This document shows positions 1-64,000 of a stretch of 64,000 nt of DNA, in pieces. The number at the start of each line of letters is the position of its first letter. Position 1 is the stretch's first letter. Position numbers and translations under genes: made by a program. Origin of the DNA: Desulfobotulus alkaliphilus (GTDB lineage: Bacteria; Desulfobacterota; Desulfobacteria; Desulfobacterales; ASO4-4); NCBI RefSeq assembly GCF_007830435.1, contig NZ_VLLC01000012.1:52118-116117 (forward strand). Direction: 5' to 3'. The notes under the pieces are model-generated. The model saw nothing but the letters and a program-made list of their open reading frames with translations. It did no database searches and had not been told where the DNA came from.

Positions 1-116
1 CCGCTTCCGCACAGGGCAAGAAGCTCCCGAATAAGATTGCGTCACGGGCAAATAGCCTGGGGCCTGTGCATCTGTCTTGCAGGTATGGTCTTTGGAAAAC
101 GGTGCTGAACAGTTAC
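1..116 (-). repeat. Foldback repeat, copy A (truncated by window edge)
   Basis: Read on the minus strand, this stretch begins with the GTAACTGTTCAGCAC terminus. It then follows the left half of the full copy at 26811-27153 almost base for base, including the block CAGGCTATTTGCCCGTGACG. The copy runs off the left edge of the window, so its other half is not visible. It ends about 25 bp downstream of the stop codon of the ParA-like gene, the same 3'-of-gene position seen for most copies. Confidence 0.85.
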
Positions 117-141
117 ATAAAATTTACTTAAAAACATTTTT

Positions 142-903
142 TCAAGAAAGACAGGCATATAAAGCTTCAAATTCCTGACTCAGCTTATGCTTTGGATCAA
201 AATACACCATCGGCTCCCCTGCAAAATGGGATTCACGGATTTTAACGGATGAAGAGATATAAGCAGGAAAAACAGGATAGCCCTCTTCCTTTACCATGGC
301 TACAGCCTTTGCCGGAAAGCTTGCCCTCGCCTGAAAATGATTGATCACAACCCCTTCGAGATGAAGCCCCTCGTTATGATCTGCCCGTATTTCTTCTATC
401 CCCCGGGCAAGGGTCTGCAAGGCATACTGACTGAAGGTGTCACAATCAAAGGGAACAAGGCAGGTATCCGCAGCGATCAGGGCAGAGCGGCTGAAAAAAT
501 TCAAAGCAGGTGGCGTATCCACATAGATTTCATCAAAGCCTTCCAGACGCCGTAATGCCTCCTTCAGCTTGAACATTTTATAGCGGCTTTCCAGCTTAGG
601 GCCCATCTCCTCCAGCTCAGGGCTGGCAGCAGCAAGGAAAAGACCGTCAAAGGGAGTGATATGGATCACGGATTCAAAATTTTTTGAGGGGAAAAAACTG
701 ACATAAAGATGATCTTTAAAAAAATCGGCAATCCCTGTATCCGGGACATCACGGCTCCCCGAAAGATACTGGGATGCATTGCACTGGCTGTCCAGGTCCA
801 CCACAAGAACCTGCTTTCCCCTGCTTGCGGCCACAGCGGCCAGATTACAGGCAATGGTGGACTTCCCCACGCCGCCCTTCTGGTTAAAAACCACACGGAT
901 CAT
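142..903 (-). CDS. ParA/Soj-family ATPase
   Basis: A 253-residue P-loop ATPase of the ParA/MinD superfamily. The deviant Walker A motif KGGVGKST is at residues 9-16, with the signature lysine at its start. A Walker A' strand VVDLD lies near 34-38 and a Walker B-like YVDTPP near 127-132. The length fits chromosomal or orphan ParA proteins that position DNA or protein cargo through ATP-dependent nucleoid binding. No parB or parS is visible next to it, so the cargo cannot be named from this window. The ATG is preceded by GAGGAGG. The foldback repeat at 1-116 follows the stop. ParA family is secure; a role in chromosome segregation is not. Confidence 0.9.
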   Translation of the reverse strand: MIRVVFNQKGGVGKSTIACNLAAVAASRGKQVLVVDLDSQCNASQYLSGSRDVPDTGIADFFKDHLYVSFFPSKNFESVIHITPFDGLFLAAASPELEEMGPKLESRYKMFKLKEALRRLEGFDEIYVDTPPALNFFSRSALIAADTCLVPFDCDTFSQYALQTLARGIEEIRADHNEGLHLEGVVINHFQARASFPAKAVAMVKEEGYPVFPAYISSSVKIRESHFAGEPMVYFDPKHKLSQEFEALYACLS

Positions 904-1096
904 CAGGCCTCCTCATTTCAGGGGCATAATCTCAATTCCCCATGGATTATGTCCCGGATAATTTCGCAGCCATAAAAAGATCTGTCCTACGCCTGCGCAA
1001 TACACCGAATGCTTAGCTCCTACACTGAGCAGCGGCGCCTGTCAACCAGACGGTCTTCCCGATCGCCCACATCCCTGCCTTTTCAGATCAAAAAAA

Positions 1097-1375
1097 TCAG
1101 AGAATACCTTCCCTGCGAATCCACTCCCTGTCCCTATCCATAAACGCAGGGTCTGCCGTACGCTGCCATTGATCATCCCTCGAAAAAAAAGAACGATCGT
1201 TTTGCCGCCACCGCACTTCAGGATCCTTATCTTTCTGCTGCCAGTTTTTATCTTCCCCGTGAAAGGCCCTGTCCCGCAAACGCCATGCAGCAGGCGCCTC
1301 CTCCGCAGGCAAGGAAACAGGTGCAAACAGTCCCACCAGAAAGACTGCCAGTATGGCGGATTTCCGCAGTGTCAT
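1097..1375 (-). CDS. Small exported protein, unknown function
   Basis: A 92-residue product starting MTLRKSAILAVFLVGLF, a classical signal peptide with a probable cleavage after SLPA. The mature part is short, charged and rich in Trp, Arg and Asp, with the loosely repeated segments RDRAF, NDRSF, DDQWQ and DREW. The start inside a longer frame was chosen because it gives the signal peptide and is preceded by GGACGGAG. It lies 82 bp after the larger exported protein at 1458-1967 and is probably cotranscribed. I do not recognise a family. A periplasmic or secreted location is inferred from the signal peptide. Confidence 0.6.
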   Translation of the reverse strand: MTLRKSAILAVFLVGLFAPVSLPAEEAPAAWRLRDRAFHGEDKNWQQKDKDPEVRWRQNDRSFFSRDDQWQRTADPAFMDRDREWIRREGIL

Positions 1376-1457
1376 CGCTCCGTCCCCGCATAATGCCTGA
1401 TCCGTTTCACCAGTCCGCCCCGCAACAGCGGATGCATGTCCTTGAAAAACCCTGGGT

Positions 1458-1967
1458 TCAAAACAAATCCAGAATCCTTGCCTTCTCTTCCTGCATACGG
1501 TTTTGCTGACGCTCCTTAAACCAGCGGGCCATCTCCTTGCCTGTATACAAAACTCTGGGGTAGCCCTCATCGGTTTTATCCATGAGAATCCTTGTTCTTT
1601 CTGTCTCCCACACCCACCGGACCGGATCTTCTGATTCTAAATTTCCGGCCCCGTATTTACTTTCCAGTACCTGCCTTATTTTATCTTCTCCGTAGGAAGA
1701 GGTTTGAGTAAATACGTACCTTGCTTCCAGCAGCCTGTTTTCCACAAAACGATACCGCAAAAAAACTTCCTGATCCAGCAGCCATATCCGATAGGCCAGA
1801 TAAGGGCCGGACACCGGCTCAGGCACACTTTTTTCTGCCGCCATAACAGCAATTTTTCCCATTCCCCAGCGTACCATACGAAAATCCGGAGGACCAGCCA
1901 GCGACTCCTGGACCAGCACCAGAGCAGAAACAAGCAGTATCATCAGAAAATATGGAATTCGAAGCAT
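1458..1967 (-). CDS. Exported protein, unknown function
   Basis: A 169-residue product. The chosen ATG gives an N-terminal signal sequence MLRIPYFLMILLVSALVL ending near SLAG, while the longer frame upstream looks non-coding. The mature region predicts alternating beta strands (YLAYRIWLLDQEVFLRYRF) and ends in a charged helix with GKEMARWFKERQQNRMQEEK. That resembles small periplasmic ligand- or lipid-binding proteins in general layout, but no family signature is visible. It precedes the 92-residue exported protein in the same direction. Function unknown. Confidence 0.65.
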   Translation of the reverse strand: MLRIPYFLMILLVSALVLVQESLAGPPDFRMVRWGMGKIAVMAAEKSVPEPVSGPYLAYRIWLLDQEVFLRYRFVENRLLEARYVFTQTSSYGEDKIRQVLESKYGAGNLESEDPVRWVWETERTRILMDKTDEGYPRVLYTGKEMARWFKERQQNRMQEEKARILDLF

Positions 1968-2094
1968 GGCCCATTCCCCGGCATCGCTGGTATAATTCAT
2001 CCGGATAAGGGTATCCGGTGCGAACGATTCACAGGAAATATATCGGACAGAACCCAAAAAACTGAAATAAAATCAAAGAACAGACAGCCCTGTT

Positions 2095-3117
2095 TCAGGC
2101 AGGGCAAACCCCTCGCCCAAGGACAGCAGCCGTATCCAGCATGCGGTTGGCATAACCCCACTCATTGTCAAACCATGCCATCACCGTTACCAGATTTCCT
2201 TCGGCCACCCGGGTCTGTGTCCCGTCCACAATGGCGGAACGGGAATCATGGTTATAGTCACAGGAAACCAGCATCTCCTCCCCATACCCCATCACATGGG
2301 GCTTTTTACATGCGGCCTTCTTTAAAATAGTATTGACCCCTTCTCTGTCCACAGCCTTTTCAACCCTTGCGGTCAGCTGCATCAAAGAAACATTCATGGT
2401 AGGCACCCGGAGACTGACCGCCTGAAAACGGCCTTGCAGATGGGGAAAAATTCGATCCAGCCCCCGGGCAAGCCCCGTTTCCACCGGAAGAATGGAAAAA
2501 CCCGCACTCCTTGTCCTGCGAAGATCTCCGTGGTGATAGGCATCAATCACAGGCTGGTCATTCATCATGGCATGGGTTGTCGTAATCACACCCGAAACGA
2601 TGCCCAGGGACTGATCCAGCGCATGGATCAGATGACAGATACAGTTTGTGGTGCAGGATGCATTGGAAACAATACTTTCATTTCCGGACAGACTTTTCTC
2701 ATTCAGCCCGAAAACAACGGTGGCATCCACATCCGGTGCGGCCGGGCAGGAAAAAAGAACTTTTTTTGCACCACAGGCCTTATGGACTTCAGCATCCTCC
2801 CTTCGAATCCAGCGACCCGTGCATTCCATCACCACATCCACCCCCAGCATACCCCAGGGAAGACCTTCCATGCTGGATTGACGGGACACAGCAATGGAAT
2901 CTCCGTTAACAAAAATCCTGTCCTCATCAAATTCCACGCTCCCGAAAAAACGGCCATGGGTGGAATCATAACGGGTAAGGTGGGCCATCACGGAAATATC
3001 CGCAGGCTCGTTAATGGCCACAATGCGCAAAGGGCTTTCACCGGAAGTCTCATAAAGGGCACGGAGTACACATCGCCCTATTCTGCCATATCCATTGATT
3101 GCAATCCTTATGGTCAT
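2095..3117 (-). CDS. epd: Erythrose-4-phosphate / glyceraldehyde-3-phosphate dehydrogenase
   Basis: A 340-residue NAD-dependent phosphorylating aldehyde dehydrogenase. The Rossmann motif INGYGRIGR is at residues 7-15. The catalytic cysteine is C155 in SNASCTTNC and the partner histidine is H182. Segments THAMMNDQPVIDAYH and DLRRTRSAG match the Epd subfamily of the enterobacteria, which oxidises erythrose-4-phosphate to 4-phosphoerythronate for pyridoxal-phosphate synthesis, better than classical GapA. I remember the enterobacterial sequence as closely similar over its whole length, including SAIVDGTQTRV near the C-terminus. A glycolytic or mixed activity cannot be excluded. The intrinsic terminator of rpsI lies upstream, so it is probably its own transcription unit. 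Confidence 0.85.
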   Translation of the reverse strand: MTIRIAINGYGRIGRCVLRALYETSGESPLRIVAINEPADISVMAHLTRYDSTHGRFFGSVEFDEDRIFVNGDSIAVSRQSSMEGLPWGMLGVDVVMECTGRWIRREDAEVHKACGAKKVLFSCPAAPDVDATVVFGLNEKSLSGNESIVSNASCTTNCICHLIHALDQSLGIVSGVITTTHAMMNDQPVIDAYHHGDLRRTRSAGFSILPVETGLARGLDRIFPHLQGRFQAVSLRVPTMNVSLMQLTARVEKAVDREGVNTILKKAACKKPHVMGYGEEMLVSCDYNHDSRSAIVDGTQTRVAEGNLVTVMAWFDNEWGYANRMLDTAAVLGRGVCPA

Positions 3118-3176
3118 GGTTTTTCTGCACCTTGAAAAGTTTCTGGTCAGGCGACTGGGCCACCCTCCCCAAAATC

Positions 3177-3208
3177 AAAAAGGCAGACCACAGGGCCCGC
3201 CTTTTTTG
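3177..3208 (-). terminator. Intrinsic terminator of rplM-rpsI
   Basis: Read on the minus strand, GGCGGGCC and GGTCTGCC pair over eight positions (two G-U wobbles) across a CTGT loop and are followed directly by TTTTTGATTTT. It sits 30-60 bp after the rpsI stop and separates the ribosomal operon from epd. Confidence 0.8.
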
Positions 3209-3236
3209 ATAAAACAACATTTCCTGAAATAAAATA

Positions 3237-3629
3237 TTAGCGCTTGGAAAACTGAAAACGTGCGCGTGCAGCACGCTGACCGTACTTTTTACGTTCCTTG
3301 GCACGGTCATCACGGGTAATGAAACCGGCTTTCTTCAAAACGGCCCGAAGTTCGGGTTCCGCTTCAACAAGGGCTTTGGTAATACCATGCCGGACAGCAC
3401 CTGCCTGGCCGGAAATGCCCCCCCCTTTCACCGTTACCGTAACATCATAGCGATCTGTTCTTTCGGTCATGGAAAGGGGTTGTCCCAGAATCAGGCGATG
3501 GGTGTCAATTCTGAAATAATTCTCAACATCCATGCCATTCACCATGATTTTCCCGGATCCGGGACGAATCCAGGTGCGGGCCGTGGAGGTTTTACGTTTT
3601 CCCGTAGCATAAAAGCTGTTTTGTTCCAT
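3237..3629 (-). CDS. rpsI: 30S ribosomal protein S9
   Basis: A 130-residue protein matching uS9 over its full length. It has [15 protein letters not shown] at the N-terminus, [16 protein letters not shown] in the centre and the basic tail [19 protein letters not shown]. It ends in the conserved FQFSKR, whose terminal Lys-Arg reaches the ribosomal P site. It follows rplM by 24 bp in the usual L13-S9 operon and is followed by an intrinsic terminator. The ATG start is unambiguous. Confidence 0.98.
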
Positions 3630-3653
3630 ATGAATACTCCGGATATCTTCGGG

Positions 3654-4091
3654 TTACTGCAGTTTAAGTTCTTCCGGCTGCTGCGCCGCATGGGGATGCG
3701 TCGGACCGGCATATACATGCAATTTCTTGCGGAGTTTACGACCCAGGCTGTTTTTGGGTAGCATACCGCGGACAGCAAAACGCAGAAGATCTTCAGGACG
3801 CTTTTCCCGAAGCTTTTCTGCGGTTATGGATTTCAGACTACCCGTGTAACCGCTGTGACGGTAATAGGTTTTATCTGCCCATTTTCTACCCGTCAGACGA
3901 ACCTTTTCGATATTCACAACCACAATGGAATCCCCTGTATCCGCATGGGGGGTATAAAGGGGATTGTGCTTTCCGCGGATACGGGCTGCCACCAGAGATG
4001 CCAGACGACCAAGGACCATATCCTCTGCGTCAATGACCCACCACTTTCCCTGGTTGTCTTCTTTTTTTGCACTGTAGGTATATTTTTTCAC
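3654..4091 (-). CDS. rplM: 50S ribosomal protein L13
   Basis: A 145-residue uL13, recognised from KWWVIDAEDMVLGRLAS, IRGKHNPLYTPHADTGD, KTYYRHSGYTG and the C-terminal RGMLPKNSLGRKLRKKLHVY. I chose the GTG at 4091, giving the sequence VKKYTYSAKK, because GGGAG stands eight bases before it. The GTG three codons upstream (4100) has that GGGAG immediately against it. It heads the rplM-rpsI operon. A strongly structured leader at 4141-4197 precedes it and could mediate feedback control. Confidence 0.97.
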   Translation of the reverse strand: MKKYTYSAKKEDNQGKWWVIDAEDMVLGRLASLVAARIRGKHNPLYTPHADTGDSIVVVNIEKVRLTGRKWADKTYYRHSGYTGSLKSITAEKLREKRPEDLLRFAVRGMLPKNSLGRKLRKKLHVYAGPTHPHAAQQPEELKLQ

Positions 4092-4140
4092 CGCTGTCAC
4101 TCCCGATTAAAATAACAAAATTTCCTATACATTTTAAGGG

Positions 4141-4197
4141 CCTCCGTCAATGGAAAAACCATTGTTCTTCGGAAACGGGGCAATCCGAAGATTGACG
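4141..4197 (-). promoter_or_regulatory. Structured 5' leader of rplM-rpsI, possible autoregulatory RNA
   Basis: On the minus strand an outer stem CGTCAA/TTGACG (4192-4197 with 4145-4150) encloses an eight-base-pair inner stem TCTTCGGA/TCCGAAGA (4184-4191 with 4166-4173). A separate hairpin CAATGG-TTTTT-CCATTG (4159-4164 with 4148-4153) uses three of the outer-stem bases, so the two folds exclude each other. The element lies about 50 bases before the rplM start. Leaders bound by L13 or S9 are known in other bacteria. Assignment of this one to that class is inference. Confidence 0.5.
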
Positions 4198-4291
4198 AAA
4201 AACCCGTGCCCGGTTAAACAGGCACATAAAAAAAGCAGGTCACCGGCCCGCCCATAACTGCTGTATTAACCCGATTCATGGAGAGCATCCT

Positions 4292-4885
4292 TTGAAAAAT
4301 GACCTCGAAATCGAAGTGAAATTCTATATATCAGAGCCTTTGGAGTTCCGCAACCGGATTCTTTCAAAAAATGCCATCTCTGAAGGAAGAATCTTAGAAA
4401 AAAACATCCTTCTGGATACCCCTGATCTGCAATTAAGAAAAAACGGTGTGCTGCTGCGTCTGAGACAGACAGATAAATGCACCCTCACCGTCAAAAGCAT
4501 CCCCCGTAGCGGGCAGGATGGAGAGTTCAAAGTGCTTGAGGAAACAGAAACCGGCATTGAAGATTTTGATGCGGCAGAAAAAGCCTTTGCAACCTTAGGA
4601 TTTATCCACAAAACAGCCTATGAAAAATTCAGGGAAACCTTCCAGCTCAAAGGTGTGGAAATCTGTCTGGACGAACTGCCCTTTGGCTATTTTGTCGAAC
4701 TCGAAGGAGAAAAAGCAGCCATCCGGGAAGTTGCGGACATACTGGGCCTTCAATGGGATCAGCGGATCACCCTCAGCTATCGCAGTCTTTTTGAGCGTCT
4801 GGCACAGCACCACGGATACGGCTTTTCTGATATGACCTTTGCCGCCTTTGCCAGTGCAGATGCGGATATCCATGCTATTCTGTAA
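4292..4885 (+). CDS. CYTH-domain phosphohydrolase / class IV adenylate cyclase-like
   Basis: A 197-residue CYTH (CyaB-thiamine triphosphatase) protein. The defining ExExK motif appears as EIEVKF at residues 5-10. It is followed by the tunnel-lining basic and acidic strands LLRLRQ, LTVKS, EFKVLEETET, KFRETF and YFVELEGE typical of the triphosphate tunnel fold. Family members hydrolyse inorganic or organic triphosphates, or cyclise ATP, with Mg2+. Substrate cannot be predicted from sequence. The start is a TTG: GGAGAG stands seven bases upstream, whereas the nearby ATG at 4278 runs into a stop after five codons. It is divergent from rplM. Confidence 0.85.
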   Translation: MKNDLEIEVKFYISEPLEFRNRILSKNAISEGRILEKNILLDTPDLQLRKNGVLLRLRQTDKCTLTVKSIPRSGQDGEFKVLEETETGIEDFDAAEKAFATLGFIHKTAYEKFRETFQLKGVEICLDELPFGYFVELEGEKAAIREVADILGLQWDQRITLSYRSLFERLAQHHGYGFSDMTFAAFASADADIHAIL

Positions 4886-5091
4886 GGGCCATAAGCATGC
4901 AAAGTATTTTATTTCAGAAGTTCATATCCATACATACTTTCACTTCAAACGCTTCATACCATTACAAGGCAGCCCGGCTTACTTCTCAGGCACTCAAATC
5001 CACAGCCATGAAAAACAATCAAACCTTTTGAGCTTGAGTGCCCGCCCCACTGCTCCTCTAAAAACCCCCTGAAATAATGACGCCTGGCGAT

Positions 5092-5646
5092 TCAGAGAAC
5101 CTGCCGGATTTTATCTTTCTTATCCAGCGGCTGTTCATCCGCCGTCTTTTCATCTTGTTTTTCCTTTGGCTTTTCTTCCAGCAGCCCTTTCTCATCCTTT
5201 CTTTCCCGTGTACAGGTCACTTCGGCATTGAGAATACCACCGCTTTCCACCACAAGATCCTTGCAGGTCACAGTCCCCGCACACTTACCCGTGGCAAGAA
5301 TCACAACCCGCTCCCGGGCCTGTATATTTCCTTCAAAAACACCACCAATGGTCAGCTCTTCCACCGTTGCATCACAATAAACCCGACCTTCTTCGGCAAT
5401 AATAACGCTTGCTCCGGAAATGGTACCCTTGACCATCCCTTTAATCACCAGCCGCCCCTTTGCATTGAGAACGCCTTCCACACGAAGGTCACTGTCTATA
5501 ATTGATAAATTTTTTACCTTGCCCACCTGTGCTCTCCTTTGATTCCCTGCCAAAAGGGGTGTTACCGGGAAAAAAGTGTTCTCCTTTACTTCCCTTTGAT
5601 TCCGGCCCGTGCCCTTTGTAAACAAACGATACCACTTCTCTTTCAT
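5092..5646 (-). CDS. Bactofilin (CcmA/BacA family)
   Basis: A 184-residue bactofilin. The central region from about residue 45 to 140 is built of short beta-helix turns such as LRVEGVLNAKGRLVIKG, GRVYCDATVEEL, GVFEGNIQARERVVI and GKCAGTVTCKDLVVE, flanked by polar tails; the C-tail is Lys/Glu rich. Bactofilins polymerise without nucleotide into filaments beneath the inner membrane and recruit peptidoglycan-remodelling enzymes. I used the internal ATG at 5646 because GGAGGG precedes it. The three genes upstream encode probable wall-modifying partners, which supports a cell-shape role like that of CcmA in Helicobacter. Confidence 0.92.
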   Translation of the reverse strand: MKEKWYRLFTKGTGRNQREVKENTFFPVTPLLAGNQRRAQVGKVKNLSIIDSDLRVEGVLNAKGRLVIKGMVKGTISGASVIIAEEGRVYCDATVEELTIGGVFEGNIQARERVVILATGKCAGTVTCKDLVVESGGILNAEVTCTRERKDEKGLLEEKPKEKQDEKTADEQPLDKKDKIRQVL

Positions 5647-5753
5647 GGTGCCCTCCGTCATCGTCCCGCAACAGATTCCGAGTTGTCAGAATCCGGCACA
5701 AGGGCGACCAGATATCAAGATTACCGTTACTCCTGGTCCTAATATAAAAGGAC

Positions 5754-7277
5754 TCAAGGTTGCACAGCCTCCTGCCCGGATAACGTTTCTGAAACCAGAC
5801 GAATCCTGAAACCACCAATTTTCTCTCCCTTAAGGGATGTTTCTACCGGATAAATTTTTCCCTTGCGATCCTCGGAAAAACGGGGCCACAGATCCTTTGC
5901 CGTATCAATGGGATACCCCCGGTCCTCTCCTGTGTTCACATCTATATCGGGAGGTACAAAGCCCTTAAAATTAACCACAAGATCCGCAGGGTCAATGATA
6001 CCGGATGCTACCTGAACAATTTCAAAAACTGCACCATGGGGTACATCAAGAAGGATGCCATCCTCAATCCACAACGGATTTCCGTTGACACGGATCTCAT
6101 AAAAAAGACTTTCTCCCTCGGGCTTACGAACGGCATAGTCCTGCTGCACAGTTTTTTCTACTGGAACAACAGCCACAGAACCACAAGGCTGGTGATCCTT
6201 GAAAACACGGATCCGCACTGGTTTTTCAATCACAATAGCTTCACCCAGAAGATTTTTCCTGCAAGAACCGTCCATACGCAGGGAAAGTCCCCTGGAATAA
6301 TTTGCAACAATATGGGAAACACGAATCACAGCACCTGAAGGAACCTCAAGAATCTCATTTTTACCCACCACAACCGGCGCAGAACCTTCCCGTTGAATGA
6401 TCAGATAATCCAGCACCGGAGAATCCGTTCGCACAGAAGGGCACTCCGGTACAATACCCATATATTCCATAAAGGCATTAATTACATAAATATGGTGATT
6501 AATTTTATCTTCAAGGGCAAGGGACTTGCTGGTTTCCACACCAAAGGCCGGGATGCCATGCCGGGTCAGGGCATAAAATGTGGCTGAACTCCGCTGCTCC
6601 TTGTGGGGTGAATCCTCTTCAAGGGTCCGGTGATTATTAAAGTGAAAACGATGAAGATCATTGAAGATACGTGTATTAACTCGATCCAGAACATATCCTG
6701 CGATGGAAGCAAGATCCAGTGCTTCTCCGTTCTCGTTCCGGTAAATATCTGCATCTGCAATAAGCGATTGTCCATACCTCAGAGGATTCCGTTCCTGGGA
6801 AATCCACACCGGAGAATAAAAACCCGATCCATCGTGGAGGTTCAGGAGCAGATCACTTTCTCCCATCAGATTTTTTAATATTTTTGCAATTCTGATCTCA
6901 TAGGTATCACGACCTCCCGCTTTTCCAAAGGTGCGGTTCATGTCCATGTTAATTTGCCTGCGATACTCCATAATTGCGGGGAAATTAGCCCTTGGAATAA
7001 GAATCAGACGGCCTACTTCAAGGCTCATATCCGCATAATGGTCCGCAGCAAGAAAGGCTCCGGGCTCATCTCCCTGAATACCACCGATGATCATCAGGGT
7101 TTTGCCTTCTTTTTTTCCACAGATACGATAAACATCCAGAGGATGCTCCGTATCCTCAAACCAGCTCTGCAAACCACACTGGGCATACACAAGCGAAACC
7201 CCGAGGAAGGTGATCAGCAAGGCTAAGGCCAGCACATAGTTTCTAGGGGTTGTCCACAACTTCAAAATCTTCAACAT
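5754..7277 (-). CDS. M99/Csd4-like peptidoglycan DL-carboxypeptidase
   Basis: A 507-residue exported metallocarboxypeptidase. After a signal or anchor helix (residues about 12-32) the catalytic domain shows GGIQGDEPG with Q68 and E71, then MDMNRTF near 111-117, and LNLHDGSGFY with H148. This Gln-Glu-His zinc set, with Gln replacing the usual His, is characteristic of Helicobacter Csd4 and Campylobacter Pgp1. Those enzymes trim murein tripeptides to dipeptides and create helical shape. VETSKS later supplies a candidate general base. The C-terminal 200 residues form repeated beta domains. The start gives a membrane helix and overlaps the upstream gene by 35 bases, implying translational coupling. 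Confidence 0.85.
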   Translation of the reverse strand: MLKILKLWTTPRNYVLALALLITFLGVSLVYAQCGLQSWFEDTEHPLDVYRICGKKEGKTLMIIGGIQGDEPGAFLAADHYADMSLEVGRLILIPRANFPAIMEYRRQINMDMNRTFGKAGGRDTYEIRIAKILKNLMGESDLLLNLHDGSGFYSPVWISQERNPLRYGQSLIADADIYRNENGEALDLASIAGYVLDRVNTRIFNDLHRFHFNNHRTLEEDSPHKEQRSSATFYALTRHGIPAFGVETSKSLALEDKINHHIYVINAFMEYMGIVPECPSVRTDSPVLDYLIIQREGSAPVVVGKNEILEVPSGAVIRVSHIVANYSRGLSLRMDGSCRKNLLGEAIVIEKPVRIRVFKDHQPCGSVAVVPVEKTVQQDYAVRKPEGESLFYEIRVNGNPLWIEDGILLDVPHGAVFEIVQVASGIIDPADLVVNFKGFVPPDIDVNTGEDRGYPIDTAKDLWPRFSEDRKGKIYPVETSLKGEKIGGFRIRLVSETLSGQEAVQP

Positions 7278-8088
7278 GCAGCAAGGCTCCAGCTTCATTA
7301 AAAACAAAAATACGATTGGCCTGAAACAGATCAGGATCCAGATGCCCGAAACGAAGACGGACATCCTTAAAGTTCCGAATGGAAAAAAACTGCCCCCGCT
7401 GTGGATCCATGGGCCTGCCATTCTGCACCTCCATGGCAGGGGATGCAGGATAAAGGAAAGAAGGCTCCCTTGGTATCAGAACCGATACAATATAACCTGA
7501 AACAACGGCATCATTTCGGATATTCCGGATATTGAAAGAAGCCCCATAAGTTTCACCTCGGATACCTGCCCGGTAATTGTCAAGGGCCACCTTGGGAAAG
7601 GCAATATCCACCTCAGGAATGGGAGGAGCACCTGTAAGTTCCGGTGGCATTTTCTTCGGATACACCGGCTCAGGTTCTGCTGCGCCCTCCTGTCCAGAAG
7701 ACCTCCAGTCATTTCCCCAAGAACTCTCTGCTCCTGAATGGATTTCTGAGCTTTCCATAGCAATTTCAAGGGAAGCCACCCTTACCATCAAGCGATGATT
7801 TTCCCGCTGCAGTGCCTGAATTTCCTGCTCAAGACCTGCATAATAAACTGATTTTCCGCCAACATCCGGTTCCCATTTGAACAGATACCAGATCCCGGTG
7901 AGTATCAGCATCATCAAAAAAACAGAGCCGACAACCATGGCAAGTCCCCACCCAAGGTGCAGGCGCAGCACACGGCCCCGGCTTCCAACCAGAAGAAAAC
8001 TCCACTTTTCCCCTGGTGCATTGTCTATAGCCTGCTTCTTCGAATACTCGTTTTTTAACCTTCCCAAATCTCTCTGTAAATCTTCCAT
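7243..8088 (-). CDS. Single-pass membrane coiled-coil protein, candidate shape-complex scaffold
   Basis: A 281-residue protein with no enzyme motif. An N-terminal cytosolic part of about 45 residues precedes one transmembrane helix (about 47-69, WGLAMVVGSVFLMMLILTG). A short coiled coil follows (about 83-112, LEQEIQALQRENHRLMVRVASLE), then a Pro-rich linker and a C-terminal periplasmic beta-rich domain. The layout is suited to linking cytoplasmic bactofilin to periplasmic enzymes. The gene overlaps both neighbours by 34-35 bases, so the three proteins are probably made stoichiometrically. I do not recognise a named family; Helicobacter Csd5 occupies an analogous role but similarity is not claimed. 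GAGG precedes the ATG. Confidence 0.75.
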   Translation of the reverse strand: MEDLQRDLGRLKNEYSKKQAIDNAPGEKWSFLLVGSRGRVLRLHLGWGLAMVVGSVFLMMLILTGIWYLFKWEPDVGGKSVYYAGLEQEIQALQRENHRLMVRVASLEIAMESSEIHSGAESSWGNDWRSSGQEGAAEPEPVYPKKMPPELTGAPPIPEVDIAFPKVALDNYRAGIRGETYGASFNIRNIRNDAVVSGYIVSVLIPREPSFLYPASPAMEVQNGRPMDPQRGQFFSIRNFKDVRLRFGHLDPDLFQANRIFVFNEAGALLHVEDFEVVDNP

Positions 8089-9362
8089 CGCCCGTCCTCA
8101 CGTATCAGGTCAAGCCGCTTTCGGCCCCGGGTTGCAAACCCACTGGACTCGTAGTTCTGCACAAAGCGTACTTCTGCCCTTCCTGCTCCCCGCATGCGAA
8201 TATCCAGAGGTCCCTCCCGTTTTACACGGATATAATCATACTGACGGTTCAACCCCTCTTTATAACGAAGCCATGCCCTCCGGTTCCGGCCCTGGGAACG
8301 AAAACCTTCTGCATAAAATGCACCATAGGGTTCTATTTCCTGGCTGGACCATGCCTCAAGCCAGTCGTCCACCATGCGGGTAATGCGATCCTCAGCATTC
8401 CACTCCCTGCTAAACGTGTTCAGGCCTGCCATTAATGGCTTGCCCGCTGGCAGAAGAGACTCGGGTGGAGCCAGCCATGGATCCCCCACAATCCGCATAT
8501 TGCCGTAAGCATCGGGCTCCATGTAAAGAAGCCTTGTCCCCAGATTTTTACTCGACTCTCCGGCCCTTACCATAAAATCAAAAATTCCTGTCACACGGTC
8601 CCCGGTACGAAAAAGATCCAGATCCTTAATTTCAAACATCAAATCAATGTTCTCCGCCTCAAACTCACTCCTTAAAATCAGCCAGTCGGACCACCATGCT
8701 ATATCCGGAAGGAAATCAGCTGAATAAGCAGCAAGATAGGCATGATAAGATTCTGACCTGAGGGCATTTTTCCAGCCATGGATCAGCTTCTTTAAGTTTT
8801 CAACTGTCTTTTCCTGGGGGTACTCTCCTTGGAAACCAAGTTTTTCGACAATGATCATGGGAGTCCTGAGAAGCCTTATATCCCTTTTCATGGCGTCCAG
8901 ATTATGATTCTCAAGGGCCACACAACCATTGCTGTCCATGGGACGCAGGGCTTTGTTGGTTCCATGCAACCAGATGGCATTACCGGTTCTGCCCTCCCTC
9001 TGATCCATAAAATTTGGATAATCAATGGGAAAAGCGCCTGTTCCATAAATGGGTGCAAGAAAGCGTTCTTCATGCTCAGTCAGGAAAAAGTAAACGCCTC
9101 CGGGAGTTTTTCTGTCACCTTCCAGTCGTTTATCCCCTGCGACCTCTCCCGTGGAACAGGGGAAACTGTGCCTTTCATAGAAAAAACCATCATTATCTTT
9201 AGCGTAAACCCACAAGCGCTGCGTTGCCCTTTCAACCACAACAGCCGTAAAGGGACGGGACTCTGTATGGATAAAAACATCAGGAACCTGTACCTGAGCC
9301 AAAAGATTTCCAGCAAAAAAAACGGAACAGAAACCCAAAAAAAACGCCTTCACGTACCCCAT
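8055..9362 (-). CDS. YkuD-fold L,D-carboxypeptidase/transpeptidase with NTF2-like C-domain (Csd6/Pgp2-like)
   Basis: A 435-residue exported protein with a signal peptide ending near LLAQ. The L,D-transpeptidase (YkuD) domain spans about residues 35-175, with the catalytic histidine in WLHGTNKALR (H133) and cysteine in DSNGCVAL (C147). The C-terminal 100 residues (MVDDWLEAWSSQEIEPYGAFYAE onward, in part) are an NTF2-like domain ending in WKIYREIW. That domain order is the one known for Helicobacter Csd6 and Campylobacter Pgp2, which remove the terminal D-Ala of murein tetrapeptides. A transpeptidase activity remains possible. The start chosen gives a clean signal peptide; its ribosome-binding site is weak. 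Confidence 0.82.
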   Translation of the reverse strand: MGYVKAFFLGFCSVFFAGNLLAQVQVPDVFIHTESRPFTAVVVERATQRLWVYAKDNDGFFYERHSFPCSTGEVAGDKRLEGDRKTPGGVYFFLTEHEERFLAPIYGTGAFPIDYPNFMDQREGRTGNAIWLHGTNKALRPMDSNGCVALENHNLDAMKRDIRLLRTPMIIVEKLGFQGEYPQEKTVENLKKLIHGWKNALRSESYHAYLAAYSADFLPDIAWWSDWLILRSEFEAENIDLMFEIKDLDLFRTGDRVTGIFDFMVRAGESSKNLGTRLLYMEPDAYGNMRIVGDPWLAPPESLLPAGKPLMAGLNTFSREWNAEDRITRMVDDWLEAWSSQEIEPYGAFYAEGFRSQGRNRRAWLRYKEGLNRQYDYIRVKREGPLDIRMRGAGRAEVRFVQNYESSGFATRGRKRLDLIREDGRWKIYREIWEG

Positions 9363-9489
9363 AGAATGTATGTTTCCCCACCATCTGCGATATCTGACCA
9401 CGTCACAGGCACAAAGCCCTGACACCTCACCGATCACAACTTCCGGCCTACCTCATCTCATACTGGTGCGCCATTGCTTTAAAGCAGGC

Positions 9490-9622
9490 AACTTCTGAGT
9501 AACTTGAATTTAGTTCTTTTAATTCAAAAGCTTAAAAAATTACCAATTATCCATCACTGATCGAAATTAGTTTGAATCCTGCACAAGTTACTCTATGACA
9601 AGACGCCCTGGCAGGGCGTTAA
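9490..9622. repeat. Palindromic companion module next to repeat copy D
   Basis: Inverted ends GAGTAACTT (9497-9505) and AAGTTACTC (9585-9593) bracket about 80 AT-rich bases, followed by ATGACAAGACGCCC and the hairpin CGCCCT-GGC-AGGGCG. The same order occurs at 26751-26810, where the AT-rich interior is missing and the two ends almost touch. Both modules abut a foldback repeat terminus. Confidence 0.7.
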
Positions 9623-9850
9623 CTGCTGTTCAGCACAGTTTATTTTAAAGCTCCAAGGCTATAATTGCAGCAGCTTCGCTGGTGTTGCAAGCCCTCCCCG
9701 GCTGTTTGCAGATACCACTACAATCGTTTCGAACCAGAGCTTTGTCCAGAACTCAAGCTATAAAACCAAAGCCAACAATATAAACGATGTTGCCTTTTCA
9801 GGCTTGAGTCCCGGAACTTGTCACGGGCAAATACCTGGTGCCTGTTCATC
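9623..9850 (-). repeat. Foldback repeat, copy D (diverged)
   Basis: It begins TGCTGTTCAGCACAGTTTATTT and then shows blocks shared with the right half of the full copy in reverse orientation, for example ATTGCAGCAGCTTCG and CAATCGTTTCGAACCAGAG. It ends with TCACGGGCAAATACCTGG and CCTGTTCATCT, the counterpart of the left half. The far terminus is eroded. The element fills the gap between the ruvB stop and the Csd6-like gene and may reach into the last codons of ruvB. Confidence 0.75.
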
Positions 9851-9851
9851 T

Positions 9852-10892
9852 TTAACAGGGTTCACCAAGCCCGAGATGACCATAGGCTGGCGCTCCCAGA
9901 CGCCGCCCTGCAGATGTCCGAACCACAAGCCCTGTCTTCAGAAGATAGGGCTCCACCACATCCACCAGCGTATCACTTTCCTCCTGCAAGGTTGCAGCAA
10001 TGGCTTCAATACCTACGGGCCCCCCTGCATAAAACTCCAGTATGGTCCGCAGGTAGCGACGATCCAAAGGGGTCAGCCCCATGGCATCAATCCCTTCCAG
10101 AGCCAGCGCTTCATGCACCGTAAGGGCACGAATTTTCCCGTCTCCCCGTACATCGGCATAATCCCTAACCCGCTTCAAAAGACGATTAACAATCCTTGGG
10201 GTTCCACGACTGCGCTTTGCCAGTGTTTCAGCCCCCTCCCGCAGTACCGGAATTCCCAAAAGTGCAGCAGAACGCAAAACAATACGGACCAGATCGGCCT
10301 CATCATAAAAATCAAGGCTTCTGAAAATTCCAAAACGATCCCGCAAGGGAGCCGACAGCAGGCCCACCCTTGTGGTTGCCCCCACCAGGACAAAGCGGTT
10401 CAGGCGATACCTGTGGCTGCGGGCATGAACCCCCTTGTCAAAAACAAAATCTATGGCAAAATCTTCCATGGCGGAATAAAGAAACTCCTCCACCGTCCTT
10501 GGCAGCCTGTGGATTTCATCAATAAAAAGAAGATCTCCATCGGAAAGATGGGTAAGAATTCCCACAAGATCTCCGGCTTTTTCCAGGGCAGGCCCGGAAG
10601 TGAGGGTCAGACGTCCGCCCATCTCATTGGCAATAATATGGGCAAGGGTTGTTTTACCAAGACCGGGGGGACCGTGCAGCAGTACGTGTTCTAAGGGTTC
10701 TCCCCTTTTCCGGGCCGCAGCAATGGCAATTTCAAGGGTCTCTACGGTTTCAGTCTGGCCGACATATTCCTGAAGACGGGATGGACGGAGGGAAAAATGC
10801 GCCTCCAGCTCTTCTTCTGGTTTTGCTTCCGGGCTCATCACACCCCTAGCCGCCGAAGAATACAGAAGGGGGGAGTCAGATTCATCGGCCAT
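9852..10892 (-). CDS. ruvB: Holliday junction branch-migration ATPase RuvB
   Basis: A 346-residue AAA+ helicase. Walker A GPPGLGKT is at residues 74-81, Walker [11 protein letters not shown] has D125-E126, and sensor/arginine-finger segments are [18 protein letters not shown]. The C-terminal winged helix contains [13 protein letters not shown] and [11 protein letters not shown]. With RuvA it drives branch migration of Holliday junctions; RuvC then cuts them. It overlaps ruvA by 11 bases at the 3' end of a ruvC-ruvA-ruvB run. A diverged foldback repeat lies immediately after the stop. The N-terminus carries about 25 residues beyond the conserved core. Confidence 0.97.
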
Positions 10893-11529
10893 GGCTGCCT
10901 CCCGGCATATTACTCCTCAGAACTTCTTCCAGCAGATTTTCAGGACTGTTAATTTCAGGACAGCGTTTCAAAGCCGAATGAATCAGTTTTTCAGCCTCCA
11001 CCGTCTTATATCCCAACTGATCCGTCATGACATGGACCACCACCGGAATGAGATCCTTTGCATAAACAGCAGAGCACCCCACTGTTTCAGGATCTTTTTT
11101 AACAGGAGAATCAAGGAAACGCTCCACCTTCCCCCCCAGTGTTGCAACGATTTTCTGGGCGGTTCGTTTTCCTACACCTTTGAGTGCAGAAAGTCCTTTT
11201 ACGTCGGCAGCCTCTATCAGCCGGGCAATTTCTCCCACTGACAGGGTCAGGGCCTTGGCCGCCTTTACGGGGCCAATATCTTCCACCGTAAGAAAGATCT
11301 GAAAAAATTCTTTTTCCTTTTCCGTATGAAAACCAATGAGAATCGGCCGGGGCTGACGTTCGGTCTGATGATAATAGATATGAAGGGCCAGAGATGTGCC
11401 GGGTTCTCGCCCTTCCAGGGCCTGAAGAACCACAGCCGGAAGAAAAACTTCATACCCAACCTGCTGCACAAGCAACAAAATGCGGTCTTCTTCCATTTTA
11501 AAAAGGGTGCCTTCAAGATAGGCAATCAT
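10882..11529 (-). CDS. ruvA: Holliday junction-binding protein RuvA
   Basis: A 215-residue RuvA with the N-terminal OB fold ([20 protein letters not shown]). The paired helix-hairpin-helix region follows ([30 protein letters not shown]), then a flexible linker and the C-terminal RuvB-contact domain ([18 protein letters not shown]). RuvA tetramers hold the four-way junction flat and load RuvB rings. The linker (residues about 140-160) is slightly long. The gene is 28 bp after ruvC and overlaps ruvB, consistent with one operon. Confidence 0.96.
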
Positions 11530-11556
11530 AATACTCCATAATATTTTTTTCCGCTA

Positions 11557-12033
11557 TCATGGAAAACGGAACAGGCCGATAAGGGCAAGGGCCAGAGCAT
11601 CAGAGGCATGGTCAGGACGGATGGGGCCTTCATGGCCCAGAGCATGGCGAACGGCCCTTTCAAGCTGATTTTTAGAAGCACTGCCGCTACCCGTCAGTAC
11701 TTTTTTTGCCTCCCGCACAGCCACTTCCCGCACGAAAACGCCCTGCTGGCATCCAGCCACCAGCAGAACCCCTGTCACCTTCCCCAACAGGATGCCGGAA
11801 CGGGGGTACTCCCTCAGGGAAAAAATATCTTCCACAACCATCAGATCCGGCTTTTCCGCCAATAAAAGATCCGATACCTGTCCATAAATTTTATTGAGGC
11901 GCTCAGGGAGAGCTGCTTCCTTTGATGTTTCTATACAACCAAAGGCATAACTGGATATACGCGTTCCCATTCCCCGGACCAGCCCAATGCCTGTCTTTGC
12001 AAGACCGGGATCCACCCCCAGAATCGTTACCAT
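11557..12033 (-). CDS. ruvC: Crossover junction endodeoxyribonuclease RuvC
   Basis: A 158-residue RNase H-fold resolvase. The acidic active site is visible as ILGVDPG (D8), MVVEDIF (Glu in the middle) and the C-terminal PDHASDALALA pair. The basic segment GSGSASKNQLERAV matches the junction-contact helix. I placed the start at MVTILGVDPG. The ATG is one base after the cpoB stop (TGAGATG), so the two genes are translationally coupled. It cuts Holliday junctions symmetrically after RuvAB migration. Confidence 0.95.
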   Translation of the reverse strand: MVTILGVDPGLAKTGIGLVRGMGTRISSYAFGCIETSKEAALPERLNKIYGQVSDLLLAEKPDLMVVEDIFSLREYPRSGILLGKVTGVLLVAGCQQGVFVREVAVREAKKVLTGSGSASKNQLERAVRHALGHEGPIRPDHASDALALALIGLFRFP

Positions 12034-12034
12034 C

Positions 12035-12898
12035 TCATAATTGCCGCAGCTTCCTCTGGGCAATCAAGGACTCACTGGAGCCCGGATATTTTCGAAGCAG
12101 CTCTTCCAGAATCAGACGGGCATTGGCCTTTTGCCCCAGCTTTTCAAAGGCAAAGCCCTGCTTGAGAAGGGCCGATGCCACCTTATTGCCTTTGGGGTAG
12201 TTATCAATCACCTTCTGATATTCAAGAATGGCCTTTTCATACCATTTTTCACGATAATAAATATCCCCTATCCAGAACTGTGCATTATCCGCCAGATTTG
12301 AATCGGGGAAATGTACAAGTATTTCATGAAAACCATCCCGGGCCTTTTCAAAAAGACCATTATCAAATGCCTGTTTTGCCTCTTTATAAAGGGCATCCAG
12401 ATCCGGAGACAGATCGGGGATATCCACCTTTTTTTCTTCGTTTACAACTTTTTTCCTCTCCAGCTCCTCCCCTGAAGATTCAAACCCCACATAATCAGCC
12501 ATATGCTGCATCCGACCGGAAAGGGTCATCAGGCTGTCTTTTAAAAAGGCAAGCTCCTCTGCAAGAAGATTCCGTTTTTCCGTAACACCCCGCGTCCGGA
12601 AAGTGCTTTCTTCCAGACTCCCCTGCAATTCCTGAATTGCAAGTCTCAGATGATCCATTTCCGAACGCATACGGGCAAAGGAGGACCGGAGATCCTGCTC
12701 CTGGGCTTCCATCCTGCCCTCAAGCTCCCCCATACGGGCAACAACTTCACTCTCCGCACGCAACCGGGTTTCCCGCTGTTCTTCCATCACCCGGAGACGA
12801 CTATCCATGTCGATCACTTCATGGCGTGTTGCACAACCGGAAAGGAAAAAAACCGCTGAAACAAAAAGCCAGACGCTGCATCCCTTCGCTTTTATCAT
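12035..12898 (-). CDS. cpoB: Cell division coordinator CpoB/YbgF lipoprotein
   Basis: A 287-residue lipoprotein of the YbgF/CpoB family. The N-terminal signal ends in the lipobox LSGC at about residues 19-22. A long coiled-coil stretch (about 28-130, rich in Glu, Arg and Leu) mediates trimerisation in the family. Three TPR-like repeats occupy the C-terminal 120 residues (ALYKEAKQAFDNGLFEKA, NAQFWIGDIYYREKWYEKA, ALLKQGFAFEKLGQKANA). CpoB links peptidoglycan synthesis to Tol-driven outer-membrane constriction. E. coli CpoB has a cleavable signal rather than a lipobox, so lipidation here is a difference worth noting. It follows pal after a terminator. Confidence 0.9.
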   Translation of the reverse strand: MIKAKGCSVWLFVSAVFFLSGCATRHEVIDMDSRLRVMEEQRETRLRAESEVVARMGELEGRMEAQEQDLRSSFARMRSEMDHLRLAIQELQGSLEESTFRTRGVTEKRNLLAEELAFLKDSLMTLSGRMQHMADYVGFESSGEELERKKVVNEEKKVDIPDLSPDLDALYKEAKQAFDNGLFEKARDGFHEILVHFPDSNLADNAQFWIGDIYYREKWYEKAILEYQKVIDNYPKGNKVASALLKQGFAFEKLGQKANARLILEELLRKYPGSSESLIAQRKLRQL

Positions 12899-12909
12899 AG
12901 ATTTTTCCC

Positions 12910-12953
12910 CAAAAAAACATCCGGAGCGACCCTGTCAGAGTTCGCCCGGATGT
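12910..12953 (-). terminator. Intrinsic terminator between pal and cpoB
   Basis: On the minus strand ACATCCGG and CCGGATGT form an eight-base-pair stem, extended by the GCGA/TCGC pair, and are followed by TTTTTTT. It lies between the pal stop and the cpoB start and should attenuate transcription into cpoB-ruvCAB. Confidence 0.75.
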
Positions 12954-12965
12954 CTGAGTCATGCT

Positions 12966-13553
12966 TTACCGGATAACAAACTGTGCCCGGCGATTCTTTG
13001 CCCATGCGGCTTCATTCTGGGCAGGATCCAAGGGACGTTCCTCGCCGTAGCTGATGGTAGCAATACGGGCATCGGCAATACCACTGTCCACCAGATACTG
13101 TTTTACGCTGCGGGCACGCCTGTCTCCAAGGGCAAGGTTGTATTCCCTTGTCCCCCGCTCATCACAGTGTCCTTCCACGATAATTTTTACTTCGGGATTA
13201 TTCCTCAGCCATGCCACCTTGGCGTCCAACACCTTCATGGCTTCTGAAGTCAAAGCAAAGCTGTCAAATTCAAAATGGACATGCTGCTCAAGAAATGCTG
13301 CCTTGGCTTCGGCTTTTTTTCTGGCTTCGGCCTTTTCCCTTTCAAGACGTTCGGCTGCAATACGGGCTTCCTCAGCCTTCCTTGCCTCTTCTTCCGCAGC
13401 AAGACGCGCAGCTTCTTCCTCCTGGCGCAGCTGCTCAGCCATTTCCTGCTCTGCCAGATCAGTCCCTCCGGTCTTGCCGGCACAGGATGCCAGCACCATC
13501 ACACAGGGAACCGCCAGAACCAGACCAAAACGAACCCACGATTTTACAGACAT
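12966..13553 (-). CDS. pal: Peptidoglycan-associated lipoprotein Pal
   Basis: A 195-residue outer-membrane lipoprotein. The signal peptide ends in the lipobox LASC at about residues 21-24. A central, highly charged alanine/glutamate helix (about 38-85) is longer than in E. coli Pal. The C-terminal OmpA-like domain has VHFEFDSFALT, IIVEGHCDERGTREYN and LGDRRARSVKQYL, which include the Asp and Arg that bind meso-diaminopimelate. Pal tethers the outer membrane to peptidoglycan and to TolB. The ATG is preceded by AAAGGAGG. It is 16 bp after tolB. Confidence 0.95.
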   Translation of the reverse strand: MSVKSWVRFGLVLAVPCVMVLASCAGKTGGTDLAEQEMAEQLRQEEEAARLAAEEEARKAEEARIAAERLEREKAEARKKAEAKAAFLEQHVHFEFDSFALTSEAMKVLDAKVAWLRNNPEVKIIVEGHCDERGTREYNLALGDRRARSVKQYLVDSGIADARIATISYGEERPLDPAQNEAAWAKNRRAQFVIR

Positions 13554-13569
13554 ACATCCTCCTTTAATC

Positions 13570-14916
13570 CTATTCAAAACGTACAGGTTTCAACGACCAT
13601 CTCGGCGTAGTCTGACCGCCTGGCATGGACAGCAAACGACGCTGGTCTGTACCATAGGCAGTCATAACATAAAGATTGAAAACACCTTCACGGGAAGATG
13701 TAAAAGCAATCAAACTGCCATCCGGGGACCAGGTCGGGTCTTCATTATCCCTGGAATTCTGTGTCAGCTGGACAACTCTCTGCCCGTCAAGATCCATGCG
13801 GTAGATATTGATTCCTTCGCCCCTGCGCATCCCCACGAAAGCCAGATGCCTGCCATCGGGAGAAAAAGCCGGAGATGTGTTGTAATTCCCTTCATATGTG
13901 AGTCTTTGCACTCTGCCGGACTCCATATCTTTCACATAAATCTGGGGAGACCCCGATCGCCTGGACACAAAGGCCATTTGTTTTCCATCGGGAGAGAAGG
14001 CGGGAGAGACATCAATATCCCAGCTATGGGTTAATTTTTTAATCACTTTCCCCTGACCGGTCAACAGGTAAATATTCTGGTGGCCTTCGAAGGAAAGGGT
14101 TGCAGCCAGTTGAAAAGCACCCGGAACCCAGGCCGGAGTGACATTCAGACCGGGCTTTGACACATGAAAACCACGCCCTCCGTCCAGGTGCCGGATAAAA
14201 AGATCAGGATTGCCTTCCCTGTAAGAAGTATAGGCCAGCCAGTTACCGTCGGAAGACCAGGCCGGTGAAAGAGCAATACTCTGATCCTTTGTAATCTGAC
14301 GCACACCCGTACCATCATAGTCACATATATAAATTTCCTTATGCCCGGTAGTATCCGATACAAAGGCCAGCCGACTTTCATAAAGCCCCTGACGGCCAGT
14401 TACCTGAAACAGAACCTCACTGGCAAAAAGCCTGAACATCCTGCGGTAATCGGATACCGGCCCACGGTACCGCTTGCCCACCACAAGGCTTTCCTGAACC
14501 ACATCAAAAAGCCTGCACTCCATTTCCAGCTGCCCGTCCCCTGCAAGGACAAGGCCAATGCTGGCGAGAAGTTCAACGCCCTGCTTTTTCCATAGGGAGA
14601 AATCAATTTTTGATGCCACAATGCCATCAAGCCCGGGAAAACCCGGCGTATCATGGGCAGACTGCACCATAAAATAACCAGAAAAATCCACAGCTCCTGC
14701 AAAATATTCCAGTCCCTTTTCCCCTGCATCCAGAAGGGCTTCCTGTTCGCCCGCCAGCACAAAAGCCGGTATGGCAATGGGGATTTTACGCAAAAAAGGG
14801 GCATGAATATCAATAATGGGAACCTCATCCATGGAAGACGAGGGCCCGGGGAAAACAATCAGAAGGCCAAAAATCATTACAAAGACTGTCGCATAACTCC
14901 AGATTTTCTTTTTCAT
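13570..14916 (-). CDS. tolB: Tol-Pal system beta-propeller protein TolB
   Basis: A 448-residue periplasmic protein with a signal peptide (about residues 1-26). An N-terminal anticodon-binding-like domain includes FFMVQ-type and RFRLFDV-type strands. A six-bladed WD40-like propeller carries repeated SPDG blades (SPAWSSDGNWLAYTS, SPAFSPDGKQMAFVS, SPAFSPDGRHLAFVG, DPTWSPDGSLIAFTS). TolB shuttles between Pal and the TolA/inner-membrane motor. The start giving a signal peptide was preferred over one five codons upstream. It lies between tolA and pal as in most proteobacteria. Confidence 0.95.
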   Translation of the reverse strand: MKKKIWSYATVFVMIFGLLIVFPGPSSSMDEVPIIDIHAPFLRKIPIAIPAFVLAGEQEALLDAGEKGLEYFAGAVDFSGYFMVQSAHDTPGFPGLDGIVASKIDFSLWKKQGVELLASIGLVLAGDGQLEMECRLFDVVQESLVVGKRYRGPVSDYRRMFRLFASEVLFQVTGRQGLYESRLAFVSDTTGHKEIYICDYDGTGVRQITKDQSIALSPAWSSDGNWLAYTSYREGNPDLFIRHLDGGRGFHVSKPGLNVTPAWVPGAFQLAATLSFEGHQNIYLLTGQGKVIKKLTHSWDIDVSPAFSPDGKQMAFVSRRSGSPQIYVKDMESGRVQRLTYEGNYNTSPAFSPDGRHLAFVGMRRGEGINIYRMDLDGQRVVQLTQNSRDNEDPTWSPDGSLIAFTSSREGVFNLYVMTAYGTDQRRLLSMPGGQTTPRWSLKPVRFE

Positions 14917-14927
14917 GCCATCCCCTG

Positions 14928-15803
14928 TCACAGATCCACCCCTTTATCCGTAAAACGAAAACCAATGGCTATACGTTCATCAGGCAGGGCATCGGGAAAA
15001 GACGGAAAGGGCTCTGCCTTGAGTATGGCCCTTCTCGCAGACTCATCAATACGCCTGTTTCCTGAAGACTGCTGAAGCACAAGATTTCTGACCCGGCCTT
15101 CACGGGTAATATGAAAAACCACGACAGCTCCTTCAGCCGATCCGCCGGACCCGGCATAGGCCCAGTTCTGCTGAACCCTATGTGCTGCCATGGAAATATA
15201 AACATCCCTGGCCCGCCCCGCTGCGGCTCCGCGAACCCCTTCAACTCCTGACGGCCCAGATCCGCTACCTGCAGGACCTTCTGCAATCTCCTTTTCGGTA
15301 CTCTCAAAGACCTCCTGAAGGGCCGCAGGCCTTCCTTCCTCCTCCACCCTCCTTGCCATATCTCCCAGAGCAGAATCCAGAAGGCTTCTGCGAACCTCTT
15401 CCGCTGAAGGGCGGGATCTCTGAGGAACACTGGGCCGCTTAAGGGGAATGGGAGCCTCTGCCTGTTTTTTTGTAAGAGCTTCCTTTGGTTTTTCTTCAGC
15501 GGGCAGCCGAAGGGTTTCCGGAGACTTTACCGGCAAGGGCTCTGGCGGCGAGGAAGGCCTTGATACAGCAGGCGATTTTTCAGGAACCGAAGCCACAGAC
15601 CCCGATTCTGTAGCAGACCCGGAAGAAGGAACAGGCGCCACAAGATCTACCAGCATGGGACTGATCTTCTGGGGTACAGCGATACCGAACCATCTGGGAA
15701 ACAGCATTGCGGAACCCAGAAAAAAAACATGGGCTGCAAGGGACAGGGCAAGAAAGAGCCCGAAACGGTTTTCCAGACCGGGCATCATGTCCGCAACCCT
15801 CAT
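14928..15803 (-). CDS. tolA: TolA/TonB-family energy transducer
   Basis: A 291-residue protein. A single N-terminal membrane helix (about 15-36, LFLALSLAAHVFFLGSAML) carries the SxxxH-like pattern that contacts TolQ/TolR. A proline-, glutamate- and lysine-rich periplasmic spacer spans about 55-200. The C-terminal TonB/TolA domain has VYISMAAHRVQQNWAYAG, VVVFHITREGRVRNLVLQQSSGN and IGFRFTDKG. It transmits proton-motive force to the Tol-Pal complex. Its position between tolR and tolB argues for TolA rather than TonB. It overlaps tolR by four bases. Confidence 0.88.
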   Translation of the reverse strand: MRVADMMPGLENRFGLFLALSLAAHVFFLGSAMLFPRWFGIAVPQKISPMLVDLVAPVPSSGSATESGSVASVPEKSPAVSRPSSPPEPLPVKSPETLRLPAEEKPKEALTKKQAEAPIPLKRPSVPQRSRPSAEEVRRSLLDSALGDMARRVEEEGRPAALQEVFESTEKEIAEGPAGSGSGPSGVEGVRGAAAGRARDVYISMAAHRVQQNWAYAGSGGSAEGAVVVFHITREGRVRNLVLQQSSGNRRIDESARRAILKAEPFPSFPDALPDERIAIGFRFTDKGVDL

Positions 15804-16216
15804 TCTGCTTTATCTCCAAGGGGTTGGGTCAGCATCCCCAGTCGCGTGACCCCTGCCTTGCGCACGCCGTTCATTACTTCCACCACCCTGCCATAGGGTA
15901 CACCTGCATCGGCCTTTAAAAGAACCTGAGCATCGGGATCCCCACGGAGAAGGTCTGCCATGCGGTTTTCCAGAAACCCGGGAGCAATTCGCACATCCTG
16001 AATCCATACAACGCCATCCCTGTCCACCACAAGAATCAGGGGATCATCAGCTCCTTCGAGTGCCGCAGAATCCACCTGCGGCAGATTCACCTCTTCACCC
16101 TGCTGCATCATAGGTGCCGTTACCATAAACATAATCAGCAATACCAGCATGACATCCACAAAGGGTGTCACGTTGATATCACTCATCATCTCACCATTTT
16201 TAAGGCCGCCGGCCAT
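15800..16216 (-). CDS. tolR: Tol-Pal system protein TolR (ExbD family)
   Basis: A 138-residue ExbD/TolR protein. The N-terminal helix has DINVTPFVDVMLVLLIMFMV, whose Asp in FVDVML is the proton-carrying residue. The periplasmic domain has LILVVDRDGVVWIQD and VLLKADAGVPYGRVVEVMNGV. It forms the plug of the TolQ channel. Its start overlaps the tolQ stop by one base and its end overlaps tolA. Confidence 0.95.
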   Translation of the reverse strand: MAGGLKNGEMMSDINVTPFVDVMLVLLIMFMVTAPMMQQGEEVNLPQVDSAALEGADDPLILVVDRDGVVWIQDVRIAPGFLENRMADLLRGDPDAQVLLKADAGVPYGRVVEVMNGVRKAGVTRLGMLTQPLGDKAE

Positions 16217-16914
16217 CAGGATTCTCCCGGGATACGGTGCAGATCCCGCTCCACGATATTTAAAAAATCCGCAGAAAAATTTTCAAGTTCAGAACCAATG
16301 GTACGGATTCTGTGCAAAAATGTGTTGTAGGCAACCACCGCAGGAATGGCCACACCCAGACCGATGGCCGTTGCAACAAGGGCCTCTGAAATCCCCGGAG
16401 CCACCACAGCCAGACTGGCCGATCCCTTGAGCCCGATACCATGGAAAGCTTCCATAATTCCCCAGACGGTTCCAAGGAGACCTATGAAAGGAGCCGTATT
16501 CCCACATGTGGCAAGAAAAGACACCAGTTGCCCCATCCGGGTAACCTCAGCGGAACAGGTCCGGTCCAGGGTTCTTTTCAAGGTACCCAGACCTGCAGCA
16601 CCAGTGGCAGCGCCCTGTGCTCCACCGGTCCTTCCCATGGCATTCAGTTCTTTGTAACCAGCCCGGAAAAGACGGGCAGCAGGACTTTCACCCATGTGTT
16701 TCATTTTGGCATAGACGTCTGAAAGGCTGGCGCTTTTCCAGAAAAACTCCTGAAAACGAAGGGATTCCTGATAATCACGGCGAAGAGAAAAAAATTTTAT
16801 AAAAATAATCGCCCATGAAACCACAGAAAAAAGAAGCAGAACCAGCAGAACAAGCTTTACAACAATACCCGCAGAACCAAGAACCGTAAGTAAATCCAAA
16901 GAATCGTGGGCCAT
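16216..16914 (-). CDS. tolQ: Tol-Pal system protein TolQ (ExbB/MotA family)
   Basis: A 232-residue polytopic protein. The first membrane helix is about residues 16-38. The two C-terminal helices include the conserved GLLGTVWGIMEAFHGIG and EALVATAIGLGVAIPAVVAYN, with the proton-path Thr and Gly residues. With TolR it forms the inner-membrane motor energising TolA. The start at MAHDSLDLL was chosen because GGGAG lies five bases upstream. It is the first gene of tolQRAB-pal. Confidence 0.95.
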   Translation of the reverse strand: MAHDSLDLLTVLGSAGIVVKLVLLVLLLFSVVSWAIIFIKFFSLRRDYQESLRFQEFFWKSASLSDVYAKMKHMGESPAARLFRAGYKELNAMGRTGGAQGAATGAAGLGTLKRTLDRTCSAEVTRMGQLVSFLATCGNTAPFIGLLGTVWGIMEAFHGIGLKGSASLAVVAPGISEALVATAIGLGVAIPAVVAYNTFLHRIRTIGSELENFSADFLNIVERDLHRIPGES

Positions 16915-17042
16915 AATCACTCCCTGAAAAAAAACGGGGTATCCACATAAAAACCAAAAGACACCCCCAAAAATAATGCAACACAATACCTATAGGACAC
17001 CGCAGGCCATGTCAAGAAAAGGAGAATCCAAACCTTATCCTA

Positions 17043-17087
17043 TAAAAAAAACAAACCCCTGACATGCATAAAAATGCACATCAGGGG
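17043..17087 (-). terminator. Intrinsic terminator of groES-groL
   Basis: On the minus strand CCCCTGA and TCAGGGG (17056-17087) form a stem with an inner TGCA/TGCA pair, followed by TTTGTTTTTTTT. It lies 40 bp after the groL stop. Confidence 0.85.
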
Positions 17088-17128
17088 ATTAAAAACCAGC
17101 TAACCATAACAGGCAAAATATCAGCGGA

Positions 17129-18799
<1,671 letters not shown>

Positions 18800-18915
18800 T
18801 CAAATCTGGTTTTTTATTGAAGTTTAAAAAATCTAAACCCGGGTACTGAATTCCCATAATCAAAGACCCTGCCAGCCCTCTTAATTTTTCAAAGTCCCTG
18901 ACAGGTTCCGGCTTC

Positions 18916-19209
18916 TTACGCCTCATCCACAATGGCGTAAACGTCATCCTGGGACATCATCAGAAATTCTTCACCGCCCATTTTCACTTCATTCCCGCCA
19001 TATTTACTGAAAAGCACCCGGTCTCCCACTTTGATATCCATGGGAATACGCTCTCCCTTATCATTCATACGACCGGCACCTACAGCAATAACCGTTCCCT
19101 CTGCGGGCTTCTCTTTGGCAGTATCCGGAATAATAATGCCACCCTTGGTGGTTTTAGCCTCTTCGGTACGCTTGACAACAATACGGTCAAACAAAGGTCT
19201 GATGTTCAT
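18916..19209 (-). CDS. groS: Co-chaperonin GroES
   Basis: A 97-residue GroES with MNIRPLFDRIVVKR, the mobile-loop segment EEAKTTKGGIIIPDTAKEKP, GTVIAVGAG and VLFSKYGGNEV. The heptameric lid caps the GroEL ring. The internal ATG at 19209 was chosen because AAAGGAGAG precedes it. No CIRCE palindrome is visible upstream; a sigma-70-like promoter is proposed at 19281-19308. Confidence 0.98.
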   Translation of the reverse strand: MNIRPLFDRIVVKRTEEAKTTKGGIIIPDTAKEKPAEGTVIAVGAGRMNDKGERIPMDIKVGDRVLFSKYGGNEVKMGGEEFLMMSQDDVYAIVDEA

Positions 19210-19280
19210 TTTGAAATCTCTCCTTTTAAAAAAATGGGCAAAAAGTTGATTCATTTGGATTACTCCGGAATCCGGCCAAT

Positions 19281-19308
19281 ACTTTAATCACGACCAAAGG
19301 CTTGTAAA
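19281..19308 (-). promoter_or_regulatory. Candidate promoter of groES-groL
   Basis: On the minus strand TTTACA is followed after 16 bases by TAAAGT, about 70 bases before the groES start. The spacing is near optimal but the -10 match is only partial. Neither a CIRCE operator nor a clear sigma-32 sequence was found. Confidence 0.3.
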
Positions 19309-19463
19309 GTGTCATGAAAAAAAATCTCTCTTTTTTTCATCCTTCAAAAGCAGGGTACAGACACCACAAAGCCCGACTCCGGGAAATTAAAACAAAAAAA
19401 ATCCTTCACCATAACGATGCCGAATCATAAAGATTCTCTTCAAGAAAGGCCAGACACCTGATT

Positions 19464-19709
19464 TCATTCCGTATCTGATGAAACAGAAGAAGAACCCGTA
19501 TCCGATACGGGTGCTGAAGAAGGTGCCTTGTTTCCACCATAATCCGTTACATACCAGCCCCCTCCCTTAAGATGGAAAGTCGTCTGGGACATAACCTTGC
19601 GAACAGATCCGCCACAGCCCTGACATCTTGTCAGGGGAGGATCGGATATTTTCTGCAATACATCCATCACCTGTCCACACTGGGCACATTCATACTCATA
19701 AATAGGCAT
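19464..19709 (-). CDS. FmdB-family zinc-ribbon protein
   Basis: An 81-residue protein with MPIYEYECAQCGQ and RCQGCGG, giving two CxxC knuckles in the N-terminal 40 residues, the signature of the FmdB/CxxC_CXXC_SSSS regulatory-protein family. A serine-rich, disordered tail follows. FmdB was first named as a putative regulator of formamidase, but the general function of the family is unknown. The start at MPIYEYEC fits the family and AGGAGA. It is a monocistronic gene between groES and the HExxH protein. Confidence 0.88.
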   Translation of the reverse strand: MPIYEYECAQCGQVMDVLQKISDPPLTRCQGCGGSVRKVMSQTTFHLKGGGWYVTDYGGNKAPSSAPVSDTGSSSVSSDTE

Positions 19710-19859
19710 GCCACGATCTCCTGATCTGAAAAAAGACACAAAACTTTAAGAAAAAAGCACGTATCCCAAAGACAGCTAAAGATAGTCAGTTCTCAGCCCT
19801 TGTCAAGAAATCCTGCCGGATACACACCAAAAGAAAACAGACGAAATAAACATTTAAAA

Positions 19860-20402
19860 TTAAAAAGAATCCAGACCAGACCCCTTGTTGTGATAAAAAA
19901 AAGACCGCACAACATCCATCCCTGCAATCATAATTTCCGAAGCGATACTGTCCGTAATTTCCTGCACCTTTTTTTCCTCCTGCATGCGCACTTCCGCAGA
20001 AGCCTCAAACAATTGCAGATGCCTTGAAAAACGAACCACATGCACCAGTTCATGCACAAGAATATAGACCAGAAATGCCATTTCAGAAATCTGCCTGTTC
20101 TCCCGCAGACAACGCAGAATGGAACCATCCTGAAGACAGATCCGGTAGGCCGTAAATGCTGACGCCTGGGTACTTCTCTGCCAGGGAATCCCCACATAGC
20201 GCAGCACCTGGGCATAGGCGTGATCCGCATGCTCATGGTCAAAAAGATCCTTTGCCGTCTTCACGTCATAGCGCAGACGTCCCCATCCCGATGTACTCAT
20301 TTTGTAAAAACCGGCAACGGACTCTTCGGCAACGGGCAGTGCCGCATCCAGAATTTCCAGCATCCCGCCGGTAAAAAAAACTGTTCCCTCACCAGGTTCC
20401 AC
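19860..20402 (-). CDS. HExxH-containing putative zinc metalloprotein
   Basis: A protein of about 180 residues without a recognised family. The clear feature is ILVHELVHVVRF, an HExxH zinc-binding helix, followed about 18 residues later by FEASAEVRMQEEKKVQEI, where the glutamates could provide the third ligand of a gluzincin site. There is no signal peptide, so a cytoplasmic location is likely. I chose the GTG at 20402, preceded by GGGGAGG at five bases; a GTG seven codons upstream (20423) is possible. Protease activity is inferred from the motif alone. Confidence 0.6.
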   Translation of the reverse strand: MEPGEGTVFFTGGMLEILDAALPVAEESVAGFYKMSTSGWGRLRYDVKTAKDLFDHEHADHAYAQVLRYVGIPWQRSTQASAFTAYRICLQDGSILRCLRENRQISEMAFLVYILVHELVHVVRFSRHLQLFEASAEVRMQEEKKVQEITDSIASEIMIAGMDVVRSFFYHNKGSGLDSF

Positions 20403-20543
20403 CAGCACCTCCCCGGCTGTCACGGTTTTTCCAGAAAATCATATGGACAAGGAGAGCAGCAGCATGCTACTAAAGCAACTTATCGATTTGCCAGAAAGAT
20501 CGATGAACAAGATTTTTTTTCCTTTCAGACTGGAGGTGATATT

Positions 20544-20639
20544 TTGGGTAGTGTTATTAAAAAACGCAGAAAAAAAATGCGGCGCCACAAGCACCGGAAA
20601 CTTTTGGCGCGTACACGCCATCAGCGCAGAAAAAAATAA
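20544..20639 (+). CDS. AURKAIP1/COX24-domain small basic protein
   Basis: A 31-residue, extremely basic peptide starting at TTG with GGAGGTGA seven bases upstream. It begins MGSVIKKRRKKMRRHKHRKL and continues to QRRKK. The KKRRKKMxxHKxRK pattern is the AURKAIP1/COX24 (mitochondrial ribosomal mS38) C-terminal domain, found as a stand-alone 30-40 residue protein in several bacterial phyla and associated with the small ribosomal subunit. It is missed by ordinary length cut-offs. A strong terminator follows at 20661-20693. Family assignment is from memory of the motif. Confidence 0.8.
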   Translation: MGSVIKKRRKKMRRHKHRKLLARTRHQRRKK

Positions 20640-20660
20640 TTTTCATGCCTTTTTCCGGCA

Positions 20661-20693
20661 AAAAAAAAGCACCCGTTTCCGGGTGCTTTTTTT
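20661..20693. terminator. Bidirectional intrinsic terminator
   Basis: AGCACCCG and CGGGTGCT pair across a four-base loop and are flanked by A-run on one side and T-run on the other. It serves the 31-residue gene on the plus strand and hflC on the minus strand. Confidence 0.9.
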
Positions 20694-20700
20694 ATTACCT

Positions 20701-21693
20701 TCAGCGCCTGTCTGGCCCTTGGCGATTCAAAAACCTCATAAAATCAGAATCCGTGGAGAAAACAACGGAACTGCCTTCCAAGGCTTCCCTGTAGGTTTCA
20801 AGGGTTTTCTGATAGGTATAAAATTCCGGATCCACACCATAGGCATCCGCCAGAATACGCACCACCCTGGCATCCGCCTCACCCCGGATTTTCTGTGCCG
20901 TCCTGTAAGCCTCGGACTCTATCTGCAGAAGATCCCTTTCCTTGTCACCGCGGATCTTGCGGGCTTCCCCCACACCTTCCGAACGGTACTTTTCCGCAAT
21001 CTGCCTGCGTTCCGCAATCATACGCTGGTATACGGCCTCACGCACCTGTTCCACATAGTTGATTCTTTTAATCTTTACGTCCACAAGCTCAATACCGAAA
21101 ACATCCAGCCTGGGCTGGGCCTGGGCCAGAATCAACTCTGAAATCTTTTCCCTGCCCACACGGATTTCACGGGTTCTCCCTTCCGTTCTGGAAAAGGCAC
21201 CCTGTTCCTGCCGCTCTTCTTCAATGGTTTCCACCTCACCAAAGGCATCCAGCTCCACCCAGGGATCCATCTCACGATTGGTCCAGCGGACAGATTCCAC
21301 CAGGGCATTGGATGTCACAAGGTTGCGGATGGCAGGGTCAATAATTTCATCCAGACGTCCCTTAGCCAGAGTGAAACTGCCAATGGACTGAAAAAATTTC
21401 ACAGGATCCACAATGCGCCAGCGGGCAAAGGCATCCACATAGATATAGGTTTTATCCAGCGTGGGAATCTGCCCCGGATCTCCGTCCCAGGCCTGAAGAT
21501 TTTTTGGGAAAAAGGTTACAATCTGAACAAAGGGCACCTTGAAGTTCAAACCCGGCTCCACTATGGGATCCCCCACAAGGCGACCAAACTGCGTGATCAC
21601 AGCCTGCTCCGTCTCATCCACAATGAAAGCCGCAGAATAAACCAGCAGCAGAACAGCCACCACAGCTGCGCCAACAATACCTTTTATATTCAT
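20701..21693 (-). CDS. hflC: Protease modulator HflC
   Basis: A 330-residue SPFH/stomatin-family protein. An N-terminal membrane anchor (about 5-24) is followed by VDETEQAVITQFGRLVGDPIVEPGLNFKVPF, shown here in part, the start of the SPFH domain. A long helical segment rich in Arg, Glu and Ala includes ERRQIAEKYRSEGVGEARKI. With HflK it forms a cage around the FtsH protease in the inner membrane and modulates its access to substrates. Its start overlaps hflK by four bases (ATGA). Confidence 0.95.
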   Translation of the reverse strand: MNIKGIVGAAVVAVLLLVYSAAFIVDETEQAVITQFGRLVGDPIVEPGLNFKVPFVQIVTFFPKNLQAWDGDPGQIPTLDKTYIYVDAFARWRIVDPVKFFQSIGSFTLAKGRLDEIIDPAIRNLVTSNALVESVRWTNREMDPWVELDAFGEVETIEEERQEQGAFSRTEGRTREIRVGREKISELILAQAQPRLDVFGIELVDVKIKRINYVEQVREAVYQRMIAERRQIAEKYRSEGVGEARKIRGDKERDLLQIESEAYRTAQKIRGEADARVVRILADAYGVDPEFYTYQKTLETYREALEGSSVVFSTDSDFMRFLNRQGPDRR

Positions 21694-22742
21694 TGTTTCA
21701 CCCCGAATTCTTTTCCAAGGTTCAGAAAGGGCAGAACATTACCCTGATCCGAATCAATGATGTACTTATTCTCAAGTGTCGGCAGAAGCTCCCGCATCAT
21801 TTCAAGATACATGCGGCGCTCCGTAACATCCTTTGCACTGATATACTCGGCGTAGATGCTGTTAAATCTCGCCGCATCACCCTCGGCACGGTTCACCCGG
21901 TTCAGGGCATAACCCTGCGCTTCACGGATCACACGCTCCGCCTCACCTCTGGCTGAGGGAACGGCCCGGTTATACTCTTCCATGGCCTTATAAATCATCT
22001 GCTCCCTTTCCTGTGTCGCCCGGTTCACCTCGTTAAAGGAAGGCTGTACAGGCTCAGGAACATTGGTGCGCTTCATTTCTATGGTAACAATATGGATCCC
22101 CGACTCTGCCTTATCCAGCTCACGCTGAAGAATCTCATGGGCAACTATGGCAATCTCCTCACGGGCACTGATTACCTCGCTGATACTTCTGTCGCCAACC
22201 ACAAGGCGCATACTGGCCTCGGAGAGATCCCTGAGAAGCTGTCTTGGATCCTGGACCTTAAAAAGGAAATTATAAGGATCCCGGATCTGATACTGCACAA
22301 TCCAGGGAACCAACGCCACGTTCAGATCTCCCGTAAGCATGAGAGCGGCATTTTCCATATCACTGCCCGCAAACCGGCTGCGGGCATCCATATTTTCCCT
22401 ATACCCGAACTCTTCCTTGTAAACCCGCCTGACTTTCACCTTGGTGGATGTCTCAATCCCTAAAGGCAGCTTGAAATTCAGGCCCGGCTCAGAAATTCTT
22501 ACAAACTTGCCGAAACGCTGAACAACCCCCACCTCGGAAACACCCACGGTGTAAAACATGGTAGATCCCATGAGAACGGCAATGGCCACCAGAACAATAA
22601 GCCACATATTGCCTGGTATTTTCATGTTTTTCAGCTGATCCACCATCTCATCCACCTGCGGCGGCTTTCCTGCGCCACCGCCACCAGAACGACGCTCGTT
22701 CTGCTGCTGTTTATCCCTGAGCTTATCCCAGTCCCAATTCAT
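21690..22742 (-). CDS. hflK: Protease modulator HflK
   Basis: A 350-residue SPFH-domain protein with a Gly-rich cytosolic N-terminus (RRSGGGGAGKPP), a membrane helix at about 46-66, and the SPFH core (VGVSEVGVVQRFGKFV, EPGLNFKLPLGIE). Helical repeats include QEREQMIYKAMEEYNRAVPSARGEAERVI. It partners HflC in regulating FtsH. GGAAGGAA precedes the ATG. ftsH itself is not in the window. Confidence 0.95.
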   Translation of the reverse strand: MNWDWDKLRDKQQQNERRSGGGGAGKPPQVDEMVDQLKNMKIPGNMWLIVLVAIAVLMGSTMFYTVGVSEVGVVQRFGKFVRISEPGLNFKLPLGIETSTKVKVRRVYKEEFGYRENMDARSRFAGSDMENAALMLTGDLNVALVPWIVQYQIRDPYNFLFKVQDPRQLLRDLSEASMRLVVGDRSISEVISAREEIAIVAHEILQRELDKAESGIHIVTIEMKRTNVPEPVQPSFNEVNRATQEREQMIYKAMEEYNRAVPSARGEAERVIREAQGYALNRVNRAEGDAARFNSIYAEYISAKDVTERRMYLEMMRELLPTLENKYIIDSDQGNVLPFLNLGKEFGVKQ

Positions 22743-23157
22743 ATTTGCATCTTCCTTCCAAAAGGTTTAAATATCCCCAAAGGAGCATAACCCTTAACCG
22801 TTTCCAAAATAAAAAAACCCCTTTTTAAAAATTTAAAACAAACATTTTATTTGCCCGACAAAAAAATCTTGTTTTAATCTGTTTTTCGGATTCAGAACAA
22901 AAGACTCCATCCTCCCTTCTCATTATTTTTTTCTTGCTTTTTTCATACAGTTTCGAAAAAAGCCGTTATGGGCACAAGCAAACAGACTTAATATACGATT
23001 GCAAAATAAAGCGGAAGATAAAATCAAAAACTACATCTCTGCAAAATAAAATGCAAAGATATCCAAGTCAAGAAAAATACAAAAAAACACCGACCAACAT
23101 GGGGCGTGCAGTTTTCATTAAGAGACAAAGATCTTTTTTGTAACAATTAAGAAAATT
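22743..23157. other. AT-rich intergenic region between divergent hflK and DUF721 gene
   Basis: About 415 bases with noticeably higher AT content than the neighbouring genes and many A- and T-tracts. It must hold the divergent promoters of hflKC and of the plus-strand genes. A short frame exists here on the plus strand, but its composition and lack of a ribosome-binding site do not support a gene. No repeat family member was found apart from the short direct repeat GCAAAATAAA. Confidence 0.5.
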
Positions 23158-23478
23158 ATGATAAACCAGAGACCAAAAAACAAACGTTTCACCCACATAA
23201 GCACAGCCCTCAACACAACGCTGGAGCCTTTCCGTTCCCGTTATTCCAGGGGAAACTTTCAGGAAATATGGGCCTCATGGGAAGCGGCCGTAGGACCTGA
23301 AATTGCAAAAAACGCAAAACCCACCGCTTTCAGGGATGGCTGCCTTCTGGTTTCCGTCAGCTGTTCTGTATGGATGCAACATCTGCAGTTTTTAAAATCC
23401 GACATTACAGAACGGATCAATACCACATACGGCTCTCCCATCATCCGGGATATTCGCCTCCGCATGGGGCAGCAGTGA
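23158..23478 (+). CDS. DUF721/DciA-like protein
   Basis: A 106-residue protein with the DUF721 layout: a basic N-terminus, RGNFQEIWASWEAAVGPEIAKNAKP, then DGCLLVSVSCSVWMQHLQFLK and a final IRDIRLRMG. The W-x-x-VG-x-x-A...L-x-V-x-x-x-W pattern is shared with DciA, the loader of the replicative helicase in bacteria lacking DnaC. Many DUF721 proteins remain uncharacterised. The ATG has only a weak ribosome-binding site. It overlaps the downstream methylase by four bases, suggesting coupled translation. Confidence 0.72.
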   Translation: MINQRPKNKRFTHISTALNTTLEPFRSRYSRGNFQEIWASWEAAVGPEIAKNAKPTAFRDGCLLVSVSCSVWMQHLQFLKSDITERINTTYGSPIIRDIRLRMGQQ

Positions 23479-24242
23479 GTCCCTTTACCACAGACAGCCT
23501 CGGAAGCCTGCAGATAAAGCAGCACAGCAAGGGCTACCGCTTCTCCATCGACCCCCTGCTTCTGGCATGGCACATCCAGCCCCGCCCCGGAGAACACATA
23601 CTTGACCCGGGAACAGGATGCGGCATCCTTTCCCTGCTGCTGGCCCGGAAACAACAGAACCTGCGGATTACTGCCGTTGAGATTCAACCAGAACTTGCCG
23701 CCCTTGCCCGGCACAATGTTCAGGAAAACCAGATGGGGAAGACCATAGAGATCCTTGAAACGGACATGCGCCTCCTGAGTCAGAAGCAACTCTGCGGACC
23801 CGTTGACCGCATTGTCATCAATCCCCCCTATTACCGCCAAAACTGCGGCCGCACCAATCCGGGCAGCGAAAAAGCCACAGCCCGCCACGAAATCCATATC
23901 AATCTTGAAGAATGGACAAAACTGGCGGCCTCCCTTCTGAAAACCGGAGGCAGACTCCATTGCATTTTTCCCGCAGAACGCTGCGCTGAACTGCTTTGCG
24001 CCATGAACCTCTGCAAAATAACACCAAAAAATATCCGCAACGTCCACTCCACAGCCCAAAGCCCCGCCTCCCTTGTCCTTGCAGAAGGCATTCTGGGGGC
24101 CGGGCACGGATGCTCCCTCGCCCCACCCCTTATCCTTTACAAGACCCCGGACACATACAGTGACGAAGCACGGCAGATTCTCTGGCCGGAAAATGAAACT
24201 TTTTTACATTCTCCTGTTGACAGAGAGACCAAAAGCAAGTAA
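23475..24242 (+). CDS. tRNA1(Val) (adenine-37-N6)-methyltransferase family (TrmN6/YfiC-like)
   Basis: A 255-residue class I SAM-dependent methyltransferase. Motif I is ILDPGTGCGILSLLLA, preceded by SIDPLLLAW (the YRFSxD-x-xLLA motif of the family). The catalytic N-P-P-Y appears as VINPPYYR, typical of exocyclic amino-adenine methylases. E. coli TrmN6 methylates A37 of tRNA-Val. I chose the GTG at 23475, which overlaps the DUF721 stop as GTGA with GGGGC upstream. It is followed by tRNA-Ser. Substrate is inferred from family. Confidence 0.82.
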   Translation: MSPFTTDSLGSLQIKQHSKGYRFSIDPLLLAWHIQPRPGEHILDPGTGCGILSLLLARKQQNLRITAVEIQPELAALARHNVQENQMGKTIEILETDMRLLSQKQLCGPVDRIVINPPYYRQNCGRTNPGSEKATARHEIHINLEEWTKLAASLLKTGGRLHCIFPAERCAELLCAMNLCKITPKNIRNVHSTAQSPASLVLAEGILGAGHGCSLAPPLILYKTPDTYSDEARQILWPENETFLHSPVDRETKSK

Positions 24243-24281
24243 TCACTCACTCCTGTCTGGCACATATATGTGCTCAAACAA

Positions 24282-24373
<92 letters not shown>

Positions 24374-24467
24374 CAAAAAAACTGCCGTTAAAATTAAACC
24401 CTGCCCTGCGGCGGGGGTTCTTTATTTAAGAGCCTCCACCAAAAACATCTACGGCAAGGAGTTCACC

Positions 24468-26411
24468 ATGTCCTACCTGGTACTGGCCCGCAAATACCGA
24501 TCCCAGTCCTTTTCGGAAATCATTGCCCAGGAACATGTCACCCGGACCCTTCAGAATGCCATCCTTGCCGGCAGGGTTGCCCATGCCATCCTTTTCTGCG
24601 GCCCCAGAGGCACAGGCAAAACCTCCATCGCCCGTATTCTTGCCAAGGCCATGAACTGCTCCGAAGGCCCAGCCCCATCCCCCTGCAACCAGTGCCGGTC
24701 CTGTAAGGAAATCACCGCAGGAAACGGTGTGGATGTCATGGAAATAGACGGTGCTTCCAACAACTCTGTGGATCAGGTCCGGGAGCTACGGGAGGGCCTT
24801 GGCTACATGCCTGCCCACAGCCGCTACAGAATCTACATCATCGATGAAGTCCATATGCTGTCTACAGCCGCCTTCAATGCCCTGCTCAAAACCCTTGAAG
24901 AACCACCGGCCCATGTGCTGTTTTTCTTTGCCACCACAGAACCCCACAAGATTCCCCTCACCATCCTTTCCCGATGCCAGCGCCACGATCTCCGCAGGGT
25001 ATCCACACCGGAGCTGACCGCCCACCTTGCCCTGCTCTGTGCATCGGAATCCGTATCCATAGGGGAAGAGGGTCTGGATATGATCGCAAGGGAGGCGGAC
25101 GGCTCTGTGCGGGATGCCCTGAGCCTGCTGGACCGGGTCATTGCAGGGCTCCACGGAGCATCGGCTGCAAGGGAAGATGTGGCGGCCATTCTGGGACTTG
25201 CGGCCCGGAGCCAGTCCTTTCACATGGCAGCGGCCCTTTTTCAGGGGGATACAGCCGGCGTTCTCTCCATCATCCGGGATCTCCATGATTCCGGCGTGGA
25301 TTTAAAGAAATTCCATGCGGACCTTTCCACCCACATCCGCAATCTTCTCGTTGCCAAAGTGGAACCTGCAAAATGCAGGGAGATTCTGGATCTGCCAGAC
25401 AGTGCCATCCAGTCCCTTCTGGATCAGGCCGCTCCCCTCACGACCCATTATCTTTCACGCCTTATGGATATCCTCATGGCAGAGGAGACGGGCATGCGCC
25501 ATGCCTCCCACCCGAGGCTGGCACTGGAAACCCTCATGCTCCGATGCCTTCGCATCCAGCCAGCCCTTTCCATTGACCGCCTCGTGGAAAGGCTGGATGC
25601 CCTGCGCAATGACATGCTGGCCGGGCCGGAAAATGCTCCCGCTTTCAAGAACCCGCCCCTTCTTTCCCCCGGCCCGGCAAATCAGCCCCTGCCTGCCCCC
25701 GGATCAGAGGATAAGGCTGCTTCCGGGATTCAGGAATCACGGAGCCTGCCCCCCGATCCCGCTGCCCCCCCCACGAATACAAAGGCTCCGGCAGACAAAG
25801 GTCCGACTGTCATGCCCCATCCGGCGAAGGAATCCGCAGCCCCGGCACAAAAAAAAACCAGCCCTGCCACGGACACCGGTGTTCCAGCCGAAGACCATGG
25901 GCCTGCACCCGCTGAAAAGCCCCTGCCCCCTGCCATGGACCCGGCATTTATGGACATGCCGGAGGAAGCCCCATGGCCAGACACCCTGGCAAAGCCTCCT
26001 GAACCGACGCCTCCGCCCCCATCTGCCAAAGCCGTGGATCCGGAAGCAGGCTGGAAGCTTCTTGTGGCAGATATCAGAAAAAACACCCCCTCCCTTGGAG
26101 AGCTTTTTGCCACCAAAACAACCTTGAAAAAGGTTTCTGATCAGAGTATTCACATTGAAGTTCAGGGATCGGGCTTCTCTGTGGCAAGACTTGGAAATAA
26201 AAAAACCCGCCACATGGTAGAATCCCTTACGGAAAAATATTTTGGCAAGGCCCTGAAACTCGAAGTCAGCACATTGGAAAGCGATTCTTCAGAATCCCTT
26301 CGAAATCAATCCGAAAAAGAACATTTACGCAACGATGCCACAACCCATGCCCTGGTACAGGATGCCCTTGAAATTTTCAAAGGCCGGGTTGCGGACGTCA
26401 CATTCCTTTAA
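24468..26411 (+). CDS. dnaX: DNA polymerase III subunit tau/gamma
   Basis: A 647-residue clamp-loader ATPase. Walker A GPRGTGKT is at residues 45-52, the zinc cysteines lie at 64, 73, 76 and 79, and Walker B is IIDEVHML. Sensor-1 is FATTEPHKIP and domain III extends to about residue 385. A Pro/Ala-rich linker (about 390-530) leads to the tau-specific C-terminal region ending near DVTFL. The true ATG is at 24468 with AAGGAG upstream; the longer frame runs back through the tRNA. An A9 run at codons 461-463 forms A AAA AAA in the zero frame and may allow synthesis of a gamma-like short form. Confidence 0.96.
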   Translation: MSYLVLARKYRSQSFSEIIAQEHVTRTLQNAILAGRVAHAILFCGPRGTGKTSIARILAKAMNCSEGPAPSPCNQCRSCKEITAGNGVDVMEIDGASNNSVDQVRELREGLGYMPAHSRYRIYIIDEVHMLSTAAFNALLKTLEEPPAHVLFFFATTEPHKIPLTILSRCQRHDLRRVSTPELTAHLALLCASESVSIGEEGLDMIAREADGSVRDALSLLDRVIAGLHGASAAREDVAAILGLAARSQSFHMAAALFQGDTAGVLSIIRDLHDSGVDLKKFHADLSTHIRNLLVAKVEPAKCREILDLPDSAIQSLLDQAAPLTTHYLSRLMDILMAEETGMRHASHPRLALETLMLRCLRIQPALSIDRLVERLDALRNDMLAGPENAPAFKNPPLLSPGPANQPLPAPGSEDKAASGIQESRSLPPDPAAPPTNTKAPADKGPTVMPHPAKESAAPAQKKTSPATDTGVPAEDHGPAPAEKPLPPAMDPAFMDMPEEAPWPDTLAKPPEPTPPPPSAKAVDPEAGWKLLVADIRKNTPSLGELFATKTTLKKVSDQSIHIEVQGSGFSVARLGNKKTRHMVESLTEKYFGKALKLEVSTLESDSSESLRNQSEKEHLRNDATTHALVQDALEIFKGRVADVTFL

Positions 26412-26420
26412 GGAGGCAGA

Positions 26421-26741
26421 ATGAAAGGCATGGGAAACATGGGCCAGATGATGAAACAGGCCCAGAAAATGCAGCAGCAGATGGAAAAAATGCAGGCGGA
26501 AATGGCCAATAAAACCGTGGAGGCCTCTGCGGGTGGGGGCATGGTACGGGTTGTGGCCAACGGAAAACAGCAGATCCTTTCCATCCATATGGAAAAGGAA
26601 GTGGTGGACCCGGAAGACGTAGAAATGCTGCAGGATCTTGTTCAGGCAGCCGTCAATGATGCCCTTCAGAAATCCCAGGAAATGATGGCTTCCGCCATGG
26701 CCCAGCTCACGGGCGGCATGAAAATTCCGGGGCTTTTCTGA
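26421..26741 (+). CDS. YbaB/EbfC nucleoid-associated protein
   Basis: A 106-residue YbaB/EbfC protein: a Met/Gln-rich helix ([20 protein letters not shown]), then [19 protein letters not shown] and [21 protein letters not shown]. The family forms dimeric tweezers that bind DNA without strong sequence preference. AAGGAGG precedes the ATG, ten bases after dnaX, and recR follows after a repeat, giving the widespread dnaX-ybaB-recR order. Confidence 0.95.
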
Positions 26742-26750
26742 TTATTCTGT

Positions 26751-26810
26751 AACTTCTGAGTAACTTCAAAAGTTACTTTATGACAAAGCGCCGTAACACG
26801 GCGTGGGTTG
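26751..26810. repeat. Palindromic companion module next to repeat copy B
   Basis: AACTTCTGAGTAACTT, CAA, AAGTTACTTTATGACAA and the hairpin CGCCGT-AAC-ACGGCG follow in the same order as at 9490-9622, but without the 80-base AT-rich interior. It joins directly to the TGCTGTTCAGCAC terminus of copy B. Confidence 0.7.
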
Positions 26811-27153
26811 CTGTTCAGCACAGTTTTCCAAGTAACATACCCGCAAGACAGATGCAAAGGCCCCAGGCTATTTGCCCGTGACGCAATCTTATTCGGGAGC
26901 TTCTTGCCCTGTGCGGAAGCGGCAAAAACTCCCCGCCACAGGCAGGATAAGCTTTTTGATTACCATGGCAGGCTTAAGCACGCTGCCTTTGTGGCGGCTC
27001 AGACAGTTTGCCGCTTCTTTCGCACAGGCCTGCAAAACTCTGATCCGAAACGATTGCAATGTCACTTGCAAATAGCCACGGAGCCTTGCAACAGTACGAA
27101 GCTGCTGCAACTACAGCCTTGGCAATTCGAAATAAACTGTGCTGAATAATTAC
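26811..27153 (+). repeat. Foldback repeat, copy B (full length, about 343 bp)
   Basis: It opens CTGTTCAGCACAGTTTTCC and closes AATAAACTGTGCTGAATAATTAC, so the ends are inverted repeats. The two halves are imperfect inverted copies of each other. For example, CCTGTGCGGAAGCGGCAAA pairs with TTTGCCGCTTC...CGCACAGG, GGCTATTTGC with GCAAATAGCC, and GTGAC with GTCAC. The whole unit can fold into one long hairpin with its apex near 26955. No open reading frame resembles a transposase. It separates ybaB from recR. Confidence 0.9.
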
Positions 27154-27209
27154 ATTATTCTTTTCAAAAAAACAGCTTACAGGCTGCCGTACTTCAGCCA
27201 GAGGTATCC

Positions 27210-27812
27210 ATGCAGCATTATCCGCCCTCGGTTATTCAGGTGATACGACAGCTTGCCACCCTCCCCGGCATCGGCCCCAAAACCGCCGAACGCCTGGCCC
27301 TGCATCTGCTCAAGGCTTCCGGGGATGAGGTCCGGGGGCTGGCCCAGAGTATTCTGGCCCTGAAAGCCAATGTTCGCCTCTGCTCCCGCTGCTTTGCCTT
27401 AAGTGAAAGCAGCCTTTGCCCCGTATGCCGTGACCCTGCAAGGGACACGGGGCTCATATGCGTTGTGGAACGGCCTGCGGATATGATGGCCGTGGAAGCT
27501 GCCTCCGGCTTTCAGGGAGTCTATCATATCCTTCAGGGAGTTCTTTCTCCCATGGATGGCATCGGCCCGGAAGATATCCGGATACGGGAGCTGATCCTGC
27601 GTATCCGTACGGAAGAAGTCCGGGAAGTCATCCTTGCCACGGGAACCGCCGTGGAAGGAGAAGCCACCGCAGCCTATCTTGCTGAACAGCTCTCAGGTCT
27701 GCCCATCCGGGTCACCCGCATCGCATCGGGCATTCCCATGGGGGGCGATCTGAAATACATTGACCAGGTAACCCTGAAAAGGGCATTGGAGTCCAGGCGT
27801 CATGTCCCATGA
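27210..27812 (+). CDS. recR: Recombination mediator RecR
   Basis: A 200-residue RecR: helix-hairpin-helix LATLPGIGPKTAERLALHLL, a zinc finger CSRCFALSESSLCPVC, and a Toprim domain ICVVERPADMMAVEA...YHILQGVLSPMDGIGP. The C-terminal Walker-B-like TRIASGIPMGGDLKYIDQVTL completes it. RecR with RecO/RecF loads RecA on gapped DNA. The last 11 bases overlap the YkgJ gene. Confidence 0.97.
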   Translation: MQHYPPSVIQVIRQLATLPGIGPKTAERLALHLLKASGDEVRGLAQSILALKANVRLCSRCFALSESSLCPVCRDPARDTGLICVVERPADMMAVEAASGFQGVYHILQGVLSPMDGIGPEDIRIRELILRIRTEEVREVILATGTAVEGEATAAYLAEQLSGLPIRVTRIASGIPMGGDLKYIDQVTLKRALESRRHVP

Positions 27813-28275
27813 AGATCCTGTATTTGATTGTAAACAGTGCGGCGAATGCTGCGTGGGTTTTGGCGGCACCTATGTGAGCAAAGAAGACATCCTTGCCATT
27901 GCCGCCTTTACCGGCATGTCCGAAGACACCCTGCGTGAAACCTGCTGCCAGATATCGGCGAACGGCCCCGTCCTCGCTGTTAATGGTGAAAACCGCTGTG
28001 TTTTCCAGAAACAGAACATCTGCAGCATCCACCCCGTCAAACCCAGAATGTGCCGGGAATGGCCCTTTATACCGGCGGTCCTGCGCCAGCCGGGCAACTG
28101 GCGACTCATGGGAGATGCCTGTCCGGGAATCATGAAAGATGCACTGCCAGAGGCGGTTTATGCCAGAACCCTTGCGGAACTGAAAAAAACCCGGCCCGGA
28201 TTCATACCGGAGAAAGCCACTGCTCCGGCGGATGCACCTGATAAAATACCTCTCCATTCCGGACAAAAGGGGTGA
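27802..28275 (+). CDS. YkgJ-family cysteine cluster protein
   Basis: A 157-residue protein with the CxxCGECC cluster (CKQCGECC, residues 10-17) and the later CVFQ...CSIHPVKPRMCREWP, the eight-cysteine pattern of YkgJ/UPF0153 proteins. These probably bind zinc or an iron-sulfur cluster; the function is not known. It overlaps recR upstream, and its final 74 bases are antisense to the wHTH-like gene at 28202-28474. Confidence 0.85.
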   Translation: MSHEDPVFDCKQCGECCVGFGGTYVSKEDILAIAAFTGMSEDTLRETCCQISANGPVLAVNGENRCVFQKQNICSIHPVKPRMCREWPFIPAVLRQPGNWRLMGDACPGIMKDALPEAVYARTLAELKKTRPGFIPEKATAPADAPDKIPLHSGQKG

Positions 28276-28474
28276 TAATATTCTGTGCTTCCAGAACCTG
28301 AAGGGCCCTGTTCAGAGCGTCTTCTCCCTGATTCCACACGGCGAGCAGGCGTTCCAAAGACATGGTCCCCTCTTCTGCGGCAAGACCACAGCAGCAGAGG
28401 TAGGCAGAAATGGTATCCACATCCAGCCCCCTTGTAAAAATCTTCTGACTCATGGGGTTGGTATCAAATTTCAT
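28202..28474 (-). CDS. Small winged-helix-like protein, unknown function
   Basis: A 90-residue protein with predominantly helical content: DVDTISAYLCCCGL, SLERLLAVWNQGEDALNRALQ (in part), a turn, LEAQNIITPF and the beta wing NGEVFYQVHPP. This is the order of a winged-helix DNA-binding domain, but no family is recognised. It is convergent with and overlaps the YkgJ gene by 74 bases. AAAGGA lies upstream of the ATG. The strand and composition look coding, but one of the two overlapping 3' ends may be misread. Confidence 0.55.
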   Translation of the reverse strand: MKFDTNPMSQKIFTRGLDVDTISAYLCCCGLAAEEGTMSLERLLAVWNQGEDALNRALQVLEAQNIITPFVRNGEVFYQVHPPEQWLSPV

Positions 28475-28541
28475 CAGACATTCCTTTCCAGCCCGCAGCT
28501 CCCCATCTTAAAAAAGGACAGGGCCACTGAAAGCAGCATCC

Positions 28542-29327
28542 ATGATTGGTATTTTTGACTCCGGCATCGGAGGCCTGACCACAGTCCGGGCCATTATGCA
28601 GAAACTTCCCGGTTACGATATCCTTTATTATGGCGACACAGCCCGTATGCCCTACGGCTCCAAGAGCCCTGCAACGGTTCAGCAGTATGCCATGGAAAAC
28701 TCCCGCTTTCTTCTGGAAAACGGGGCAAAAATAATAATAATTGCCTGCAACTCCGCAGCAAGCATTGCCGTCGATGCCGTCAAGGCTTCCTTTGATCTTC
28801 CGGTTTTTGAAGTGGTGGACCCGGCCGTAGAGGCCGCCCTTGCCACCCCCCTGCCCCACCGCATCGGCGTTATCGGTACCCGTGCCACCATCACATCGGG
28901 CATCTATGAAAAAAAGATCAAGGCCCTGAACCCCGATGCCACGGTGCATTCCCTTCCCTGCCCCCTGCTGGTTCCCCTTGTGGAAGAAGGCTGGCTGGAT
29001 ACACCGGAAACCACACGCATCATAAAAAAATATCTGCACCCGCTGAAAACGAGACAGATCCGGAGCCTGATTCTTGGCTGCACCCATTATCCCATTCTCG
29101 AAAAACCCATCGCCAAAAAAATCGGCAAAGGAGTGCGCATCATTAACTCCGGAAGCTGTGTTGCCGATACCGTGGCCCGCTATCTGAAAGAGCATCCTGA
29201 GACAGACACTCTGCTGACAAAAAACCACAATCACCGCTTTTATGTTTCAGACATTACGGAGCAGTTTGAAAAAAGCGCAAAAACCATGCTTCAGGAATCC
29301 GTCTCCCTTTCCCAGATCCGCATGTAG
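28542..29327 (+). CDS. murI: Glutamate racemase
   Basis: A 261-residue enzyme interconverting L- and D-glutamate for peptidoglycan. The paired catalytic cysteines are visible in IIACNSAAS and ILGCTHYPI. The substrate-binding start is IGIFDSGIGGLT and the conserved YYGDTARMPYGSKS follows. The last 37 bases overlap the convergent Usp-like gene. The ribosome-binding site is weak. Confidence 0.96.
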   Translation: MIGIFDSGIGGLTTVRAIMQKLPGYDILYYGDTARMPYGSKSPATVQQYAMENSRFLLENGAKIIIIACNSAASIAVDAVKASFDLPVFEVVDPAVEAALATPLPHRIGVIGTRATITSGIYEKKIKALNPDATVHSLPCPLLVPLVEEGWLDTPETTRIIKKYLHPLKTRQIRSLILGCTHYPILEKPIAKKIGKGVRIINSGSCVADTVARYLKEHPETDTLLTKNHNHRFYVSDITEQFEKSAKTMLQESVSLSQIRM

Positions 29328-30103
29328 CTCTCCTGCGCCTGCGGCCCCACAAAGACGCAGGTGCCCGGCAGGCTGCTGCGCAGCTCCTTTTTGAAGGTGG
29401 AAAAAAAACGTTCCCGAAACCAGCCTTTTCCGGAAGCCCCCACGATCATCAGGGCTTCCGGAGGAACATCCATCCAAAAATCATTGCCCTTATTCCCCGC
29501 AACCACATGACGGACATGGGCCTTAAAGGATGCGGACCGGATGACGGGAACCGGCCCCCTTGTAAAGACATCCAGGGGCAGCCCCGTATTCCTTGCCATG
29601 GCAAGCCCTGCGGCCAGCACCCCCTCTTTTTTTTCATCGCCCCCGTAAAAAACCGCCAGACTTTTCCAGCCTCTGGCGACAAGGGCCGGTATCAGTACGG
29701 AAAAGGGAGCCACAGCGGGCAGCCTCCGCATCCCGAGATCCGAGTATACAAAATGCCGTGCAGAAGCCGGAACCGGGCAGCTCATATAATCAAAATCCAC
29801 AGGAACATCGGGCAGCTCCGGCGTTGTCCTGTGGTGAATTTGAAGAAAATGGGCATCCAGCCCGGACCCGGCCAGTATTTCCGAAGCCCTTGCCTGCCAG
29901 CGCGCCCTCTTTTTTAAATCGGAAGGGTCGCAGTCAAGGTCCACCTGCACCACCCGGTTTTCAAAATACATGAGAAATCTGGGGGTCTCCGGAATATACA
30001 CCACAGGTGCCGCACCCAGCATCCGGCAGAAAAAAACCGTCTGCAGAAGGGCTTCCCTGCCCGCAGGCGTATCCTGATATACATGAAAAAAACGTGGATT
30101 CAC
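29291..30103 (-). CDS. Universal-stress-protein-like (UspA/HUP fold) protein
   Basis: A 270-residue cytoplasmic protein. The N-terminal half is Rossmann-like (LLQTVFFCRMLGAAPVVYIPE). The C-terminal half has strands and a GASGKGWFRERFFSTFKKEL segment matching the G-x2-G-x9-G(S/T) nucleotide-binding loop of Usp domains. It is the last gene of a coupled unit with a ClC transporter and an HTH-EIIA protein. Tandem Usp domains often accompany ClC or cation transporters. The fold assignment is moderate and no partner or ligand is known. Confidence 0.6.
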   Translation of the reverse strand: MNPRFFHVYQDTPAGREALLQTVFFCRMLGAAPVVYIPETPRFLMYFENRVVQVDLDCDPSDLKKRARWQARASEILAGSGLDAHFLQIHHRTTPELPDVPVDFDYMSCPVPASARHFVYSDLGMRRLPAVAPFSVLIPALVARGWKSLAVFYGGDEKKEGVLAAGLAMARNTGLPLDVFTRGPVPVIRSASFKAHVRHVVAGNKGNDFWMDVPPEALMIVGASGKGWFRERFFSTFKKELRSSLPGTCVFVGPQAQESYMRIWERETDS

Positions 30104-30119
30104 AACCTGTCACCCGCCT

Positions 30120-31859
30120 TCACTCATCACTTGTCTGTACCCGCAGTTCCTTGCGGTAATGATCCAGAAGGGTTGCCTTTGAAATCATCCCCATAAAACG
30201 ATGGTCAGCCACCACGGGCATACTGAAAAGGCCCAGCCTGTCCATGGTTTCAAGAATATCCCCAAGCTCATCATCGGGATGCACCACCATCACATTTCTG
30301 TGCATCAGCTGCTCCATGAGCACCGTATCATACAGCATCTGATCCAGCAGATAGGGCCGCACATCATCCAGATGCACCATTCCCACAAAACGCCCCGTTG
30401 CCGCATCTTCCACGGGAAAATAATTTCTCCTGGAATTTTTCAGAAGATGGATAAAATTCCTGAGCAGCATATTTCTCTGAACAGGAATGCAGTCCTTTTC
30501 CATCACCTCAGAGATCCGCAGATCCAGAAGCACCCGGCCATCGGTCCCCGGTCTCAGAAGCTCATCCCTTGCCACAAGGTCTTTAAGATAAATGGAATGC
30601 GGCTCACCGTAGCGGCAGAGAATGGTGGAAAATGCAGATACCACCATGAGGGGCAGGACCACCTCATACCCGCCGGTAATTTCAAAAATCAGAAAAATTG
30701 CCGTTAAAGGTGCCTGCAATACCCCGGCCAGAAGCCCGGCCATACCCAAAAGGGCAAAACATCCCTCATTCACCCAGCCCACCGCAGGAAAAAGGAAAAC
30801 AAGAATTCTGTGATACAAAAGACCTGCCATGGCCCCCATGACAAGGCTTGGGGCAAAAATCCCCCCTATGCCGCCCCACCCTAAAGTAAATGTTGTCGCA
30901 AGCATTTTGGCTAAAAGTATCACCAGGACAAAGATGATACCTGAGGAAAATTCTCCTGCGATCATCTCCCGTACGGCGTAATATCCTTCCCCAAGGACAA
31001 CAGGAAAAAAAATACCAATCATCCCCACAAAAAGTCCGCCGATACCGGCCCTGGTCCAGGGGGAAAGATGGCAGCGGGATGCCAGGAAAAGGGACAGGCC
31101 ATGCATCCTGCGCATCCCCCGTATCAGTCCAATGGCAACCACCGCCGTTATCAGGGCCAGCCCTGCGGAAGCCAGGGTATCATGCATCTGGATACCGAAA
31201 ATGGCACTTTCAAAGGGAATCTGATTCCCATGCAGCCTGCGGCTGAGCTGGGTTCCCGTAACCGCTGCAAGGGTGATGGGCAGAAGGTGGCTGCTGCGCC
31301 ACTGACCCAGCAGCACCTCCATGGTAAAAACCATACCCGCCACAGGGGCATTGAAAATGGACCCAATGGCACTGGCAGCTCCGCAGCCCACCAGCACCAC
31401 CCTTTGCCTTTCATTAAGACCCAGTATTCTTCCGATATTGGAGCCAATGGCTGCACCACTCATGACCACAGGGGCTTCCGGCCCTGCGGAGCCTCCGCTG
31501 CCGATGGTCATGCTGCTGGCAAAAATTCTGGAAAAGGTGGAACGCAGCCGGATCAGACCGCCATGGCGGCTGACGGCGTAGATCACCTCAGGTACCCCGT
31601 GACCGCCACCTTCCCGGACAATTTTTTCCATGAAATAAACCGCAGCAGCAGCGCCCATGGCTGGCAGAAGAAAAGACCAGGCCCTCTGGCGGTATCCGGA
31701 AAAAAGGCCTGCCACCATTTCTATCATATGATGCAAAAGCACCGCAGCCAACCCGCCAAAAATCCCCACAACAATGGCCATCAGCATCATAAAAAGGCGA
31801 GGATCCATGTGGGTGCGCAGCCATGACCACCCTTTTTTCATCCATGCCGTCATATTCAT
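30120..31859 (-). CDS. ClC-family chloride channel/transporter with C-terminal CBS pair
   Basis: A 579-residue polytopic protein. Ion-path motifs are GGGHGVPE, GSAGPEAPVVMSGA (with the gating glutamate in GPEAP) and GGIFAPSLVMG. A second half-repeat includes LLGMAGLLAGVLQAPLTAIFLIFEITGGYEVVLPLM (shown only in part by motif). The last 130 residues hold two CBS domains (MEKDCIPVQRNMLLRNFI; LMHRNVMVVHPDDELGDI), which usually sense adenine nucleotides. It probably moves chloride or fluoride/nitrate-type anions across the inner membrane; channel or exchanger cannot be decided. The ATG overlaps the EIIA gene stop. Confidence 0.9.
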   Translation of the reverse strand: MNMTAWMKKGWSWLRTHMDPRLFMMLMAIVVGIFGGLAAVLLHHMIEMVAGLFSGYRQRAWSFLLPAMGAAAAVYFMEKIVREGGGHGVPEVIYAVSRHGGLIRLRSTFSRIFASSMTIGSGGSAGPEAPVVMSGAAIGSNIGRILGLNERQRVVLVGCGAASAIGSIFNAPVAGMVFTMEVLLGQWRSSHLLPITLAAVTGTQLSRRLHGNQIPFESAIFGIQMHDTLASAGLALITAVVAIGLIRGMRRMHGLSLFLASRCHLSPWTRAGIGGLFVGMIGIFFPVVLGEGYYAVREMIAGEFSSGIIFVLVILLAKMLATTFTLGWGGIGGIFAPSLVMGAMAGLLYHRILVFLFPAVGWVNEGCFALLGMAGLLAGVLQAPLTAIFLIFEITGGYEVVLPLMVVSAFSTILCRYGEPHSIYLKDLVARDELLRPGTDGRVLLDLRISEVMEKDCIPVQRNMLLRNFIHLLKNSRRNYFPVEDAATGRFVGMVHLDDVRPYLLDQMLYDTVLMEQLMHRNVMVVHPDDELGDILETMDRLGLFSMPVVADHRFMGMISKATLLDHYRKELRVQTSDE

Positions 31860-32554
31860 GGACGGTTCACCTGTTTTTCCCCAAGCGCCTTTTCCTTTGC
31901 CGCCAGCATTTCCAGCAGGGCACTTTTTTCAGGTTTTTCCATGAGAAGTGCGTACACCCTTTCATCCTGAAGGCAATGGGAAAGACGTGAGAGCAGATGC
32001 AGATGCGCCTTCACATCCCTTGCCAGCAGCAGAAAAAGCACAAAGACCGGCTGCCCGTCCATGGCTCCATACGCCACTGGCTCATGGGGAAAGGCGGTGA
32101 TGATGCAGGATTTTTCAGGAAAATTATCCAGCGGAACCCTGGGATGGGGAAGGGCGATCCCCCTTCCAACCCCCGTGGACACCATGGACTCCCTTTCCAG
32201 CAGTTTTTCCAGCAGAAGGCCTTCCATGGCCGGAGGCAGAAAGGGCACCGCCCTCACCATCTGCCATAAAAGATCTTCCCTGTCCTTACAGTCAAGAAGA
32301 TGCATGACAGCCCCACGCTGCAGGGCCGCTCCCAGGCCTTCGGAACAGAAAACACCTTGAGATGCGGCATCCTTCTCCCTGATCCGGAAGGGCATATGGT
32401 GCTGCCTTGCCCATCGGGCAAGGGCTTCCTCCCGGAAAACACAGAAATTATCCACAAGCACAACGGGAATACGCCCCTGACGAATCCAGCGTTCCAAAGT
32501 ATGTACAGGCAGATCAAGGCCTGCTGCCGTTTCCTGAAGACGGAGACGTTTCAT
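31856..32554 (-). CDS. HTH plus PTS EIIA(Ntr)-like regulatory protein
   Basis: A 232-residue two-domain protein. Residues 1-50 form an excisionase/MerR-type helix-turn-helix (ETAAGLDLPVHTLERWIRQG). Residues about 75-220 are a mannitol/fructose-type EIIA domain with the phosphorylatable histidine H137 in GRGIALPHPRV. No EIIB/EIIC transport domain is present, so it resembles the nitrogen-PTS protein PtsN, which in E. coli controls K+ transport. Its overlap with the ClC gene suggests that the EIIA domain regulates this transporter or its expression. Part of the pairing is inference. Confidence 0.82.
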   Translation of the reverse strand: MKRLRLQETAAGLDLPVHTLERWIRQGRIPVVLVDNFCVFREEALARWARQHHMPFRIREKDAASQGVFCSEGLGAALQRGAVMHLLDCKDREDLLWQMVRAVPFLPPAMEGLLLEKLLERESMVSTGVGRGIALPHPRVPLDNFPEKSCIITAFPHEPVAYGAMDGQPVFVLFLLLARDVKAHLHLLSRLSHCLQDERVYALLMEKPEKSALLEMLAAKEKALGEKQVNRP

Positions 32555-32712
32555 TGTTTTTTCCCACCATTTTTACAAGGCCTCTTTTACCGACCTCAGC
32601 AATGAAAACGGCAACAGGCCATGCCGTTGCCGGTATTGCATTTCTTGTGCACTGGAGCCATTTTCTGGTGCTGATCTTTGCCGTAAAAAAACCTCAGAAA
32701 AGCATATTTTTT

Positions 32713-33531
32713 CTACTGCTGCTGCAGCACATCACCGATACTGGCCCGTTCATAGATAATTTCCACCCGACGGTTCTTGGCACGCCCCTGGGCATTGTCA
32801 TTGGTATCCACGGGCCTGTATTCTCCAAAGCCCTGAGCCGTAAGCATGAGGGGGTTTAAGCCCCTGTCAATGAGAAAACGGACCACCTGGGAAGCCCTTG
32901 CCGTGGAAAGCTCCCAGTTGGAAGGAAAAAGCGGCGTACTAATGGGCACATTATCCGTATGACCAACCACACGGATGGGATAACGGAACTGCATCAGGAC
33001 TTCCGCAAGCCTTCCCATGATCTCCCTTCCTTCCGGAACCATGGTGGCCTCTCCGGAGCGGAAAAGAACCATATCTGAAATGGTAATCACAGCCCCCACA
33101 TCACTTTCCCGAACCTCCACCATGCCCCCAAGCCGGTTAAACAGCACCAGCTCCCGCACATCGGAAACAATCTCGTCCAGTTCCTTCTGAACCATGGCCC
33201 CCAGCTCATCCACGGCCTCCCGCTGTCTTTCCCGGGGCTCAGGGCTGCTGGGGTCCATGATAAGCCCCTCACGGGTTCCGGCTTCGGGTATGGTCTGCAC
33301 ACCAAGGGCCGTACGCAAAGACTGAATGATTTCCTTGAACACCTCATCCTGTATGGTACTCATGGCAAAGAGCAGAACAAAAAAGCACAAAAGAAGGGTC
33401 ATGAGATCGGCAAAGGTTGTCATCCAGCGTGGGGCTCCGGAACCGCCCCCCTCTTCCTCTTCTTCATCGGGTACGGGTGTGGTCAGAGCAGACGGGCTTT
33501 CCTCTTCTGATGCAGCTTTATCTTCAGCCAT
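32713..33531 (-). CDS. motB: Flagellar motor stator protein MotB
   Basis: A 272-residue protein with an acidic N-terminus, one membrane helix (about 37-60) containing the proton/sodium-binding aspartate D42 in TTFADLMTLL, a plug region, and a C-terminal OmpA-like peptidoglycan-binding domain (IRVVGHTDNVPIS, LSTARASQVVRFLIDRG, GRAKNRRVEI). It anchors the stator to the wall. It is 89 bp after motA with AAGGAG before the ATG. No other flagellar genes are in the window, so a non-flagellar stator role is not excluded. Confidence 0.93.
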   Translation of the reverse strand: MAEDKAASEEESPSALTTPVPDEEEEEGGGSGAPRWMTTFADLMTLLLCFFVLLFAMSTIQDEVFKEIIQSLRTALGVQTIPEAGTREGLIMDPSSPEPRERQREAVDELGAMVQKELDEIVSDVRELVLFNRLGGMVEVRESDVGAVITISDMVLFRSGEATMVPEGREIMGRLAEVLMQFRYPIRVVGHTDNVPISTPLFPSNWELSTARASQVVRFLIDRGLNPLMLTAQGFGEYRPVDTNDNAQGRAKNRRVEIIYERASIGDVLQQQ

Positions 33532-33620
33532 ACCGGCTCCTTTTTCAGATAATCTCCCATGGACAAACTGTGCTCACTAAAGAAAGGGGCAGGCTTGATA
33601 AAAAGCAATGATCCTGCCTT

Positions 33621-34385
33621 CTATTTTTTATCCTGAGCGGGTTTTGTGTTCACAAGGTAAATATTAAGCTTGTCTTCCATGAGCCTTGGATGTTCCCCTT
33701 CCCTTATGGAAAGTACCCCTTCATACACAAGCTTCATGTTAAGAATTTCTTCAGCTCCCCGCACCTTCAGCTTGTCCGCCATGGGCAGAAAAAAAAGATT
33801 ACCCATAACAGCACCGTAAAAGGTGGTAATCATGGCCACGGCCATTTTGGGGCCAATGGTTGCCGGATCATCCAGGGTGGCCAGCATCTGCACCAGACCG
33901 ATGAGGGTGCCGATCATGCCAAAGGCCGGAGCGTAGGTTCCCATTACCGTAAAAAGGGTGGCACCGCTTTTGTTATCCTTGGTCACCATGCTTATTTTTT
34001 TCTGCATGATGGATGCAATATCTGCTGTTTTCACACCATCCACCGTCATCTGCAGGGCCGAGGCAAAGTAAGGATCTTCTATGGACTTAATATCCCCTTC
34101 TATGGATAGAAGCCCCCCCTTCCTTGCCTTGTTGGAAATCTCCACCAAACGGACCACCAGATCTTCGGGCTTTTCCAGCTTAAACATGAAAATCCGTTTC
34201 ATGGCCTTGCCCACCTTGGAAAAATCCTTCAAAGGAAAGGCCACAAGGGTAGCGCCAATGGTTCCACCGATGACAATGGCCATGGAAGGGGCGTTAACAA
34301 AAAGCCCGAGGCCGCTTCCCAGAAGAATCCCCATGAGAATAAAACCCAGCCCTGCGATAAGACCGACAATGGAAGCAATATCCAT
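33621..34385 (-). CDS. motA: Flagellar motor stator protein MotA
   Basis: A 254-residue four-helix membrane protein of the MotA/PomA type. N-terminal helices are at 3-22 and 30-50, with a cytosolic loop carrying charged residues (KRIFMFKLEKPEDLVVRL). The C-terminal pair includes GMIGTLIGLVQMLATLDDP and GPKMAVAMITTFYGAVMGNLFFLP, the ion-pathway region. With MotB it converts ion flow into torque. Confidence 0.94.
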   Translation of the reverse strand: MDIASIVGLIAGLGFILMGILLGSGLGLFVNAPSMAIVIGGTIGATLVAFPLKDFSKVGKAMKRIFMFKLEKPEDLVVRLVEISNKARKGGLLSIEGDIKSIEDPYFASALQMTVDGVKTADIASIMQKKISMVTKDNKSGATLFTVMGTYAPAFGMIGTLIGLVQMLATLDDPATIGPKMAVAMITTFYGAVMGNLFFLPMADKLKVRGAEEILNMKLVYEGVLSIREGEHPRLMEDKLNIYLVNTKPAQDKK

Positions 34386-34552
34386 AGAAAAACGCCCCCT
34401 AATGTGTAATCAGAACAAAAAAATCCGATATGCCATACTCAAAGCATCTTTGAAGGATAATATCCTGTTCTTTTCATGGACACCCGAATACAAAAAGCTC
34501 CGGGCCAAAACATCCGCCTGATGCGCCTATACTTACAGAATTTCATGAAAAT

Positions 34553-35536
34553 TCAAAGCAGATTTCCACCTGCTTTCTCCAATTCTTCTTTATAAACCCG
34601 AACCATATCATCCAGAGGCCCTGCACCGCTGTATGCTGCAAGCCACGCCAGGTGCCTCTGGGTCACAAGGGTACCTTCGGGCAGCAGCATGGCCCCTGCC
34701 CTTGCATGGACAGGTGCCGCCAGTTTCATACCCGGTTCAAGGTCCCATATGCGGATACGCAGGCTCTCCCTTTTCTGCTTTATGCTGTCACTTTCAAAAA
34801 CACGCAGGGCTTCAATGACCTCCGGGTCCCATGCGGCCTCTCTGCCAAGGGCAGAAAGGGCATCTCCGGAGCTTGTGCCTTCCTGCAGCATGGCCCTGTA
34901 TGCCAGCACCGCAGAAAGCATCCGGCTTTCAAGGGGTATGGCTTTTTTTTTCAGGCAAAGGGGCCCACCACTGCCATCCCAGCGCTCGCCCGTGCAACGG
35001 AGAATCCTTGCCACCTCGGATAGTCCGTCCATCTGCTCCAGCATACGGGCCGAGGCCAGTGGCACCTGCACCATACAATCCGCTGCCGTGGCCGTATAAC
35101 AAAGGTCCACCCTTTGCCGATGCTCTTCCGGTACATGGAAAAGCCCCAGCCTGTAAAGCCTTGAAGCCTGATGCAACCGCCATTGCTGGCGTTTATCAAG
35201 GTTCAGGGCCAAGGCAAGGGCATGGCAAAGATCCTCCACAAAACCGCCATCCTCACCCATATGCAGCTCCTGCAAAAAGACAAGAAGCGAAACGGTATTT
35301 TCTATGGAGACCCTCCGTCTTTTCCGGAAAATGCGGACCTCTTCCCGAAGGGAAGACCTTTCTTCAAGGAGAAGCCGGTTTCTTTCCAGGGCATTTTCCA
35401 AAAGCCCCTGCGCCTGTACCAAACTCCTTGAAAGGCGCAGATACTTTTCCTTTAATTTCCCAAAGGCCTGCTTTGCTTTCGCAAGCTCTCCCTGCAGGGC
35501 CTCATTTTTTTTTCTCTCTTCGGAAATATCTTGCAT
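34553..35536 (-). CDS. Coiled-coil protein with degenerate HD-GYP domain
   Basis: About 327 residues. The first 80 form a long coiled coil (KKNEALQGELAKAKQAFGKL onward). The remainder aligns with HD-GYP c-di-GMP phosphodiesterases: ASRLYRLGLFHVPEE stands where LLHDIGKIGIPD is expected, RCTGERWDGSGGP matches HHERWDGSGYP, and IPLESRMLSAVLAYRAML follows. The metal-binding His-Asp and the His pair are missing, so catalysis is improbable and a c-di-GMP-sensing or scaffolding role is more likely. A C-terminal segment (LEPGMKLAAPVHARAGAMLLPEG, in part) resembles the beta-hairpin found after many HDOD/HD-GYP modules. Start is uncertain between 35536 and 35557. Confidence 0.7.
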   Translation of the reverse strand: MQDISEERKKNEALQGELAKAKQAFGKLKEKYLRLSRSLVQAQGLLENALERNRLLLEERSSLREEVRIFRKRRRVSIENTVSLLVFLQELHMGEDGGFVEDLCHALALALNLDKRQQWRLHQASRLYRLGLFHVPEEHRQRVDLCYTATAADCMVQVPLASARMLEQMDGLSEVARILRCTGERWDGSGGPLCLKKKAIPLESRMLSAVLAYRAMLQEGTSSGDALSALGREAAWDPEVIEALRVFESDSIKQKRESLRIRIWDLEPGMKLAAPVHARAGAMLLPEGTLVTQRHLAWLAAYSGAGPLDDMVRVYKEELEKAGGNLL

Positions 35537-35568
35537 AGCCTTCCAAAATAAAAACATATGTAAAGATA

Positions 35569-35631
35569 CACCTGATGTAACTGTTCAACACAATTTTCCT
35601 TTGGTAAATCGAATACCTTTAATCAGGTGTA
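35569..35631. repeat. Short foldback-repeat fragment between inverted arms
   Basis: GTAACTGTTCAACACAATTTTCC at 35577-35599 matches the left terminus of the foldback family with two changes. It is bracketed by the inverted arms TACACCTGAT and ATCAGGTGTA (35569 and 35622 region). This may be a remnant with a captured hairpin, or a short hairpin element of its own. Confidence 0.5.
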
Positions 35632-35805
35632 TAGACAATCGTAAAATCTGGTCATGTAATTTCCATGGCTGAAAGAAAGTGGCAATCAGATTGCCTAAAG
35701 AAACCCTCAAAGGATTCCCACGCGCAAACCTGACAAACATGGTCAAAAAATGACAAATAACGACACCTGTCGGATTGCAACAGCCCAGAAAAAACCACCG
35801 GCATC

Positions 35806-36375
35806 TCATTCGGAGGCATCCGAGGGTTCCACATATTTTTCCAGCCACCAGGCATCCCAGTCCGTATCCATCAGACTTTTGGCAAGGCTGATGCCCGTAT
35901 CCGTAAAAATTCTTTTTTCCACAACCCCCATCCACTTGGCTGGTCCCCTGCGGCCCGTATCCGCAAGGGCCTTGAGATCCACAAGAAAGGCCAGTTGATC
36001 CGCATCCCTTGCCAGACGGGCCTCAAGACTTTCACCCTTTGCAAATTCTTCCAGCAGCTCTTCCATTTCCTCACCAAAGGGCAGCCCCCGCACCAGATCC
36101 TTTACCGCCTTTTTTTCATCGGCACGGACATAATTTTTCTGTACATAATTCAGGTCTCCCATGCGGGCTTCGGGCAGATCATGCAAAAGGCACATGGCCA
36201 TAAGTTTTCCCTTATCCGCTTCCGGCGTCATCTGACCCATCACATAGGCAATGAGGCTGATCATAAAGGAATGTTCTGCCACACTTTCACTGCCGGAACC
36301 CAGAAAATGATAGCCTGATCGGGGCAGGCGCTTCAGCATCAGGGCCTCAAAAAAAAGATGGACAATCCTCTGCAT
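35806..36375 (-). CDS. HD-domain 5'-deoxynucleotidase (YfbR/HDDC2-like)
   Basis: A 189-residue HD phosphohydrolase. Metal ligands are visible as VAEHSFMIS (H35), LLHDLPEA (H65-D66) and a distal aspartate in RDADQLAFL. This matches YfbR/HDDC2 enzymes, which dephosphorylate deoxyribonucleoside 5'-monophosphates and are cytosolic dimers. Substrate choice is inferred from family. It is divergent from the LysM gene. Confidence 0.82.
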   Translation of the reverse strand: MQRIVHLFFEALMLKRLPRSGYHFLGSGSESVAEHSFMISLIAYVMGQMTPEADKGKLMAMCLLHDLPEARMGDLNYVQKNYVRADEKKAVKDLVRGLPFGEEMEELLEEFAKGESLEARLARDADQLAFLVDLKALADTGRRGPAKWMGVVEKRIFTDTGISLAKSLMDTDWDAWWLEKYVEPSDASE

Positions 36376-36710
36376 GGTCTTTCATCTTTCTGTCTTTTAG
36401 TTTCTCACTGATAACAAAAACCCTGCCAGCCCATGGCGCTGCCTGGAGCCGCAAAGAGTTCCACCTTGACAAAGTCTCCTTATTACCATTAAAAATAAAG
36501 ACCTTTTATATTACAAGTTATATTTCAAGAAAGACTTTTTCTATTACAAGGCGGAACTGAAAACCAGTTTTTTTTATGCCACCCCGCAAGCCTTACCGTT
36601 TCACGCAGAATAAAAAAATCATCAGGATCAAAATTTGCATATCACCCTTTAAAAATTGTTATTGGTCCCCAAGTCCAAAGCCCTATTACCCCATACAGGA
36701 AAGTATAATC
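36376..36710. other. Intergenic region between divergent HD nucleotidase and LysM gene
   Basis: About 335 bases, AT-rich in the half nearest the LysM gene. TTGACA at 36466 is the best -35-like box on the plus strand, but the corresponding -10 (TTAAAA) is poor. ATTACAAG occurs twice (near 36512 and 36542). No gene, RNA or family repeat was recognised. Confidence 0.4.
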
Positions 36711-37760
36711 ATGATTCGAAAACTTCTCCTTTATTTCACCCTCACCGCTTTTCTGATATGTACTCCCGTCTTTTCAGCAAGCGACCAGCTTCCCGATGGT
36801 GTTCTGAAATTTGAAGACAGCTATTACTACATCGTTCAGAAAGGGGACACCCTGTGGGACATTTCTGCCAGATTTTTCAATACGGCCTGGTACTGGCCGG
36901 GACTCTGGGCAGAAAATGAGATGCAGATCACAAGCCACAATCCCCACTGGATCTACCCCGGCCAGAAACTCCGCCTTGCCCTGAGGGAAGCTCCCCTTGC
37001 CATTCCGGAACCTGCTCCCCTGCCCGTGGTGGAATCAATCAGCCCTCCGCCCCAAAAACCTGCACCTGAACCACCCTCCTTCCATTTTGCACCCATCCAC
37101 AGGGTCGGCTTTGTTACGCCTGCACCTGCTGAGCCTTCCGGAAGAATCATTTCAGCAACGGATAACCGGGAGATGATCAGTGCCAGTGACCGCATCTATA
37201 TCCAGCCCGCCCCGGACAGAACCCTGCCCATACTAGGCCGCTACATCGTTTACGCAAAGCCGGAAAGAATCAGAGAACCCGGCGGAAAACGGCGGGAGTA
37301 CGCAGGATACCTTCACCACATTTCCGGTATCATTGAAATTACTGAATACAGAAATGAGCTGACCATCGGCAATGTCGTTTCCGCCTTCCGGCCCATTGCA
37401 GAAGGAGACGTACTTTTACCTCTCCCCCAGCGCAAAGCTTCCATCCCCATGCAGCCCCATGCAGAAGGCCTTGAAGGAAGAATCATTGCTGGATATCTGA
37501 ACCAGGTCATGTTCGGCCAGGGAGACATCCTGTATATCAACCGGGGAGAAAAGGACGGTGTTCGTGCGGGTCAGACCTACCACCTGATTGAAAAAAAAAA
37601 AATCACCCCCACAGGCTCCCGCCGTGACAGGCGCATTGACCGCATTCCCTTTGGTGCCATCTTTATTCTGGACACAAGGGAAGGGGCTTCTGCGGCCTTT
37701 GTGATTGATTCAAGGAAGGATGCGGAGATTGGTACGCTGGTGACCAGCCCCATAATGTAA
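36711..37760 (+). CDS. Exported LysM peptidoglycan-binding protein
   Basis: A 349-residue protein with a signal peptide (MIRKLLLYFTLTAFLICTPV, cleavage near FSA). One LysM domain lies at about 33-85 (YIVQKGDTLWDISARFF ... WIYPGQKLRL). A Pro-rich linker follows, and the C-terminal domain of about 200 residues is beta-rich without recognised family. LysM binds GlcNAc in peptidoglycan. The start was taken at the ATG that gives the signal peptide, with AGGAAAG eight bases upstream. It precedes fimT on the same strand and may support pilus assembly through the wall, which is inference from location. Confidence 0.85.
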   Translation: MIRKLLLYFTLTAFLICTPVFSASDQLPDGVLKFEDSYYYIVQKGDTLWDISARFFNTAWYWPGLWAENEMQITSHNPHWIYPGQKLRLALREAPLAIPEPAPLPVVESISPPPQKPAPEPPSFHFAPIHRVGFVTPAPAEPSGRIISATDNREMISASDRIYIQPAPDRTLPILGRYIVYAKPERIREPGGKRREYAGYLHHISGIIEITEYRNELTIGNVVSAFRPIAEGDVLLPLPQRKASIPMQPHAEGLEGRIIAGYLNQVMFGQGDILYINRGEKDGVRAGQTYHLIEKKKITPTGSRRDRRIDRIPFGAIFILDTREGASAAFVIDSRKDAEIGTLVTSPIM

Positions 37761-37815
37761 GATCCGCTTCCTGCATTTTAAAAGCAGACATTTTTTTCAG
37801 GGGAGATGAATAACC

Positions 37816-38406
37816 ATGGGTAACCAGAAAGCATTTACACTGATTGAGGTTGTCATCATCATGGCCCTGATCGGCATCATTGCAGCCATTGCCACCCCCA
37901 CGTTCCGGGAAGTAAGGGAAAACAACCAGAAAAAAACCGCCGCTTTCACCCTGGGGACAGCCTTAAGCTATGCCAGAAACGAAGCGGTAACACGGGGCGT
38001 GACTGTAACCATATGCAGGTCTGCCAATCCCAATGCACCCAATGTCGCTGCCACACCTGCTCCTGCGTGCAGCAAAGAAAAAGGAGAAGGATGGGAAACA
38101 GGCTACATTGTTTTTGTGGACAGCAATGACAGCGGGACGCTTGGAAGTAGGGATGCAGGCCAAGAGCTGCTGAGGGTATTTCCTCCGGCAAGGGGTGGCA
38201 TTGCCATGCCGGGGACAGGCAATGCTGCGGACAGAATCATTTATAATCCTACGGGTTTTAGCCGCAATGCCGCTGGAAAAATTACGGTGGGATCAGATTC
38301 TGGAAGCGGTGTTAAAACATCCAAAACACACTATGAAGTTGACATTGCAGCCAATGGACGATTTTCCACCAAAGGACCCAAAAAAATCAAAAAGACCGAA
38401 GAATAA
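37816..38406 (+). CDS. Type IV pilus minor pseudopilin FimT/GspH family (first copy)
   Basis: A 196-residue prepilin with a short leader ending KA, then FTLIEVVIIMALIGIIAAIA, the N-terminal helix with glutamate at +5. The GspH/FimT body follows (ALSYARNEAVTRGVTVTICRS; GRFSTKGPKK). The residue before the cleavage site is alanine where glycine is usual, which prepilin peptidases tolerate less well. FimT/FimU proteins prime pilus assembly and in some species bind DNA. GGGGAGA precedes the ATG. A bidirectional terminator separates it from convergent pilE. Confidence 0.88.
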   Translation: MGNQKAFTLIEVVIIMALIGIIAAIATPTFREVRENNQKKTAAFTLGTALSYARNEAVTRGVTVTICRSANPNAPNVAATPAPACSKEKGEGWETGYIVFVDSNDSGTLGSRDAGQELLRVFPPARGGIAMPGTGNAADRIIYNPTGFSRNAAGKITVGSDSGSGVKTSKTHYEVDIAANGRFSTKGPKKIKKTEE

Positions 38407-38419
38407 AACCAGATAAAAA

Positions 38420-38470
38420 AAAGCAAAAGACCGGATGGGGCCGAAACCCAGTCCGGTCTTTTAATTTTTT
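38420..38470. terminator. Bidirectional terminator between fimT and pilE
   Basis: AAAAGACCGGA (38425-38435) and TCCGGTCTTTT (38452-38462) form an 11-base-pair stem with an inner TGGG/CCCA pairing. T-rich tails follow on both strands. Confidence 0.88.
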
Positions 38471-38488
38471 CCCACAAACCACAGGCAA

Positions 38489-38899
38489 TCACCAGCAAGC
38501 GTCCGCTGTATCTTCATCATCTTTATTCTTTGCTGTTCTCTGCCCTAAATTATTGACCACCATTGTATTACAAAGGGGGTCATTTCTCTGGGAAGTGGCT
38601 GTCAGGGTAAAACCCGTTGCCGTACCTTCATATACTATGGTGTAGCGTCCCTGTGCTGAAGGAAATGTATTATCGGCATCATCGGGGCCAAAGGCATCGG
38701 CATAACTGTTGTTTCTCACAAAAAAACGCTCTGCCTGCTGGGCACGTTCCATCAAACTGGCCCTTGCATCGGATCGGCCTGTACGGAGCACATGGTTGTT
38801 ATACTGGGGCCAAGCAATGGCTGAAAGAATACCTATGATGGCGATAACAATCATCAGCTCTATCAGGGTAAAACCCTTTTCATTCTTACACGCTTCCAT
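38489..38899 (-). CDS. pilE: Type IV pilin PilE family
   Basis: A 136-residue type IVa pilin-like protein: leader MEACKNEKG, then [20 protein letters not shown]. The body has [19 protein letters not shown] and a C-terminal disulfide loop between the cysteines of DPLCNTM and TADACW. It resembles Pseudomonas PilE, a minor pilin of the priming complex, though a role as a major pilin cannot be excluded. GGAGG precedes the ATG. It follows pilY1 as in Pseudomonas. Confidence 0.9.
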
Positions 38900-38977
38900 A
38901 GAAGCCTCCACTTTCTCAAAGAAGGCCTTTCCACAGGCAAACATTTCTCCTAAGGAAAGGCCTTTTTATCTAAACCA

Positions 38978-41900
38978 TCACTGAATCTGCCGCCATGACC
39001 GCCTGTGGGGGCCATCCGCATCACTGCCAGCCCCCGTTATCTTACCCATCTCTCCGCTGGAGCCTCCCAAAAATCTGAACTCCAGGCCATCAAAGCCAGT
39101 AATGATGGCAGGCGTACTGGTGATACCTATACCGATATTGATACCCGCAGCTGTCACTAATTCTTCACCTATTTTAATTTTATCCTTTTCATTCACCTTA
39201 CCATCACCATTAATATCAAAGGCAGGATTATCCGTCCTGCCGCAGGTCAGGGCATCCAACTCCATAAACCAGCTTGAACCGCCGGGATCACAGGGGTCTT
39301 CGGAAGGGATAAGGGTTGAAAAAATAGCCCTGCCATGGCGAAGCAGTGGTGCTGATACAATCCGTTCTCCACGCCCTCCGACTTCGGTATCTGGAGAAGT
39401 CAGATCCAGAAAACATCCATAATAATCCCCTGACTCCTGCTCATGTTTTGTTATCACACGGACCGGGTGTGCTGAATTCGTTCCTGACTTTGTTTCAAAA
39501 ATTCCCTCGTGGCTGATTGCCTGCCTGAGAAGCTTAATACCCTCACGGGTTTCAGATTGGGGCAAAGGGTCACCTTTATCTATTATGGAGTAAAATGACT
39601 GTACTGGTGGAGAACCGGCTACAGAATTATCCCCAACCTCAAAGTACTTTCCTGTTCCAAAAATGACCTGTATATGTTCTTCATTCAAACTTTTTCTAAT
39701 TTCAACGGGTGCTGTGATGGGCTGAACATTACCGCTGTCATCCTTTGCGCTGAACAAAGGAACCGGGTTGTTCCCCGTCTTTGACTTATGGACTATGCCC
39801 CAGTTATTTCCCTGTGTAGATAAATTGAACTTCCACACATTGCCCTGCAGGTCTCCCGCATAAGCATATTTTAATATCCGGTCATCTCCCGCCAGCAGGG
39901 TCACGGGAGAAAGGCCGTTTGCACCGCCATTATTATAAGATGTTGGGATATCAACCTTGCCGTCAAATTGCCCCTGACCGCTCATCAATTGTCCGGTTTC
40001 AAGATCAACAACGAAAAGAGCTGCCTTATTGTTTTTGGAATGATATCCATTACCCAGAATAACACCCCATTTCCCGTTATCTAACTTTCCTATCACAGGC
40101 TGCCCCATGACATAGCCCAGATCATCATGCTGAAATTCCCAGAGAACCTTACTTTCATCAAACTCATCGGGATCTGTAATGTCCAGAGCAAAAATTCCCT
40201 TACCTCCTGCACCTAAGGTACCAATGAGAATGGTTTTCCACTCATCATCGATATAGGCATCCCACACAGCAGGAGGCCCGTCCACGAAGTATTGGTGCTG
40301 ATATTCCGGCTTTGCAAGCTTTACAAGTGCAGCATCTCCATCCGAATTATCAAAAAAGAAACTGGGAATATAGGCAAAGAGCTCTTCGCCTGTCATGGCA
40401 TCAAAGGCATGGAGCATACCATCGTTGGCTCCCACATAAAGAACCTGTTTCCGGTTCCTGTTGTCGTTCCTAAAAGTTGCATAACCAGTCATTTTATCGT
40501 AACCAAAATTCAGACTGCCCACCACAAGGGGATCTGAATTTACAATATCCCCCAAAACCCAGGACTTGTTGTAATCATCAATACGATTCCTTAAATCCCC
40601 CCCATTGCGTTGCTCATTGCTGTGGTCTCCCCGGAGCCAGTTCAGAACATCCTCGTTACCCAGAGCAAGCTGCTGAGCCGCACCAATATTTTCCCAAAGA
40701 AACTTCACGCCCGTACCCGTGGTTCCCGGCTTCCAGGTAAAAATGTTGCGTAAATTATGCTGAGGAATTTTTCCCGTATCCGAAGTGCTCCAAGCGGGTT
40801 TGTTCTGATTGTTTTCCTGCTCAAGGGAACCGTCCCGCTTCACCCGGTAGGCAATGATATCCCCGTTCCAGTAGTTTGAATCAAAGCGAGCCTGATACAC
40901 ATAGGTATTACCGATGGTGCGGGTGGAGTTGGTGGCGATGGATGCGGCGGTGCCCATGCCACGGTTCACTATATCATCAAGAACACCGCTGAGTTCGTCA
41001 GAAAAAACCTGCGGATCAGTGGTACTAAAAAAACCGCCACGACTATTGACCGCTGCATGGAGAAGGTCATCTATTTTCGCTTCATCTGACTCTGCTGGAT
41101 CAGGCCAGTTTATTGCTTCATTATTACGGGCTTTTTCCCATACATCATCAGGGTCCATATCTCCTGTAACACCAAGCCCCACACCAAAGGTTACCATGTG
41201 TTGCCAGGTGGCAGGATTATCAATTTCTCTACCCTCGCTAGGCGGCACATTGTTATCTAAGGTTTTATGTAAATCATTTTTCCAATAATACATGGCAACA
41301 TCAGCAAGGGTATTTTCAACTTCATCGCTGAAAGGAGGCCCCATATCTTTATCCACATGACCTTTATTCGGAGTCCAGCCATTCCAGTAACCATCCGTCA
41401 TGAGAATGGTATAGCTGGTGCGGCAGGAAATCTGATCTTTACCATCATCTGTACCGGGGGTGCCTCCCCAGGGGCCCATATTACTTGTCTGTGAATAATA
41501 AGTACCCGCATCCATCAATGAACGACGCAAAGGTGTGCCTTTGGCAGGAATATCATCCCCATATAAATGCTCAAAAAATTTTACCCTGTCAGAACCAGAA
41601 AAAGGTCTTACACCTCTTATGATGGTACCAATAGAAAAACCATCTACTGTTGCTTGACTTGCTGAAGGTGGCCTTAAATGCGCATGTTCAACTAATCTTC
41701 CCGACCCATCATATCTATTTTCATAACCATAATTGATAGCACCATAACCAACCCGCATTCTCTCACTTTGTCCGGCAAAACCGGCACCAATGGCTGCACG
41801 GGAAGCAAGTATCCTTGACCTGTAATAGGAATACCAGTTGGCAAAATTCTGGATTTCTTCTGCGTAGGTACATTTTGCATTAGCACTGTCTGCACAGTCC

Positions 41901-42751
41901 GTCCGGTTTTCACGACCATGCCCCGTATATATTTGCTGAGTGTTCCTGATCTCCACCTTTTGATAATGATCAAAATTCCAGGCATCCCATGTAACACCCA
42001 TTTCAAGCTCTGTTTCGTCTTTAGGCCAGAAGTAAACAGCGGGCCAGAAAGTTTGTTCTGATTCATAATCAATGCAAACATCATCCAGATTTCGTAATAC
42101 CCACCTTCCACCTTCCACAATATAAAACCAACCACTTCTTGTATCTGCACATACAGCCTTGCAACTAGTACTGCTATCGCAAGTAACCCATATAGCCCTC
42201 TGAGTTATATACTGTGTTAAGGACTTTTCTCCTCTGGTTTTATGGTAAGGGTTGTTCCAGGCAGCACTCGGGGGTGAATTTGAGAATGTTTTTTTTTGAG
42301 AATCAACACCATACCAAGGCTTATAAGTTATAGAAGGATTATAGTAAACAGTATTGTTCACTGGTGATCTGGCGAATGAGTTATACCTATTATCACCGAA
42401 TGTAGGAACAGCATTAGTATAATCATCCGCACCATACACCCCTGCATCTCTTGGATAAACATAATAAGGAGAGTAGCTCCTATTAGTAATATACCAATGA
42501 GCACCAGCACTATAACCAAGACCTACTAATGCAGCTTTGATGTAATCATCCGGCATAATTTCAAAATGCATGGAACCTGAATCATCAATAATAAATAAAA
42601 TATTGGGGTCCACACTGGCACTGAGAAAAAGGGGTACCTGGGCTACCTCTGCCTCCGACTTTTGAACACAAAGAATACCAACGCAAAACATAATCAATAC
42701 CAACAACAGGCGTATATAAAAAACATGCGTTTTTTCTTTTAATATTTTCAT
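38978..42751 (-). CDS. pilY1: PilY1-type pilus tip adhesin (first copy)
   Basis: A 1257-residue exported protein. After a signal peptide comes a von Willebrand A-like domain with the metal-ion site IDDSGSM (about residues 56-62) and a later ILMTDGYWNG strand. The C-terminal half is the Neisseria PilC/PilY1 beta-propeller (VLYVGANDGMLHAFDAMTGEEL, in part; YFVDGPPAVWDAY; WGVILGNGYHS). Near the end FDINGDGKVNEKD is a calcium-binding EF-hand-like loop. PilY1 sits at the pilus tip with minor pilins, and senses surfaces and adheres. GGGGG lies upstream of the ATG. It is in a pilV-pilW-pilX-pilY2-like-pilY1-pilE unit. Confidence 0.93.
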   Translation of the reverse strand: MKILKEKTHVFYIRLLLVLIMFCVGILCVQKSEAEVAQVPLFLSASVDPNILFIIDDSGSMHFEIMPDDYIKAALVGLGYSAGAHWYITNRSYSPYYVYPRDAGVYGADDYTNAVPTFGDNRYNSFARSPVNNTVYYNPSITYKPWYGVDSQKKTFSNSPPSAAWNNPYHKTRGEKSLTQYITQRAIWVTCDSSTSCKAVCADTRSGWFYIVEGGRWVLRNLDDVCIDYESEQTFWPAVYFWPKDETELEMGVTWDAWNFDHYQKVEIRNTQQIYTGHGRENRTDCADSANAKCTYAEEIQNFANWYSYYRSRILASRAAIGAGFAGQSERMRVGYGAINYGYENRYDGSGRLVEHAHLRPPSASQATVDGFSIGTIIRGVRPFSGSDRVKFFEHLYGDDIPAKGTPLRRSLMDAGTYYSQTSNMGPWGGTPGTDDGKDQISCRTSYTILMTDGYWNGWTPNKGHVDKDMGPPFSDEVENTLADVAMYYWKNDLHKTLDNNVPPSEGREIDNPATWQHMVTFGVGLGVTGDMDPDDVWEKARNNEAINWPDPAESDEAKIDDLLHAAVNSRGGFFSTTDPQVFSDELSGVLDDIVNRGMGTAASIATNSTRTIGNTYVYQARFDSNYWNGDIIAYRVKRDGSLEQENNQNKPAWSTSDTGKIPQHNLRNIFTWKPGTTGTGVKFLWENIGAAQQLALGNEDVLNWLRGDHSNEQRNGGDLRNRIDDYNKSWVLGDIVNSDPLVVGSLNFGYDKMTGYATFRNDNRNRKQVLYVGANDGMLHAFDAMTGEELFAYIPSFFFDNSDGDAALVKLAKPEYQHQYFVDGPPAVWDAYIDDEWKTILIGTLGAGGKGIFALDITDPDEFDESKVLWEFQHDDLGYVMGQPVIGKLDNGKWGVILGNGYHSKNNKAALFVVDLETGQLMSGQGQFDGKVDIPTSYNNGGANGLSPVTLLAGDDRILKYAYAGDLQGNVWKFNLSTQGNNWGIVHKSKTGNNPVPLFSAKDDSGNVQPITAPVEIRKSLNEEHIQVIFGTGKYFEVGDNSVAGSPPVQSFYSIIDKGDPLPQSETREGIKLLRQAISHEGIFETKSGTNSAHPVRVITKHEQESGDYYGCFLDLTSPDTEVGGRGERIVSAPLLRHGRAIFSTLIPSEDPCDPGGSSWFMELDALTCGRTDNPAFDINGDGKVNEKDKIKIGEELVTAAGINIGIGITSTPAIITGFDGLEFRFLGGSSGEMGKITGAGSDADGPHRRSWRQIQ

Positions 42752-42771
42752 ACTTGCCCCCTTTTATTATT

Positions 42772-43086
42772 TTACTGTGGCTCCACATGCAAAAACCAAG
42801 TCAATCTTGTTATTTGTTCATCTCCAAGACGACTGCTCTTATGCAATTCAAAAACCACCAACGAGCCCTCTTGCAAATCCCATACTGTAATACTTTCATA
42901 AGATTGACTATGATCTTTATAAATATTGACATTATTTGCAAGCCGGTATTTTTTACCATCAATAGTTACCGTGTAAGCATGAGGATCAATGGCATCCAAA
43001 TGACCATGATTAAGATTAAGTTCTGCCCATGCAAATGTCGCCAAAACAAACACAGAAAAAAAACTTATCATCATTTTTATTCGCAT
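42772..43086 (-). CDS. PilY2-like small exported protein
   Basis: A 104-residue protein with signal peptide MRIKMMISFFSVFVLATFAWA and a beta-rich mature part: LDAIDPHAYTVTIDGKKYRL, VNIYKD, LQEGSLVVFELHKS, ITRLTWF. Size, signal peptide, the IDGKKYRLANN-type strand and its position beside pilY1 match Pseudomonas PilY2, a poorly understood pilus accessory. It precedes rather than follows pilY1 here. AAGGGGG precedes the ATG. Confidence 0.65.
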   Translation of the reverse strand: MRIKMMISFFSVFVLATFAWAELNLNHGHLDAIDPHAYTVTIDGKKYRLANNVNIYKDHSQSYESITVWDLQEGSLVVFELHKSSRLGDEQITRLTWFLHVEPQ

Positions 43087-43122
43087 ATAGTTAACCCCCT
43101 TTTTATTTCCCACATAAAATAA

Positions 43123-43602
43123 TCAAAACTGAAAAGTTGTCTGCAACATAACCACAGCCCTGCCGCTTTCTGCCCGGCTGGTAATGCGGTACATGGCCGC
43201 ATCAAAGCTTACCGGGGCAAAGGCCATGGAGTTACTACTGCTGCTTCCTGTGCTTATTTCAGTTACAAACTCAATGATATACCTTGCGCCACTGTCTGCT
43301 CCAGCCGAATTTCCACTACCTTCCCACCACCTCGCAGGAGCATTACCTGCGATATACACGCCTCCCGTACCAAAATCAGGCAAAACATTGGTGATAAAAA
43401 ACTCCTCTGCCTCCCTTAAACCCGCTTCGGCCATCTGAAAAGCAATATCCCTCTGCTCCATATTCCCAGCCATACGTTCCTGCATGGTGGAAGACTGCAT
43501 GGCACCGATTCCTATGAGGGTGAGAACAACCAGAAGAACCAGAGCTGTGATGAGAATAATGCCATCTTCATTTTCTGTGACATGCTGAATTTGATTTTTC
43601 AT
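43123..43602 (-). CDS. pilX: PilX-type minor pilin (first copy)
   Basis: A 159-residue protein with the PilX N-terminus: EDGIILITALVLLVVLTLIG then AMQSSTMQERMAGNMEQRDIAFQMAEAGLREAE, shown in part. PilX pilins lack the +5 glutamate and act with PilV/W in the tip-priming complex that recruits PilY1. AAGGATG lies before the ATG. It sits 20 bp after pilW. Confidence 0.88.
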   Translation of the reverse strand: MKNQIQHVTENEDGIILITALVLLVVLTLIGIGAMQSSTMQERMAGNMEQRDIAFQMAEAGLREAEEFFITNVLPDFGTGGVYIAGNAPARWWEGSGNSAGADSGARYIIEFVTEISTGSSSSNSMAFAPVSFDAAMYRITSRAESGRAVVMLQTTFQF

Positions 43603-43620
43603 AGGATTTCATCCTTAAAG

Positions 43621-44733
43621 CTATCGGATACGGTTACGCAAACCCACTGTCCCGGAAAACACCATACGCATACGCCGATCCCCCGGAGCCGTAAAGTCTG
43701 TAGTACCATCTCCGGAGACATCGTACTCAGCCTCATCAACAGGTGCCGTAGGGTCACGGCTTTCCGGGCTGCGAAGAAGAAGGCCGATGCGGACACTTAG
43801 GACATTCTCCCAGTTTGCTACATCACTGGCCATTACATAGGCATTAACAGCACCATCACTTGGCGTACTTGTATCCTCTCCATAACGAACCCTGAAGCTT
43901 TCAACACCAGAAACAAAAGCTTCAGCATCATGCCTACCAATTTTCCTAAAAAGCATTGGTTCTCCATCTTCATCAGCAAGATAAAAAACAGTAGTCACAT
44001 ACTGAAAAATCTCTGGATCCTGCCCCCTGTCTATAATATCAGAAACAGCACCCATTCTACTTGGTTCGTTCCCGGGATCCACTGATGAACCCGTGTTATA
44101 CGTTATGGTGCCACTGTTATCAGAATAATTTTGTATCTGAAATATAGCAGAAGAAACACAATCACTTAAAAAAAGGACATCTCCTCTTTCTAAATCTAAC
44201 CCTGTTTTTTCCTGTTCCAACTTCAACGTTGCAGAAACAGAACTCGTATGGCCTGTATTTACAGTCATATTTGGAAAGTCAGTACGAATACCTCTTACAA
44301 CTAAAACATCACTTCCCTCAAGGGGATCAGAATCCATGTTCATCAAGGCTTTTACTTCTTCTTGGTTATATGATGTATTAGAATTATCTTCCCACCCACC
44401 TGCATCCAAAGCTTCTAAACCAAAAATTGCACTGTCAAAATCTGTAAAAGCGAAATCACCACCTGGTCTTAAAACGACAGTTGTACTTCCTGCATCCTGC
44501 AAACATCCAAGATACCCAGCCCCCCTGATTTCCGAACGCAGAAAGCTCATGGCCATGCGACCGTCTTCCTGAAGCATTGCCAGTTCTTCATTCAGGGAAT
44601 AGGAGCGGGTGGTTCCCACAAAAACCTGATAAATACCCGTGCCAAGAACAAGGGAAAGGGCAAGTACTATAAGAAGTTCTACAAGGGTAATACCCGCATC
44701 GGAACGGCTGTTTATTTTTTCATTTATTTTCAT
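43621..44733 (-). CDS. pilW: PilW-type minor pilin (first copy)
   Basis: A 370-residue prepilin: GITLVELLIVLALSLVLGTGIYQVF after a basic leader ending DAG. MAMSFLRSEIRGAGYLGC follows and matches PilW proteins. A long beta-rich C-terminal body completes it. I used the ATG four codons inside the longest frame because GGGGAG precedes it. It is between pilV and pilX in the operon. Confidence 0.88.
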   Translation of the reverse strand: MKINEKINSRSDAGITLVELLIVLALSLVLGTGIYQVFVGTTRSYSLNEELAMLQEDGRMAMSFLRSEIRGAGYLGCLQDAGSTTVVLRPGGDFAFTDFDSAIFGLEALDAGGWEDNSNTSYNQEEVKALMNMDSDPLEGSDVLVVRGIRTDFPNMTVNTGHTSSVSATLKLEQEKTGLDLERGDVLFLSDCVSSAIFQIQNYSDNSGTITYNTGSSVDPGNEPSRMGAVSDIIDRGQDPEIFQYVTTVFYLADEDGEPMLFRKIGRHDAEAFVSGVESFRVRYGEDTSTPSDGAVNAYVMASDVANWENVLSVRIGLLLRSPESRDPTAPVDEAEYDVSGDGTTDFTAPGDRRMRMVFSGTVGLRNRIR

Positions 44734-44754
44734 CTCACTCCCCACTCCGCTGAT

Positions 44755-45258
44755 TCATGGCCTTGTGACAACAGTTATAGAAACAGTTTGATCGCCTTCC
44801 TGCCACTGTATTTCAACGGTCACCTGACCGTCATCTTCTTCAACAAAACCATCGCCACCGGGAAGACTCCAGGCAAGACCAATCTTCCATTCCAAAAGAT
44901 CCGTATGCACCATTCCCGTATAGCCTGCCGCTGTGAGTTTTGTTGCAAGTGTTGCACGAACCGCCGACTGAGGATCCCAATCGTCGGGATCACCCATACC
45001 AATTTCATAATCTGCCATATTGGCCCTGTTCGCCCGCATCCTGTCCAGAATATCCTCTGCCTGCTGCACGGCTCTGGAACGCAAAAGGGCATTGTGGTTA
45101 TCCTTTAAGGCCATATTCTGCAACGCAGCAAGACCCAGAAGGCCAATGGACAAAATCACAAGAACCAGAAGAACCTCCATCAGGGTAAAGCCCGATGAAG
45201 AGCGAAGATCACATTCTGCCACCTGTCCTGTTTTTTTTGGGTATATTTCCAGAGTCAT
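44755..45258 (-). CDS. pilV: PilV-type minor pilin (first copy)
   Basis: A 167-residue prepilin whose leader (about 22 residues, ending SSG) is longer than usual and precedes FTLMEVLLVLVILSIGLLGLA, followed by QNMALKDNHNALLRSRAVQQAEDILDRMRANR, shown in part. The LLGLA-LQ pattern is typical of PilV. GGGAG stands before the ATG. It begins the first pilus operon, downstream of a very strong terminator. Confidence 0.88.
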   Translation of the reverse strand: MTLEIYPKKTGQVAECDLRSSSGFTLMEVLLVLVILSIGLLGLAALQNMALKDNHNALLRSRAVQQAEDILDRMRANRANMADYEIGMGDPDDWDPQSAVRATLATKLTAAGYTGMVHTDLLEWKIGLAWSLPGGDGFVEEDDGQVTVEIQWQEGDQTVSITVVTRP

Positions 45259-45510
45259 CAAAAACTCCCTCTGCGTTGCAAAATCATTAACAAAGCCCAA
45301 GTGCCTGCTGAAACCCAGTGCTTCCTTCATTATTTTATCCTACAACATACAAAACACCGTTTACAAGGGACAAAAGCAAAGCCCCTGAAAAGCCCTGTAA
45401 AAAAGGTAGCAAGGATTGCACCACGGCAAAAAAAAAATGAAAAACAGAAAAAACCCGCCAATGGCAGGGCTTTAATCCTGTCTGATTTTCACAGGCATCC
45501 TGAAAAAATC

Positions 45511-45556
45511 AAAAACCCTGACACTATTTGTCTTTTTTTGACAAATAGTGTCAGGG
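45511..45556 (-). terminator. Strong intrinsic terminator after the second pilY1
   Basis: CCCTGACACTATTTGTC (45516-45532) and its exact complement (45540-45556) form a perfect 17-base-pair stem with a seven-base loop. On the minus strand it is followed by TTTTTGATTTTTT. It lies 50 bp after the stop of the pilY1-like gene and separates the two pilus operons. Confidence 0.92.
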
Positions 45557-45605
45557 CCGAACATAAAAATAAAAAACCGGGGCAAAACCCAAAACAACAA
45601 GCAGG

Positions 45606-48600
45606 CTACCGCATCCGCCAGTAAAAAAGCCCCTCCCCTTCCTTAACGATCACCATATTTACCATGGAGTTGCTGTGGGATGTGGACGCCAGCAGGGCAT
45701 CATATTCTCTGCCATGGAGAGTAACAGGCGTATACATCATGCCCTCCACCCGCCTTCGGGAAACATGGTAGCCATCCTTATCCACCTTCAGCACATCCTT
45801 TTCTGCATCCAGCCTGCCATCTCCGTCCACATCAAATACCACCTGATCCGCACGGGCTCCGGTACAGCTTTCCACGGCATTGAACCAGGAGTAGCCACCG
45901 GACTCACACAGGGAAACGGAACCTTCCGGAACAAAGGAAATACCAAAGGCATAGGGTCCATGAATTGTGGCATCCTGCACCATGCGCTCCCCCATATCCG
46001 GGAGATCAAAAAACCAGCCAACCGTACTGCCTTCCTTCAGAACCTTCCTTCCATCGCTATCTTCTTCCCACTCAAAAGTCTGGGGAAAGGACGTGTGAGA
46101 AGCGACTTCCGAAGTAACCCCTGGGCCGGTCTGCCCGACAAGCTCCCCATCCCGTGGTACTCCGGAAGTAACCCGGACCCTCTGCTCCACAAGGCGGTAT
46201 GCAGAGCCATCAAGGCCATAATGATTGGCCTTTGGATTGACATCCCCCACATGAATGACATCGGACCGGTCCAGGGTTCCCAAGCCCTTCTTCTCCTGCC
46301 CCGTGTCTCCGGAAGGCCCCCAATAATCCCACACACCATAAAAGGTCTGCTGATCAAAATTCTCCATATCCGACTCATGGAGATAGCGGCCCGTCCCCCA
46401 CACCACAGTATAGCCCACACCGGAACAGTGCCTTGCCACGCCGGGCTTTGTGGTGACAGACTGGGGATCTTCACCGGCCTTGCCCACCCCCCTGAACAAG
46501 GGGGCAGGCTGTCCACTCCTGCTGAAAAACACGCCCCAGTCCATGGCATTATCGGAAGAAATATCAAACTTCCACATATTGCCCTGAAGGTCCCCCGCAT
46601 ACACCCAGTCTGCCGTGCCGTCTCCGTCGATATCCACCACAGCGGGGCTGGAAAGGCCGTTACCGCCTGCAGCACCGGTTTTTATTCTTCTGATTTCACC
46701 GCCCGTGAGGGCATTCACAATGATCAACACGGCTTCCCCTGAAGAAGAATTGTATCCATTCCCAAAAACAGCCACCGGAGGATTACCTAAGGTGTTAGCT
46801 TTGACAATGGCTGCGGAGCTGAAGGAGTACCCCATATCCTCTTCAGAGCCACGCTCATCAGACGGAGGAAACTCCCATACAGACAGCTTTGTGGCAAGCT
46901 CGCCTTCACTGGCCCCAGCTTTAGCAACATCCCATCCGAAAAGGGAATCACGGAGGGTCATGCCATAATAGCCCTTCCCTCCCTTACGAAGGCCGCCCAC
47001 AAGGACATCTTTAAGGCTGCCATCGTCCACAAGCGTGCGCACTGAAATGGGACCATCCACAAAATACCTGTGACTATCCATGTAGTCCGGACGCATCAGC
47101 TCCCAGAGGTCGGGATAGACAAAGGAGGGAACAAAGGCAAAAATCTCCTGCCCTGATCTGGCATCAAAGGCATGCATCATGCCATCATTGGCTCCGACAT
47201 AAACAAGCCCCCTGTGATAGACAGGTGCAGAATGCACAAAGTCGCCGGTTTTATAATGATGCACAGGGGCATCCTCATGCCTTGCATACCTCTTGCGGAA
47301 ACCCGTTTTATCATCCCCCCTCAGATATGCGATAATATCTGAAGATGTTACAGAAGATGGAAGCCCCCCCACATTATCACGCATGGTGGCTTTGAGGCTG
47401 TCGGGAACGGATGCGGGCCTGAATGCAAAGGCAGTGGAACCCCATGCGGAAATAATATTGCGATCCCCTGCCCCTAACCTGCTCAGTTCATAAGCCGCAC
47501 TCCATTTTTCCGATCCGGTTTCAAGCCCGCTTCCAATGGGATCCAGCCCCTTTGCCTTCAGGTCACCCAGCCAGTCCATGGGGTAGTATTCCGTCTGAAA
47601 CACGGTCATTCCCTGCTGTATTCTCTGGCTGTCCACGGACAGGGATGCACCCGTTGCCTGGGAACGCATGATAATGTCTTCAAGGGTACTGCGCATGGAA
47701 AAAAGCAGCTCATCCGGCGAAGATGCATTGAAATAACGCCCCCTGCCATTGACCGTTGCATGGAAAAGATCATCCATCTTATCCCTGTCATCCCAGTGAC
47801 GGAAACTCCCCTCAGGCCAGGGCCATGCTCTGGGGTCCGCATCGCTTTCCCAATACTTATGGGTATCCGGGTTGATGCGGCCAGCATTGCCGAAGGCCAC
47901 GGCATAGGTGACCATGTGCTGCTGACTGTTCTGGTCAAAGGTATTTACCGGAACAAGATTGGGAAGATCCGGAGCCAGATCCCTTTCGTAATAATACATG
48001 GCAACATCGGCAAGGGTGTTGGCAACGCCGTCACCGTCCGCATCTCCCACATTCACATGATCCGTGTCCGTCCAGAGGCCATCCGTTGTCATGATTACAA
48101 AGGCCTGCTGACAGCCCCCCCCTTCAGATTCCGAAACATAGGGGGAGTCACCCAGCTCACTGTCTGCGGGGGCAGAAAGGTCTGTGGCATAATAACGTCC
48201 GATTGTATCAAGGCCTTCCCTTAGGGGTTTTTTATCCCCTATGAGATCAATCTTCGTTTCTATGGCGTACAGACGGTCTAAAAGGGTTTTGCTGTTGTCT
48301 TCATCGCCCCCACCTCCCCTGCGGACAAGCTTGATGGCATCGGCATTGGTGGGTCTGTGGGGCCAGATGTCTCCCCTTGTGAGCTTGACCACCACCTCTT
48401 TTCCATCATGGAGATTGTCTACATTGATACGGGTCAGCTTATTCCAGCGATCCGGAAAACCATATCTCTCATCCCCGTTCTGATTCACCACAAAGGTCTC
48501 ACCCCAGGAAATATTTCCATCTTCATCCTGCAAGCCAACCTTGTATTCTGCCCGCCTGTCCCGCCATGCGTTTCTGCCATAGCGGCTCCAGCGCACATAG

Positions 48601-50309
48601 ACATCGTATTCACCGGTCACAGGCACATCCGCACGCCATTTTGCCCAGGCATCTGCAGTGAATATCGTGGATACGGAGTTTCTGGATTTGCTGTTGTAGG
48701 CCACAGGCGCATGGGAGTCTGCCCATTGAATCATGGGCCCCCATTCCTCGTAATACTCTCCACCGTCCCTGTCATCCACTATAATGACAGTTGCATCGCC
48801 TTTGTTTCCCACATAAAGAACAGGCTGGGTCACATCTTTTTTAATGGTGTGAAAACCGATGTTGACACCGGAAAGATTATAGATGGTATTGGCTATGGCA
48901 GATTTGGTGGCAAGGAGCTTGGTGCGGTAGTACTGAAACCAGTTGGCAAAATTCTGCAGATCCGCCTCAGGAGAAAGATAAAAAGCATTTTCATCATCAC
49001 CCTGGCTGCCATCCTCCCTGTAAGCACCATCATAAAGCTTCCTGAGCCTTAAAGGCAGATCTCCGGGGCTTATCGCCCTTATAAACCCCACATCCAGTTT
49101 TCTGTCTCTTATTCTGTTCCCTCCGGGTATTTCATAGATCTGACGGTAAAGCTCTTCCCCGCTACCGAAATCATGCCAGACAAAATTAACAAGAAAAACC
49201 CTTTCCCCTGTGTCCACACGGGTGTTGTCATTGGCATCATCAAACATAAAATAATGGGCATTGGATATTTTTGTTCTGCCCTGCACCTCCACATTGTCCG
49301 CCACAAGCCAGGCTGGTCTGTTAAAAGCCCCGCTTGTGTTATTGGGCACCGAAGACAGCTCCACAAAAATATCCGGCCCGTGAGGATTGAGGGACACGAC
49401 CTCTACTTCTATAGTAAGCCCGTTTCTTCCCCTTTGGGTAATCTTCTCTTTATCATATAAAACTCTGCCACTGTGATCATAAACCCTTAAAAAGGCATCG
49501 CCCGTTCTGACAACAACCTGAGCAAGATCAAGGGCCGTATAAAGGGGCCAGTTCACCTGAATTTGATGCCTGCCTGCATCAGAAAGATGAAAGGGATAGG
49601 TAATTTTTGCATTATCATCACGGGTGGCGTGGTAATGTCCGTTAAAAGCAGCAATATCCGTCAGGCCAAGACCTATGTTTTTTCTTTCCCACTGACCCTG
49701 CCTGTCTGCCATATCATCATCCAGCTCAATATCCCTGGAATCCAGATCTGCACGGCGTACTTCAAGGTAGGTATCCTTCATGGAAACGGTCTGGCTTTTT
49801 ACAGGATTCAGCTTTGGGTTCAAGGGGTCTGCATTGCCAAACACCTGACCACTGCCGCTTTCGGGCCAGGGCAAATAGAAAGCAGAGGGATTATAATATA
49901 AACGATTATATCCATAACACCGACTTTCCCAGTACTGCCTGGATGCGGCAACACGTTTTCTCATATGATCCCGTCTTATATTCTGATCCAGATCATAGGA
50001 AGATTCCACATCAGCCCCCAGATCCAGACCATCATTGCCAAAGAGATAGGCATAGCCGAACACCTCCAAAAGATCCGACTGGCGGTAAAAAAGCCCCTTT
50101 TTACGGCCTTCCAGAAGAATTTCAAAATCCATGCTCTGGGAATTGTCTATGAGAAACATGATATTGGCAGGCGGCGGCTTGATGGCACTGAGCATGGGTT
50201 GATCACTGATCTCGACGGCATGGGCTGGCCAGAAGATTCCTGATAAAATGAGGATGCTTAGAAAATGAACTGTGCAGGCTTTTTTCCACATGCTCTGTTT
50301 TACAACCAT
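45606..50309 (-). CDS. PilY1-type adhesin with golvesin-like insertion (second copy)
   Basis: A 1567-residue exported protein. After the signal peptide (ending WPAHA) a split VWA-like domain has LIDNSQSM (about 53-60) and FVIMTTDGLW much later. Between them lie two inserted beta-sandwich regions. The second (about residues 506-664, DNA near 48318-48795) has VTGEYDVYVRWSRYG, FVVNQNGDE, LTRI and ADAIKLVRR, the pattern of golvesin/xanthan-lyase carbohydrate-binding domains. The PilC-like propeller follows (YVGANDGMMHAFDARSGQEI; MGYSFSSAAIV; VFGNGYNSSSGE). A DVDGDGRLDAEKD calcium loop lies near the end. It is the last gene of the second minor-pilin operon. Confidence 0.9.
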   Translation of the reverse strand: MVVKQSMWKKACTVHFLSILILSGIFWPAHAVEISDQPMLSAIKPPPANIMFLIDNSQSMDFEILLEGRKKGLFYRQSDLLEVFGYAYLFGNDGLDLGADVESSYDLDQNIRRDHMRKRVAASRQYWESRCYGYNRLYYNPSAFYLPWPESGSGQVFGNADPLNPKLNPVKSQTVSMKDTYLEVRRADLDSRDIELDDDMADRQGQWERKNIGLGLTDIAAFNGHYHATRDDNAKITYPFHLSDAGRHQIQVNWPLYTALDLAQVVVRTGDAFLRVYDHSGRVLYDKEKITQRGRNGLTIEVEVVSLNPHGPDIFVELSSVPNNTSGAFNRPAWLVADNVEVQGRTKISNAHYFMFDDANDNTRVDTGERVFLVNFVWHDFGSGEELYRQIYEIPGGNRIRDRKLDVGFIRAISPGDLPLRLRKLYDGAYREDGSQGDDENAFYLSPEADLQNFANWFQYYRTKLLATKSAIANTIYNLSGVNIGFHTIKKDVTQPVLYVGNKGDATVIIVDDRDGGEYYEEWGPMIQWADSHAPVAYNSKSRNSVSTIFTADAWAKWRADVPVTGEYDVYVRWSRYGRNAWRDRRAEYKVGLQDEDGNISWGETFVVNQNGDERYGFPDRWNKLTRINVDNLHDGKEVVVKLTRGDIWPHRPTNADAIKLVRRGGGGDEDNSKTLLDRLYAIETKIDLIGDKKPLREGLDTIGRYYATDLSAPADSELGDSPYVSESEGGGCQQAFVIMTTDGLWTDTDHVNVGDADGDGVANTLADVAMYYYERDLAPDLPNLVPVNTFDQNSQQHMVTYAVAFGNAGRINPDTHKYWESDADPRAWPWPEGSFRHWDDRDKMDDLFHATVNGRGRYFNASSPDELLFSMRSTLEDIIMRSQATGASLSVDSQRIQQGMTVFQTEYYPMDWLGDLKAKGLDPIGSGLETGSEKWSAAYELSRLGAGDRNIISAWGSTAFAFRPASVPDSLKATMRDNVGGLPSSVTSSDIIAYLRGDDKTGFRKRYARHEDAPVHHYKTGDFVHSAPVYHRGLVYVGANDGMMHAFDARSGQEIFAFVPSFVYPDLWELMRPDYMDSHRYFVDGPISVRTLVDDGSLKDVLVGGLRKGGKGYYGMTLRDSLFGWDVAKAGASEGELATKLSVWEFPPSDERGSEEDMGYSFSSAAIVKANTLGNPPVAVFGNGYNSSSGEAVLIIVNALTGGEIRRIKTGAAGGNGLSSPAVVDIDGDGTADWVYAGDLQGNMWKFDISSDNAMDWGVFFSRSGQPAPLFRGVGKAGEDPQSVTTKPGVARHCSGVGYTVVWGTGRYLHESDMENFDQQTFYGVWDYWGPSGDTGQEKKGLGTLDRSDVIHVGDVNPKANHYGLDGSAYRLVEQRVRVTSGVPRDGELVGQTGPGVTSEVASHTSFPQTFEWEEDSDGRKVLKEGSTVGWFFDLPDMGERMVQDATIHGPYAFGISFVPEGSVSLCESGGYSWFNAVESCTGARADQVVFDVDGDGRLDAEKDVLKVDKDGYHVSRRRVEGMMYTPVTLHGREYDALLASTSHSNSMVNMVIVKEGEGLFYWRMR

Positions 50310-50569
50310 AGGGTTCTCCCGGTGAGTTATTCCAATTTTATCAGAAATTACCTGCAAGATAAAAATGCAGGCTCCGGCTTTAGGCGGCTACGCCCATCAC
50401 ACATACTTAAAATGCTCCACCACCCCGTCATTCTGGCCAGCAACCAGTAAGCAGATCAGATGTACTAAAAAACAGCTCACACCCTCTCAGAACGTCTTGT
50501 CGCACCCTCCCGGAGAAAGAGGATGGGAAAGGGCAACGCTGCTGGATAAAATCGTCTAAAAAAATTTTC

Positions 50570-51187
50570 CTACTGCTTCCGGCGAAGGCCTGTTTCCAAA
50601 AAACGGACATTGCCTCTGCCATCGTCATATTCAGAAAAAACAATATATTCGTGGAGAACCGCACCACCGATATCCTGAGAACCCACCCCGGAAGGCCCCA
50701 TATCCACCACCAGCACCCTGCCGCTGCCACCAGCAAGAAAGGGCAATACTTGTGAATCATTTAAAAAAAAGACTTCGCCTGAAGTTGTTTCAGGCCAACT
50801 GCCAACAAAAGCATTAAACTCTTTATCCGTAAGCCATTTAAAGCTTTTACCCGCACCCAACCCAGCCAGATCCGCTGCCGCGTCCTCGCTCTGCAACCAG
50901 GGTTCACGCTCAGGGCTCCCCCTCAGCAGGCGATCCGGGTCCTTTCCCCATATATGGTGACTGACATAAAGCCCCAGCCCTTCGACCCGGTGGAGCAGGA
51001 TTCTTGATACCCTGTCATTGCCGGAAACCTGAATATCCCTTGTGGCAAAGTACAATAACGCAAAGCCCGAAAGGGTCATGAGGGTAAGGGTCAGAAGGGT
51101 GGTAACAAGGGCCATACCCGCAGAAGAAAGCAATAAGGAAGAAACCGCATCAAAATCCCGCCCCGTATGCTGATTTTTTTCCTGCAT
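50570..51187 (-). CDS. PilX-like minor pilin (second copy)
   Basis: A 205-residue protein with a hydrophobic N-terminal helix AGMALVTTLLTLTLMTLSGFA after SSLLLSS, then ATRDIQVSGNDRVSRILLHRVEGLG, shown in part. The GMALVTxLLxLTLM motif is that of PilX/GspK-type N-termini. The body predicts beta strands. It lies between pilV2 and the large pilY1-like gene, the position of PilX. Similarity to the first copy is confined to the N-terminus. Confidence 0.75.
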   Translation of the reverse strand: MQEKNQHTGRDFDAVSSLLLSSAGMALVTTLLTLTLMTLSGFALLYFATRDIQVSGNDRVSRILLHRVEGLGLYVSHHIWGKDPDRLLRGSPEREPWLQSEDAAADLAGLGAGKSFKWLTDKEFNAFVGSWPETTSGEVFFLNDSQVLPFLAGGSGRVLVVDMGPSGVGSQDIGGAVLHEYIVFSEYDDGRGNVRFLETGLRRKQ

Positions 51188-51346
51188 GACTTTAAAATCC
51201 CCTTTCCAGCAAAAGACTTACCTTACAGATCACTCCATATTTTCAGACTAGACTGCTGCCCTGTGATCAGCATGGAAAACCCCAAAAACTTTCCTGGGTG
51301 CTTTTGACCATCTGGCTTGAAACAGTCGGAAAAAATACACGGCCTG

Positions 51347-51781
51347 CTATAACATCTGAGTTTTTAAAAAATTAAAGGGAATAAAACGGCGCTGGCCCTG
51401 ATCCTCCCACTGAATTTCCATTTCTACAGAAAGCATCCCTGCTTCCGGGGTATTTTCAAAAATATTCCAGAAAATCCTGTATACTCTGATGCCATGAATA
51501 TCCCTTTCTTCTATTACCCTCGCCCAGCCACTATCTTCCTCAGCCTTGTCTCCAAAATCCAGCAGTGCAGCCATGGGTATGTTCTGAAAAAGCTCAAGCT
51601 GCTGGGAAGCCAGCGCTCCTGCCTCGGTCATGGATGCGGATCTGGCAGCGGTACGAATGCTCTGTATCTGAATGGAAAAAATAGCCAGACCCACAATACC
51701 CATAATGACCATGGCGATGAGAATTTCCACAAGGGTGAAACCCGCTGCACCGGGAGCGGAGAAATTCAGTTCTTTTTTCAT
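51347..51781 (-). CDS. PilV-type minor pilin (second copy)
   Basis: A 144-residue prepilin with leader ending PGAAG and mature start FTLVEILIAMVIMGIVGLAIF. It then has SIRTAARSASMTEAGALASQQLELFQN, in part, the region diagnostic of PilV. The start was set at MKKELNF, where the ATG overlaps the pilW2 stop as ATGA. GGGATAGGATC precedes it. Confidence 0.85.
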   Translation of the reverse strand: MKKELNFSAPGAAGFTLVEILIAMVIMGIVGLAIFSIQIQSIRTAARSASMTEAGALASQQLELFQNIPMAALLDFGDKAEEDSGWARVIEERDIHGIRVYRIFWNIFENTPEAGMLSVEMEIQWEDQGQRRFIPFNFLKTQML

Positions 51782-52380
51782 GATCCTATCCCAAGATTTC
51801 TGCATTTTACGGTGGTAACAAGATCTACGTTGCCCAACCTGCCCCTGCGGTCTTCATAGCTTGCGCCAAGTTCGATGCGCACGGCACGGATACGCGGATA
51901 GTCATCCTCCTTCGGTGAATCAATCGCATTCTGGTGACGATCCAGATAAACAAAATTCAGGCGGGCATTTTCCAGAATCCTGCTGACAGACCCCAAATTA
52001 TCCAAACCATTACGATCCCTGCGCCGAAGCCAACCGTCTGCCCCCATATAATAATCCAGACGCTTCCAGCTATCTCCAGAATCCTGCCGGTAAAAAAAGG
52101 CAAAGGTCTCTGCCTCTGCCATCAGTACCGGATGACTGGGAAGGGGCCTGAAAGAAGGATTAAAGCCCGCCATCCGGAATTCATCCTCCATCCACATCAA
52201 TACGGTCCTGACCTTCTGCTGGGTGTCAATTTTTGCTTTCTGTCTGACATACATATCCATGTGATGAATAAACTGTGTCATCAGCACGGCCCCCAGAATA
52301 GCCATCACCCCCATGGCAACCACCAGTTCCAGCAGGGTAAACCCCTTGGAATCCAGATCGTGTTTCATTTTTGCTATCAT
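51778..52380 (-). CDS. PilW-type minor pilin (second copy)
   Basis: A 200-residue prepilin with leader ending DSKG and mature start FTLLELVVAMGVMAILGAVL. It continues TQQKVRTVLMWMEDEFRMAGF, in part, matching the PilW RxxGF signature. It is shorter than the first PilW (370 residues). The ATG at 52380 was chosen for GGTAGG upstream; an ATG four codons later is possible. It is coupled to pilV2. Confidence 0.85.
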   Translation of the reverse strand: MIAKMKHDLDSKGFTLLELVVAMGVMAILGAVLMTQFIHHMDMYVRQKAKIDTQQKVRTVLMWMEDEFRMAGFNPSFRPLPSHPVLMAEAETFAFFYRQDSGDSWKRLDYYMGADGWLRRRDRNGLDNLGSVSRILENARLNFVYLDRHQNAIDSPKEDDYPRIRAVRIELGASYEDRRGRLGNVDLVTTVKCRNLGIGS

Positions 52381-52387
52381 TTCAGAC

Positions 52388-52855
52388 CTACCCTGCTTCA
52401 ACACGGATATTGGCCGGGCTGGACACCACAATCTTTCTTGTTCCTCCGGCACCTTCAAAGACCAGCGTTCCCCAGCTTGTGGTCATCCCCCTGCGGTTAA
52501 AGACAAATTCCTTTTTGTTGCTGCCTGCTTCATTAATACGGATAGTACGGCAAAGCTGAAAGGTTCTCAAAACAACGTCCTCGTTACCCCCCAGAAAAAC
52601 CCTTACCGTATCCCCGTCAATCAAAAGCCCCACATCCCTCCCCTGTCGGACGGCCTCTGATTTTGTAAAAAGAAAAATAGTATAGAGTTCAAGGGATGCG
52701 GACTGAAACCGATACCGCTGCACCTGCTCCTGAAACCGTGGAATACCAATGCCACATAAAATCGCAAAAACAGCCAGAGCAATCATCAGTTCCATTAAAG
52801 TCAACCCACGCTGACTGCCAAAAAAACCTTTTTCAAGCCCGGACTTTCCTGCCAC
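52388..52855 (-). CDS. FimT/GspH-type minor pseudopilin (second copy)
   Basis: A 155-residue pseudopilin. The leader ends SQRG and the mature start is LTLMELMIALAVFAILCGIG, with leucine instead of phenylalanine at +1. The GspH/FimT body includes TKSEAVRQGRDVGLLIDGD and RRGMTTSWGTLVFEG. I chose the GTG at 52855, with GGAGG seven bases upstream; the ATG six codons earlier has no ribosome-binding site. It heads the second minor-pilin operon fimT-pilW-pilV-pilX-pilY1. Confidence 0.82.
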   Translation of the reverse strand: MAGKSGLEKGFFGSQRGLTLMELMIALAVFAILCGIGIPRFQEQVQRYRFQSASLELYTIFLFTKSEAVRQGRDVGLLIDGDTVRVFLGGNEDVVLRTFQLCRTIRINEAGSNKKEFVFNRRGMTTSWGTLVFEGAGGTRKIVVSSPANIRVEAG

Positions 52856-53370
52856 CCCACTCCCTCCCCACATGATTTTTTTTTAAAAAAACAACACCCA
52901 AACAACTGATTTGAAAGGAATAACCAGATAAAAACGAGAATCAGAAATCATTTGCACAGCAATACCCTTAATCAATCTCTCACACTGACAAGATGCGAAA
53001 AAACATTACGCACAACCAGTATTTGCCCTGCAAAAAAAACAACAGAAAAAAGCCGTCAAAACATTGAATAAAGGAGATTTTTTACAAAAAAGCCCAGGAA
53101 CGCCGCACAAAAAACACGGAAAATCAGTTGAGCTTTTATAAAGAAGCGGGATTAAAAAATCAAGAAAAATATACGATGACCAGCGGTCAAAAAAAACATT
53201 GCGCTCAAACAAACTGATATACCAGCGAACAGCAGATCCGCAAATCCCCACAAAACACCGCTCATAAAAGCGCACAAAAAGACCTGCCAAATCATACCCT
53301 GATTCAGCAACTGTCTGCTGCCCAGTTGTTGGCAGGGCCATCCGGATATTTTTCGGATTTTTAAATGGAG
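52856..53370. other. Non-coding region upstream of the second pilus operon
   Basis: An AT-rich stretch that must carry the promoter of the second minor-pilin operon near its left end. A minus-strand frame of 140 codons crosses it, but it is very rich in Cys and Phe, begins inside a repeat and has no ribosome-binding site, so I do not call it. No known riboswitch was recognised. Confidence 0.5.
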
Positions 53371-53447
53371 ACAGGCCTGAAGGCCTGCCCCTGTGAATGA
53401 TTTTTACGGACCTGTTTTGCAGGGGCATCCTTTACGGATGCCCGCAG
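53371..53447 (-). repeat. Two-hairpin REP-like repeat, copy 1
   Basis: On the minus strand it reads CTGCGGGCATCCGTAAAGGA, then a TGCCC arm closing the first hairpin, then GTCCGTAAAAATCATTCACAG and a second hairpin GGGGCAGGCC-TTCA-GGCCTG. The same order, with compensating changes in the stems, is found at 57493-57583 and 58731-58840. Confidence 0.8.
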
Positions 53448-53499
53448 ACAATCAGTGAGAAAATGTGATTATTCATTATATTAAATTTTGGAATTTATG

Positions 53500-53590
53500 C
53501 GCTGTAATTTCAACAGCTTTGAACGATTGCAAGGCACCCTGGCTGTGCAGTTATGGTTCTTAGCCAGCGAAGACGGTGCTGAACGGTTAC
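53500..53590 (-). repeat. Foldback repeat fragment, copy E
   Basis: The right end CGGTGCTGAACGGTTAC is the family terminus in the same orientation as copy A. The block TGCAGTTATGGTTCTTAGCC corresponds to TGCAGGTATGGTCTTTGG of copy A, and GAACGATTGCAA matches the right half. The interior is mostly lost. It lies 115 bp after the trpB stop. Confidence 0.6.
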
Positions 53591-53704
53591 GAAAAAAAAG
53601 AACAAAAAAACGCCCCTGATCGCAAATACATCACGAAAAAGGGCGTTGATTTTTTTCAACCACTGCCATTGACTTCCGTTGTCAGGCCGCCATATTGCCG
53701 ACAA

Positions 53705-54922
53705 TCAGATTCCGTAGTCCTTGCCATAGGTGTCCACGACAAAATCGATATCCTTATCTCCCCTTCCCGAAAGGTTGACAAGAATACTCTGGGATGGATC
53801 AAGCTCCTTTGCCCGTTTCATGGCAAAGGCCAGGGCATGGGCACTTTCAAGGGCAGGAATAATACCTTCGGTTCGGGAAAGAATGAAAAAAGCGTCTATG
53901 GTTTCCTTATCATCGGCTGTCACATACTGCACGCGGCCCAGATCCTTGAGCAGACTGTGCTGGGGGCCTACTCCGGGGTAATCCAGACCGGAAGCGACGG
54001 AATAGACCGGCAGGGGCATCCCTTCCCCATCCTGCAGAAGATAGGACTTGAATCCATGGAGTACACCGGGCTTACCCAGGGTGAGGGTAGCGGCATGCTC
54101 CCCTTCTTTCAGGCTGCGCCCGGAAGGCTCCACGCCATACATGGCAACGGCATCATCTTCCAGAAAAGCAGTGAAAAGCCCCATGGCATTGGAACCGCCG
54201 CCAACGCAGGCCACCAGATTATCCGGAAGCTTTCCTGTCATTTCCTGAAACTGCTCCCTGGCTTCCATGCCCACCACCTGCTGAAAATCCCTCACCATCA
54301 TGGGAAAGGGGTGGGGCCCCACCACAGAGCCAATGGCATAAAGCTGGGTGACAGGATCTTCCAGATAGGCTTCAAAGGCCGCATCCACGGCATCCTTAAG
54401 GGTTCTCGTGCCACGGCTTACGGGAATCAGGTTGGCCCCGAGAATCTTCATGCGAACCACGTTGGGATATTCCTTGGCAATGTCCACCTCTCCCATATAG
54501 ATGTCGCACTCAAGGCCCACCAGCACCGCTGCCGTTGCCAGTGCCACGCCATGCTGACCCGCCCCGGTTTCTGCAATAATCTTCTTTTTCCCCATTTTTT
54601 TGGCCAGAAGGGCCTCACCCAGACAGTGGTTGATTTTATGGGCACCCGTATGGTTGAGATCTTCCCTTTTCAGATAAATCTGTGCGCCTTCCAGTTTTGC
54701 TGAAAGATTTCTGGCATGGAAAATCGGGCTGGGCCGCCCCACAAAATGCTTATACAGATAGGTCAGCTCCCTGTGAAATTCCGGGTCTTTCCGTATGTCA
54801 TTATAGGCAGCGGTAATATCATCCATGATGGTCTGCAGAACTTCGGGAATAAAGGAACCACCATATTCTCCGAAATAGCCTTTGTCATCGGGCAGGGCAT
54901 AGCCCTTCAGTGTTGATGTCAT
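53705..54922 (-). CDS. trpB: Tryptophan synthase beta chain
   Basis: A 405-residue PLP enzyme condensing indole with serine. The PLP lysine is in [15 protein letters not shown], and other signatures are [34 protein letters not shown], and [25 protein letters not shown] binds the serine/phosphate region. This is TrpB1 type, normally paired with TrpA, but neither trpA nor other trp genes are nearby. Its start is only five bases from the end of trpR (AAGGATGAGAAAATG overlaps that stop), so the pair is cotranscribed and probably repressed by TrpR. Confidence 0.95.
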
Positions 54923-54926
54923 TTTC

Positions 54927-55223
54927 TCATCCTTCAAGGAAAAAGCCCGGTCTGGATACCAGGCGGTCAAAAATTTTTGCACAGGTACAATCATCGGATT
55001 TCAGAATACGGGAACCCCGCGTAATCTTGCACAGACTGATACCATGGCGTTCCGCAATGCGTCGCTGGGGCTCTCCGGCATACAGCTCCTTGAGAAGCTG
55101 CCAGCGAAGGCAGATATCCGCAATTTCTCTGGGTGTAAGAATTTCCCTTAGAAAACCTTCCATCTCCGCAGGATCCCGGATCTCTGTCATGATTTCAATC
55201 AGCTCCCGCCATGCCTTTTCCAT
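54927..55223 (-). CDS. trpR: Trp repressor family protein TrpR
   Basis: A 98-residue all-helical regulator of the TrpR/YerC family. The helix-turn-helix region is [24 protein letters not shown], in part, where ITRGSxxLK matches the recognition helix of E. coli Trp[25 protein letters not shown] matches its dimerisation helices. E. coli TrpR binds L-tryptophan and represses trp genes. The start at MEKAWREL was chosen because GGAGG precedes the ATG. Immediate coupling to trpB suggests autoregulation of both by tryptophan; the operator was not confidently identified. Confidence 0.88.
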
Positions 55224-55264
55224 CCGTCCTCCTTCATATGGTGCCAGCGGCGGCCAGCGTTTCT

Positions 55265-55298
55265 CCGCAAAGAAACACCATTCTGCGGATTCTGTCAA
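55265..55298 (-). promoter_or_regulatory. Candidate trpR-trpB promoter/operator
   Basis: On the minus strand TTGACA (55293-55298) is followed after 17 bases by TTTCTT (55270-55275). The short palindrome CCGCA...TGCGG (55265-55288) overlaps the -10 region. The -35 is perfect and the -10 poor. The E. coli CTAGTTAACTAG operator core is absent, so TrpR binding here is a guess. Confidence 0.35.
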
Positions 55299-55501
55299 TG
55301 GGCTTTCCGGGCAGAGAACACAAGGCCAGACAAAAGACGGAACAGGGACTCACAGGGACTGGCAAGCACTGGCAAGAAACCCGTAAAACTGCGAGATCTT
55401 TTTGTGACAGAGCACATGGGTATCGCATTTCAGGGGATTCTGGGGTATTCTGGAGTCAGAGAAACGCTGATGCTGATGCATTTAAAAAAAGGAGCATCCC
55501 A

Positions 55502-55666
55502 ATGGAAACGGAAGAGCAAAAAAAGCCATCCAGAAGATTCAATCCTTTCATACCGGAATCCTCCCGAAAAAAACCCGGCTGAACATCTCCCCTTACCTTT
55601 GAGACGGGGACCGATCTCTCAGACATTCTGGATATTTTTTCCGGTGAGCAGGAAGAAGAAAACTAA
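55502..55666 (+). pseudogene. Small ORF interrupted by an in-frame TGA
   Basis: ATG at 55502 with GGAGCATCCC upstream encodes 26 residues beginning METEEQKKPSRRFNPFIPES. It meets TGA at 55580-55582 and then continues open in the same frame for 27 residues (TSPLTFETGTDLSDILDIFS, then GEQEEEN) to TAA at 55664. The second part has protein-like composition, so the TGA may be a nonsense mutation. Sequence after the TGA can form a short CCCC/GGGG hairpin, but a selenocysteine role is not favoured because no redox context is seen. The foldback repeat C starts eight bases after the TAA. Confidence 0.45.
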
Positions 55667-55674
55667 AAACAAAC

Positions 55675-55857
55675 GTAACTGTTCAGCACGGTTTTCCAAG
55701 TACCATACCTGCAAGACAGATGCACAGGCCCCAGGCTATTTGCACGTGACGAAACGATTGCAATGTCACTTGCAAATAGCCACGGAGCCTTGCAACAGTA
55801 CAAAGCTGCTGCAACTACAGCATTGCCAGTGCGGAATAAACTGTGCTGAATAATTAC
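55675..55857 (+). repeat. Foldback repeat, copy C (short form, 183 bp)
   Basis: Both termini are intact (GTAACTGTTCAGCACGGTTTT and ACTGTGCTGAATAATTAC). Compared with the full copy, about 160 bases of the apex are absent: GGCTATTTGCACGTGAC runs directly into GAAACGATTGCAATGTCACTTGCAAATAGCC (described in part). The remaining sequence is a tidy long hairpin with GGCTATTTGC opposite GCAAATAGCC. Confidence 0.9.
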
Positions 55858-55870
55858 TAACAAACAACCA

Positions 55871-55928
55871 TAACAGCAGTCCGGCCCAAAGCTGTTACAA
55901 GACTTTGACCGCAGGGAATCCGGACTGC
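55871..55928 (+). promoter_or_regulatory. Alternative-hairpin leader before the membrane protein gene
   Basis: TAACAGC (55871-55877) pairs with GCTGTTA (55891-55897), while GCAGTCCGG (55876-55884) pairs with CCGGACTGC (55920-55928). The left arms overlap, so the two hairpins are mutually exclusive. It lies just before the start at 55955 and could act as an attenuator or mark a degraded repeat. Confidence 0.4.
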
Positions 55929-55954
55929 CAACTATATCAAGATGGATTTAACCC

Positions 55955-57481
55955 ATGCACCGATTTGTGCCCGTGCCCTCCATTCTGCTTCCCGGCCTTC
56001 TTGCCTCCGCCATACTGGCTTTCCTTCAGATTCATCTCTGCATGGATCCCATACTGAAAAATGCCCTTCTTCTTCAGGAACAGGGCATCCTCACCATCCC
56101 CCACGGAGCAGCCATCCAGACCCTTTCGGGGGCAGGTGCGGGCTTTTCTGCGGCCCTTCTCTTTGTGCTTTCTCTGGGCGCCGGACTCACGCTGGCAAGC
56201 TTTGCCCTTGCCTTTGCAAGTCGCCGTCTTGTCCCTGACCAGCGCTATATTCTTTTTCCATCCTTCGCCCTGTGGGCAGGCCTGCTTTTCTTTGTAAATC
56301 AAGATGGCCCGGTACTTTTTCCAAGCCTCTGGGTGCTGATCATCCCGGCCATCACATGGAAAAGCACCCTGAAACACCTGCCTGAATCCAGCATCCGTGA
56401 GCCCTTTTTCCACAAGCCCATGCACCTCGTCCCCCTTATTATCCTGACCCTTGCTGCCCTGCCCATGCTGAGCAAGGGCATGTTCCTCGATATCCGTGAC
56501 AGCCTGCTTTTTTCCACCCGTGCAGGCCTTGCCGTCAGCGATGCCTATTACCAGCACACCCTGCCTGCCGCAGAAGTCATCAAACCCATTGCCGCAAGAC
56601 AACTGAAGCTCTATCAGGCAGCCCCTGCTTTCTCCGAAGAAACAATATACCATCTTAAAGCTCAGGGCTGGCATCCCGCAGGCCCCGGAACACGACCCCA
56701 TGTCCGGATCAGTGAACAAAACAGCCTCCTTACGGTCAGCGGCAGTGAAATAACAAAAACGAGGCTGTTCAGGCCGGACTTTGAATCCGCTCCCGGACAC
56801 AGCCTCGACAAAGCCACCCTGACAGGGGACCGCCTCAAAGGTTTCCGCAGCCTTATCCTCTATTGTCTCATTCCGGGATTCCCCCTGCTTCTCTACACCT
56901 TCGTATTCTCCTCCCTGCGCTGCATCCTTGCATGGATTTTTGACCGGCCTGCGGCATCCCTGCTGGCCTCAGGCATCTGCCTTGCAACAGGCCTCTTTAT
57001 GCTTGTCCCCATCCATTATCTCGGAAAAACGGAGCGGGGCCCTCAGGACACGGGAACCCTGAACAGCTATCTTGTTTCGGAAAAAAAAAGCCAGCGGCTC
57101 CATGCCATGCGCTCGGCAGCCAAAGGGAAAAGACTTCAGACCAGCAAAGAGATTCTTGAAACCTACCTCTCCCATGGCAACCCTGCGGAACGCTACTGGA
57201 CAACGGCTTATCTGGGAGCAAGGCCATCGGAAACAAACTGGCCCCTTCTGCTGCAGGCCCTGAAAGATCCCCAGATCAACGTGGTCTGCAAAGCAGTGGA
57301 ATCCCTGTCCCTTGCCGGTCCTGCCCTGAACAGAAGCAGGGAAGCACAGCAGGCCATACTGGAAACCCTCCAGACAAGCAGCCACCCCTACATCCAGTGG
57401 TATGCATTCCGGGCACTGAAAAGACTGGGGCCTCTGCCAGGCATAAGCAGCACAGGATCATTGCCCCTGACCTTACCATAA
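55955..57481 (+). CDS. Polytopic membrane protein with C-terminal HEAT-like repeats, unknown function
   Basis: A 508-residue protein with several predicted membrane helices in the N-terminal 160 residues (FSAALLFVLSLGAGLTLASFA; YILFPSFALWAGLLFFV; LVPLIILTLAALPML) and two more near 305-370. A soluble loop separates them. The C-terminal 140 residues look like helical HEAT/armadillo repeats (AERYWTTAYLGARPSETNWP; DPQINVVCKAVESLSLAGPA; HPYIQWYAFRALKRLG). The ribosome-binding site is weak. No family is recognised. A structured leader and repeat C lie upstream, and a REP-like repeat lies 12 bp after the stop. Confidence 0.7.
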   Translation: MHRFVPVPSILLPGLLASAILAFLQIHLCMDPILKNALLLQEQGILTIPHGAAIQTLSGAGAGFSAALLFVLSLGAGLTLASFALAFASRRLVPDQRYILFPSFALWAGLLFFVNQDGPVLFPSLWVLIIPAITWKSTLKHLPESSIREPFFHKPMHLVPLIILTLAALPMLSKGMFLDIRDSLLFSTRAGLAVSDAYYQHTLPAAEVIKPIAARQLKLYQAAPAFSEETIYHLKAQGWHPAGPGTRPHVRISEQNSLLTVSGSEITKTRLFRPDFESAPGHSLDKATLTGDRLKGFRSLILYCLIPGFPLLLYTFVFSSLRCILAWIFDRPAASLLASGICLATGLFMLVPIHYLGKTERGPQDTGTLNSYLVSEKKSQRLHAMRSAAKGKRLQTSKEILETYLSHGNPAERYWTTAYLGARPSETNWPLLLQALKDPQINVVCKAVESLSLAGPALNRSREAQQAILETLQTSSHPYIQWYAFRALKRLGPLPGISSTGSLPLTLP

Positions 57482-57492
57482 TTGATGCATGC

Positions 57493-57583
57493 CGACGGGC
57501 ACCCGTAAAGGGTTCCCTTACACCAAACAGAGCCGTAAAAACCATTCACAGGGGCAGAACTTCAAGCCTGCCCCTATGAAAAC
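57493..57583 (+). repeat. Two-hairpin REP-like repeat, copy 2
   Basis: GACGGGCACCCGTAAAGGG, then CCGTAAAAACCATTCACAGG and the second hairpin GGGGCAG...CTGCCCC ending TATGAAAAC. Order and spacing match the copies at 53371 and 58731. It begins 12 bp after the stop of the membrane protein gene. Confidence 0.85.
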
Positions 57584-57678
57584 TCGCACCATGGACCTGA
57601 AACAACCTGACCAGCAAGCTGTGGCTGAGCCAGGGTAGTGACCAGAAAAGACATTGAATTTTTATGGGAATATAGAGG

Positions 57679-58350
57679 ATGGACGAAAACCGGCGGACAC
57701 ACCTTGATGCCATCACCCTGATGCTGGCGGCAACTCTTGTGATCATCCTTGAATATGCAGCAGGATTTTTGCCCTCCGGCTGGCCCGGCCTTTTAAAAAT
57801 ATGCCTGCTGCGGCTTGTTCAGTGCGCCGTACTTCTCGGCCTGCTCTTTTTCAGAAAGCATCCACCCGCAGCCGCAGGTCTTGGCCTGACAAATCTGGGC
57901 AAAGGAATAAAAACCGGCATTCTGGGATGCCTCTTGATGGGAGTCAGCGCCCTTTGTGCCGGTCTTGCGCTTCACTTTAACGGCATCAGCCCCCTGCCCC
58001 TCATCCATGTACCTCTGCCTGAGGGCACAATCCATATCATCCTCTTTTTCATTGCAGGAGGCCTGATAGCACCAGTGGCGGAAGAGCTGTTTTTCCGGGG
58101 TTTCATTTTCGGATACTTAAAGAAATATGGCTTTATCCCGGCCCTTCTCATCAGCACCACCATCTTTGCCATGCTCCACTCTCCCCCCCAGCCCACCCAG
58201 TGGATCGGCGGGCTGGGTTTCGGGCTGGCCTATGGGGTTTCAGGAAGTCTCGCAGCCCCTGTCATTATCCACGCCTGCGGCAATCTGGTCCTTTTTTCCC
58301 TTTCATGGATGACAGCCCAGCCTTTTTTCAAAGCCCTTATTTATCCATGA
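57679..58350 (+). CDS. CPBP-family intramembrane metalloprotease
   Basis: A 223-residue polytopic membrane protein of the CAAX protease/bacteriocin-processing (Abi) family. The motifs are VAEELFFRGFIFGYL (EExxxR), MLHSPPQPTQW (first histidine) and VIIHACGNLVLF (HxxxN-type). Eukaryotic Rce1 relatives cleave prenylated proteins; bacterial members act in bacteriocin immunity or membrane proteolysis. Substrate unknown. A ribosome-binding AGAGGA lies before the ATG. The last 14 bases overlap a convergent small gene. Confidence 0.88.
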   Translation: MDENRRTHLDAITLMLAATLVIILEYAAGFLPSGWPGLLKICLLRLVQCAVLLGLLFFRKHPPAAAGLGLTNLGKGIKTGILGCLLMGVSALCAGLALHFNGISPLPLIHVPLPEGTIHIILFFIAGGLIAPVAEELFFRGFIFGYLKKYGFIPALLISTTIFAMLHSPPQPTQWIGGLGFGLAYGVSGSLAAPVIIHACGNLVLFSLSWMTAQPFFKALIYP

Positions 58351-58612
58351 TGCCCCCAAGAATCAGGAGAAAAATCCCCATAGCAATCAAAAGAACGTAC
58401 AAAGGCGCAAGAAGAACCGCATCCGCTGCTGTCTGAAGAATTTCCCATGGAAGCCTGTCCACCCAGGCAAGTCTTTCTGCAGGAATCATTGCTTCAAGGG
58501 TAAGATCCGCAGCCTCAAAATCCATTTCCATGAATCCCGCAATACCTTTAAGCAAAAGAAAAAAAAGCCCCCCAACAAGAAGCAGCCCACCCATAAACGT
58601 TTTTTTGAACAT
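58337..58612 (-). CDS. Small two-helix membrane protein, unknown function
   Basis: A 91-residue protein with two hydrophobic helices (TFMGGLLLVGGLFFLLLKGI near 4-25; VLLAPLYVLLIAMGIFLLILGG near 65-88) joined by a mostly acidic extracytoplasmic loop. GAGGAGG precedes the ATG at 58612, which was preferred over a start 15 codons upstream. Its 3' end overlaps the convergent CPBP gene by 14 bases. No family is recognised. Confidence 0.65.
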   Translation of the reverse strand: MFKKTFMGGLLLVGGLFFLLLKGIAGFMEMDFEAADLTLEAMIPAERLAWVDRLPWEILQTAADAVLLAPLYVLLIAMGIFLLILGGIMDK

Positions 58613-58730
58613 AGATCCTCCTCCGATGTCCATCACAGATTTTTTTCTGATTACCACGGTCTTTCAGCCATACAAAGCCTAATCATGGAAATTATTATGA
58701 CCCGATTTTATGCGTGTTCGTTTATCGCAG

Positions 58731-58840
58731 ATAAAGGGTGCCCCGACACAAAACAGGGCCGTAAAAATCCTTAACAGGGGCCGTCCTTACGGCTGCCCGC
58801 ATGAAAACACATGGGCCTGATAAGAACAGACCAGTCAATG
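58731..58840 (+). repeat. Two-hairpin REP-like repeat, copy 3
   Basis: ATAAAGGGTGCCCC, ACAAAACAGGGCCGTAAAAA and CCTTAACAGGGGCCGTCC, TTACGGCTGCCCGCATGAAAAC follow the family order. Similarity to copy 2 continues through CATGGGCCTGATAAGAACAG. The stem sequences differ but pairing is kept. Confidence 0.75.
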
Positions 58841-59464
58841 GTACCTGAGAAAGGGCAGAAATCAGCATATACGCCTGACGGCCTGTTCTGCACGGCCATT
58901 CCCTTTCCAACCCGCCCATACATGCAATTTGTGAGCCCTTACCCAAAAAACACCCTACGGATCTTCATGAAAAAATATTTTATATCACAGGCTCCATGCA
59001 CTGAATACACAAAGCAGCGAAAAAACGAAGCTGCCAGCAACCATCTCCCGCAAAAATACCCATGGCAATCCTTTACGGACCAAAACCCTGCCCCAGACCA
59101 TGAAACCTCGAGCAATTGATCTGTCTTGCATGTTGCCATGACAAAAAAAAACAGGAATCAGACAAAATTAAGCCTGTGCTATTACAAAAAAAGCCTTTGC
59201 AGGGAATGAAATCCCGTTGCATCACGGCCTTCCATCTGCTACCTTTTAACTCATTTCAGGTATTCTTGCCGGACATTGAATCTGGCTATGCAGCAGCACT
59301 GAAAAGCATTGCCTTTTCCAGCAGGCAGTCCGGGGATACCCGGACGACTGCAAAAAAAGCCCTTAAGGACTCAGTTTCGCTTCTGACCCGTACAAAAATT
59401 TCCTGCTGCCCCACTGGTCAGAACCAACGGACACGATTGACCTTCCCGCCCTGCAGAGGTTTAT
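58841..59464. other. Long intergenic region before cheX
   Basis: About 620 bases without a convincing gene on either strand. Frames present have no ribosome-binding site and atypical composition. It should contain the promoter of the cheX / receiver / kinase group, but no clear -35/-10 or -24/-12 pair was recognised. Confidence 0.45.
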
Positions 59465-59926
59465 ATGAAAGCCGAACATATCAATCCTTTCATCAGCGCT
59501 ACCATTGGTGTCATTTCCACCATGGCCTTCGTCAAACCCGTTCCAGGCAAACCCTTTTTAAAAAAAGACAACAAAGCCATAGGAGACGTCAGCGCCATTG
59601 TGGGCATGACCGGACCTTCCCATGCAACCTTCTCCATCAGCTTTCAGAAGCAGGCCATACTGGCCATTGTCTCCGGCATGTTCGGAGAAACCATTGAAAG
59701 CCTTAACGACGAAGTTGCCGAAGCCGCAGGAGAGCTGGCAAACATGATCTCAGGACAGGCCCGGAAGGAACTGGAAACGACTGGTGTTGTTTATGATGGC
59801 GCCATTCCAACGGTTGCCTCCGGTGAAAACCATGAGCTCAAACACATCACGGATGGTCCCAAAATTGCCGTACCTTTCAGTGTGGCTGACAGCACCTTCA
59901 CCCTTGAGTTAAGCTTTGAATCCTGA
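59465..59926 (+). CDS. cheX: CheX/CheC-type chemotaxis phosphatase
   Basis: A 153-residue CheX-like protein. The catalytic pair lies in AAGELANMISGQARKEL, where E and N three residues apart match the CheX ExxN motif. The beta strands DVSAIVGMTG, ATFSISFQKQAIL and KIAVPFSVADSTFTLELS complete the fold. CheX dephosphorylates CheY-P in spirochaetes and Thermotoga. No cheA or cheY is next to it. It is followed by a receiver-like protein and a kinase, which may be its signalling partners. GAGG precedes the ATG. Confidence 0.85.
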   Translation: MKAEHINPFISATIGVISTMAFVKPVPGKPFLKKDNKAIGDVSAIVGMTGPSHATFSISFQKQAILAIVSGMFGETIESLNDEVAEAAGELANMISGQARKELETTGVVYDGAIPTVASGENHELKHITDGPKIAVPFSVADSTFTLELSFES

Positions 59927-60079
59927 GACGCCTGTTTTTTTAAAGCCTTCCCATGCTTCTCATGCCGGACAGAAACCCTGACAAAATGCAGGAGCAATCA
60001 GGCACTGTCTTAGTGTGCCACCATTAACGATGCCCCATACAGCGCAAGCACCATGACATGAGACAAAGGAGGTGAGTCG

Positions 60080-60628
60080 ATGACTGTAAAAAAACTCATT
60101 ATGCTTGTCGAGGATGATCCTGAAATCAATTCCTCGCTGGAACTGGGCGCATTAAGATACTTCGGTGCAGATACAGATGTGGAGCTGTGCGTCGGACAAA
60201 GCATCCCCCAGGTTTCAGAATTTCTTGAGAACTATGCGAAAACAATTCCTGAAGCAAAGATTTACGCCATACTGGACTATAATTTAAGCAATAATTTTCC
60301 GGGTGAACAAAAACCTGCTGAAGCACTTTTTTACAACAACGATTTTCAGCACTTTTTAAAAAATGGTGGAATTGTAATCATATACAATGGCTACCCCGAA
60401 CAGGTCATCCAGTCCAAGGCGATCATGCAAACCCATGACCTCTACCCTGACATTGCATTTTTTCTGGCAGAAAAAACAAAGGTTCCCATGGAAGACATTT
60501 TCAAAGTCATCAAGGCCGCCGTACCTGAAAAACTGTCCGGCCTGCGCAAACATGCCCTTAACTTCAATCATGATCTTTCCGCAATGATCAAAACCATGAG
60601 AGCCGGGCAAAAAAGAGCTGTCTCTTAA
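60080..60628 (+). CDS. Atypical response-regulator receiver protein
   Basis: A 182-residue single-domain receiver. The acidic pocket is LVEDDPEI (two Asp near 11-12) with the candidate phosphoacceptor in AILDYNLSNN. The usual Thr/Ser is replaced in IVIIYNGYP and a lysine occurs in AEKTKVP. The extra length comes from loops around GALRYFGADTDVELCVGQ and FPGEQKPAEALFYNND. There is no output domain. AAAGGAGGTGA precedes the ATG. Its neighbours suggest it relays signal from the kinase at 60846 and is reset by CheX; this is inference. Confidence 0.75.
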   Translation: MTVKKLIMLVEDDPEINSSLELGALRYFGADTDVELCVGQSIPQVSEFLENYAKTIPEAKIYAILDYNLSNNFPGEQKPAEALFYNNDFQHFLKNGGIVIIYNGYPEQVIQSKAIMQTHDLYPDIAFFLAEKTKVPMEDIFKVIKAAVPEKLSGLRKHALNFNHDLSAMIKTMRAGQKRAVS

Positions 60629-60845
60629 AAAGACCAGCTCCACAGACCAGCACTGAAAACAACATCTGTACAACCTTACCGAAGAGAATCATACATCTTA
60701 CTTATTAATAAGATCAAAACTTACTCGACAGGACATCTTCTGTTTCAGGCTTAATGATAATGGTCAGATATTTTTATCTACGCCAAGTGGGAAATGATCT
60801 TTTTAGTACCCGAAGGATTAATCCGAAAAGCAGGATACCGAGCGG

Positions 60846-62204
60846 ATGCAGGATCAGAATGATTATGTAAAAGACAAAATCATAACCCTCCTGAATACGC
60901 CTGATGCCGGAAAAGATCAGTTCCGTTCAGCAACTGTTTTTTTGTTAAAAGAATATGAAATTCTTTTTCAGCAGCTCAGAATACTTGAAGCCGTCCGTGG
61001 GCAGCAGAAAGAAACCATCGATAAGCAAAACGAAAAAAAACTGCTGCATGATGAACTCGTAAAGGCTCTGAAATCAAACTTCCAAAGGCTGAACAGTACC
61101 AATCAAAAACTCAAGGCTGCCAATGCAGAAATCAGAGAAAGACAAAGGATTCTTGTCCGTCTTGTTGGAGAGATTTCAAGGATTCAGGTAGCCGGAGACA
61201 GACATTCCCTGAGGAACATGGCTCTGATCAAAATGGAATCAGCAAGAACAAGGGCCATTGAAGCTGTTACTGCACAAATCATGCTTCTTTATCATTACAG
61301 TTCAGGCAACGAGAGCCATCTTGCGTTCTTGCATACATGCTGCAGTCCTTTTGGCATAACAGCAACCATGTTTCAGAATCCGGAACAGATCAGAATTAAA
61401 CTGATGCAGCTTGTACTTGATGACCCTTCTGATACTCAGACACCAAAAACATTCCATACAAACGACAAAGATTCATTTCTTTCCTCATTTCTTCCTGAAG
61501 AAACCTGTTTTTCCGAAGCCTACAGATCCTACCTTGACATCCTTAAACGTTTTCAGGGCAGCGGCCTGCCCTCCCTGCTTCTTGACACAGATATCTTTGG
61601 CCTTTTTTTGCCCGTTCTTGAAATCCGGAAACTTGGCATGGAGATGAACCTGCGCCTTACAGCAATGGACAACCTTATAATTAATGAAAAACTACCCTTC
61701 TCCGAGATCCTGCAACAGGCCTTCAGGCAGGCCTGCCTGGAAAAAAGCAGCCAGATCCAGATTCTTGAAGATTTGAAATTCAATCCTGTCTTCAATACCA
61801 ACAGCAAAATTTTCAGCTATGTACTAAGGGATCTTATATATAATGCCATTGATGCAGGAGCCACGGAAATACTTGTCAGCAGCTCTGAAGAGGCACCATC
61901 CAAAACAGAACTGCCACGCTCTTTTTCTGAAGGAGCTGTCTTTTACCTTTGCCTTGGCGATAACGGTACCGGGATGACAAAATGGCAGGTTAAAACTATA
62001 AATCAATACCTTTCAGGATCCGTAAGCTTCCCTGACTCCCTGTCGGAAAAGCCAGGCGGCGGGCAGGGAAGCCGCAGCCTGAAAGATTTTCTTCCGCTTC
62101 ACAGAGCCTCCTGCTATTATGTCAGCAATGGAAGCGGTACAAGGGTTCACCTCTTTTTCTCCCAAACGGATATCATGGGAGGCCAGCCCAGTCATCACCC
62201 TTAA
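60846..62204 (+). CDS. Sensor histidine kinase-like protein (soluble)
   Basis: A 452-residue protein without signal peptide or membrane helix. A coiled coil (about 45-110) precedes VAGDRHSLRNMALIK, where H120 in RHSLRN is a candidate phosphoacceptor. A long middle domain of unknown type follows. The C-terminal HATPase_c domain is clear: N-box YVLRDLIYNAIDAGA, G1 LGDNGTGM, G2 KPGGGQGSRSLKDF. It most resembles hybrid-less cytosolic kinases. Ribosome-binding AGGA is distant. With CheX and the receiver it forms an isolated signalling set. Confidence 0.75.
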   Translation: MQDQNDYVKDKIITLLNTPDAGKDQFRSATVFLLKEYEILFQQLRILEAVRGQQKETIDKQNEKKLLHDELVKALKSNFQRLNSTNQKLKAANAEIRERQRILVRLVGEISRIQVAGDRHSLRNMALIKMESARTRAIEAVTAQIMLLYHYSSGNESHLAFLHTCCSPFGITATMFQNPEQIRIKLMQLVLDDPSDTQTPKTFHTNDKDSFLSSFLPEETCFSEAYRSYLDILKRFQGSGLPSLLLDTDIFGLFLPVLEIRKLGMEMNLRLTAMDNLIINEKLPFSEILQQAFRQACLEKSSQIQILEDLKFNPVFNTNSKIFSYVLRDLIYNAIDAGATEILVSSSEEAPSKTELPRSFSEGAVFYLCLGDNGTGMTKWQVKTINQYLSGSVSFPDSLSEKPGGGQGSRSLKDFLPLHRASCYYVSNGSGTRVHLFFSQTDIMGGQPSHHP

Positions 62205-62312
62205 TGAATACCGTCAAACCGCTGTCAACCTTACAGATCTGCTCAGATAAACCGGGAATGGCCATCTTCCCGGTAATCCTTAACGGAACCAGAAACCAAG
62301 GGAGTCATAAAC

Positions 62313-62582
62313 ATGCTCAAAGTTTACAGTGCCACATGGTGCCCACACTGCCAGAAAGCCATTGACTGGCTGAAAAACCAGAAAATACCCTTTGAAGTCA
62401 TTGATATTGAAAAGGCAGGAGAAGAAACCGTAAAAAAAGTTATTGGCGCAAACGGCGGCGATGACTGGGTAGTGCCCACCCTGGAGTACCGGGGCCTGTG
62501 GCGGGAAGGAAAGGGTTTTGAAGCTGCATCCTTCCGGGAAGATCTCGTCCGCATGGGCGTGGAGATGCCAGCAGATGCATGA
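62313..62582 (+). CDS. Glutaredoxin family protein
   Basis: An 89-residue thioredoxin-fold protein with the redox motif CPHC (C10, C13) in YSATWCPHCQKA, then PFEVIDIEK and the cis-proline in WVVPTLEY. The CPHC active site and small size match glutaredoxins of anaerobes. It overlaps the hydrolase start by eight bases. GGGAG precedes the ATG. Confidence 0.88.
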   Translation: MLKVYSATWCPHCQKAIDWLKNQKIPFEVIDIEKAGEETVKKVIGANGGDDWVVPTLEYRGLWREGKGFEAASFREDLVRMGVEMPADA

Positions 62583-63492
62583 AGAAACCCTGCACTTTCA
62601 AAGCCGCTGGATTGCCTCCCGACAAGGAGAACTGCATACCCTCCAGAGCAAAAACAGTGGAAAAGAGCCTTTGTTTTTTGTCCACGGAAACAGCCTCTGT
62701 GCGGCAGCCTGCCTGCCGCTCCTGGAAAAACTGCATCAGGCGGGCCACCCTGTTCTGGCGGCAGACATACGGGGCCACGGACTTTCCACAGAGGATGGCT
62801 CCCTGCCCCTGAGAAACTGGGATATTTTCATCCATGACATTGCCCTGATCCTCAAAGAAACACAGACAAAACCCGTCACAGCCATTGGCCATTCCATGGG
62901 TGGCTATTTTCTCTATGCCGCAGCAGCCCGCTTTCCGGAACTCTTCTCCCGGATCATTCTTCTGGATCCTGTAATTTTTCCACCCGGCCACATTTTTCTT
63001 TTCCGTCTCACCCAGGCCCTGAAACTGAAAAACTGGTTTTCCCTGCCCCGCAATACCCGGAAAAAAAGGCGCCTTTTCCCGAACAAAGAAAGTGCTGCAA
63101 GCCATTACAGGGGCAAGGGGATGTTTCGCTTCTGGACAGAAGACAGCCTTCAGGGATTTCTGGATCAGGGCCTGAAACCAGCCGAAGAAGGCGGCCTGCG
63201 GCTTTCCTGCCAGCCGGAGCTGGAAGCCCGCTTCTATGAGAGTGTTCCCACGGACACATGGAAACATGCTCCTGCCATTGGCTGCCCGGTTCATATCATC
63301 CGGGCAGAGACCTCCCACCTTTTTGCCCCGGAGGCGGCATCACGGCTGAAAAAGAAGATTCCCCTCTGCGAAATCCACGGGATGGAAAATGCCGGTCATT
63401 TTTTCCCACTGGAAAACCCGGAAGGTACCGCAGACATCATTTTACAAAGATGCCTGAAACCTTCTTCCCATGAACAAAGAATATCGCTATAA
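62575..63492 (+). CDS. Alpha/beta hydrolase
   Basis: A 305-residue alpha/beta-hydrolase. The oxyanion segment is FFVHGNSLCAA, the nucleophile elbow GHSMGGYF, an ADIRGHGLS strand, and the catalytic histidine GMENAGHFFPLE near the C-terminus. The acid residue is not evident: ETSHLFAPEAA is where Asp is expected. Substrate unknown. The ATG at 62575 gives the best start and overlaps the glutaredoxin gene. Confidence 0.85.
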   Translation: MHEETLHFQSRWIASRQGELHTLQSKNSGKEPLFFVHGNSLCAAACLPLLEKLHQAGHPVLAADIRGHGLSTEDGSLPLRNWDIFIHDIALILKETQTKPVTAIGHSMGGYFLYAAAARFPELFSRIILLDPVIFPPGHIFLFRLTQALKLKNWFSLPRNTRKKRRLFPNKESAASHYRGKGMFRFWTEDSLQGFLDQGLKPAEEGGLRLSCQPELEARFYESVPTDTWKHAPAIGCPVHIIRAETSHLFAPEAASRLKKKIPLCEIHGMENAGHFFPLENPEGTADIILQRCLKPSSHEQRISL

Positions 63493-63560
63493 TACTAAAC
63501 CAAGTTTGTTTTCAAACCTCAACGATCCTTTTATCCATACCCGTCCGGAGGTGAGTTCCC

Positions 63561-63893
63561 ATGAATACCATGCATTTTCTGGAAACCATCCCTAAACTTG
63601 AAATTACATCTTTCAAGGATACAGACCGCATCCGGCTTTTAAAAAAAAGCCACATGCCCTTCTGCGGCACCCCCAGAAAGCACCCCTTTGACCCTGAAAA
63701 GCTCTATCTTCTGGCAGACCCCGAAGGCTGCGACCCCTGCTATTACGAGTTCCACATCAAAGACATTTCCTTTGTGGAAGAACTTGCAAAAATTGTGGAC
63801 ATTGAAGGCAGAACCGTTTCCCGCATCCGCCTCTGGATACGGCGGGGAAGCAACGCCACACCCTGCTCCCCCTTTCTTGTGGAGGGCTTCTGA
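63561..63893 (+). CDS. Small protein of unknown function
   Basis: A 110-residue cytosolic protein: FLETIPKLEITSFKDTDRIR, then KSHMPFCGTPRKHPFDPEKL, YYEFHIKDISFVEELAKI and RIRLWIRRGSNATPC near the end. The alternating hydrophobic pattern and the ordered end suggest a folded beta-alpha protein. GGAGGTGAG precedes the ATG. I do not recognise a family with certainty. Confidence 0.65.
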   Translation: MNTMHFLETIPKLEITSFKDTDRIRLLKKSHMPFCGTPRKHPFDPEKLYLLADPEGCDPCYYEFHIKDISFVEELAKIVDIEGRTVSRIRLWIRRGSNATPCSPFLVEGF

Positions 63894-63924
63894 GTCATTT
63901 TATAAAATAAACTTTTTATCACAA

Positions 63925-63955
63925 GACGGCATTCCGGCATAAACGGAATGCCGTC
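63925..63955. terminator. Strong hairpin after the small gene
   Basis: GACGGCATTCCG (63925-63936) and CGGAATGCCGTC (63944-63955) form a perfect 12-base-pair stem with a seven-base loop. There is no clear T-run, so it may act as a Rho-linked or processing hairpin rather than a classic terminator. Confidence 0.6.
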
Positions 63956-63990
63956 TGTCGTCCTGACCCTTAGCAAAACAGGGAGTTTCC

Positions 63991-64000
63991 ATGCCCACAA
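63991..64000 (+). CDS. Start of a further gene (cut by window edge)
   Basis: ATGCCCACAA at the window end is preceded by GGGAG seven bases upstream. Only three codons are visible (Met-Pro-Thr), so identity cannot be given. Confidence 0.4.

Follow-up and report, generated by a model that had tools for sequence, protein, structure and literature searches.

A standing question about cell shape is how a filament inside the cell can direct periplasmic enzymes to the places where the wall is to be trimmed. For the Bdellovibrio enzyme Bd1075, the route to one cell face is left unexplained in the available text of its description (PMC8938487). Four adjacent genes of Desulfobotulus alkaliphilus raise the question of whether a bactofilin can be linked to such enzymes through a membrane protein. 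They lie in the stretch of 64,000 nucleotides analyzed here (the window; contig NZ_VLLC01000012.1, positions 52,118 to 116,117), to which all coordinates refer; all features described are on the minus strand.

The four genes occupy positions 5092-9362. In the 5'->3' direction along the operon, the first (8055..9362) encodes a YkuD LD-carboxypeptidase-like protein of 435 aa related to Csd6, Pgp2 and Bd1075, termed LDC. It is followed by the gene for TMcc (7243..8088), a bitopic coiled-coil membrane protein of 281 aa from a nameless family, which we propose to be a bactofilin-enzyme adaptor. The third gene (5754..7277) encodes a Csd4/Pgp1-related M99 peptidase of 507 aa with a signal-like N-terminus, and the last one (5092..5661, alternative start at 5646) a bactofilin of 189 aa. 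Coordinates, strand and gene order were correct in an earlier note on this DNA, and its identification of the bactofilin, the M99 peptidase and the YkuD-NTF2 protein was confirmed by profile searches. The overlaps that it described have the lengths it gave, namely 34 nt between LDC and TMcc (8055..8088), where one piece of DNA encodes, in two frames, the last part of the C-terminal motif of LDC and the TMcc start MEDLQRDL, and 35 nt between TMcc and M99 (7243..7277), provided that M99 starts at 7277. However, these two overlaps join three genes, and the bactofilin gene is separate, starting 92 nt past the M99 stop. An LDC/TMcc overlap of 34-43 nt was present in 33 of 39 loci, and the TMcc/M99 overlap varied between loci. 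Scans for promoters and terminators yielded 3 and 6 sites, respectively, below the means of 5.9 and 7.2 for shuffled sequences. The genome contains a single match each for bactofilin, M99 and Cds6_C, and the cassette lies in the neighbourhood of tol-pal and ruvCAB genes.

The peptidase matched PF17033 (Peptidase_M99) with an E-value of 6e-34 and 118.2 bits (cut-off 27), and the Csd4 chains 4wck/4q6m at 1.6e-28 to 2e-28. The match of its C-terminus to the Ig-like Peptidase_M99_C (PF17129; 5e-4, 20.7 bits) stayed below the cut-off of 27. The catalytic domain (6453..7112, residues 56-275) contains Q68, E71, R107, R115, H148 and E248, which align with Q46, E49, R86, R94, H128 and E222 of Csd4. For these sites, a QxxE...H metal site, a general-base Glu and two substrate-binding Arg have been reported in Csd4. 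All six residues, including the Q68, E71 and H148 that had been read from the sequence as a Csd4-type site, were invariant in 26 of 26 cassette proteins, the window's among them; this alignment covers 26 of the 28 cassette proteins, leaving out one interrupted gene (L034) and one at a contig end (L048). An M14 subfamily with a His ligand, named beforehand as a possible contrary outcome, was not seen, and the peptidase is an M99 enzyme with Gln. A Csd4/Pgp1-type peptidase with intact Csd4 active-site residues is thus strongly supported, as far as a prediction from sequence goes. Within the M99 peptidases the cassette proteins form a separate subtype, with profile E-values of about 1e-27 to 1e-45, as compared with about 1e-60 to 1e-91 for a type of the same phylum that is closer to Csd4.

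LDC begins with a signal-like helix and matched PF03734 (5.1e-14) as well as PF24125 (Cds6_C, NTF2-like; 1.7e-16, two matched stretches). Bd1075 was both the best sequence match in the PDB (7o21, 2.2e-37) and the top Foldseek match of the structure model, which had a pLDDT of 89.1. The YkuD catalytic domain (8889..9245, residues 40-158) carries H133 and C147, and this pair, noticed earlier, was retained in 40 of the 41 relatives with more than 300 residues. The C-terminal NTF2-like domain that the earlier note had described is present, but the model contains two in tandem instead of one. The first (8469..8813, residues 184-298) shows a helix-helix-strand order in the model and was found in 41/41 of these relatives. 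The second (8061..8438, residues 309-434) was found in 35 of the 41, and 29 of those 35 have the equivalent of W433. This residue lies opposite W303 of Bd1075, taken to be chain position 298 of the printed 7o21 match because the numbering of the catalytic His is shifted by +5. LDC thus has the order of Csd6, Pgp2 and Bd1075, YkuD followed by a C-terminal NTF2-like domain, with an extra NTF2-like domain in between; a YkuD protein lacking such a domain was not what we found. Its predicted assignment as an LD-carboxypeptidase relative of the Csd6/Pgp2/Bd1075 type is strongly supported.

The bactofilin matched PF04519 (4.6e-21; 75.3 bits, cut-off 27.9) over its polymer domain (5218..5505, residues 53-148), and its PDB match was Bactofilin A (2n3d, 1.6e-7). 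Bactofilins polymerise at the inner face of the cytoplasmic membrane. At one locus, M99 and bactofilin are fused in a single reading frame; read as one protein, this would place the bactofilin in the periplasm, and an internal GTG start in the joined frame is possible. M23 peptidase genes beside second-class bactofilins of the order were weakly rejected as a candidate, as no match was found at E 1e-8 within the short flank of +-1.5 kb at 30 loci, with own-genome M23 queries among which just two of the four hits were included.

The proposed link between filament and enzymes is TMcc, which matched no Pfam or NCBIfam family above the curated cut-off. A profile search of the PDB with its sequence yielded coiled-coil noise only. 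The structure model contains a predicted cytoplasmic beta-hairpin (7960..7998, residues 31-43; strands 31-34 and 40-43) of moderate confidence (block pLDDT 66-68), directly followed by a membrane helix (7876..7953, residues 46-71) that is also apparent as a hydrophobic stretch in the alignment. A coiled-coil helix (7738..7860, residues 77-117) and an Ig-like beta-sandwich (7261..7590, residues 167-276), expected to be periplasmic and modelled with a pLDDT of mostly 90 or more, complete the protein. The best VIA-align match of the sandwich was 6d8g (Z 10.7, rmsd 2.1, 98 aligned residues). It is larger than an SH3 domain, and neither TMcc nor the families listed for 27 members included an SH3 match, absence from the structure list proving nothing; an M23 domain was likewise found neither in TMcc nor among the families listed for these 27 members. 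In two loci (L188 and L209), the TMcc Ig-like domain is fused to LDC.

The hairpin invites comparison with LmdC, whose cytoplasmic hairpin is reported to be needed for binding bactofilin (PMC10945521). When hairpin and membrane helix of TMcc were compared with those of LmdC-like M23 proteins by hhalign, the probability was 58.4, versus 0.3-3.4 for four controls, and 2 of 100 profiles with shuffled hairpin columns attained the same score. The hairpin by itself gave no separation (12.8 for M23 versus 11.6 for a control). A longer part of the TMcc N-terminus also matched the MreC coiled coil at 81.8, which indicates that coiled coils inflate such profile scores. Hairpin and helix may therefore be said to resemble the N-termini of LmdC-like M23 proteins weakly. 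The conserved start of TMcc proteins, MEDLSRNL, was rejected as a simple bactofilin-binding motif, because in most loci the same DNA encodes the LDC C-terminus; codon-position entropy revealed constraint on both frames of this shared DNA. Where TMcc does not adjoin LDC, the motif was absent from seven loci (L111, L112, L119, L121, L123, L130 and L135) and retained in four (L106, L117, L118 and L126).

A survey of the four-gene neighbourhood showed it to be conserved in the class set, in the named loci and outside the organism's own order. In 117 genomes of the class, TMcc was encoded upstream of cassette-type M99 in 28 of 28 loci. LDC was upstream in 27 of them (none was found at L057) and bactofilin downstream in 27, the remaining locus (L048) stopping at a contig edge. 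Beside the Csd4-closer M99 genes of the same genomes, TMcc was found in 0 of 8 cases. Outside the own order, TMcc adjoined 19 of 28 cassette-type M99 matches, versus 0 of 9 Csd4-closer ones; no TMcc match was alongside the other 9 cassette-type matches. All four genes, in any order, were present in 41 of the 57 named loci with enough flank, and in three of these 41 (L154, L188 and L209) the bactofilin gene was upstream; the named set comprises the best 80 of 538 matches, and its contigs are partly common to the unnamed set. Six named loci contained LDC and M99, with neither TMcc nor bactofilin found. We also inspected 37 further bactofilin loci, hand-picked among the low-scoring matches listed (left out were, for example, G041, G061, G074, G076, G092 C30 and G110). 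TMcc adjoined bactofilin in 29 of them, 11 of which included LDC too, and no partner was found in 6. TMcc and bactofilin are the commonest pair, and the enzymes are variable.

The reading that we consider probable, if by no means certain, is that the four genes encode a bactofilin-anchored peptidoglycan-trimming module, in which TMcc docks LDC and M99 on the filament. The short N-terminal tail and hairpin of TMcc would bind the bactofilin filament, the protein would span the membrane once, and its periplasmic Ig-like domain would gather both enzymes. Judging from families and conserved residues, LDC would remove the terminal D-Ala from tetrapeptides to yield tripeptides, from which M99 would remove mDAP to yield dipeptides. 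This presumed sequence mirrors that of Csd6/Pgp2 and then Csd4/Pgp1; Pgp1 is reported to require Pgp2 to produce its substrate. Trimming on one side may result in less crosslinking there later, and thus in a putative bending of the cell. The physical link through TMcc, which had been put forward from the sequence, is moderately, and indirectly, supported by a predicted hairpin before the membrane helix as in LmdC, by TMcc-bactofilin pairs without the enzymes and by the two Ig-LDC fusions. The contact itself we infer.

The same genes could instead form an operon for peptidoglycan recycling or quality control, in which LDC and M99 trim wall-wide and bactofilin only positions, for example at poles or septum, without bending. 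Enzyme families and gene order fit this equally well, the tol-pal/ruvCAB context is one of general envelope and housekeeping genes, with RuvB upstream of 27 of the 28 four-gene loci, and bactofilins have been reported to act in stalk formation besides curvature. However, the characterised relatives Csd4/Pgp1, Csd6/Pgp2 and Bd1075 are reported to be cell-shape determinants, and the counterpart of the aligned Trp in the NTF2 domain needed for Bd1075 localisation is frequent in LDCs with a second NTF2-like domain, so that we regard a role in recycling as rather unlikely. That only the neighbourhood is conserved, with TMcc serving an unrelated partner and filament and enzymes uncoupled, would fit the RuvB synteny, which in part reflects plain vertical inheritance, and the conserved TMcc start in doubly constrained DNA, but is very unlikely given the LDC-Ig fusions, the contrast of the two M99 types in TMcc adjacency and a TMcc-bactofilin pair that persists across differing compositions and contexts. 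Moreover, 10 of the 18 named loci lacking an upstream RuvB had the complete four-gene set, so that proximity to ruvCAB alone does not account for its cohesion.

The proposed anchored trimming module can be compared with four known systems. In Helicobacter and Campylobacter, csd4, csd6 and ccmA are scattered in the genome. The enzymes Csd6/Pgp2 and Csd4/Pgp1 of these genera share families, active-site residues and the implied tetra- to tri- to dipeptide order with the cassette, whose LDC and M99 are in contrast encoded jointly with bactofilin and TMcc. The earlier suggestion that the cassette merely unites the Helicobacter functions is not supported as it stands: the reported CcmA partners differ (Csd5, Csd7 and MurF, and indirectly the M23 peptidase Csd1), the cassette lacks an M23 peptidase, and TMcc has no Csd5-type SH3 match. 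In Campylobacter, the bactofilin gene is reported to overlap an M23 gene. Csd5 of Helicobacter pylori is described as a bitopic protein with a short cytoplasmic tail that binds CcmA and a reported Csd4 interaction. It resembles the model of TMcc in being bitopic, with a cytoplasmic tail and a periplasmic beta domain, but has an SH3 domain and is itself described as Helicobacter-unique, whereas TMcc is predicted to have a coiled coil and an Ig-like sandwich. In Rhodospirillum rubrum, BacA and LmdC are encoded by overlapping genes and are reported to control curvature (PMC10945521). LmdC is bitopic, with a coiled coil and a cytoplasmic hairpin before the membrane helix, an architecture that TMcc may share according to its model, and both have a bactofilin alongside; LmdC ends in an M23 peptidase, in contrast to TMcc, which ends in the predicted Ig-like domain, with the enzymes separate and of other families. 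Bd1075 of Bdellovibrio bacteriovorus is a shape enzyme with YkuD and C-terminal NTF2-like domains (PMC8938487), and with it a YkuD-NTF2 enzyme acting in curvature had already been described outside Campylobacterota. Its asymmetric localisation is reported to require the NTF2 domain, which carries the aligned Trp. It has one NTF2 domain instead of two, and the available text of PMC8938487 mentions no bactofilin, TMcc or M99 partner, in contrast to the window LDC, encoded with all three; W303 is termed Bdellovibrio-specific there, whereas its counterpart W433 is present in Desulfobacterota LDCs.

A keyword search of open-licence PMC literature found no paper describing a bactofilin-TMcc-M99-LDC cassette. 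More tentatively, and with somewhat greater doubt than confidence, we suggest that TMcc is the founding member of a family of adaptors connecting bactofilin to exchangeable enzymes, in which an LmdC-like hairpin would always read the filament and the Ig-like dock would take LDC alone or LDC and M99. One operon may then be a self-contained, transplantable curvature machine over Desulfobacterota, with traces in MAGs that carry the labels Nitrospirae and Latescibacterota. Should TMcc prove to be the connector, bactofilin would be tied to both trimming enzymes by an operon of four genes, testable as one piece, a nameless protein family would have its first function, and the literatures on bactofilin modules and on carboxypeptidase shape enzymes would be joined. 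Under the module reading, wall trimming would be steered from inside the cell and, with the wiring presumed here, could bend it.

The cassette lies on the minus strand of the window, from 9362 to 5092, and contains four genes in the order LDC (a YkuD LD-carboxypeptidase-like protein), TMcc (a bitopic coiled-coil membrane protein), M99 (a Csd4/Pgp1-type peptidase) and bactofilin. Beyond 415 nt upstream, the genes look like ruvB, ruvA and ruvC, and a convergent CYTH-domain gene follows downstream; RuvB served as the query for the upstream-neighbour search. Pfam assigned bactofilin, M99 and LDC (YkuD plus Cds6_C) unambiguously, but gave nothing above the cut-off for the 281 residues of TMcc, and the 27 members of its family that were checked had no recurring Pfam or NCBIfam match. 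Bactofilin, M99 and Cds6_C each have a single match in the whole genome. Several other genomes (e.g. G015 C100, G041 C11, G007 C12, G031 C1, G016 C25 and G001 C32) have a second, higher-scoring bactofilin class, absent from this one, at a distance of about 4 kb from MreC and on the strand that carries it; at locus L105, PBP2 and RodA-type genes are followed by a bactofilin.

M99 was present in 34 of 117 genomes of the class, as the cassette type in 28 (including this one) and as a type closer to Csd4 at 8 loci, each in a different genome; both types occur together in two genomes. At the 28 cassette-type loci, TMcc was always upstream, and LDC and bactofilin were each found at 27. None of the 8 Csd4-closer loci had partner genes, one of them (L064) being close to the end of its contig. 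In a survey of 197 genomes from the phylum, with positions of the hits paired by hand, a TMcc match directly preceded 19/28 cassette-type M99 hits outside Desulfobacterales and 0/9 Csd4-closer hits. For the named collection, the survey covered the best 80 of 538 loci, several of which lie on contigs identical to those of the unnamed set; among the 57 with enough flank, 41 contained all four genes in any order. The Pfam matches and the conserved gene order uphold the gene families and neighbourhood proposed in the earlier note. At L108, L111, L115, L127, L130 and L137, ruvB and the module are separated by a gene for a SAM hydroxide adenosyltransferase. Reading frames are in two pieces for M99 in L034, LDC in L053 and TMcc in L054, and an in-frame TGA breaks the Csd4-closer M99 of L066.

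An overlap of 34-43 nt joins the LDC and TMcc genes at 33 of 39 loci. In 36 sequences, variation at the three LDC codon positions was 0.25, 0.59 and 0.99 bits within the overlap and 0.99, 0.92 and 1.59 bits upstream of it. LDC therefore varies less in the overlap at all three positions, indicating that both proteins are constrained there.

Csd4 chains aligned with the cassette M99. The six metal, base and substrate residues of Csd4 named in the part of PMC4220969 consulted have identical counterparts, invariant in 26/26 cassette proteins (two of 28, interrupted or truncated, were omitted). Nearest to LDC, by sequence and Foldseek, was Bd1075 (7o21), followed by Csd6 and Pgp2. The structure model of LDC contains two NTF2-like domains, the first present in 41/41 relatives and the second in 35/41. 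W433 aligns with W303 of Bd1075; among the 35 LDCs with the second domain, this position is Trp in 29, Phe in 3, Ser in 2 and a gap in 1. According to the sections of PMC8938487 seen, convex-face placement of Bd1075 depends on W303 and the NTF2 domain, and W303 is Bdellovibrio-specific, a specificity that the aligned Trp residues do not appear to bear out. In L101, L114, L116 and L134, the second domain and the LDC/TMcc overlap are both missing; in L101, the DNA after LDC resembles, by eye and in another frame, a remnant of that domain. A YkuD-NTF2 protein at L138:4070-5431, adjoining ruvB, has both catalytic His and Cys replaced, and neither bactofilin nor TMcc was detected near its gene.

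The AlphaFold2 model of TMcc predicts a short hairpin at residues 31-43 (pLDDT 66-68), followed by a membrane helix at 46-71. A coiled coil spans residues 77-117, and after a disordered linker comes a beta-sandwich at 167-276 that is modelled well. The sandwich resembles Ig-like domains (best Z 10.7; Foldseek alone was weak). In LmdC, the bitopic M23 protein of the BacA-LmdC module, a cytoplasmic hairpin precedes the membrane helix and is required for bactofilin binding, according to the portion of PMC10945521 consulted. The window genome encodes an LmdC-like M23 protein (L097) with a similar N-terminal start, matched in 60/60 genomes searched, in some by the peptidase part only. Hairpin plus helix of TMcc scored a probability of 58.4 against M23 (controls 0.3-3.4), and 2/100 hairpin shuffles scored as well. 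However, the hairpin alone did not stand out, and the long N-terminus also scored with MreC via the coiled coil, both of which count against the likeness.

Thirty-seven further bactofilin loci, hand-picked among the matches listed, comprised LDC-TMcc-bactofilin (11), TMcc-bactofilin (18), LDC-bactofilin (2) and loci with no partner detected (6). Four genomes (G037, G052, G107 and G115) combine the three-gene form with a Csd4-closer M99 elsewhere. In natural fusions at L188:2991-4532 and L209:3540-5258, a YkuD-NTF2 protein carries the Ig-like sandwich of TMcc at its C-terminal end, and the fusion in L209 is followed by a membrane-anchored TMcc. At L049:8732-10918 (+), on a contig shared with L152 from a MAG titled Olavius algarvensis Delta 4 endosymbiont, M99 and bactofilin occupy one 728-aa frame, with an in-frame GTG after AAGGAAGAGAT as a possible separate bactofilin start; this may be a fusion, a lost stop or an assembly error. 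Two bactofilins precede TMcc-M99 in L194 and L218 (titled Nitrospirae), and loci titled Latescibacterota carry M99-bactofilin (L161, a short contig) or LDC-TMcc-M99 (L219).

Each enzyme family, bactofilin-hydrolase operons and, in two cases, a bitopic bactofilin partner are already known; the portion of the bactofilin and Peptidase M99 literature searched yielded no description of TMcc or of the LDC-TMcc-M99-bactofilin combination. The analysis established the families, active sites, gene order, composition and fusions, and the proposed connector role of TMcc gains indirect support. TMcc would bind bactofilin inside the cell and LDC, perhaps also M99, outside. LDC would feed M99, as Pgp2 feeds Pgp1 according to the excerpts consulted, and local trimming would bend the cell.
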